33,097 bases of DNA from Pseudomonadota bacterium (GTDB lineage: Bacteria > Pseudomonadota > Gammaproteobacteria > Ga0077536), in NCBI GenBank assembly GCA_029977665.1, contig JAPOKK010000011.1, forward strand, positions 1 through 33,097, read 5' to 3'. Below the pieces are notes generated by a model. It worked only from the letters and a program-made list of their open reading frames with translations, searched no databases and had not been told where the DNA came from. Each line of letters opens with the position of its first letter. Within the stretch, counting starts at the first letter, position 1. Below, in pieces: positions 1 through 33,097 of the stretch. Both the position numbers and the translations under genes were made by a program.

Positions 1-146
1 GGCTCGCCGTACGCCTTCATCTTGATGGTTTCGACGAGATCCTTGACCCACGAACGCAGGTGATCAGCATCGATGAGACGGTCCCGCGGGCAGCCCGCGA
101 GGTCGATTATGAGGTGTTGCCCCCAGATAGGTTGATGTTCAGACAT
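1..146 (-). CDS. speD: S-adenosylmethionine decarboxylase, SpeD/SpeH family (5' end only)
   Basis: Reading the minus strand from the ATG at 146 gives 48 codons that run off the window edge: MSEHQPIWGQHL..., then DLAGC and ending IKMKAYGEP. The WGxHLIxDLxGC start followed about 25 residues later by IxMKAYGEP is the N-terminal signature of the pyruvoyl-type AdoMet decarboxylase proenzyme. That enzyme makes decarboxylated AdoMet, the aminopropyl donor for spermidine. The self-cleavage serine lies outside the window. The sequence is too short for the ORF track. A purine-rich GGGTGGGGG stretch upstream of the ATG may be the ribosome-binding site. The family call is fairly secure, but completeness and activity cannot be judged from this fragment. 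Confidence 0.75.
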   Translation of the reverse strand, partial: MSEHQPIWGQHLIIDLAGCPRDRLIDADHLRSWVKDLVETIKMKAYGE

Positions 147-306
147 CGGTATTACCCCCACCCAGCAAGGTCTTTGAAATCGCAGTGCCGTTCACGGCTC
201 TGCGCCCAGTCGGTCCGGACTTGATACCGAACCCGGCCGAGGCTATGAAACGGCTTGGTTCACCTCCTTCGGTCTTGAATTACGCCGCCAGTCACTCACG
301 GAGGAC
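147..306 (-). promoter_or_regulatory. Long, foldable 5' leader of the speD-like gene with an orphan perfect Shine-Dalgarno
   Basis: About 160 nt separate the candidate promoter from the speD ATG. On the minus strand the leader contains AAGGAGGTGA (complement at 260-269), a 10-nt perfect match to the usual 16S rRNA anti-Shine-Dalgarno. No ATG, GTG or TTG follows at usable spacing. Pairings seen by eye: CCGAA with TTCGG (268-272 and 227-231), GCCG-TGAA-CGGC further downstream, and CTGCGC with GCGCAG across 200-205 and 307-312. The first helix overlaps the flank of the Shine-Dalgarno-like run. This suggests a structured, possibly regulatory leader. I recognise no named riboswitch class, and no folding calculation was done. 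Confidence 0.35.
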
Positions 307-312
307 GCGCAG

Positions 313-338
313 GGTATAGATATCCGGCCAGAATGCAA
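313..338 (-). promoter_or_regulatory. Weak sigma-70-like promoter for speD
   Basis: On the minus strand, TTGCAT (complement at 333-338) and TATACC (complement at 313-318) lie 14 nt apart, or 15-16 nt if the -35 box is read as CTTGCA or GCTTGC. The boxes resemble TTGACA and TATAAT but the spacing is short. It is the only AT-richer patch between the speD start and the stop codon of the next minus-strand gene at 361. Confidence 0.3.
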
Positions 339-360
339 GCGTTATTTCGCGCTGCAGCGT

Positions 361-1137
361 TCAGGTCTGATCGGGGCCGGTTTCCTGCGCCTGGAGAGCG
401 TTTTCGAGCATGCCGGCGAGGCGTCCCGCCCAGGCCCGGGCAGCCCCGGGCGTGTCGAGCAGGTCCTGCCGACACTCGAGCAGGGCGTTGGGCAGCCCGC
501 GCGCCAGCGCGTGGACCGGGATGCCGTAGTCCTCGGCGTCGATGCGGTAGGGTTCGTTGTCACCGACGACGAGGTCGCCGCGTTCGCGCGCGGCCGCAAT
601 CAGCGCCTCGGCGTAGCGCCGGTCGGCGCCCGACAGCACCGCCAGGTGCCACGGCCGCCGAGTACCGTCGTAGACCGGCGTGAAGCTGTGCACGGCGACG
701 TAGACGCTCGCCTGGCCGCGCGCCGCGCGCGCGTCGAGCAGGCGCGCGATGGTGTCGTGGTAAGGCGCATGCACGGCGGCCAGGCGCGCCGCGCGCGCAG
801 TCGCGTCGAGGCCGCGGTTGCCCGGCACCTCGATGCGTTCGGAGCGTGCGGGAACCAGCTGCGCGCTCTGTGCGGGACGGTTGCAGTCGACGACGAGACG
901 CGAATAGGGCTGCCACACGAGCGTCGCGTCGAGACGGGCCGACAGCGCGCGCGCCAGGTCCAGCGCGCCGATGTCCCAACCGACGTGCGTCAGCAGCGCG
1001 CCGGCGGCGAGGCCGAGGTCGCCGAGTGCGCGCGGCAGGCGCGTACCGGCGTGGTCGCAGGTGAGGAAGAACGGCGAGGCGGCATCGGCACGCTCGACGA
1101 CGTAGGGCGCCGGTTCGTCGGCGGCGAGCAGGCTCAC
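361..1137 (-). CDS. N-formylglutamate amidohydrolase family protein
   Basis: 258 aa. The FGase family (HutG-like) hydrolyses N-formylglutamate to formate and glutamate, and other members act on related N-acyl amino acids. Family motifs are visible: FLTCDHAGTRLP near residues 24-35, HVGWDIGALDLA around 51, YSRLVVDCNR around 78, and VAVHSFTPVYDG around 148. The Asp/His/Glu-rich motifs fit the metal-dependent amidohydrolase fold. It starts 31 bp downstream of the AstE-like gene, so it is probably the third gene of a minus-strand operon. No histidine-degradation (hut) genes are nearby, so a role in histidine catabolism is not supported; a role in the GCS2/AstE-like context is more likely. The substrate is unknown. 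Confidence 0.85.
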   Translation of the reverse strand: MSLLAADEPAPYVVERADAASPFFLTCDHAGTRLPRALGDLGLAAGALLTHVGWDIGALDLARALSARLDATLVWQPYSRLVVDCNRPAQSAQLVPARSERIEVPGNRGLDATARAARLAAVHAPYHDTIARLLDARAARGQASVYVAVHSFTPVYDGTRRPWHLAVLSGADRRYAEALIAAARERGDLVVGDNEPYRIDAEDYGIPVHALARGLPNALLECRQDLLDTPGAARAWAGRLAGMLENALQAQETGPDQT

Positions 1138-1168
1138 GCGGCAGAGCCGGGTGCGTGCACGGCAAGGC

Positions 1169-2194
1169 TCATGGCACCGCGCGGCCGTGCCGGTCGATGC
1201 GCTGCATCAGGTAGCACAGGCAGTCGAGCCGCACCGCGTTGACGTCCAGCGTGAGCATCGACGGCAGCGCGTCGCGGGCCAGGACGATGTCGTCGCCGGG
1301 ATAGTCGAACACCGCGTCGAGCGCGCCACCCCCGGCGTCGACGACATCCAGGCGATGCGCATGACGCGCGCCGAGACGCCCGAAGCGGGTGCCCGCGGCG
1401 AGCTCGCTGAAGTTCAGGTGATCGAGGTCGGGGCGAAACTCGAAGTCGGCCGGCGTGCCGTCGAACGACAGGCTCGCCGCCGCCGGCACGCGCACGATCC
1501 ACCCGGTGCGCATGAGGTCGAGATCGTGCTCGGGTACCGGCGCATGGGGCAGCTCGGCAAGGTGCAGGCAGGCATCGATGTAGGCCTCGGCATGCGCGAT
1601 GTTAGCCGCTACGCCGGCCTTGCCGCATTCGACCGTGACTGCCGGGCAGAGCGTGGCCAGCGCCTGCGACTGTACCCCGGTGGGTTCGGTGAAGTAGACC
1701 ACCGTGCGGCTGAACAGTCGCGCAAGGTGCAGCCAGCGCTCGTCGAGGCGGTTGACGCAGCCGTAATGCGGATTGAGCCCGGTATTGTTGTGGATGTCGA
1801 TACTCGCGAACGGCGCGCGTTGCCGCACGTAGTCGAAGACCTCGGCTATCAGGGCGTGCTCGGGCGACGCGGCGAGACGCGTGCCCGGCCACACGCGGTT
1901 GAAGTCCTGCTGCCCGGGCAGCGTACGCAGGTTGCGCGCAGCGGCCGCAACATTGCCCACGAACAACAGCAGCGGGCGTGGCAGACCGCGCGCCGCGTGG
2001 CGCGCGAGCACCCGCTTGGCCGCCTCGAAGCCGGTGTCCTCGTTGCCGTGCAGCAGCGTCGAGAGGAACAGCGGCGCGCCCTCGCGGCCCGGCAGGTCGA
2101 ACAGGGTCGGGCCGCCGAGCAGGCGCTCGAGTTCGCTCGTGCGTGCCGTCAACAGTCCGGGCGGCAGTGCCTCGAGGACGCGCAGGGCACTCAT
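1169..2194 (-). CDS. Succinylglutamate desuccinylase/aspartoacylase family zinc enzyme
   Basis: 341 aa from the ATG at 2194. The listed ORF runs 83 codons further upstream, but those codons lie inside the GCS2 gene. The ATG overlaps the GCS2 stop codon as ATGA, which indicates translational coupling. M14-like zinc-site motifs are visible: LHGNEDTG (His and Glu ligands, about residue 50), SIDIHNNTGLNPHYG (third His, about 135), and VTVECGKAG, whose Glu is the expected catalytic base. FxRVWPG and GNVAAAARN also fit. Family members cleave N-acyl amino acids (N-succinylglutamate, N-acetylaspartate). No ast arginine-degradation genes are present, so it is probably not the AST-pathway enzyme. The substrate is unassigned. 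Confidence 0.82.
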   Translation of the reverse strand: MSALRVLEALPPGLLTARTSELERLLGGPTLFDLPGREGAPLFLSTLLHGNEDTGFEAAKRVLARHAARGLPRPLLLFVGNVAAAARNLRTLPGQQDFNRVWPGTRLAASPEHALIAEVFDYVRQRAPFASIDIHNNTGLNPHYGCVNRLDERWLHLARLFSRTVVYFTEPTGVQSQALATLCPAVTVECGKAGVAANIAHAEAYIDACLHLAELPHAPVPEHDLDLMRTGWIVRVPAAASLSFDGTPADFEFRPDLDHLNFSELAAGTRFGRLGARHAHRLDVVDAGGGALDAVFDYPGDDIVLARDALPSMLTLDVNAVRLDCLCYLMQRIDRHGRAVP

Positions 2195-3618
2195 CGGCGC
2201 GCCCCGCCCGCCGGCCACTCGTGCACCGGGGCGCCGCTGCGCTGGTACTCGCAGTAGCTCGCCATGAGCCGGTAGGGATGGCGCTCGTGGGCCAGGTAAC
2301 AGGCACGTTGCCAGGCGGCTCCGGTCTGGCCGCAGGCGACCCGCGCACGCACGATGCCGAGCCAGCGCTCGCGCTCGTCGAGGTCGATACCGAGCCGCGC
2401 AAGACCGGCGTCGGCGTCGGCGATCAGCTCGTCGAGCAGCCATCTCGTCGCCGCCCGCTGCCTGCCGTCGCAGGCGAGCGTGGCATCGAGACCGTCGCGC
2501 GCGGCGCTGTAGAAATTGGCCCGGGCGTCACCGGGCGGCACGCGCCCGATGCAATCGCGCATGACCCATTCGTGCACGGCGCCGAGATAGAGCGCGGCAT
2601 TGGCAATCATGTCGACGAGGCTCGGCCCCGCCGGCAGTGCGCGGTGCTCGAGGCGCACGTGCACGCCGTCGCTCTCGACGCCGATCAGCGGCCGGTTCCA
2701 GCGCCAGATGGTGCCGTTGTGCAGGCGCAGGTGGCGGAACGCCTGCGTATCGTCGTCGAAACGAATCGGCAGCAGCACCGGGAACTCGGCTACGTTCTCG
2801 GTGAAACACTCGAACAGCGAGCGCTCGAGGTAACCGCTGCCGAAGGTCACCCGAGGCCGCGCCGCGGCCGGTCCGGCGGCGCCGGCAATAGCCTGCTCGA
2901 AGAGCGGGATACGGGTCTCGTCCCACAACAGGCGATCGAACAGGATGGGGGCATTGACCGCCGCCGCCAATACCGGTGCCGACAGCGCGAGCGAGGCGTT
3001 GTAATAGCGGTGCGCGAGCGACACCGGGATCTTGAAATGCACCTGGAAGGACGTCGTCGCGGCCTCGAGCATGACGTCACTGTGGCAGAGCGCCAGCCGC
3101 TCGCGGCCGTCGATGCGGATCTCGAGCGGGCGTCCACGATTGGCCGCGAGGAGTTCGTGGTTGAGCGCGTAGTAGCGCTTGAGCGGCGAGATGTTGGCGA
3201 GGGACAGGTCACGCTCACGGATCGTCGGCAACGTGCCGATCATCACCATGTTGGCATCGAGGCCGTGGGCCACGGCGTTGCAGTGCGCCCACAGCGTGGC
3301 GAGATCCTGCGCGGCGGCGGAAAAGGTACGCGGCGCGAAATCGCGCACCGGCGTGTTCAGCTCGACGTTGAAGCGCGACAGCTCGGGCACGACGTCGGGC
3401 GAATCGAGCGCTTCGAGCAACTCGGCGTTGCGCGGTACCGGGTGAAAGCCGTGGTCGAGCAGCCAGGCTTCGAGTTCGAAGCCCCAGGTATAGCCGTCGT
3501 CGGAGAGCGAACCGTCGCCGAATCGGCGCCCCAGGGCCGCGGTCTCGTGCGCCAGGCGCGCGGCGAACGACGCGAAGTCCTCGCGGCTGAACGTGGTCGT
3601 CGAGATTTCTTCGCCCAT
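2191..3618 (-). CDS. Glutamate-cysteine ligase family 2 (GCS2)-like ATP-dependent carboxylate-amine ligase
   Basis: 475 aa. GCS2 (YbdK-type) enzymes join the carboxyl group of glutamate, or of a similar acid, to an amine using ATP. Supporting sequence includes YTWGFELEAWLLD near residue 44, where the metal-binding Glu of the fold is expected, FNVELNTPV around 85, SDVMLEAATTSFQVHFKIP around 185, and FGSGYLERSL further on. It is the first gene of a three-gene minus-strand operon and overlaps the next gene by ATGA. A weak AAGG sits just before the ATG. It may make a gamma-glutamyl or other N-acyl conjugate that the two downstream hydrolases process. True gamma-glutamylcysteine synthesis cannot be excluded. 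No glutathione synthetase gene lies beside it. Confidence 0.8.
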   Translation of the reverse strand: MGEEISTTTFSREDFASFAARLAHETAALGRRFGDGSLSDDGYTWGFELEAWLLDHGFHPVPRNAELLEALDSPDVVPELSRFNVELNTPVRDFAPRTFSAAAQDLATLWAHCNAVAHGLDANMVMIGTLPTIRERDLSLANISPLKRYYALNHELLAANRGRPLEIRIDGRERLALCHSDVMLEAATTSFQVHFKIPVSLAHRYYNASLALSAPVLAAAVNAPILFDRLLWDETRIPLFEQAIAGAAGPAAARPRVTFGSGYLERSLFECFTENVAEFPVLLPIRFDDDTQAFRHLRLHNGTIWRWNRPLIGVESDGVHVRLEHRALPAGPSLVDMIANAALYLGAVHEWVMRDCIGRVPPGDARANFYSAARDGLDATLACDGRQRAATRWLLDELIADADAGLARLGIDLDERERWLGIVRARVACGQTGAAWQRACYLAHERHPYRLMASYCEYQRSGAPVHEWPAGGARR

Positions 3619-3700
3619 GCCTTGCGCTCGTTGCCTGCTTCCCGCGACGCGGGCGCGGAGGCGGATTATAGGGCTTCGGCCGCGTGCCGGCGGAGGGGGC

Positions 3701-3763
3701 TGGACAGCCTGTCATCATGCACTATACTGCAGGTTCTATCGCGAACCCATGCATTATTGTGCT
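3701..3763 (+). promoter_or_regulatory. boxR promoter overlapped by TGCA-N6-TGCA operator
   Basis: A good sigma-70 promoter is visible: TGGACA (3701-3706), a 16-nt spacer, and TATACT (3723-3728). A TGCA-CTATAC-TGCA repeat (3718-3731) lies directly over the -10 box. A degenerate second copy, TGCA-TTATTG-TGCT, is at 3750-3763, 32 bp further on and so on about the same helical face. From family knowledge, BzdR/BoxR repressors bind TGCA repeats separated by 6 bp. The placement predicts that BoxR represses its own operon until benzoyl-CoA releases it. Binding itself is inferred. Confidence 0.65.
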
Positions 3764-3767
3764 TTTC

Positions 3768-4661
3768 ATGAGCGTACCCGCTTCCGCCGACGACGCCACC
3801 GACGATGCTGCCTATCTCGCGCAGCTCGGCGCACGCGTGCGCCGCCTGCGCGCGCGGCGCGGTATGTCGCGGCGCATTCTCGCCGCGGCCTCGGGCATCT
3901 CGGAGCGCTACCTCGCGCAACTCGAAACCGGCAAGGGCAACGCCTCGATTCTCGTGTTGAAGGCCGTCGCCACGGCCATGCACGTCGCCCTCGACGACCT
4001 CGTCGACGAACGCGCCGAGCAGAGCGTGGAGTACCTGTTGCTGCGCGAGCGCCTGCGCGCGGCGGACGACGACGAGCTGCGCCGCCTCGCCGAGGGCCTG
4101 GCCGGCACCCGCACGGGTGCCGCCCCGCGGCCGGCCCACATCGCCCTGATCGGGCTGCGCGGTGCCGGCAAGAGCACGCTCGGCGCCGCGCTCGCCAAGC
4201 GCCTCGGCATGCCGTTCGTCGAACTCGTGCAGGAGATCGAGCGGGCCGCCGGCATGGCGGTGAGCGAGATCTTCGCGCGCGGCGGCCAGACCGCTTACCG
4301 CCGCTTCGAGCGCGCCGCGCTGGCCGCCTCGCTCGAACGCTTCGAACGTGCCGTGATCGCCTGCGGCGGCAGTCTCGTGTCCGAACCGCGCACTTTCGAC
4401 TACCTGCTCGCGTCCTGCTGCACGGTCTGGCTGCGCGCGCAGCCGCGCGAGCACATGGAGCGCGTCATCGCACAGGGCGATTACCGGCCAATGGCGGACA
4501 ACCGCCATGCGATGGCGGACCTCCGCCGCATCCTGGACGAGCGCGCGAGCCTCTATGCGCGCGCCGATTACACCATCGACACCTCCGCCAACGGCGTCGA
4601 GCAGGCGCTGACCGCGCTGCTCGAACTGCCGGCCGTGCGCGAGCTGGCCATTGCTTCCTGA
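3768..4661 (+). CDS. boxR: BoxR/BzdR-type benzoyl-CoA-responsive repressor (HTH-XRE plus shikimate-kinase-like domain)
   Basis: 297 aa from the ATG at 3768, matching the roughly 300 aa of BzdR. The 28 extra ORF-track codons overlap the promoter, so they are rejected. The N-terminal XRE helix-turn-helix (about 20-75) contains RRGMSRRILAAASGISERYLAQLETGKGN. The C-terminal shikimate-kinase-like half (about 128-290) begins with Walker A GLRGAGKST and includes AYRRFERAAL and IACGGSLV. In BzdR/BoxR this domain binds benzoyl-CoA and no longer needs to act as a kinase. It is followed directly by boxC, and the boxC Shine-Dalgarno overlaps its stop codon. It should control the downstream benzoate genes. 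Confidence 0.93.
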   Translation: MSVPASADDATDDAAYLAQLGARVRRLRARRGMSRRILAAASGISERYLAQLETGKGNASILVLKAVATAMHVALDDLVDERAEQSVEYLLLRERLRAADDDELRRLAEGLAGTRTGAAPRPAHIALIGLRGAGKSTLGAALAKRLGMPFVELVQEIERAAGMAVSEIFARGGQTAYRRFERAALAASLERFERAVIACGGSLVSEPRTFDYLLASCCTVWLRAQPREHMERVIAQGDYRPMADNRHAMADLRRILDERASLYARADYTIDTSANGVEQALTALLELPAVRELAIAS

Positions 4662-4671
4662 GGAGCTTCCG

Positions 4672-6372
4672 ATGCCGACCGCCGCCCCCGACACGCTCTC
4701 GGCAGACGCCGCCGAGGCGCGCGTCATCGATTTCCGAACCGCACCCGATCGCTACCATCACTGGGATCTCCGCATCGACGGCCGCGTCGCCTGGCTCGGC
4801 CTCGACGTCGACGAGCAGGCGACGATCGGCAACGGCTACGAGCTCAAGCTGAACTCCTACGACCTCGGCGTCGACATCGAGCTCCACGACGCCATCCAGC
4901 GCCTGCGCTTCGAACACCCCGAAGTCGGCTGCGTGGTGGTCCATTCCAAGAATGAGCGCGTCTTCTGCGCCGGCGCCAACATCAAGATGCTCGGCCGCGC
5001 CACGCATGCGCACAAGGTCAACTTCTGCAAGTTCACCAACGAGACGCGCAACGGCATCGAAGATGCGAGCACCGGTTCCGGTCTGGGCTTCCTGTGCGCG
5101 GTGAAAGGTTCCTGCGCCGGTGGCGGCTACGAGCTCGCGCTGGCCTGCGACGAGATCATCCTCGCCGACGATGGCGCAAGCGCGGTCTCGCTGCCCGAGC
5201 TGCCGCTGCTCGCGGTGTTGCCGGGCACCGGCGGCCTGACCCGGCTGGTCGACAAGCGGCACGTGCGCCGCGACCGCGCCGATTTCTTCTGCACCATCGA
5301 GGAAGGAATCCGTGGCAAGCGCGCGCTCGACTGGCGCCTGGTCGACAGCATCGTGCCCTCCTCGGCCTTCGATGCGGCAATCGGCACGCGCGCCGGCGAG
5401 ATCGCCGCGGCGAGCGACCGGCCGGCCGATGCCACCGGCATTGCGCTGACGCCGCTCGCGCGTCGCGTCGAAGCCGACGCGCTGCACTACGACCACCTCG
5501 ACATCCGGCTCGACCGCGCCACGCGCCTGGCGACGTTCACCCTGCGCGGACCGCTCGACGAACTGCCGGGCACACTTGACGAGATCCTTGCGCAGGGCGC
5601 CGCGTTCTGGCCACTGGCGCTGATGCGCGAACTCGACGACGCCATCCTCCACCTGCGCTTCAACGAAGGGGAGATCGGCACCTGGATGTTCAAGAGCGAA
5701 GGTGACGTCGAGCGCGTACTCGCCGCCGATGCGCTGCTCGAGGCCCACGCCGCGGACTGGTTCGTGCGCGAGGTGCGCCTGTTCGCGCAGCGCGTGCTCA
5801 AGCGCATCGATGTCTCCGCGCGCACGCTCATAGCCGCCGTCGAACCGGGTTCCTGCTTCGCCGGCACCTTGCTCGAGCTGGTACTCGCGGCCGACCAGAG
5901 CTTCATGCTCGACGGCCGGTTCGAGGACGACGAGCGCCCGCCGGCGCACGTTGCGCTCTCCGCGGCCAATTTCGGCCGCCTGCGCATGGTCAACGGCCTG
6001 ACCCGGCTCGAAGCGCGTTCGCTCGACGACCCCGGCGCGGTCGCGCGCCTGGAAGCGCTGAGCGCGCAGCCGCTCGACGCCGCGCGCGCGGAGGAACTCG
6101 GCCTGGTCACGTTCATTCCCGACGACATCGACTGGGAGGACGAGCTGCGCATTCTCGTCGAGGCGCGCGCCGGCTTCTCGCCGGACGCGCTGAGCGGCCT
6201 CGAAGCGAACATCCGCTTTCCCGGCCCGGAAACCATGGAATCGAAGATTTTCGCGCGCCTGTCCGCGTGGCAGAACTGGATCTTCCAACGACCCAACGCG
6301 GTCGGCGAGAAAGGGGCACTGGTGCTCTACGGCACTGGCGAACGCCCGCAGTACGACAAGCGCCGCGTGTAG
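4672..6372 (+). CDS. boxC: 2,3-epoxybenzoyl-CoA dihydrolase BoxC
   Basis: 566 aa. BoxC is the crotonase-superfamily enzyme that opens 2,3-epoxybenzoyl-CoA to the semialdehyde CoA ester and formate. The start at 4672 follows AGGAG with 6-nt spacing; the ORF-track start at 4651 lies inside boxR. An N-terminal crotonase-like half shows VVVHSKNERVFCAGANIKMLG (oxyanion-hole region) and CAVKGSCAGGGYELALACDEI. A second, more diverged half holds AAVEPGSCFAGTLLELVLAADQSFMLDG. The C-terminus has NIRFPGPETMESKIFARLSAWQNWIFQRPNA, characteristic of BoxC. Its length matches the family. It lies between boxR and boxB on one strand and is presumably co-transcribed. Confidence 0.95.
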   Translation: MPTAAPDTLSADAAEARVIDFRTAPDRYHHWDLRIDGRVAWLGLDVDEQATIGNGYELKLNSYDLGVDIELHDAIQRLRFEHPEVGCVVVHSKNERVFCAGANIKMLGRATHAHKVNFCKFTNETRNGIEDASTGSGLGFLCAVKGSCAGGGYELALACDEIILADDGASAVSLPELPLLAVLPGTGGLTRLVDKRHVRRDRADFFCTIEEGIRGKRALDWRLVDSIVPSSAFDAAIGTRAGEIAAASDRPADATGIALTPLARRVEADALHYDHLDIRLDRATRLATFTLRGPLDELPGTLDEILAQGAAFWPLALMRELDDAILHLRFNEGEIGTWMFKSEGDVERVLAADALLEAHAADWFVREVRLFAQRVLKRIDVSARTLIAAVEPGSCFAGTLLELVLAADQSFMLDGRFEDDERPPAHVALSAANFGRLRMVNGLTRLEARSLDDPGAVARLEALSAQPLDAARAEELGLVTFIPDDIDWEDELRILVEARAGFSPDALSGLEANIRFPGPETMESKIFARLSAWQNWIFQRPNAVGEKGALVLYGTGERPQYDKRRV

Positions 6373-6390
6373 CGGCGGAGGAAACCCGAC

Positions 6391-7809
<1,419 letters not shown>

Positions 7810-7814
7810 CGTCC

Positions 7815-8129
7815 ATGGGTACCGTGATCGCAACCGACCGCGAAGGCGCCGAGCACCGACTCGAGGCGAGGGAAGGCCATACGTTGATGGAGATCCTGCG
7901 TGACGGCGGGCTGCCGATCGAAGCGATCTGCGGCGGCCAGTGCATCTGTTCGACCTGCCACGTCTACGTCGACGCGGAGTGGGCGGGCCGGCTGACGCCG
8001 CGCGCGACCGACGAGCAGGTCATGGTCGAGGACTCCGGCCACTACGAGGAGAACTCGCGACTCGCCTGCCAGGTACCCTACGTCGACGAGCTGGACGGCA
8101 TCCGCCTGACGCTCGCGCCCGAGTTCTGA
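7815..8129 (+). CDS. [2Fe-2S] ferredoxin, adrenodoxin type
   Basis: 104 aa from the ATG at 7815. The ORF-track start is a GTG at 7806 that overlaps the boxB stop codon and remains possible. The ATG puts the MGTVIATDREG beta-strand where adrenodoxin-type ferredoxins begin. Cluster cysteines fit C-x5-C-x2-C plus a distant C: the CGGQCICSTCHVYV segment near residue 40 and LACQV near residue 85. It carries single electrons in the cytoplasm. It lies between boxB and the benzoate-CoA ligase gene with overlapping or near-overlapping ends, so it is very likely part of the operon. I infer that it feeds electrons to BoxB; the reductase that would charge it is not here. Confidence 0.88.
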   Translation: MGTVIATDREGAEHRLEAREGHTLMEILRDGGLPIEAICGGQCICSTCHVYVDAEWAGRLTPRATDEQVMVEDSGHYEENSRLACQVPYVDELDGIRLTLAPEF

Positions 8130-9691
8130 TGGCGACGGGTGAGGCCGCGGCGGACGCAGCGCCGCGGCCCTACAACGCCGCCGCCGATCTTGTCGAACGC
8201 AACCTCGTGGCCGGGCGCGCCGACAAGCTCGCCTACATCGACGACCACGGCCGCTACACCTACGGCGAACTCGACGCCGCGGTGCGCCGCGCCGCGGCAT
8301 TGTGGCGTCGGCTCGGCGTCGCGCGAGAGCAGCGCGTACTGCTCGCCATGCACGACAGCTTCGCCCTGCCGGTGATGTTCCTCGGCGCCATCCGCGCCGG
8401 CGTCGTGCCGGTGCTGGCCAACACCCTGCTGACCGCCGACGACTACCGCTACCTGCTCGACGACAGCCGTGCACGGGTCGCCATCGTCTCGGCACCGCTG
8501 GCTGCGAACTTCGCTGGCGCGCAGGCCGCTGTCCCCGAACTGGTGCGCCTGATCGTCGCCGGAGGTGACGACGACGAGCTCGGCGGCTTGCTCGCGCAGG
8601 CGGAAGGCGACGACACGGTGGCCGCGACCTGCAGCGACGAAGCCTGCTTCTGGCTGTATTCCTCCGGCTCGACCGGCCGTCCCAAGGGCACCGTGCACGT
8701 GCACGCCTCGCTCGCCCTGACCGCAGAGCTGTACGCGCACCCGGTCCTCGGCATCCGCGCCGACGACGTGCTGTTCTCCGCGGCCAAGTTGTTCTTCGCC
8801 TATGGCCTCGGCAACGCCCTGTCGTTCCCGCTCAGCGTCGGCGCCACCACGGTGCTGATGGCCGAACGGCCGACGCCCGAGGCCGTTTTCGCGCGTCTCG
8901 TCGAACACCGGCCGACGCTCTTCTTCGGCGTGCCGACGCTCTATGCCGGCTTGCTCGCGCACCCCGGGCTGCCGCCCGCGGACGCGCTGTCACTACGCCT
9001 GTGCACGTCCGCCGGTGAAGCGCTGCCGGCCGATCTCGGGACGCGCTGGCGGGCGCATTTCGGCATCGACATCCTCGACGGCATCGGCTCGACGGAGATG
9101 TTGCACATCTTCCTCTCCAACCGCCTCGGCGACGTCCGCTACGGCACGACGGGGCGCGCGGTCGCCGGTTACGAGCTGCGCATCGTCGACGATGACGACC
9201 AGCCGGTCGCGCCGGGCGAGATCGGTGAGCTGCACGTCGCCGGACCGACCGCCGCGGCGCATTACTGGAACAAGCGCGCGCAGTCGCGCGCCACGTTCGC
9301 CGGACGCTGGACGCGCACCGGCGACAAATACCGCCAGGACGACGACGGCTACTACGTCTACTGTGGACGCAGCGACGACATGCTCAAGGTCGGCGGCATC
9401 TACGTCTCGCCGACCGAGGTCGAAGCGGCGCTGATCGCGCACGAGGCGGTGCTCGAGGCGGCGGTCGTCGGTCAGCGCGACGCTGCCGGCCTGGTCAAAC
9501 CGCGCGCTTTCGTCGTGCTCAAGGCCGGGCACCAGGGTGACGACGCGCTCGCCGAAGCCCTCAAGCGGCACGTCAAGGATCGCCTCGCGCCATACAAGTA
9601 TCCGCGCTGGATCGATTTCATCGAAATGCTGCCGAAAACCGCGACCGGCAAGATTCAGCGCTACCGCTTGCGCGAAGCCGATCATTGTTGA
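8129..9691 (+). CDS. bclA: Benzoate-CoA ligase
   Basis: 520 aa, adenylate-forming family, making benzoyl-CoA from benzoate, ATP and CoA. The start is the ATG at 8129, which overlaps the ferredoxin stop as TGATG; the 63 ORF-track codons before it are a shadow. Motifs in order: YSSGSTGRPKGTVH (ATP loop, about 174), DGIGSTEMLHIFLSN (acyl/AMP pocket, about 315), RTGDKYRQDDDGYYVYCGRSDDMLKVGG (hinge, about 395), and PKTATGKIQRYRLR near the end with the catalytic Lys. GIGSTEMLHIF is typical of benzoate and hydroxybenzoate ligases. It is the last gene of the box operon and supplies the pathway substrate and the BoxR inducer. 4-Hydroxybenzoate or another aryl acid is an alternative substrate, but the context favours benzoate. 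Confidence 0.92.
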   Translation: MATGEAAADAAPRPYNAAADLVERNLVAGRADKLAYIDDHGRYTYGELDAAVRRAAALWRRLGVAREQRVLLAMHDSFALPVMFLGAIRAGVVPVLANTLLTADDYRYLLDDSRARVAIVSAPLAANFAGAQAAVPELVRLIVAGGDDDELGGLLAQAEGDDTVAATCSDEACFWLYSSGSTGRPKGTVHVHASLALTAELYAHPVLGIRADDVLFSAAKLFFAYGLGNALSFPLSVGATTVLMAERPTPEAVFARLVEHRPTLFFGVPTLYAGLLAHPGLPPADALSLRLCTSAGEALPADLGTRWRAHFGIDILDGIGSTEMLHIFLSNRLGDVRYGTTGRAVAGYELRIVDDDDQPVAPGEIGELHVAGPTAAAHYWNKRAQSRATFAGRWTRTGDKYRQDDDGYYVYCGRSDDMLKVGGIYVSPTEVEAALIAHEAVLEAAVVGQRDAAGLVKPRAFVVLKAGHQGDDALAEALKRHVKDRLAPYKYPRWIDFIEMLPKTATGKIQRYRLREADHC

Positions 9692-9938
9692 CATTCCCTA
9701 CACTCTGTAACACCGCTACAGCTTGTGCTTTACCTTGGCGCGCACCACAATTGCCCCAATTGGGGGATAGTCGGTGCGCGCTCGCCTCATCCGCGAGCGA
9801 TTCGGTGCATCGCAAACCTGACTGCGTGTCGCAAGGACCGCTGCCGCGAAACTTCGAGCCGGACGCCAGCAAGCCGCTGGAGGGCAGACATCGCGAGCAA
9901 CGTAACCATTCCGGCGCACGCCCCGAGGAGCCGATTCC
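9692..9938 (+). other. Noncoding stretch after the box operon
   Basis: No convincing gene was found between the ligase stop codon and the small ORF at 9939. It begins with CTGTA-acaccgc-TACAG (9705-9721), a short inverted repeat that could be a hairpin or an operator, followed by the nested hairpin listed separately. TTGACA at 9688-9693 has no acceptable -10 at 16-18 nt. From about 9782 on I see only GC-rich sequence without clear signals. Confidence 0.4.
9738..9781. terminator. Nested hairpin downstream of the box operon, possible terminator or regulatory structure
   Basis: A perfect 9-bp outer stem, GCGCGCACC (9738-9746) with GGTGCGCGC (9773-9781), encloses the 12-nt palindrome CCCCAATTGGGG (9754-9765). 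It starts 46 nt after the benzoate-CoA ligase stop codon. No T-run follows on either strand, so a classical intrinsic terminator is not proven. It could block read-through, protect mRNA from decay, or bind protein as DNA. Confidence 0.35.
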
Positions 9939-10070
9939 ATGCGGACAGATCGTCAGCACAGTCGCGTGCGCGTCGCGGCCGCCATCGTGCGGCACACGTC
10001 ATCGTGCGCGACGGCCGCGCGCGTGCGACTGCGGCGCCTCGGCACACCGCCAGGTACGTGTCGGCGCTGA
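9939..10070 (+). CDS. Small arginine-rich ORF coupled to the histidine kinase gene
   Basis: 43 codons, below the ORF-track cut-off: MRTDRQHSRVRVAAAIVRHT... ending GTPPGTCRR. A clear GAGGAG Shine-Dalgarno (9925-9930) lies 8 nt before the ATG. Its TGA overlaps the ATG of the next gene as TGATG (10068-10072). The kinase gene itself has no good ribosome-binding site, so translation through this ORF would explain how the kinase is expressed. The product is unrecognised: about a quarter Arg, two Cys, no signal peptide or membrane segment. It may be a leader that matters only for coupling. The composition could also arise by chance in GC-rich DNA. Confidence 0.4.
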   Translation: MRTDRQHSRVRVAAAIVRHTSSCATAARVRLRRLGTPPGTCRR

Positions 10071-11509
10071 TGAACGAGACGTCGCGGATCCTGCTCATCG
10101 ACGACAGCGCGGCCGACATCGAGCTCGCCGCGCGGCTGCTGCGTGACGCCTATGCCAATGCCACCCTCGTCGCCGTAACGGAAACAGCGACGCTGGCCGA
10201 CGCCCTGAGCGGTGCGCGCCCCGACGCCGTGGTGCTCGCGCCGATGCTCGGCTGGGCCAGCAGCGAGAAAGTCCAGGCCCTGCTGCGCGAGCGCTGGCCG
10301 GCCGCCGCGGTCGTGCTGTTCGGCCACGAACGCGACGTCGTCGGCGCCTGTCTCAACCCCGGACGCGCCTGCGCCGGCATCGTGCGCAAGAGCAGCGGGG
10401 GGTTCATGGCGCTGCCGGACGTGCTCGGCGCCGCTCTCGAGCGCGCGGCGGCGCCGGCATCGGCCACGCCGCTGGCGCTCGACGCCCTGCCCCTGCCAGC
10501 GGTGCGCAGCGACGCGAGCGGCGTGATCCGCGCGACCAGCGCAAGCTTCGCCACGCGCCTCGGCAGCGCTACGGAAAAACTCATCAACACGCCGCTTGCG
10601 GCGCATTGCCTCGACGCGGACACGCGCGACGTTCTGCAGAACTTTCTCAGCGGTGACGACGCCGAATGCGCGGTCTCGCTGGCCAACAGCGCAAACGCTC
10701 CGGCCGGCACGCTCGCCCTGCGCCGCGGCGCCGACGGCGGCCTGCTGGGCTGCCTGCTCGCACCACCGGCGGCGGATCCGGCCAAGGCGAGCACGGGTCA
10801 CGAAGTCGAGACCGCAAGCCGCGAAGTGCACGACATGGCACTGGTCTTTTCCCACGACCTGCGCCAACCCATGCAGCAGATCATGCGCCTCACCCGCCAG
10901 CTCGGCGAGGCCGACGGCAAACCCTCGCCGCGAGGCGACGCGCGCGCGCTCGATCAACTGCATACCTGCGCCGAGCGCGCCAGCAACATGCTCGACAGCA
11001 TGCTCGAGTATCTCGCGGTCTCCGCGCGCGACGAACGTCCCGGACTGGTCGATCTGAACCAGTGCCTGGACGAGGCACTGGACAACCTGCGCGCGAGCAT
11101 CGACGAGAACGAAGCCCAGGTCTACGCGGAGCGCCTGCCGTCCATCGTCGGCGACGCCTACCAGATGGTGCACCTGTTCCAGAACCTGGTCGGCAACGCG
11201 CTCAAGTTCCGCGGCCGCGCACGGCCAGAGGTGCGCATCGTGGCGCGCGACGAACACGGGCGCTGGCGTATCGAGGTGCAGGACAACGGTATCGGCGTGC
11301 CGCCCGCCCACCGCGAGCGCGTGTTCGAAATGGGCCAACGCCTGCACACCCATGACGAGTATCCGGGCACGGGCATGGGCCTCGCGCTGTGCCGGCGTAT
11401 CGTCGAACGACATGGAGGTACGATCCGTCTCGAAGGCGGTGCGGAGAGCGGTAGCGTGGTCGTCATCGACCTGCCACTTCCGCCCGGTCAAATGACGCGC
11501 CTCGCCTGA
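10070..11509 (+). CDS. Histidine kinase with N-terminal pseudo-receiver
   Basis: 479 aa from the ATG at 10070; the ORF-track start at 9725 adds 115 codons of low-complexity translation. Domains: receiver-like (1-120; ILLIDDSAADIEL keeps the acidic pair D11/D12); a possible PAS-like linker (140-240); a HisKA dimerisation helix with FSHDLRQPMQQIMRL, predicted phospho-His at 262; and an HATPase_c domain with NLVGNALKFRG (N box), DNGIGVPP (G1) and GTGMGLALCRRIVERHGG (G2). The receiver's phospho-acceptor position holds Ala57 (PDAVVLAPML, where families have DxVLLD), so this domain should not be phosphorylated. No membrane segments, so cytoplasmic. The adjacent REC-GGDEF-EAL protein, 20 bp downstream, is the likely phosphotransfer partner. 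Confidence 0.88.
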   Translation: MNETSRILLIDDSAADIELAARLLRDAYANATLVAVTETATLADALSGARPDAVVLAPMLGWASSEKVQALLRERWPAAAVVLFGHERDVVGACLNPGRACAGIVRKSSGGFMALPDVLGAALERAAAPASATPLALDALPLPAVRSDASGVIRATSASFATRLGSATEKLINTPLAAHCLDADTRDVLQNFLSGDDAECAVSLANSANAPAGTLALRRGADGGLLGCLLAPPAADPAKASTGHEVETASREVHDMALVFSHDLRQPMQQIMRLTRQLGEADGKPSPRGDARALDQLHTCAERASNMLDSMLEYLAVSARDERPGLVDLNQCLDEALDNLRASIDENEAQVYAERLPSIVGDAYQMVHLFQNLVGNALKFRGRARPEVRIVARDEHGRWRIEVQDNGIGVPPAHRERVFEMGQRLHTHDEYPGTGMGLALCRRIVERHGGTIRLEGGAESGSVVVIDLPLPPGQMTRLA

Positions 11510-11529
11510 AACCGGTCCGGGGAGAAACC

Positions 11530-13665
11530 ATGTCAAGTCAGTCGACGCCGCTGCGCATCCTGATGATCGAGGACGACCGCATCGAGGCGGAGCTGATTCG
11601 CCGGCAGCTTGCGCAATCGGCCTACACCGCAGCGGAGATCGAGCACCATCAGCGCATCGCGCGGGCTCTCGAACGCTTGCGCGAGGAACGCTACGACATC
11701 GTCCTGCTCGACCTCAACCTGCCCGACGGCCACGGCGTCAGCAACCTCACGCGGTTGGTCGGGGCCTGCGATACCGTGCCGGTCATCATCCTGACCAATG
11801 TCGAGGATGAAAGGACCGCCACCGACCTCGTGCGCGAAGGTGCGCAGGACTACCTGATCAAGCGTCACATCACGGCCGACCTGCTGGCCCGCGCGATCCG
11901 CTACGCGATGGCGCGCAAAGGCGCGGAAGTGCGCCTGCGCGAGAGCGAGAAGCGCTTCGCCCTTGCGGTCGCCGGCGCGCGCGACGGCATCTGGGACTGG
12001 GATCTCGAGACGGATGTTGTCTACTACTCACCACGTTGGCTCGACCTGCTCGGCCTGACACCCGAGCAAGCGCTGCCCGGACCGGCGACCTGGCTGGACC
12101 GCATCGAGAGCGACGACCAGACCGGGCTGCGCAAGGCACTGCAGGCGCATCTCGATGGCGAGACGCCGCATTTCGAGTACGAATGCCGCATGAGCAATGC
12201 GGCCGGCGAGCTGATCTGGGTCCTCGCACGCGGCCTCGCGGTGCGCGACGAGCACGGCCGTGCAGTGCGCATCGCCGGTTCGCTATCGGACATCAGCGAC
12301 CGCAAGTCGACCGAGGCGATGCTCGTGCACGAAGCCCTGCACGACGCGCTGACCGGCCTGCCCAACCGCAACCTGTTTCTCGACCGTCTCGACCTCGCGA
12401 TGCGTCAGCACCGCCGCGATCGCAAGCGCAAGTTTGCCGTGCTGTTCCTCGACCTGGATCGTTTCAAGGCGATCAACGACAGCCTCGGTCACGCCGCCGG
12501 CGACGAGCTGCTGATCGAGTTCGGGCGCCGGCTCGGCATGTTCCTGCGCCCGGGCGACTCGGTCGCGCGACTCGGTGGCGACGAGTTCGCAATCCTGCTC
12601 AACGATGTCACCAATCTCAGCGAGGCAACGCGTGTCGCCGAGCGCGTGCACGAGCTGCTGTCGCAGAAGTTCGTCATTGCCGACAAGGAAATCTTCGCCA
12701 CGGCGAGCATCGGCATCGCGCTCAGCGACGTGAAGTACGAACGCTCGGGCGACCTGCTGCGCGACGCCGACCTCGCGATGTACCGCACCAAGCGCCGCCG
12801 CGCCGGCTCCTATGCCGTGTTCGACAGCTTCATGCACGAAACCGCGCTGCAACGGCTCGAACTCGAAACGGACCTGCGCTCGGCGATCTCGCGCGGCGAG
12901 CTGGCCGTCTACTACCAGCCGATCGTCTCGCTCGAACACATGCGCGTGGTCGGCTTCGAGGCCCTGATGCGCTGGTTCCACCCGGTACGCGGCCTGATCG
13001 GCCCGGACGACTTCATCCCGCTCGCCGAAGAGAGCGGTACGATCGGCGCGCTGACCTGGTGGATCATGCGCGAAGCCTGTCGCCAGACACGCGCCTGGCA
13101 ACAAAGCGATCCGGCGTTCGGCGACCTCTCGATCAGCGTCAATGTCTCGACGCGCCTGTTCTCCGACCCGGATTTCGCGCAGCGCACCGTGCGCGTGCTC
13201 GAAGAAGTGCAGCTCCCGGCCTCGGCACTGCATCTGGAGATCACGGAGAACGCCTTGCTCGAGCACGAGGCCGAGACCCTGCGCGAGCTCTCGGCGCTGC
13301 AGAAGGTCGGGGTGAAACTGCACCTCGACGACTTCGGTACCGGCTATTCCTCCCTCAGCTACCTCAACCTGTTCGCCTACGACACGCTGAAGATCGATCG
13401 CTCGTTCGTGTCCGCCGCACGCGACGGCAGCCGCGACCGGCGCATCGTCGACGCACTGGTCAATCTCGGCCGCGTGCTCGATATGAACGTCATCGCCGAG
13501 GGCGTCGAGACCCAGGAGCAGGCGCAGAACCTGCGCGAGCTGAAATGCTGCATGGCGCAGGGATTCTGGTTCTCCAAGCCGCTGCCCGCCGAGTCGGCCG
13601 AAGCGCTGCTCGCGCGCGAGCGCAGCCTGGCGTCGAGTTCGATCCGCAACCTGACGCACAACTGA
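11530..13665 (+). CDS. Response regulator with PAS, GGDEF and EAL domains (c-di-GMP turnover)
   Basis: 711 aa; the ATG follows GGGGAGAAACC. Domains: intact receiver (5-125; E14/D15/D16, phospho-acceptor D61 in YDIVLLDLNLPDG, Lys in DYLIK); PAS/PAC (about 140-265, ending SDISDRK); GGDEF (about 270-430) with the exact active site RLGGDEFAIL and an RPGD product-inhibition site five residues before it; EAL (about 440-690) with EALMRW, EITENALL, LHLDDFGTGYSS, KIDRSFV and EGVETQEQ. Both cyclase and phosphodiesterase residues look intact, so it is potentially bifunctional. It is predicted to be controlled by the neighbouring kinase. C-di-GMP commonly governs biofilm and surface traits, but no direct link to the nearby exported protein is shown. 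Confidence 0.92.
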   Translation: MSSQSTPLRILMIEDDRIEAELIRRQLAQSAYTAAEIEHHQRIARALERLREERYDIVLLDLNLPDGHGVSNLTRLVGACDTVPVIILTNVEDERTATDLVREGAQDYLIKRHITADLLARAIRYAMARKGAEVRLRESEKRFALAVAGARDGIWDWDLETDVVYYSPRWLDLLGLTPEQALPGPATWLDRIESDDQTGLRKALQAHLDGETPHFEYECRMSNAAGELIWVLARGLAVRDEHGRAVRIAGSLSDISDRKSTEAMLVHEALHDALTGLPNRNLFLDRLDLAMRQHRRDRKRKFAVLFLDLDRFKAINDSLGHAAGDELLIEFGRRLGMFLRPGDSVARLGGDEFAILLNDVTNLSEATRVAERVHELLSQKFVIADKEIFATASIGIALSDVKYERSGDLLRDADLAMYRTKRRRAGSYAVFDSFMHETALQRLELETDLRSAISRGELAVYYQPIVSLEHMRVVGFEALMRWFHPVRGLIGPDDFIPLAEESGTIGALTWWIMREACRQTRAWQQSDPAFGDLSISVNVSTRLFSDPDFAQRTVRVLEEVQLPASALHLEITENALLEHEAETLRELSALQKVGVKLHLDDFGTGYSSLSYLNLFAYDTLKIDRSFVSAARDGSRDRRIVDALVNLGRVLDMNVIAEGVETQEQAQNLRELKCCMAQGFWFSKPLPAESAEALLARERSLASSSIRNLTHN

Positions 13666-13876
13666 GGCTGCGCACGGCCTCCCCGGGAAGTGCCTTGCGG
13701 CACGCGCTTCGCGCGAGTTGACAAGCGCGGCCGTCGCGCGGTCCCATGCAGCGATCCCGAGCCGGGCGGCACGCGAGAATCATGCGGCAGCGAACCCCAT
13801 CGTCCAGGCAGCCACCATGCCGTCGGCACCACGCAACGGCGGCCGACACGTGCCCATCGCCCGCGGCGGGACCGCC

Positions 13877-15007
13877 ATGACCACGCCCACGTCGCCGCTG
13901 CGCAAAATCGTCCACGTCGACATGGACGCGTTCTACGCGTCGGTCGAACAGCGTGACGATCCGGCGCTGCGCGACCGCCCCGTGGTCGTCGCCTGGCGTG
14001 GCCGGCGTTCGGTCGTCTGCGCCGCATCCTACGAGGCGCGCAGGTTCGGCATTCACTCCGCCATGCCGGCGGCGCGCGCCGAACGATTGTGTCCGCATGC
14101 CGTGTTCGTGCCGCCCGATTTCACGCGCTATCGCGCGGTGTCGGCCGAGGTGCGTGGCATCTTCGCACGCTACACGGACCTGATCGAACCGCTCTCGCTC
14201 GACGAAGCCTATCTCGACGTGACCGCGAACAAGCGCGGGCTTGCAACCGCGACCCAGGTCGCGCGCGCCATCCGTGCCGACATCCGGGCCGAGACCGGCC
14301 TCAACGCGTCGGCCGGCGTCGCACCGGCCAAGTACCTGGCCAAGATCGCCTCCGACTGGCGCAAACCCAACGGCCTGTTCGTCATCCAGCCGCACGAGGT
14401 GCTCGACTTTCTCGCGCCGCTGCCGGTCGGCAAGCTGCCCGGCGTCGGCCGTGCGACCTGTGGCGCACTCGAAGCCCTCGGCATCCACACGGTGGGCGAT
14501 CTACGGCAGCGGCCGCTGGCCGAGCTCGCCGCGCGCTTCGGCAAGTTCGGTGCGCGCCTGCACGACCTCGCACGCGGCGTTGACACGCGGTCCGTCCAGC
14601 CGCGTCAGTTGCGCAAGTCGCTGTCTGCCGAAACGACCTTCGAACAGGACCGGACGCTGGACGAACTCGCGGCGCCGCTGGACGAGCTTGCGGCGCGCGT
14701 GTGGCGCAGTCTCGATCGCAGCCGGCGCGAACCGCGCACGGTGGTGGTGAAGCTCAAGACCAGCGATTTCCAACTGCTGACGCGCAGTCACACGCCGCCG
14801 CGGCCGCCGTCCAGCGCCGCGGAGTTCGCGGCGCTTTCGCGCGGGCTCCTGGCGCGGGTCGACCTGCCGCCGACGACGCGCTATCGCCTCGTCGGCACGG
14901 GGCTGAGCAATTTCCAGGTCCGCGAGCAGGCCGAGCGGCAACCGGGGCTGTTCGCCGAGGCGCATGACGCGGCGGACGAATCCGACGCAACGGCATCCGG
15001 CGACTGA
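13877..15007 (+). CDS. dinB: DNA polymerase IV (Y-family translesion polymerase)
   Basis: 376 aa from the ATG at 13877, giving MTTPTSPLRKIVHVDMDAFYASVEQ, which aligns with the normal DinB start. The ORF-track start is 53 codons upstream; an in-frame ATG at 13817 is less likely. Catalytic carboxylates are in HVDMDAFYASVE and SLDEAYLDVT. SYEARRFGIHSAMP, SAGVAPAKYLAKIASDWRKPNG and the helix-hairpin-helix LPGVGRATCGALEALGI are typical. The little-finger domain follows, and QPGLF near the end is a beta-clamp-binding motif. It copies past damaged bases. I found no clear LexA-type CTG-N10-CAG operator upstream, so SOS control is not visible here. Confidence 0.95.
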   Translation: MTTPTSPLRKIVHVDMDAFYASVEQRDDPALRDRPVVVAWRGRRSVVCAASYEARRFGIHSAMPAARAERLCPHAVFVPPDFTRYRAVSAEVRGIFARYTDLIEPLSLDEAYLDVTANKRGLATATQVARAIRADIRAETGLNASAGVAPAKYLAKIASDWRKPNGLFVIQPHEVLDFLAPLPVGKLPGVGRATCGALEALGIHTVGDLRQRPLAELAARFGKFGARLHDLARGVDTRSVQPRQLRKSLSAETTFEQDRTLDELAAPLDELAARVWRSLDRSRREPRTVVVKLKTSDFQLLTRSHTPPRPPSSAAEFAALSRGLLARVDLPPTTRYRLVGTGLSNFQVREQAERQPGLFAEAHDAADESDATASGD

Positions 15008-15088
15008 ACGGGCGCCGCGCGGAGTCCCTCGGTGGCGCGGCGCCGCCCGCACCGGGCCGCTGCGGTCGACCGACGTCGCGTTCCTCAT

Positions 15089-15108
15089 ACCGCGCCCGCG
15101 GGCGCGGT
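15089..15108. terminator. Perfect 20-nt palindrome between convergent genes
   Basis: ACCGCGCCCGCGGGCGCGGT is a perfect inverted repeat, all GC inside. It sits in the 134-bp gap between the ends of dinB (plus) and the VPLPA-CTERM gene (minus). The position suits a bidirectional transcription barrier, but no T-run follows on either side. A protein-binding palindrome is possible. Confidence 0.4.
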
Positions 15109-15141
15109 CAACATGCCGCCTTCGGACGCGGCCGGCGGGCT

Positions 15142-15717
15142 TCAGCCGTGGCGCCGGCGCACCGCGAACAGGGCCACGACGCTGCCGAGCAGCACCACCG
15201 GCGCGGGCAACGGCACAGGAGCCGCCGTGATCTGCAGCTGGTAGGAGAAGTCCGTGTTGCCGCCACCGGTGAAATCGAAATCGGCGAAGCCCGAAACAGC
15301 CGCGACGTAGGTGCCGGCGACCAGTGCGTCGTAGCTCAGAAAGGAGTCGAAACCGGGACCGCCGTCATCGTCGACAGCGAGCTGGGCGCCGCCGAGATCG
15401 TACAGGGCAACCACGGGGTCATCGTTGAACAGCGGCCCTTCCGGCGTGTTCACGGCCAGCGTGATGCGCGTGTTGCCGGCAACCGTGAAGCTGTAGAAGT
15501 CCGCATCCGAGTTGTCCACGACCAGGCCACCGAGCACGCTGCCGCGGAAACCGAACACGTTGATCACGTTCTGGTCACCGAACGGGTCGACGTTCTGCGC
15601 CGTGGCGACGCTGCCGTTGTCGACGGCGAGATTCTCGGTGGCAGCGATAGCGCCGTTCGAGACCAGGGCGAGCAGAGCGCCGCCGAGCAGGGAGAGGGAC
15701 AGATTGCGATAGCTCAT
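15142..15717 (-). CDS. Secreted VPLPA-CTERM (exosortase-sorted) protein with PPC/DVUA0089-like domain
   Basis: 191 aa from the ATG at 15717, with AAGGA about 9 nt upstream. The ORF track starts 126 codons too early, in the promoter region. A Sec signal peptide (LSLSLLGGALLALVSNGAIA|A) leads to a beta-rich domain with DADFYSFTVAGNTRITLAVNTPEG, DPVVALYDLGGAQLAVDDDGGPGFDS and LVAGTYVAAVSGF, as in pre-peptidase C-terminal/DVUA0089-type proteins. The C-terminus is a tripartite sorting signal: VPLPA, hydrophobic VVLLGSVVALFAV, then RRRHG. In other bacteria an exosortase processes such proteins and sends them to the exterior, often in exopolysaccharide producers. No exosortase gene is in the window. 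The gene has a sigma-54-type promoter. Confidence 0.85.
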   Translation of the reverse strand: MSYRNLSLSLLGGALLALVSNGAIAATENLAVDNGSVATAQNVDPFGDQNVINVFGFRGSVLGGLVVDNSDADFYSFTVAGNTRITLAVNTPEGPLFNDDPVVALYDLGGAQLAVDDDGGPGFDSFLSYDALVAGTYVAAVSGFADFDFTGGGNTDFSYQLQITAAPVPLPAPVVLLGSVVALFAVRRRHG

Positions 15718-15843
15718 GGGTCGATTCCTTGGTTCAGCCTTCGAACGCGGTAGCAGCCGCGTCGCCGTCGAGGCGCGAGGCGCTTCCGACCAGTCCGGCC
15801 GTACGAGCTCCCCTCGTACTTCGGCCGCCGGCAGTTGCAACGC

Positions 15844-15859
15844 AGCAAGATTCGCGCCA
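15844..15859 (-). promoter_or_regulatory. Sigma-54 (-24/-12) promoter of the VPLPA-CTERM gene
   Basis: The minus strand reads TGGCGCG-AATC-TTGCT. It differs from the RpoN consensus TGGCACG-N4-TTGCW at one base and keeps the GG-N10-GC spacing exactly. Transcription would start near 15833, leaving a leader of about 115 nt before the ATG. From family knowledge, PEP-CTERM genes are often controlled by RpoN with the PrsK/PrsR pair. That gives independent support to the call. Confidence 0.65.
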
Positions 15860-15917
15860 TGAATCCAAGGGATTGATCTGCCGTTGATTTCGTCGAGGTC
15901 CGCGAGCGCGGAAGGCG

Positions 15918-15946
15918 CCCGGATGTAAAGACGCCTGACATCCGGG
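15918..15946. promoter_or_regulatory. 9-bp inverted repeat upstream of the sigma-54 promoter, candidate enhancer site
   Basis: CCCGGATGT (15918-15926) and ACATCCGGG (15938-15946) form a perfect inverted repeat around an 11-nt centre. It is about 60-90 bp upstream of the -24 box of the VPLPA-CTERM gene, a normal place for a bacterial enhancer-binding protein of the PrsR/NtrC type. The same sequence can also form a hairpin. The binding factor is inferred. Confidence 0.35.
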
Positions 15947-16244
15947 ACCGCTCCCGCAGCCAGGGTCTCGGGCGAATTTTTATGGGCTATCAGCAGCTTA
16001 CAAGCAATGACCCGTGGCCGCTGCGGCGTGTCAGAAAATTTGTCACGCCCCGCGCGGCGGTACCGGAGCGACGCGCGTCGCTCGTCGGCCATCACCAGGC
16101 GTCGGAATGGCCTGCACGCGCACCGTGCCGGTCCTTGCGCAGTCCCCTGAAAACCGCACTGTTGCAGGGCGCGGCCAGGCGCGACGGTCTGCCGCAGTGG
16201 TTCCCCCCGGAACCTTTCCTGTGATAGAAAACGTTTTCCGTATC
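15947..16244 (+). other. Intergenic control region between the VPLPA-CTERM and IclR genes
   Basis: No gene is credible in these 298 nt; the listed ORF 16014-17030 is the IclR gene extended upstream. It contains the inverted repeat GGCGTG-N13-CACGCC (16025-16049) with the AT-rich centre TCAGAAAATTTGT, which also holds a TGTCA direct repeat. Near the 3' end is the palindrome listed next. A TTTTT run at about 15976 has only a weak stem before it. Confidence 0.4.
16227..16238. promoter_or_regulatory. Palindromic operator candidate at the iclR-type gene start
   Basis: GAAAACGTTTTC is a perfect 12-nt palindrome centred 12 bp before the IclR start codon. It overlaps an extended -10-like TGTGATAGA. 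IclR-family regulators bind short palindromes of the GGAAA...TTTCC type and often repress themselves, so this is a reasonable autoregulatory site. Direct evidence is lacking. Confidence 0.4.
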
Positions 16245-17030
16245 ATGAATAGAACCATGCCCGCCCTGCCCACGACGAACCTCGGCACACCACCACGCCC
16301 GCGCTCGACGCTGCGCGCGCTCGATATCTTCGAAGCGTTCGAGGCGCTCAAGCGCCCGCTCTCGCTGTCGGAACTCGCGCGGACGGCGGGTCTGCCCGTG
16401 TCGACCTGCCACGCGGCGCTACGCGCGCTCGAGGACGCGGGGTACGTGTGCCAGCTCGAAGGCCGCGGTCTCTACCCGACGCGGCGCCTCGGCGACCTCG
16501 CCGATACCATCCGCGCGCACGATCCGATCGGCGCGCGTCTCGAACCACGCCTCGCGCAGCTGCGTGAACAAAGCGGGGAGACGGTCATTCTCGGCATCCG
16601 CCAGCGCGACACCGTGCAGTACCTGCTGGTGCTGGAGAGCGCACAGTCAATCCGCTACTCGGCGCGTGCCGGCGCGCAGAAACCGTTGCATTCGAGCGCG
16701 ATTGGCAAGGTGCTGCTGGGTGCGCTGGACACGCCGGCACTGACCGCCTGGCTCGCCGCGCACGAGCTGCCAGCGATCACGGCGCACACCCTGACCGGGC
16801 CCGACGCGCTCGGTGCCGACCTCGCGCGCTCGCGCGCGCGGGGCTACTACCTGACGCGCGGCGAGAACGTCGCCGACGTCATGGCGGTCGCTGCGCCGCT
16901 GGCGCTCGGCCAGACGCTGTGCGGCGTCGCCATCGCCGGCCCGCTCGCGCGCATGGAAGCCGCGCTGGCCTCGCACGTCGCGGCGCTCCGGCAGGCCGTC
17001 GCCGAACTGGGCGACGCCGCCGCGCCATGA
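16245..17030 (+). CDS. IclR-family transcriptional regulator
   Basis: 261 aa from the ATG at 16245 (a second ATG is at 16257), the normal IclR length. The ORF track starts 77 codons earlier, through the operator region. A winged helix-turn-helix (about 20-85) contains LRALDIFEAFEALKRPLSLSELARTAGLPVSTCHAALRALEDAGYV. A GAF-like effector domain (about 95-255) has ETVILGIRQRDTVQYLLVLES, GAQKPLHSSAIGKVLLG, and RGYYLTRGENVADVMAVAAPL. It lies directly upstream of the acyl-CoA mutase genes on the same strand, with 82 bp between them. The effector is probably a small acid or CoA ester tied to that pathway, but this is inferred from position. Confidence 0.9.
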   Translation: MNRTMPALPTTNLGTPPRPRSTLRALDIFEAFEALKRPLSLSELARTAGLPVSTCHAALRALEDAGYVCQLEGRGLYPTRRLGDLADTIRAHDPIGARLEPRLAQLREQSGETVILGIRQRDTVQYLLVLESAQSIRYSARAGAQKPLHSSAIGKVLLGALDTPALTAWLAAHELPAITAHTLTGPDALGADLARSRARGYYLTRGENVADVMAVAAPLALGQTLCGVAIAGPLARMEAALASHVAALRQAVAELGDAAAP

Positions 17031-17112
17031 ACCCCATGCGGAGCTTCATCCCCTCCCGGCCAGGCCGCACGCGCGCCTGCCGCATCCGACGCCATTGCAC
17101 AGAGAGGTATCC

Positions 17113-18717
17113 ATGAGTAGCCCCACCCCCAAGCCGCGCCTCGGCACGCACACCATGGCCGGGCTCGAAGTCCCGCTGCGCGCCGGCCCCGAGCTGGTCG
17201 ACCCGGACCGTATCGGCGAACCGGGCACGATGCCCTTCACGCGCGGCATCTTCGCCGACGGCTACCAGGGACGGCTGTGGACCATCCGCCAGTATTCGGG
17301 CTTCGGCACGGCCGAGGACACCAACGCCCGCTACCGCTTCCTGCTCGACCAGGGCCAGACCGGGCTCTCGGTCGCGCTCGACCTGCCCACGCAGTGCGGT
17401 TACGACCCGGTCGACCCGATGGCGCGCCCCGAGGTCGGCAAGGTCGGCGTGTCGCTGTCGAACCTGGCCGAGATGGAGATCCTGTTCGACGGCATCGACC
17501 TCGGCGCGATCTCGACGTCGTTCACCATCAACGGCACGGCCGCGATCATCTACGCGATGTATCTCGCGACCGCCGACAAGCTCGGCGTGCCACGCGAGAA
17601 GCTGACCGGCACCATTCAGAACGATATCCTGAAGGAGTATGTCGCGCGCGGCACCTGGATCTTCCCGGTGCGGCCCTCGATGCGCCTCATCGCCGACACC
17701 ATCCTCTACGCCAACGAGGCGACGCCGCGCTTCAACCCGATCAGCATCGCCGGTGCCCACGTGCGCGACGCCGGTGCGACGGCCATCGAGGAAATGGCCT
17801 ACACGCTCGCCAACGGCCTCGCCTACGTCGACGAACTCCAGCGTCGCGGCGGTGACGTCGCCAGGTTCGCGCGGCGGCTCTCGTTCTTCTTCTACGTCCA
17901 TCAGGATTTCTTCGAGGAAGTCGCCAAGTTCCGTGCCGGCCGCCGCCTGTGGGCGAAACTGCTGAACGAACGCTACGGCGTGACCGACGAGAAGGCGCTC
18001 ATGTTCCGCTTCGGCGTGGTCTGCGGCGGCTCCTCGCTGGTCGCGCCGCAGCCGCTGAACAACATCGTGCGGGTGACCGTCGAGACCATGGCGGCGGTGT
18101 TCGGCGGTGCGCAGTCGATCTTCACCTGCGCCTACGACGAAGCCTTCCAGATCCCGACCGAGACCTCGGCGGAGATCGCGCTGCGCACGCAGCAGATCCT
18201 CGCCTACGAGTCGGGCATCGGGCGCAGCGTCGACGCTCTCGGCGGCAGCTATGTCGTCGAGCACCTGACCAACCAGATGGAAGACGGCATCACCGAGGTG
18301 ATGCGGGAGATCGATGACTACGGCGGTGTCGAGAAGGCGATCGAAGACGGCTGGCTGCAGATGCGCATCGCCGAACGCGCGCTCGAACGCAAGCAGAAGG
18401 TCGATCGCGGCGACACCGTGATCGTCGGTCAGAACTTCTTCGCCCGCGACGACGGCGAGCGCGGCGTCGGCGAAACGTTCCACGTCGATCCGAATGCCGC
18501 CGCACGCGTGGTCGAGAAATACGAACGTATCCGCGACACGCGCGACGCGGTCGCCGCGGAACGCACGCTGGCCGCACTCGGTCGCGCCGCCGCCAACGAT
18601 GACGAGAACCTCATGCCCTACCTCGTCGACTGCTGCCATGCCTACGTCACCGTCGGCGAGATGGTCGAACGGATGAAGGCCCAATGGGGCGAGTTCCAGG
18701 AGCCCGTACGCCTATGA
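17113..18717 (+). CDS. B12-dependent acyl-CoA mutase, large (catalytic) subunit, methylmalonyl-CoA mutase-like
   Basis: 534 aa from the ATG at 17113 with GAGAGG just upstream. It is a stand-alone TIM-barrel subunit that rearranges acyl-CoA carbon skeletons with adenosylcobalamin; the B12 domain is the next gene. Evidence: WTIRQYSGFGTAEDTN, LTGTIQNDILKEYVARGTWIFP, and AAVFGGAQSIFTCAYDEAF. Aligned from memory with human MCM, Tyr61 and Arg179 match the substrate-carboxylate-binding Tyr110 and Arg228 with identical spacing, favouring methylmalonyl-CoA over isobutyryl- or hydroxyisobutyryl-CoA. However LPTQCGYDPVDP replaces ATHRGYDSD, and Ala215 replaces the Tyr before the conserved His216. The exact substrate is therefore open. 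It overlaps the small-subunit gene by ATGA. Confidence 0.88.
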   Translation: MSSPTPKPRLGTHTMAGLEVPLRAGPELVDPDRIGEPGTMPFTRGIFADGYQGRLWTIRQYSGFGTAEDTNARYRFLLDQGQTGLSVALDLPTQCGYDPVDPMARPEVGKVGVSLSNLAEMEILFDGIDLGAISTSFTINGTAAIIYAMYLATADKLGVPREKLTGTIQNDILKEYVARGTWIFPVRPSMRLIADTILYANEATPRFNPISIAGAHVRDAGATAIEEMAYTLANGLAYVDELQRRGGDVARFARRLSFFFYVHQDFFEEVAKFRAGRRLWAKLLNERYGVTDEKALMFRFGVVCGGSSLVAPQPLNNIVRVTVETMAAVFGGAQSIFTCAYDEAFQIPTETSAEIALRTQQILAYESGIGRSVDALGGSYVVEHLTNQMEDGITEVMREIDDYGGVEKAIEDGWLQMRIAERALERKQKVDRGDTVIVGQNFFARDDGERGVGETFHVDPNAAARVVEKYERIRDTRDAVAAERTLAALGRAAANDDENLMPYLVDCCHAYVTVGEMVERMKAQWGEFQEPVRL

Positions 18718-19154
18718 ACACCTCTACCGCAACTACCGTCGACAACGGCCCCACCAGCACGCCGCTGCGCGGCAAACGCATACTCGTTGCCAAGCCCGGG
18801 CTCGACGGCCACGACATCGGCGCCAAGGTCGTCGCCCTGGCGCTGCGCAACGCCGGCGCCGAGGTCATCTACACCGGCCTGCGCAAGAGCCCGCAGCAGA
18901 TCGCACGCGTCGCCGTCGACGAAGGCGTCGACGCGGTCGGGCTGTCGATCCTCTCCGGCAGCCACCTCGAGCTCGTGCGCCAGGTCGTCGAATGCCTGGG
19001 CGCGGAGGATGCCGCCGACATCGCCGTGTTCGTCGGCGGCACGGTGCCGCACGAGGACCATGCGGATCTCGAAGCACTCGGCGTGCGCGGCATCTATACC
19101 AGCGACCAGCCGCTGGCCGAGGTCATCGCGGCACTCGCCGCGGCGCTCGCCTGA
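18714..19154 (+). CDS. B12-binding small subunit of the acyl-CoA mutase
   Basis: 146 aa from the ATG at 18714, overlapping the large-subunit stop as ATGA, so the two are translationally coupled. The cobalamin-binding signature GKRILVAKPGLDGHDIGAKVVALAL (DxHxxG at about residue 35) supplies the lower-ligand His; SILSGSHLELV and FVGGTVPHEDHADLEALGVRGIYT complete the Rossmann-like fold. It pairs with the preceding subunit to form the holoenzyme. The split large/small arrangement is seen in archaeal-type MCM and in hydroxyisobutyryl-CoA mutase. Confidence 0.92.
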   Translation: MNTSTATTVDNGPTSTPLRGKRILVAKPGLDGHDIGAKVVALALRNAGAEVIYTGLRKSPQQIARVAVDEGVDAVGLSILSGSHLELVRQVVECLGAEDAADIAVFVGGTVPHEDHADLEALGVRGIYTSDQPLAEVIAALAAALA

Positions 19155-19161
19155 GGTACGC

Positions 19162-20055
19162 GTGAGCGAGACCCTGACGCGCCGCGAACTCGGCCGCCGG
19201 CTGAGCCGGCTTGCCGACGCCAGCGTCGCCGAAGTGCTGGCGCTGGCCCCGGCCGCGCCCTCGAAAGTACCGCGCATCGGCCTCACCGGGGCGCCGGGCG
19301 TCGGCAAGAGCAGCCTCGCCGGCCGGCTCGGCCTGCTGCGCGCGCAGGCGCGCCGCATCGGCATGCTCGCGGTCGATCCGTCCAGCCCGCTGACCGGCGG
19401 CGCCATTCTCGGCGACCGCATCCGGCTCGACGAACTGGCCGGCGCCGAGAACCTCTACCTGCGCTCGATCGCCTCGCGCTCGAGCAGCGACGGGCTGGCC
19501 GAGAACCTGCCTGAGCTGCTCGAAACCCTGGCCGCCGCGGGCTTCGACGAACTCGTGCTCGAAACCGTCGGCGTCGGCCAGGCCGAGCATGCCGTGCGCA
19601 GCCAGGTCGATACCCTCGCGCTGGTATTGATGCCGGGCTCGGGCGACACCGTGCAGGCCATGAAGGCCGGCATGATGGAGCTCGCCGACCTCTACGTCAT
19701 CAACAAATGCGAGCTGCCCGGGGCGCAGCAGCTCGCGGCCGAGATTCAGCGCGTGCAGTCGCTGGTCGGCACGCACGGCGGCTGGGCGGCGCCGGTGGTG
19801 CTGACCTCGATTCACGATGCCGACACGATCGCCGAGCTGTCGGCAGCCATCGATGCACACCAGGCCTGGCTTGCCGACTCGGGCAACCGCGAAGCGGTGC
19901 TCGAGCAACGCGCGCGCTACCGGCTGCGCCTGTTGCTCGAACGACGCCTCGGCGAAGTACTCGGTACGTTATCGCCGCAGGCGCTGGACGGGCCGCTGGC
20001 CGAACAGTTCGCCACCGTTGCCGCCGCGCTGCCGCTCGACGACGGGACACCCTGA
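19162..20055 (+). CDS. meaB: MeaB/ArgK-family GTPase, mutase chaperone
   Basis: 297 aa from a GTG at 19162 preceded by GAGG; the ORF-track start is a shadow over the small subunit. A G3E-type P-loop GTPase that guards acyl-CoA mutases and gates cofactor loading. Visible motifs: Walker A GLTGAPGVGKSS (about residue 38), AVDPSSPLTGGAILGDRIRL (switch), ETVGVGQAEHAV (Walker B/switch II region), MKAGMMELADLYVINKCE (base recognition, where NKxD is usual and NKCE is seen). It is separated from the small subunit by 7 bp. The altered guanine-recognition motif is minor and may be tolerated. Confidence 0.92.
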   Translation: MSETLTRRELGRRLSRLADASVAEVLALAPAAPSKVPRIGLTGAPGVGKSSLAGRLGLLRAQARRIGMLAVDPSSPLTGGAILGDRIRLDELAGAENLYLRSIASRSSSDGLAENLPELLETLAAAGFDELVLETVGVGQAEHAVRSQVDTLALVLMPGSGDTVQAMKAGMMELADLYVINKCELPGAQQLAAEIQRVQSLVGTHGGWAAPVVLTSIHDADTIAELSAAIDAHQAWLADSGNREAVLEQRARYRLRLLLERRLGEVLGTLSPQALDGPLAEQFATVAAALPLDDGTP

Positions 20056-20189
20056 GCGCAACGCGGCCACGGCCGGAACCCGCTGACGCTCCCGATGGTC
20101 GTAGAATCGTGCTCGCAGACACCCGGGAAGTCGCCGCGCCCGCCTCGTCGCGCAGCCACCGCCCGCCAACATGACAACAGGGGAAAGAC

Positions 20190-20660
20190 ATGACCAGTAT
20201 CAAGCACGTGCTCGTCGCCACCGACGGCTCGGAGGGTTCGCGCAAAGCGGCCGGCGTCGCCGGCGAGTTGGCACGCGCGCTCGGCGCCCGGGTGAGCGTG
20301 CTCCTGGTGCAGAGCGAGGAGATCCTCATGCCCCACGCGTGGGGTTCGGGCGAATACCCGGCGGCCGCGCCCTGGGGCTCGATGTCGATCGACGAAGTCC
20401 GCGCCTCGCTCGAGAAGCGCGTGGAAGAGAAGGAACTGCCGGAGACCGCGGCGGCGCTCGGCGAACTGGCCAGCGCGCCGACGCTGGTGCAGCGCTGGGG
20501 ACACGCGGCGGAAGAGATCTGCGGCTATGCGGAGCGCGAGGCAGTCGACCTGATCGTCATCGGTTCGCACGGCCGCTCGGGGATCAAGCGCGTCCTGCTC
20601 GGCAGCGTCAGCAACGCGGTCGCCAACCACGCCCCCTGCCCGGTGACGATCGTACGCTGA
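20190..20660 (+). CDS. Universal stress protein (UspA family, ATP-binding type)
   Basis: 156 aa; the ATG follows AGGGGAAAG, a good ribosome-binding site. It begins IKHVLVATDGSEGSRKAAGVAGELA and ends with DLIVIGSHGRSGIKRVLLGSVSNAVANHAPCPVTIVR, the G-2x-G-9x-G(S/N) nucleotide-binding signature. It is cytoplasmic, probably dimeric, and linked to stress or energy status. The gap from meaB is 134 bp and contains TAGAAT (20102-20107), a possible -10, so it may have its own promoter as well as read-through. Confidence 0.93.
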   Translation: MTSIKHVLVATDGSEGSRKAAGVAGELARALGARVSVLLVQSEEILMPHAWGSGEYPAAAPWGSMSIDEVRASLEKRVEEKELPETAAALGELASAPTLVQRWGHAAEEICGYAEREAVDLIVIGSHGRSGIKRVLLGSVSNAVANHAPCPVTIVR

Positions 20661-20715
20661 GCGCGGCACCCCGCCCGCGCCGCGGCGGCTGACGCCCGAG
20701 CAAGAACGTCGGCGC

Positions 20716-21882
20716 GTGTCCCGCTTCATGCTGCCCGATACCGCACAACGCCAGCTCGTCGACGCGACGCGTGAGTTCGTGCAACGCGAGATCACGCCGC
20801 ACGTCGGCGCGTGGGAACGCGCCGGCGAGGGCGTCCCGGAGACGCTGCTCTCACGGCTCGGTGAACTCGGCTATTTCGGCCTGCTGGTGCCGCACGAACT
20901 CGGTGGCAGCGATCTCGACATGCGTACCTACGCCCGCGTCACCGAGGAACTCGCTGCCGGTGACTGCGGCTTGACCAACCTCGTCAACGTCAGCAATTCG
21001 CCGGTATGCGCGGCATTGCGCGACCACGGCAGCGCGGCCCAGCACGCGCGCTGGCTCGTGCCGCTCGCCGCCGGCAGGCTGCGCGCCTGCTTCATGCTGA
21101 CCGAGGCCGCGGCCGGCTCCGACGCCGCGGCGATCACGACCCGCGCGCGGCGCAGCGCGAACGGCTGGCGCATCGACGGCGTGAAGCGCTTCGTCACCGC
21201 GGGCAAGAGCGCGCATCTCGCGCTGGTCGTCGCGGTCACCGAACCGCAGGCCGGCAAGCGCGGGATCTCCACGTTCCTGGTGCCGACCGACACGCCCGGC
21301 TACCGCGTGCTGCGCGTCGAGGACAAGCTCGGCCATCGCAACTGCGATACCTGCGAGGTCGCGCTCGACGGTATCGAGCTCGGCGACGAGCACCTGCTCG
21401 GCGCGCCCGGCGACGGCTATCGTATTGCGCTCGCCTATCTCAATGGCGGCCGTATCGGCGTCGCGGCCCAGGCCATCGGCGTCGCCCGCGCGGCACTCGA
21501 ACACGCCATGGCCTACGCGCGCGAACGCGAGACCTTCGGTCGCGCCATCGTCGAACACCAGGCCGTCGGCTTTCGCCTCGCGCGCATGGCGACGCGGCTT
21601 GCCGCGGCGCGCGCGCTGACCCTCGATGCGGCCGCGCGCGCCGATGCCGGCGAAGATGCCGCTGTCGCGGCCTCGATGGCCAAGGCCGAGGCCAGCAGCA
21701 TGGCCGAGGCCGTGACCTCGGCCGCGCTGCAGGTACACGGCGGCCAGGGCTACCTGCGCGACTGCCCGGTCGAGAAGCTCTACCGCGACGCGCGCGTGCT
21801 CAGCATCTACGAGGGCACCAACGACATACAGCAGCTCGTCATCGCGCGCGCGATCGCCGCCGGCTGGTCGCCGCGCCCCTGA
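20716..21882 (+). CDS. Acyl-CoA dehydrogenase
   Basis: 388 aa from a GTG at 20716; an ATG 12 nt downstream is equally possible, and neither has a strong ribosome-binding site. It is an FAD-dependent alpha,beta-dehydrogenase of acyl-CoA thioesters that passes electrons to ETF. Motifs: CFMLTEAAAGSDAAAI (flavin loop, about 130), RVEDKLGHRNCDTCEVALDGIEL, GRIGVAAQAIGVARAALEHAMAYARERETFGRAI, ALQVHGGQGYLRDCPVEKLYRDARVLSIYEGTNDIQ. The Glu of YEGTNDIQ is the catalytic base of short-chain acyl-CoA dehydrogenases. Position suggests it acts on the acyl-CoA made or used by the mutase, perhaps a branched or short chain; this is not proven. Confidence 0.92.
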   Translation: MSRFMLPDTAQRQLVDATREFVQREITPHVGAWERAGEGVPETLLSRLGELGYFGLLVPHELGGSDLDMRTYARVTEELAAGDCGLTNLVNVSNSPVCAALRDHGSAAQHARWLVPLAAGRLRACFMLTEAAAGSDAAAITTRARRSANGWRIDGVKRFVTAGKSAHLALVVAVTEPQAGKRGISTFLVPTDTPGYRVLRVEDKLGHRNCDTCEVALDGIELGDEHLLGAPGDGYRIALAYLNGGRIGVAAQAIGVARAALEHAMAYARERETFGRAIVEHQAVGFRLARMATRLAAARALTLDAAARADAGEDAAVAASMAKAEASSMAEAVTSAALQVHGGQGYLRDCPVEKLYRDARVLSIYEGTNDIQQLVIARAIAAGWSPRP

Positions 21883-22019
21883 CGCGACCGTGGCGCGAGC
21901 CCCCGCACCGGCAGGGTACGCTCGCCGGCGCAAGCAGTTACCATGACGCCAACGGCCCGCCCCGCCCGCCGCGCGTCCCGCGCCCCGGGTCCAGCCCGCG
22001 GCCGCTGGAGGAGGATCCC

Positions 22020-22967
22020 ATGAAAGAGCTGAACTGCCTGCACCACATCACGCTGTGCACGGGCGACGCCCAGGAGGATTACGACTTTCACACCCGCACG
22101 CTCGGTATGCGCAGCGTCAAGAAGACGCTGCTCTACGACGGCAAGGTACCCATCTACCACTTCTACTACGCCAACGCCGACGGCGCGCCGAGCGCCATCG
22201 TGACCAGCTTCCCGATGCGGCACACCGGCCGTATGGGGCGGCGGGGCGGCAACCAGATCAAGACCCTGATGCTCGCCGTGCCGCGCGGCGCGGCATCCTA
22301 CTGGCTCGAACGCCTGGCCGCGCACGGCATCGCCGCGACGCTGACCGAGCGCCTGGGTGAACGGCGCATCGCTTTCACCCACCCCTGTGGCATCCCCTAC
22401 GAGCTGGTTGAAGTCGATGACGATCCGCGGCGCGGCTGGGACCAGGCCGGCGTCCCGCTGGACGCCGCGATCCATGGCCTGCACGGTATCGAGGTGACCG
22501 TGCGCGATGCCGATGTCATGGACGACTTCGTCCGCGAAGCCTGGAGCTGCGAGCGTGGCGTAGACGAAGGCGCGACGGTGCGCTACGCGATGGGCGCGGG
22601 CGCCAGCGGCAGCCTCATCGACGTCACCGCCGAACCCGACCTGCACCAGGGCACCTGGACCTTCGCCGAGGGCACCGTCCATCACTGCGCGTTCGACATC
22701 GCCAACCTCGACCTGCAGCGGGAGTACAAGGCCTACGTGGAAGGGCTCGGCTACACCGACGTGTCCGACGTCAAGGATCGCGGCTACTTCGACTCCATCT
22801 ACGTGCGCACACCGGGCGGCGCCCTGTTTGAAGCGACGGTGAGCAAGCCGGCCGGCTGGGCGGTCGACGAGGACCCGGCGCACATCGGCGAGGAGCTGAT
22901 GATCTCCCCGCAGTTCGAGCAGGACCGCGAGGAAATCCTCGAGATCATCGGCCGCGTGGCGTACTGA
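22020..22967 (+). CDS. Two-domain VOC-family ring-cleaving dioxygenase (MhqO/hydroquinone type)
   Basis: 315 aa; the ATG at 22020 follows the strong GGAGGAGGA. The ORF-track entry joins it to a shadow of the acyl-CoA dehydrogenase. Two glyoxalase/VOC modules (about 5-130 and 150-290) are visible: LHHITLCTGDAQEDYDFHTRTLGM, PIYHFYYANADG, then HGIEVTVRDADVMDDFV and VHHCAFDIANLDLQREYKAYVEGLGYTDVSDVKDRGYFDSIYVRTPGGALFEAT. The His in LHHITL, the His in VHHCAFD and the Glu in LFEAT fit the 2-His-1-Glu metal site. Relatives cleave hydroquinones or have unknown substrates. It is too large, and has the wrong architecture, for a methylmalonyl-CoA epimerase. Confidence 0.82.
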   Translation: MKELNCLHHITLCTGDAQEDYDFHTRTLGMRSVKKTLLYDGKVPIYHFYYANADGAPSAIVTSFPMRHTGRMGRRGGNQIKTLMLAVPRGAASYWLERLAAHGIAATLTERLGERRIAFTHPCGIPYELVEVDDDPRRGWDQAGVPLDAAIHGLHGIEVTVRDADVMDDFVREAWSCERGVDEGATVRYAMGAGASGSLIDVTAEPDLHQGTWTFAEGTVHHCAFDIANLDLQREYKAYVEGLGYTDVSDVKDRGYFDSIYVRTPGGALFEATVSKPAGWAVDEDPAHIGEELMISPQFEQDREEILEIIGRVAY

Positions 22968-22969
22968 GA

Positions 22970-23068
22970 AATTCGGGGGACAGTTTACTTAATCGGACAC
23001 CCCGTTTCGGGCCGCACAGCAGGTCACCGCCAATTAAGTAAACTGTCCCCCGAAGTCGCCCCCGAATT
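22970..23068. repeat. Small inverted-repeat (REP/REPIN-like) element between convergent genes
   Basis: A perfect 22-bp inverted repeat, TTCGGGGGACAGTTTACTTAAT (22972-22993) and its reverse complement (23033-23054), encloses 39 nt. An additional CCCCCGAATT copy (23059-23068) mirrors the outer AATTCGGGGG (22970-22979). The AT-containing GGGGACAGTTTACTTAAT arm is unlike the surrounding GC-rich coding DNA. Such GGGGACAG...TTAAT arms are, to my recollection, found as interspersed repeats near REP-associated tyrosine transposases. The element begins 2 bp after the dioxygenase stop codon. The right arm carries the aminotransferase stop codon, so it entered or replaced that gene's 3' end. It may also stop transcription both ways. 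Confidence 0.7.
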
Positions 23069-24230
23069 CGTCGGCGTGGCGCTCGACGTAGCGCAGCACG
23101 CGCGCGAGCGCCTCTTCGAGACGTGCCGTCGAATGCGCGTAGCACAGGCGGAAATGGGCATCGTTACCCGGGCCGAAGGTATAGCCGGGCGCGAGCCCGA
23201 CGTTCTCCTCGTCGAGCACGCCTTGTACGAACGCGAGGCTCGAACGCAGCCCGCGCACGCGGGGGAAGGCATAGAACGCGCCGGCCGGGTGGGGCAGGTC
23301 GATCAGCGGATGCCCGCCGAGCATCGCCACCACGCATTCGCGCCCGCGCCGATACTGCGCGCGCAGCGCGGCAACGTCGGCCTCACCCGCTTGCAGCGCA
23401 GCGACACCCGCGCGCTGGATGAAAGACGGCGCACTGGTGTTGAAGCATTCCGAGAGCACGGCCATCTGCTCCGCGTAGCGGGACGGCGTGACCATCCAAC
23501 CGAGACGCCAGCCGGTCATCGCGTATGCCTTCGAGAAACCGTTGACGACGATCAGCGGATCGTCGTCGCGCGCGATCTCGAGGAACGACGGCGCCGCCTC
23601 GGCGTCGAACACCGTGCGGTGATAGACCTCGTCGGCGATGATCACGAAGCCGTGCTCGCGGGCGAGCGCGAGCAATGCCACCTGCTCGTCGCGTGACATC
23701 ACCCAACCGGTCGGGTTGCACGGGCTGTTGACGAAAAGCGCACGCGTCTCGGGCCTGAGCGCGGCCCGCACGTCGTCCAGTTCGAGGCGCCAGCCATGCG
23801 CACCGCTGCGCTGGCGAACGGTGTCGAAATGCGCACCGGTGACGCGGAAAGCACGATCGATGTTCGGCCAGTGCGGGGTGACGATGAGACCGTGCAGACC
23901 GTCGCTCAGCGTCATCTGCGCTGCCATGGTGACGGCCAGCATCGACGAGCCCGGCACGGTCAGGCGCGCCGGCTCGAGGTCGATGCCGTAGAGGCCATCG
24001 AGATAGCGCTTGATTGCCTCGCGCAGCTCGGCGCGGCCACGCATGTGGCCGTAGAACGTATAGCCTTCGTCGAGCGCCTGCTTGGCGGCCTCGCGGATGA
24101 ACGCCGGCGTGACCTCGTCACCCTCGCCGAACCACAGCGGGATGACGTCCGGATCGCCGAGGCGCGTCATCGCGATGCGCGTAATGCCGTTCTGCTCGAG
24201 CGCCTCGATGTCATCGCGCAACATGCCCAT
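23034..24230 (-). CDS. PLP-dependent class I/II aminotransferase with repeat-derived C-terminus
   Basis: 398 aa from the ATG at 24230, which has AAGGGGGG nearby; the ORF track starts 12 codons earlier. Fold-type I motifs: PHWPNIDRAFRVTGAHF, FVNSPCNPTGWVMS (about 175), IIADEVYHRTVFD with the PLP-ring Asp (about 203), NGFSKAYAMTGWRLGW with the Schiff-base Lys (about 236), and HFRLCYAHSTARLEEAL at the end. The likely role is transamination of an amino acid; the substrate is unknown. The final residues DEFGGDFGGQFT and the stop come from the inverted-repeat element, so the natural C-terminus has been replaced or extended. The active-site region is unaffected. Confidence 0.88.
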   Translation of the reverse strand: MGMLRDDIEALEQNGITRIAMTRLGDPDVIPLWFGEGDEVTPAFIREAAKQALDEGYTFYGHMRGRAELREAIKRYLDGLYGIDLEPARLTVPGSSMLAVTMAAQMTLSDGLHGLIVTPHWPNIDRAFRVTGAHFDTVRQRSGAHGWRLELDDVRAALRPETRALFVNSPCNPTGWVMSRDEQVALLALAREHGFVIIADEVYHRTVFDAEAAPSFLEIARDDDPLIVVNGFSKAYAMTGWRLGWMVTPSRYAEQMAVLSECFNTSAPSFIQRAGVAALQAGEADVAALRAQYRRGRECVVAMLGGHPLIDLPHPAGAFYAFPRVRGLRSSLAFVQGVLDEENVGLAPGYTFGPGNDAHFRLCYAHSTARLEEALARVLRYVERHADEFGGDFGGQFT

Positions 24231-24375
24231 GATCGTGCCCCCCTTGGCAACTGGCGAGGCCGGCACGGTAACGGCTCACGCAGGCGCGCTCAAGCTGCCG
24301 GCGCGGGTCGTCGGGCGATCTCGGCAACGCACCGCCGCATGGCAGCAGCGTCCGCGCAGCGCGCCCCCGACGGAG

Positions 24376-24942
24376 TCAGGGATGCTCGAAGAGCTTGACC
24401 ACCTTGGCGACACCGCCGATGGTCCGTACCGCCTCCGTCGCGACGTTGCCCGATTCCGTATCGACCAGGCCCATGAGATACACCACGCCGTTCTCCGTCA
24501 CGACCTTGATATTGCTCTCGGGCAGGTCCTTGATGGTGAGCAGCTTGGCGCGCGCCTTGGTCGTGATCAGACCGTCGTTGGTTCGCGAGCTGAGCGGGCT
24601 CGGCGCATCGATCGCGATCTCGTTGAAGATGTGCCTGACCTTGGCCACGCGGCTGGTGTAGTCGGCCGCCTTCGCGCGCAGCTCGTTGGTGGGACATTCG
24701 CCGGTCAGCAGCACCTGCTGGTTGTAGCTCGTGACGTTGATGTGACACGCCTGCGCGAGCTCGGCATCGGCGGAGAAGAACTTGGCCGCCTTGCCCTCGA
24801 TCTGTTCGTCGTCGATGACCGTTCCGGTGGTGCGGCGATCACCACTCACGGCCGCGCCGGTGGCCGTCAGCGGCGCACAGCCGGCAAGTGCCTGCAGGCA
24901 GCACAGCAGGGCCAGTAGACGAACGACGGCGATCAGTTTCAT
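24376..24942 (-). CDS. Outer-membrane lipoprotein with two BON domains (DolP/YraP-like)
   Basis: 188 aa from the ATG at 24942. A GTG two codons earlier (24948) is better spaced from GGAGAA and may be the real start; the ORF-track start is 31 codons upstream. A signal peptide ends in the lipobox LAGC, giving a lipid-modified Cys about residue 22. BON domain 1 has INVTSYNQQVLLTGECPTNELRAKAADYTSRVAKVRHIFNEI; BON domain 2 has IKVVTENGVVYLMGLVDTESGNVATEAVRTIGGVAKVVKLFE. Dual-BON lipoproteins of this kind bind anionic phospholipid and support outer-membrane integrity. It is probably transcribed alone; the aminotransferase is 145 bp downstream on the same strand. Confidence 0.88.
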   Translation of the reverse strand: MKLIAVVRLLALLCCLQALAGCAPLTATGAAVSGDRRTTGTVIDDEQIEGKAAKFFSADAELAQACHINVTSYNQQVLLTGECPTNELRAKAADYTSRVAKVRHIFNEIAIDAPSPLSSRTNDGLITTKARAKLLTIKDLPESNIKVVTENGVVYLMGLVDTESGNVATEAVRTIGGVAKVVKLFEHP

Positions 24943-25068
24943 GCTCACGATAGAAATTCTCCAGGCAGCCTCTGACGTGACCGGCGGCGCCTTGCGACAC
25001 AACCGGCGGCGCAATCTTCGCATGTCGTGCGGCATCGCGTCATGCCGTTCCTGTCAGCCGGCACCGGC

Positions 25069-25944
25069 TCACACCACGCGGTTCTCGATCCGGCCGAGCC
25101 CGCTGATGGTGACTTCGACGCGATCGCCACGGGCGAGAAATCGCGGCGGATCGAAACCGATACCGACCCCGGCGGGGGTGCCGGTCGCGATGACGTCGCC
25201 GGTCTCGAGCGTCATGCTCGCCGAGATCGCAGCGACGATGGCCGGCACATCGAAGATCAGGTCGCGCGTACTGGCCTGCTGGCGCAGCTCGCCGTTGACC
25301 CGGCATTCGAGCGTGAGGTTGCCGACATCGACCTCGTCGACCGTGGTCAACCAGGGCCCCATCGGGCAGAAGGTATCGATGGACTTGCCGAGGTGCCACT
25401 GGCGGTGCCTGGCCTGCAGGTCGCGCGCGGTCACGTCGTTGACGATGGTGCAGGCGAACACGTGCTGCCACGCCGACTCGGCGGGAATCGCGCGACCGGG
25501 ACGGCCGATGACGATACCGAGTTCGCCCTCGTAATCGACCTGCTGCGTCAGCTCCCAAGGCACGACGATGTCGGCATGGGCGCCGACGACGCTGCATGGC
25601 GCCTTGGTGAACACGATGGGTGCCTCGGGAATCGCATCTGCGGCGCCGCGTGCCGAGGCATCGAATCCGCTGCGGTTGAACTCGTGGGCGTGCTCACGGT
25701 AGTTCTTGCCGATGCACAGCACGTTCTTGCGCGGCCGCACGATAGGTGCCAGCCAGGTGACCGCGTCGAGCGGCATGGCCTGCCCGGCATCCTGCGGCGC
25801 GGCTCCGGCGAGCAATCGCTCGATCAGGTCGATGACGACATCAGGCGCGCCGTGGTCGACATCGAGCGGTGTGACGCTGCCAGCGTCGGGATCGACGCGT
25901 CCGACTAGCGTCGCGCCGCCGTAGACGTAACGGGCAATTTTCAT
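25069..25944 (-). CDS. Fumarylacetoacetate hydrolase (FAH) family protein
   Basis: 291 aa; the ATG follows GGGGAAG. The family includes acylpyruvate hydrolases, oxaloacetate decarboxylases and 2-oxo-diene hydratases. Metal-site and family motifs: VLCIGKNYREHAHEF (about 75), VDYEGELGIVIGRPGRAI (two Glu ligands, about 135), CTIVNDVTARDLQARHRQWHLGKSIDTFCPMGPWL (Asp ligand, about 170), and DVIATGTPAGVGIGFDPPRFLARGD near the end. It lies 50 bp downstream of the MaoC gene, so probably in one operon with gltA. A meta-cleavage or dicarboxylate role is plausible given the aromatic genes elsewhere in the window, but the substrate is unassigned. Confidence 0.88.
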   Translation of the reverse strand: MKIARYVYGGATLVGRVDPDAGSVTPLDVDHGAPDVVIDLIERLLAGAAPQDAGQAMPLDAVTWLAPIVRPRKNVLCIGKNYREHAHEFNRSGFDASARGAADAIPEAPIVFTKAPCSVVGAHADIVVPWELTQQVDYEGELGIVIGRPGRAIPAESAWQHVFACTIVNDVTARDLQARHRQWHLGKSIDTFCPMGPWLTTVDEVDVGNLTLECRVNGELRQQASTRDLIFDVPAIVAAISASMTLETGDVIATGTPAGVGIGFDPPRFLARGDRVEVTISGLGRIENRVV

Positions 25945-25994
25945 GGTCGGCTTCCCCGGACAAGCGTAGTGCGCAGAGCCGCGCCGTGCAGCAC

Positions 25995-26477
25995 TCAGGC
26001 GCCCGCCGTCTCGCGTCGCAGGAAGAAACCCAGCGTCTTCATCGTCATCACGACGGCGTCCTCCTGGTTGAGCACCTCGATGCCCGAGTGCACCAGGCCG
26101 CGATCGGGCTTGGAGCGCGATACGCGCGCATCGAGGACCGTGATGCGTACGCGCAGCGTGTCGCCCGGTCGCACCGGCTTGATCCAGCGTACTTCATCGA
26201 CCCCCGGCGAGCCGAGGCTGGCGACGCTCGACACGAAGTGGTCGACCATCATGCGCATCATGATCGCGCAGGTATGCCAGCCACTGGTGATGAGGCCGCC
26301 GTAGGGCGAGCGCGCGGCGGCCTCGGCGTCGATGTGGAACGGCTGCGGGTCATAGCGACGCGCGAAATCGACGAGTTCGTCCTCGCCGACCAGGTAACGG
26401 CCGAACTCGTATACCGAGCCCGGCACGTAATCCTCGAACCAGCGCGCGTCGCGCGCGCTCGCGAACTCGTCGGCCAT
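25995..26477 (-). CDS. MaoC-family dehydratase ((R)-enoyl-CoA hydratase-like hot-dog protein)
   Basis: 160 aa. A single hot-dog fold with the hydratase-2 signature RYDPQPFHIDAEAAARSPYGGLITSGWHT (about residues 40-68), which contains the catalytic Asp and His; VDEVRWIKPVRPGDTLRVRITVLDARVSRSKPDRGLV follows. Such enzymes hydrate trans-2-enoyl-CoA or mesaconyl/methylfumaryl-CoA-type substrates. It starts 19 bp after the gltA stop codon and is probably co-transcribed with it. The combination with citrate synthase and an FAH enzyme suggests organic-acid or acyl-CoA metabolism without fixing the substrate. No strong ribosome-binding site is seen. Confidence 0.87.
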   Translation of the reverse strand: MADEFASARDARWFEDYVPGSVYEFGRYLVGEDELVDFARRYDPQPFHIDAEAAARSPYGGLITSGWHTCAIMMRMMVDHFVSSVASLGSPGVDEVRWIKPVRPGDTLRVRITVLDARVSRSKPDRGLVHSGIEVLNQEDAVVMTMKTLGFFLRRETAGA

Positions 26478-26496
26478 GCGCGCGCCTGCCGCGCGC

Positions 26497-27807
26497 TCAG
26501 CGCTTGACCAGCGGCACGTAGTCGCGCTGCGTGTAGCCGGTGTAGAGCTGGCGCGGACGCCCGATACGCTGGCTCGGGTCCTCGATCATCTCGTTCCACT
26601 GGGCGACCCAGCCGACCGTGCGCGCGAGCGCGAACAGGGCGGTGAACATGGTCGTCGGGAAACCCATCGCCTTGAGCGTGATACCCGAGTAGAAATCGAT
26701 GTTCGGGTAGAGCTTCTTCTCGATGAAGTACTCGTCGGACAGGGCAATCTTCTCGAGCTCCATCGCGACTTCGAGCAGCGGGTCGTCCTTGATACCCAGC
26801 TCGCTGAGCACTTCGTGGCAGGTCTGCTGCATGACCTTGGCGCGCGGATCGTAGTTCTTGTACACGCGGTGGCCGAAACCCATCAAGCGGAACGGGTCGT
26901 TCTTGTCCTTGGCCTTGTTGATGTACTCCGGGATGCGTTCGACCGAGCCGATCTCGGCGAGCATGTTGAGCGCCGCTTCGTTCGCCCCGCCGTGCGCCGG
27001 TCCCCACAGGCAGGCGATGCCGGCAGCAATGCAGGCGAACGGGTTGGCGCCCGAAGAACTCGCCAGGCGCACCGTCGAGGTCGAGGCGTTCTGCTCGTGG
27101 TCTGCATGCAGGATGAAGATGCGATCCATGGCGCGCGAGAGGGTCGGGCTGACCTGGTACTCGGCGGCAGGCACCGCGAAACACATCTTGAGGAAATTGG
27201 CCGTGTAGTCGAGCTCGTTCGACGGGTAGACGAAGGGCTGACCGATGGAGTACTTGAACGCCATCGCGGCGATGGTCGGCATCTTCGCGATCAGGCGGCG
27301 GCTCGCGACGAGGCGCTGCCACGGGTCGTTGATGTCGGTCGAATCATGGTAGAAGGCCGACAACGCGCCGACCACGCCGCACATGATCGCCATCGGGTGG
27401 GCATCGCGACGGAAACCCGAGAAGAAGTCGTGCAGCTGCTCATGCACCATCGTGTGATGGGTGATGGCGTGCTCGAACTCGTCGTAGTCGGCGCGATTCG
27501 GCAGCTCGCCGTTCCGCAGCAGGGAGGCCACCTCGACGAAATTGCTCTGCTCGGAAAGCTGGTCGATGGGATAGCCGCGGTAGAGCAGCACGCCCTGGTC
27601 TCCGTCGATGTAGGTGATCTTCGATTCGCAGCTCGCCGTCGAGGTGAAGCCGGGGTCGTAAGTGAAGTGACCGGTTTGCGCGTAGAGCTTGGAAATGTCG
27701 ATCACGCTCGGGCCAACGGTACCGGAACGGACGGGAAACTCGTTGGTCTCCGTGGCGACTTCCAGTTTGGCGACGCCGGGGGCCGCACTGTCAACGGGTT
27801 TGCTCAT
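26497..27807 (-). CDS. gltA: Citrate synthase
   Basis: 436 aa from the ATG at 27807 ([11 protein letters not shown]), with GAGAGG 9 nt upstream; the listed ORF adds 29 codons. It condenses acetyl-CoA and oxaloacetate to citrate in the cytoplasm. Active-site motifs: [32 protein letters not shown] with the first catalytic His, [15 protein letters not shown] with the second, and [18 protein letters not shown] with the catalytic Asp. The length and the N-terminal domain [36 protein letters not shown] are those of the Gram-negative, E. coli-like hexameric type that is usually NADH-inhibited. First gene of the gltA-maoC-FAH string. Confidence 0.97.
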
Positions 27808-28049
27808 AAATGAACGCCTCTCATCTGCTGCGTGTTCGTTCATGGTCGCGCGGCGCCGAATGAAACCGCCGTCGCAGCATGCGCCGGTGCGCAACTCATT
27901 GATTTCTTGGATTTAGCGGTCAGCCCTCGGCCGCCGCGCGAAGAATCTACACCAATTGGCACCGGAACCGTTAGGGCATGGGGGAAAAACGCCTCGTGCC
28001 GATACGCCGACTGCCCCGGATTGCACCACGACGGCGCAAACGCACCGCT

Positions 28050-28748
28050 TCACAGCAGCATCAGGCCCCCGAGCAGCGCCAGTAAGAGGTAGAGCAGCCG
28101 GGCGAAGCGCGCCTGCGGAATGCGCCGCGCGAGCCAGGCGCCGAGCAGGTTGCCCGCCACGAGCACCGGCAAGGCATAAGCGAGCAGCGCGAACACGCGC
28201 GGGGTCCACAGGCCGGACGCGGCGTGCACCGCGCAGATCGCGGCGGCCGCGAACAGGAAGTAGCCCGACAGCGACGCACGAAAGCGCGCCGGTGACCATT
28301 GCACCAGCGCGCCGTAGAGCACCAGCGGCGGCGCGTTGGTGTTGTAGGCTCCGCCGAGCACGCCGGCGACGAGGCCGAAGCCGTAGACCGCCGGACCGTC
28401 GCCGAGCCGGGGCAGGCGCGGGCGTGCCAGGCTCCACGCGGCGTATGCGAGCAACAGCACGCCGAGACCGGCGCGCATCCAGGCCGCCGGCGCGAGGTGA
28501 ATCAAGGCGACGCCGAGCGGGATGCCGGGCAGCGTGGCGAGCAGCAGCCGCGACGCCGCGCGCGCATCGATCGCACGCCAGTCACGCGCCAGCACCGCGA
28601 TGACGGTCAATAACGCGGCGAGACCGACCAGCGGCGTCGCCTGCGCGAAGCCGAGCACCGGCACCAGTAGGGGCATGGCGACCAGCGCCGTGCCGAAACC
28701 CAGGCTCGCATGGACCGTGCTCGCGGCGAACAACGCCGCGAGGGTCAC
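28050..28748 (-). CDS. TSUP (TauE/SafE) family membrane permease
   Basis: 232 aa from a GTG at 28748; there is no ATG or GTG in frame close upstream, so the start is uncertain by a few residues. About seven to eight hydrophobic segments. The two repeat signatures of TSUP proteins are visible: STVHASLGFGTALVAMPLLVPVLG near the N-terminus and GLVAGVLGGAYNTNAPPLVLYGAL at about 120. Family members export sulfite, sulfoacetate or other organosulfur anions, or move other organic acids; the substrate is unknown. It lies 76 bp downstream of the ydbL-like gene on the same strand and may share its transcript. Confidence 0.85.
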   Translation of the reverse strand: MTLAALFAASTVHASLGFGTALVAMPLLVPVLGFAQATPLVGLAALLTVIAVLARDWRAIDARAASRLLLATLPGIPLGVALIHLAPAAWMRAGLGVLLLAYAAWSLARPRLPRLGDGPAVYGFGLVAGVLGGAYNTNAPPLVLYGALVQWSPARFRASLSGYFLFAAAAICAVHAASGLWTPRVFALLAYALPVLVAGNLLGAWLARRIPQARFARLLYLLLALLGGLMLL

Positions 28749-28824
28749 GGCGAGCTGTGCACCCTCGGTGATGACCGGGCCCTTCGCGTGCGGCGCAGCG
28801 CGGACCGCGCGGCGCGACGTGCGC

Positions 28825-29445
28825 CTACTTCTGCTGCCAGCTGCCGCTCGGCGTCCGGTAGTACCAGCCGCGGCTGGCCTTGGCGACCCAGCGTTCGGCG
28901 AAGACCTTGCGAATCTGGTCGACCCACTCGGGGTGGCCGTTGATGCGCGCGATCTCCTTGTACAGCGCTTCCCAATCGGTGTTCTGCTCGGCGACGAGCT
29001 GACGCACGCTGTTGCGCTGGGCGAGCGGGATGGCGTTGCGGTCGCGGATCTCGAGCAAGCCAGCGTCGGTCAGCCCGACGGCACCGGCGTCGAGGAACGG
29101 CTTGATGCGCGGGAAACGCGCTTTGAGCGATTGCTCGAGCGCACGCGATGCCGGCGAGCTGGCATCGAAATTCGGTGCCGCTGCAGCGGCCGGCACGAGC
29201 CACTCGAGCACCTGCGTACCGGCAGCGATCAGCAGGCGCCGCGGTGCGCCATCTTCGCGCAGGGAAGTCTCGCTGCCGGACGCCTCGGGCGGCGGCGCAT
29301 CGCTGCCACCGTTCAGGCCACGCACCTCGTCGATGATGCGGTCGGCGGCCTGCTGCGCGGCAGCTTCGGGGAAGTAGATGTTGATGGTCACGCAGCCGAC
29401 CAGGATGGTGGCGGCCGCGGCCAGCAGGAATCGATTCAGGCTCAT
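28825..29445 (-). CDS. ydbL: YdbL-family (DUF1318) lipoprotein, with YnbE-like N-terminal segment
   Basis: 206 aa from the ATG at 29445; the ORF track extends 33 codons upstream. A signal peptide with lipobox LVGC precedes CVTINIYFPEAAAQQAADRIIDEVRG. The C-terminal part (GLTDAGLLEIRDRNAIPLAQRNSVRQLVAEQNTDWEALYKEIARINGHPEWVDQIRKVFAERWVAKASRGWYYRTPSGSW) resembles E. coli YdbL. In E. coli YdbL works in the periplasm with YnbE and the AsmA-like protein YdbH in phospholipid transport to the outer membrane. Here the lipid-anchored N-terminus may stand in for YnbE in one polypeptide. A TATAAC box (complement of 29483-29488) may be its -10. Confidence 0.8.
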   Translation of the reverse strand: MSLNRFLLAAAATILVGCVTINIYFPEAAAQQAADRIIDEVRGLNGGSDAPPPEASGSETSLREDGAPRRLLIAAGTQVLEWLVPAAAAAPNFDASSPASRALEQSLKARFPRIKPFLDAGAVGLTDAGLLEIRDRNAIPLAQRNSVRQLVAEQNTDWEALYKEIARINGHPEWVDQIRKVFAERWVAKASRGWYYRTPSGSWQQK

Positions 29446-29599
29446 CGGGTCAAGGTCCTCGTGCCGCTGCAGCAGTCTGCTCGTTATAGTACCCGTTCCG
29501 GCCGCGCGCGCCGTGTGGCGGCGGCTCACGAGATCATCGACCACGACGCGCCATGCCCGTTCCCTCTGTCACCACCGCGAAGCGAGCCCGGGTGCACGC

Positions 29600-30838
29600 A
29601 TGAATCAGCCTGCCGCGCGAAGCGGACCGTTCTATGGCTGGATCGTCGTTGCCGCGGCGTTCGCGGTGCTGTTCCTCGCCTACGGCCTGCAGTTCAGCTA
29701 CGGCGTGTTCGTCACCGGCATGTCGGCCGAACTCGGCTGGAGCCGCGCCGCGACGGCCCTGCCCTATTCGCTCTACGTGTTCGCCTACAGCGCGCTCAGT
29801 GCTGCCACCGGGCGCGCCACCGATCGCTTCGGCCCGCGCCAGGTGATCACGCTCGGCGCGGTGCTGCTCGGTCTCGGCTGGGGCTCGAGCGCGCTGGTCA
29901 CGACACCCTGGCAGCTTGCCATCAGCCTCGGCCTCGTCGCCGCGCTCGGCATGAGCGTGGCCTGGGTACCCTGCAACGCGACCGTCGCGCGCTGGTTCAC
30001 GCGCCGGCGCGGCGCCGCGGTCGCGATTGCTTCGAGCGGCGCGAGCCTGGGTAATTTCGTCGTGCCACCGCTCGCCGGCATGCTCATGGTTGCCTGGGGT
30101 TGGCGCGCGGCACTCGGCATCATCGCGCTGGCGAGCGCGCTGGCGATGCTCGCCGCGGCGCGCTACATGGTGCGCGACCCGGAAACGCTCGGCCTCGCGC
30201 CCGATGGCGACCCGCTGCCCCCCGCCGCCGCTGCCGCGCCGACGCTCGAGCCGGCCCTCGCCGAGGTCCGCCGCAGCGCGCGCTTCTTGCTCGTCATCGC
30301 GACGTATTTCTGTTCGTGGCTGGTCGTGTTCATGCCTTTCGTGCACCTCCCCGCGCACGCCGCCGACCTCGGTTTCGGCGCGGCGAGCGCCGCTTCGCTG
30401 CTCTCGGCCATCGGTCTCGGCGGCGTCGCCGGACGACTGTCCGCCGGCGTCGCATCCGATTGGCTGGGGCGTTTCCCCGCGCTGGTCACGGTGTTCGTGC
30501 TGCAAGCCGCATCCTTCGCCGGCTTCGCCGCCGTCGACTCGCTCGCCGCGCTCGGTGTCGCCGCATTGGTCTTCGGCTTCTCCTACGGCGGCGGTGTCAC
30601 CTTGCTGCCGCCGCTGTGCGGCGACCTGTTCGGGCGCACCCACATGGCGAGCATCGTCGGCGTGATCTTCGCCGTCGCCGGCGCACCGGCCGCGTTCGGT
30701 CCTTACGCCGCCGGCTGGTTGTACGACCTCGACGGCAGCTACCAGACGGCGTTTCTCGGCGCAGCCGCGCTCAACCTGACGGCCCTGCTGCTGACCCTCG
30801 TGCTCGCGGTCAACGTGCGTCGCGTCACTCGATCCTGA
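29600..30838 (+). CDS. MFS transporter
   Basis: 412 aa from the ATG at 29600 (MNQPAARSGPFYGWIVVAAAF); the ORF track begins 74 codons earlier, in antisense of the ydbL start. About twelve hydrophobic segments. FYGWIVV at the start, GRATDRFGPRQVITLGAVLLGLGW after segment 2 (the MFS loop 2-3 motif), ARWFTRRRGAAVAIASSGASLGNFVVPPLAG, and a central hydrophilic loop near residues 195-225 are typical of the oxalate/formate antiporter-monocarboxylate transporter branch. It probably moves an organic monocarboxylate. It lies opposite to and between the ydbL- and ydbH-like genes, and its end overlaps the ydbH end by 14 bp tail to tail. Confidence 0.9.
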   Translation: MNQPAARSGPFYGWIVVAAAFAVLFLAYGLQFSYGVFVTGMSAELGWSRAATALPYSLYVFAYSALSAATGRATDRFGPRQVITLGAVLLGLGWGSSALVTTPWQLAISLGLVAALGMSVAWVPCNATVARWFTRRRGAAVAIASSGASLGNFVVPPLAGMLMVAWGWRAALGIIALASALAMLAAARYMVRDPETLGLAPDGDPLPPAAAAAPTLEPALAEVRRSARFLLVIATYFCSWLVVFMPFVHLPAHAADLGFGAASAASLLSAIGLGGVAGRLSAGVASDWLGRFPALVTVFVLQAASFAGFAAVDSLAALGVAALVFGFSYGGGVTLLPPLCGDLFGRTHMASIVGVIFAVAGAPAAFGPYAAGWLYDLDGSYQTAFLGAAALNLTALLLTLVLAVNVRRVTRS

Positions 30839-32852
30839 ACTCGCCCTCGGCGAGCGCCTGCTCGAGTTGCGACATCAGGCGCGACCAGTGCACCCGGCGC
30901 ACGCGCCCGATCAGGTCCACGCGCGGCAGCCACGCGCCCTTGACGATGTAGTAGCCGTCCTCCGCCGGCGCGATACCGTCCATGTGGCAGACATCGTTCT
31001 CGAGCCGGCAGGAAATGCCGAGACGCTCATAGGCGAAATCCTCGAACACGCGCAGGAAAGTCGTCGACAGCGCCGCGCCGCCACCGCCCGCAACGCGCGA
31101 GATGGTATCGACGGCGCGCTGGCTCAGAAGGTGGCGCGAATCGTCCTCGGGCGGCGTGCGGAAGCTCGCGTCGAAGCGCACCGGCTCGCCCTTGAGCATG
31201 CGCAGGTCGGCAATATCGACGTCGAGACGCCCGGTGATGCGCCCGAACGGCACGACCTCGGTGATCTGGGCGAGATCGAGGTTGCGCATGTGGATGCTCG
31301 CCTCGATCTCGGGCACGAGACCGAGCGGGCGCGCGATGCGCAGACCTTCGATCGCGATGTCGCCGTCGAAGGCGCGCGCCTCGAGCTTGCCACCGAGCGT
31401 CACCACGCCGTTCTTGTACGTCAACAGCGGCAGGCGACCCGACAGCGTACCGGCGAACGGCGGCCAGTCGAGCGCGAGCGTGAGCTGGGCGAGATCGATC
31501 GGCTCGAGCGCCGCCTCGAGGCCAAGCGCCAGGTCGTCGCTGCCGTAGTCGCGCAGCGTGAAGCGATCGATGGTGAGCGCGCCGCCGAGCAACGGGATGC
31601 GCGCCGGCTCGAGCAGATCGACCGCGGCGCCGGCGATGCCGAGGACGAGATCGGTCGCATCGAAACCGGCGCCGTAGAGAAAGCCGCCATCGACGTGCAG
31701 CACCGTGGCGGCGAGATCGGCGCCGTCGGCCGCCCAGTGCACCTCGCCGCCGGCGCCGTACAGGGCAAGACGGCCGTCGCGGTCTTCCAGGTCGAGACGT
31801 TCGAGCACGACGTCGAGCGCGCTGAGCGCGCCGTCGGCGACCCGCACCCGCCCGCTCAGCGCGCCTTCGATGTCGAGGCGGGCGAGCGGCGTGCCGACGA
31901 GAAAGCCGGCGAGATAAGCCTGGTAGGCGGCGGGGAATGTCATTTGTGCAACCGCGATGTCGGCCTGCGCGAGGGCGCCGTCGACCACCTGCAGGCCGCG
32001 CCCTTCGAGCTGCATCACGCCGGGCTGGTCGAGCGTCAGCGCGGAGAACGCCAGGCGCGCGGTCGCCGGCTCGTAGCGGTAGTCCGCGACAGCGCTGACC
32101 GGGTAGCGCGCGAGGTCGAGGTAAACCGGCTCGGCGTAGGCGCCGCCGTGGTCGAGGGCGAGCCGCGCGTGTCCCATCCAGGACTCGCCCGCCGCATCCG
32201 CGCGCAGATCGAGATCGAATTCGCCGCTGAGCGCCTCGCCCGCCAGCGTGCCCGGCTGATTGCTGAACGCGAGGCCGGCGAAGCGCGCCTGCACGGCCAC
32301 AGCGGCGTCGCGCGCGGCGGGGATGGTCGTGTCGATGGCGAGTTCGCCGACGGTCACGCTGGTCGCGCCCTCGATGGCGAGCTCGCGGCCGTTGACGACG
32401 AGCCGCGTCTGCCCCTCGACGACGTGCAGTTCGGCCTCGAGGTGGCCGCCGAGGATGGCGCGGGTCGAGAGCGTCATATCGAGGGCGCCGCTCGCCGCGT
32501 AGACGAACGTGACCTCGGCGTCGAGCCGCCCGTGGACTGCATGCGTCGCTTGCAGCGTCGCGGCGGGACAACGCAGCGCGCTTGCGTCCAGACGCAGGCG
32601 CGCGCAGCGCAGCGTGACGTCTTCGAGCACCCCGAGCGGACCGGGCAGGATCACGCGGTCCGCGGAGAAGCGGGCCGCGGGTGCGGTGATGTCCTGCCAG
32701 TCGAGCGTGAGCGCGACGCCTTCGCCAGCGAGACCCGCGACGTCCACGCGCGCCAGGCGCAACGCGAGATCGTTGGCCACGGCAGCGGGCATCGCCAGCG
32801 CCGCGGCCGCAAGCGCGACGGCCCACAGCGAGCGCATCGGCCATGCATTCAT
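30825..32852 (-). CDS. ydbH: YdbH-family AsmA-like envelope protein (intermembrane lipid transport)
   Basis: 675 aa from the ATG at 32852; an ATG 5 codons on is also possible, and the listed ORF adds 63 upstream codons. The N-terminal hydrophobic stretch SLWAVALAAAALAMPAAVAN looks like a signal peptide or an anchor. The middle consists of many short beta-strand repeats typical of AsmA-like bridges. The C-terminal YdbH signature is clear: VDTISRVAGGGGAALSTTFLRVFEDFAYERLGISCRLENDVCHMDGIAPAEDGYYIVKGAWLPRVDLIGRVRRVHWSRLM. It is shorter than E. coli YdbH, about 880 aa. From family knowledge it helps carry phospholipids across the periplasm with YnbE/YdbL. Its partner gene is beyond the MFS gene. 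Confidence 0.85.
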   Translation of the reverse strand: MNAWPMRSLWAVALAAAALAMPAAVANDLALRLARVDVAGLAGEGVALTLDWQDITAPAARFSADRVILPGPLGVLEDVTLRCARLRLDASALRCPAATLQATHAVHGRLDAEVTFVYAASGALDMTLSTRAILGGHLEAELHVVEGQTRLVVNGRELAIEGATSVTVGELAIDTTIPAARDAAVAVQARFAGLAFSNQPGTLAGEALSGEFDLDLRADAAGESWMGHARLALDHGGAYAEPVYLDLARYPVSAVADYRYEPATARLAFSALTLDQPGVMQLEGRGLQVVDGALAQADIAVAQMTFPAAYQAYLAGFLVGTPLARLDIEGALSGRVRVADGALSALDVVLERLDLEDRDGRLALYGAGGEVHWAADGADLAATVLHVDGGFLYGAGFDATDLVLGIAGAAVDLLEPARIPLLGGALTIDRFTLRDYGSDDLALGLEAALEPIDLAQLTLALDWPPFAGTLSGRLPLLTYKNGVVTLGGKLEARAFDGDIAIEGLRIARPLGLVPEIEASIHMRNLDLAQITEVVPFGRITGRLDVDIADLRMLKGEPVRFDASFRTPPEDDSRHLLSQRAVDTISRVAGGGGAALSTTFLRVFEDFAYERLGISCRLENDVCHMDGIAPAEDGYYIVKGAWLPRVDLIGRVRRVHWSRLMSQLEQALAEGEFRIE

Positions 32853-32907
32853 CGTTGCATCGACACGGCGCCGCGCAAGCAAGCCGGACGCAGCGCCCTC
32901 GTCCGCC

Positions 32908-33097
32908 TCACCGGCGCGCGCGGCCGAGGCGGTAACCGAGCCGCGGAAAATGCACGTGCACCTCCCCCGTGGCCGCGCTCGTACTCGCCAGGGTGATACA
33001 GCGCGCGTCGACCGCGACCAGGCGCCCGCTCGCGGGCGCATCCTCGTCGAGCGGGCGGACCGTCACCGCGTCGCCGCGCGACACGCCCTCGGGCACA
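32908..33097 (-). CDS. C-terminal end of a probable glutathione S-transferase family protein (partial)
   Basis: Only the last 62 codons are inside the window; the gene continues upstream beyond base 33097, and the GTG at 33096 is probably internal. The peptide PEGVSRGDAVTVRPLDEDAPASGRLVAVDARCITLASTSAATGEVHVHFPRLGYRL resembles the C-terminal extension of a bacterial GST subgroup (xxGDxVxVxPxDxxxDPVxGxLVA...VVVHFPRxGY). That resemblance is from memory and the fold-defining thioredoxin domain is out of view, so the identity is tentative. It lies 55 bp upstream of ydbH on the same strand. Confidence 0.5.
   Translation of the reverse strand, partial: VPEGVSRGDAVTVRPLDEDAPASGRLVAVDARCITLASTSAATGEVHVHFPRLGYRLGRARR

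Follow-up and report, generated by a model that had tools for sequence, protein, structure and literature searches.

The main finding of this analysis is a widespread and uncharacterised gene pair, encoding a GCS2/YbdK-like carboxylate-amine ligase and an AstE/aspartoacylase-like zinc amide hydrolase, with a link to murU. The run of three genes of which the pair forms the first part is a local feature, confined to a single genus.

Gene layout in the window

The window, i.e. the whole stretch of 33,097 nucleotides analysed here, is an entire contig whose end is position 1. Three genes lie in a run on its minus strand and are transcribed in the order ligase, hydrolase, N-formylglutamate-amidohydrolase-like (FGase-like). 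The features of the locus are as follows.

3618..2191, minus strand: GCS2/YbdK-like carboxylate-amine ligase gene (475 aa; YbdK-like predicted fold and invariant motifs)
2194..1169, minus strand: AstE/aspartoacylase-like zinc amide hydrolase gene (341 aa; PF24827)
2191..2194, minus strand: ATGA overlap of ligase stop and hydrolase start (read from the sequence)
1137..361, minus strand: N-formylglutamate-amidohydrolase-like gene of the Atu2144 type, FGase-like (258 aa, GTG start; PF05013)
3619..3770, no strand: divergent intergenic region between the ligase gene and the boxR-like regulator gene (from the gene calls)
3771-4661, facing the ligase gene: boxR-like regulator gene (NCBIfam PRK08154)

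Gene calls and sequence bore out the layout as originally predicted: the three genes stand in the stated order, the first two overlap by ATGA, and 31 bp separate the end of the hydrolase gene (1169) from the start of the FGase-like gene (1137). Comparison with the second genome of the genus gave dN/dS values of 0.09 for the ligase, 0.08 for the hydrolase and 0.18 for the FGase-like gene, with frames intact; all three genes are real and under strong purifying selection.

Aerobic benzoyl-CoA (box) genes occupy positions 3771-9691, comprising the BoxR-like regulator, BoxC- and BoxB-like genes and, between BoxB and a gene resembling CoA ligases, a 2Fe-2S ferredoxin. In the sister genome of the same genus (L013:4308-6973), two AdoMet decarboxylase genes with a spermidine synthase gene between them lie behind the FGase gene, on its strand. 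Judged by eye, the contig end of the window (positions 1 to about 145) falls inside the first of these decarboxylases.

Predicted fold and motifs of the ligase

No Pfam family, GCS2 (PF04107) included, matched the window ligase, and a Pfam GCS2 search of its own genome missed the gene despite its presence, which places the protein below Pfam's reach. NCBIfam gave a weak match to PRK13517 (5e-5), and 52 of 70 aligned relatives matched PF04107 (E <= 0.001; best 6e-11). Because a PDB sequence search with the ligase alignment returned no match even at E = 1, a fold comparison was needed. The structural model (pLDDT 95.7) had E. coli YbdK as its top match (PDB 1r8g; E = 5e-14; TM 0.81, normalised to target length); glutamate-cysteine ligases from plants and yeast were likewise among the best solved relatives. 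Nine residues (E48, E50, E79, E86, H194, R236, R322, E324 and R326) were invariant across 70 sequences, and the motifs GxExE, E...ExN, QxH, R and ExR lined up with those of YbdK and GshA from E. coli; hhalign supplied the match for E-x-R, and the remaining ones were matched by eye. The hhalign probability against YbdK was 31%, a very weak sequence similarity, and the substrate may thus differ entirely from glutamate.

Judged from the model and from acidic and basic positions that would bind metal and ATP, the ligase appears to belong to the GCS2/YbdK superfamily. It has in common with the YbdK family (GCS2, TIGR02050; E. coli YbdK, 1r8g) the fold and the order of GxExE, E-x-E/N, H, R and E-x-R, but is ~100 residues longer, has 15% identity, stays below the Pfam threshold and, with its relatives, nearly always has an AstE-like hydrolase partner. 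One relative (L022:2431-4287, genome G040) has two CBS domains at its C terminus, a possible means of nucleotide control; the hydrolase gene of that genome is on another contig.

Could the protein be a plain gamma-glutamylcysteine synthetase that backs up GshA? It has the GCS superfamily fold and catalytic motifs, and YbdK itself has gamma-glutamyl:cysteine ligase activity according to the title of a work cited in PMC2588565. However, canonical genes for both steps of glutathione synthesis, gshA (E = 7e-159) and gshB (E = 1.5e-106), are already present on other contigs of the genome, in line with the initial remark that the run lies away from glutathione genes; plain glutathione synthesis by the ligase is therefore not needed. 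In addition, the ligase scored 22 bits against a cut-off of 409 on the NCBIfam glutamate-cysteine ligase equivalog, and its near-obligate hydrolase partner would be left unexplained. We consider a GshA backup very improbable, and the product is probably not glutathione. The GshA profile PF08886 had no match anywhere searched and hence has no bearing on the presence of gshA.

The two hydrolases

The window hydrolase matched AstE_AspA_cat (PF24827; E=6e-12, 45.9 bits against a cut-off of 25), and its fold search returned AstE, aspartoacylase, DoeB and the isoaspartyl-dipeptide enzyme CphZ, as well as the murein peptidase Csd4. H49, E52, H135, N99-R100 and E189 were invariant in all 65 sequences. 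By the roles of these residues in the family, we take H49, E52 and H135 to be the zinc positions, and N99-R100 is presumably the Asn-Arg pair to which enzymes of this fold bind a free alpha-carboxylate. The profile match, together with the full set of putative zinc and catalytic residues, points to membership of the AstE/AspA family and to the fold common to succinylglutamate desuccinylase (AstE), aspartoacylase, DoeB and CphZ. Unlike AstE, the protein is coupled to a ligase gene and not to an ast operon, and on the AstE model NF003706 it reached 16.7 bits against a cut-off of 170.

The third protein belongs to the FGase superfamily (PF05013; E=2e-43, 149.6 bits against a cut-off of 28.9) and resembles the N-formylglutamate amidohydrolase of Atu2144 type over nearly its full length (PDB 2odf; E = 2e-54). 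It scored 34.7 bits on the HutG N-formylglutamate deformylase model TIGR02017, whose cut-off is 278.75. The earlier suspicion that none of the three enzymes is likely to act in its textbook role was thus supported: gshA and gshB are elsewhere, and the AstE and HutG equivalog cut-offs were missed by far.

A conserved ligase-hydrolase pair

At least 590 ligase relatives were found on scanning 84,980 species genomes. Among the 80 best of these loci, 76 had the hydrolase gene downstream of and co-directional with the ligase gene, almost always as its immediate neighbour; of the four exceptions, one is truncated by a contig end. Fusion of the two proteins was seen in three genomes (L019, 814 aa; L098, 820 aa; L100, 821 aa). 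The ligase was found in 135 of 369 genomes of the window's class, of which 126 had both genes and nine the ligase alone, while three had the hydrolase alone and 231 neither (Fisher p = 3e-83, a value inflated by genome kinship, the sample spanning about 180 family labels). Some of the ligase-only and hydrolase-only genomes are contig fragments. Ligase and AstE-like hydrolase are supported by these data as a conserved, functionally linked unit. The proposed survey of RimK-like ATP-grasp partners turned up none as a recurrent neighbour of the pair.

In a few genomes ligase copies are split, duplicated or orphaned (L036:8001-9422, L061:8001-10781, L015:9220-10653), and in one (G054) the hydrolase gene is distant from the ligase gene on the same chromosome. 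All that came up in a search of plasmids were distant relatives of the ligase from actinobacteria and haloarchaea, none of them with the hydrolase; these lie on Streptomyces, Tsukamurella and Natrinema replicons (L168, L169, L171; 27-35% identity) and have no AstE-like neighbour.

The FGase-like gene is a local add-on

The original prediction had joined all three families in one unit that makes and trims an N-acyl or gamma-glutamyl compound. The link between ligase and AstE-like hydrolase stood, on the co-occurrence, the adjacency and the three fusions; membership of the FGase did not. Among the 80 best ligase loci, only that of the sister genome shares the arrangement with an FGase gene beside the pair, and in this the genus differs from other carriers of Atu2144-type enzymes. 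The 29 other top-ranking FGase loci of the class had neither ligase nor hydrolase within their flanks of ~1.5 kb, so the neighbourhood check for the three families was negative. Across the 369 class genomes, FGase was present in 14 of the 135 with the ligase versus 50 of the 234 without it (OR 0.43); the two are, if anything, negatively associated. We reject a conserved trio on this absence of co-occurrence outside the genus, and a link of the pair to the benzoate genes was likewise rejected, their adjacency being seen in the window's genus only.

A genus-specific version of the three-enzyme pathway has also to be weighed. Here, the FGase-like enzyme would remove a formyl group and the AstE-like enzyme another acyl group, and the ligase would use the freed amine, possibly in connection with the divergent benzoate genes or the downstream polyamine genes. 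The tight packing is kept in both genomes of the genus, and the FGase-like gene is under purifying selection and is the only copy in the window's genome. Against this, the three genes do not co-occur outside the genus, and neither benzoate nor polyamine genes were seen beside the pair in other genomes; we regard such a pathway as distinctly unlikely. The FGase gene is a local add-on of one genus, and may feed free amines to the pair or be a mere passenger.

In the ligase tree, the window protein groups with those of Methylocystis, Bauldia and Fluviicoccus (support 100/99), in a branch that is mostly alphaproteobacterial, and the ligase is missing from most genomes of the window's own family. 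Together, these observations suggest sideways acquisition, by which the genus has probably obtained the pair, the FGase gene presumably joining afterwards. For the branch of the ligase tree that holds the window, we looked for a neighbour common to its members and found none.

murU as a neighbour of the pair

MurU is a cell-wall recycling uridylyltransferase that salvages sugar. Its gene (equivalog score 324 against a cut-off of 250) lies directly upstream of the ligase gene, on the same strand and within 600 bp, in 57 of 97 cases from 33 families, with a median spacing of about 45 bp; seven further ligase genes have MurU within 2.6 kb. The count covers the 97 ligase genes for which the best MurU locus of the genome was listed and leaves out 32 without a listed MurU; for many of the remaining ones MurU is on another contig. 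The unit of murU and the pair occurs in two settings, amgK-murU beside lptD and trx-rho-murU without amgK. The pair thus has its neighbourhood in common with the AmgK-MurU cell-wall recycling genes (PMC5371409) in many gammaproteobacteria, and a role for a GCS2-AstE pair in that recycling was not found in the literature searched. Nor did our literature search retrieve a description of the pair, a paper on its link to murU, which the original prediction did not contain either, or a match for the three enzyme names together. An amidoligase survey of 2009 may contain an earlier mention.

This neighbourhood raises the idea that the pair serves the peptide side of cell-wall recycling, ligase and M14-type hydrolase acting on muropeptide pieces beside MurU, for example on a gamma-D-glutamyl bond. 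The frequent position of murU directly upstream, its persistence with the pair in two different settings and the Csd4 match of the hydrolase fold speak for this. On the other hand, murU is not beside the pair in the window or in its branch of the ligase tree, and presence does not track: MurU is over its cut-off in 274 of the 369 class genomes and the pair is in about 130. Moreover, 316 of the 369 have mpl above its cut-off, and the match in the genome of the window is strong (E = 3e-184); with Mpl present alongside, the pair is no substitute for it, and we reject a replacement of Mpl by the ligase. Finally, a neighbourhood can be inherited without a common function. We rate this assignment as rather unlikely. 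The broader proposal, that MurU, ligase and hydrolase form an undescribed cell-wall recycling branch in many proteobacteria, in which a gamma-glutamyl-type muropeptide bond would be cut and remade, we hold to be unlikely as well, by a slightly lower estimate.

A proposed make-and-break module

We slightly favour the view that the pair is a module for making and breaking amides, that its substrate is an amino acid or a peptide, and that it may be connected with cell-wall recycling. From its fold and motifs, the GCS2/YbdK-type enzyme would activate a carboxylate with ATP, most likely the side chain of glutamate or of a glutamate-like residue, and join it to an amine. The AstE/aspartoacylase-type zinc enzyme would then cut an amide next to a free carboxylate, either the bond made in the first step or a neighbouring N-acyl group. 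As a gamma-glutamyl-amino acid is an amide beside a free carboxylate, a cycle of making and breaking is the simplest reading; the next simplest is that the hydrolase removes a protecting group after an unseen modification.

Several lines of evidence are consistent with such a module. Ligase and hydrolase co-occur, adjoin and are at times fused; YbdK is the top structural match, the E-x-R motif aligns, and the zinc and catalytic positions are invariant; and the fold matches of the hydrolase include deacylases and CphZ. Likewise, canonical gshA and gshB are encoded elsewhere, the pair is under strong purifying selection, and the window ligase groups with those of Methylocystis, Bauldia and Fluviicoccus while most genomes of its own family lack it. 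What weighs against the module is the very weak similarity of the ligase to YbdK, the nine genomes with ligase but no hydrolase and the three of the reverse kind (some of them contig fragments), and the actinobacterial and haloarchaeal ligase relatives that have no AstE neighbour.

Glutathionylspermidine synthetase/amidase makes and breaks one conjugate. It unites ligase and amidase in one polypeptide, as do the fused GCS2-AstE proteins, but the folds are unrelated and the likeness is an analogy only.

Across the proteobacterial genomes surveyed, ligase and hydrolase seldom occur apart and are at times a single protein, which marks a metabolite or modification that is widespread but undescribed. 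As a frequent neighbour, murU gives a concrete place to look for it, and the fused proteins offer a single construct for assays. If the recycling branch of MurU and the pair were real, the salvage of sugar and that of peptide would be encoded in one operon.
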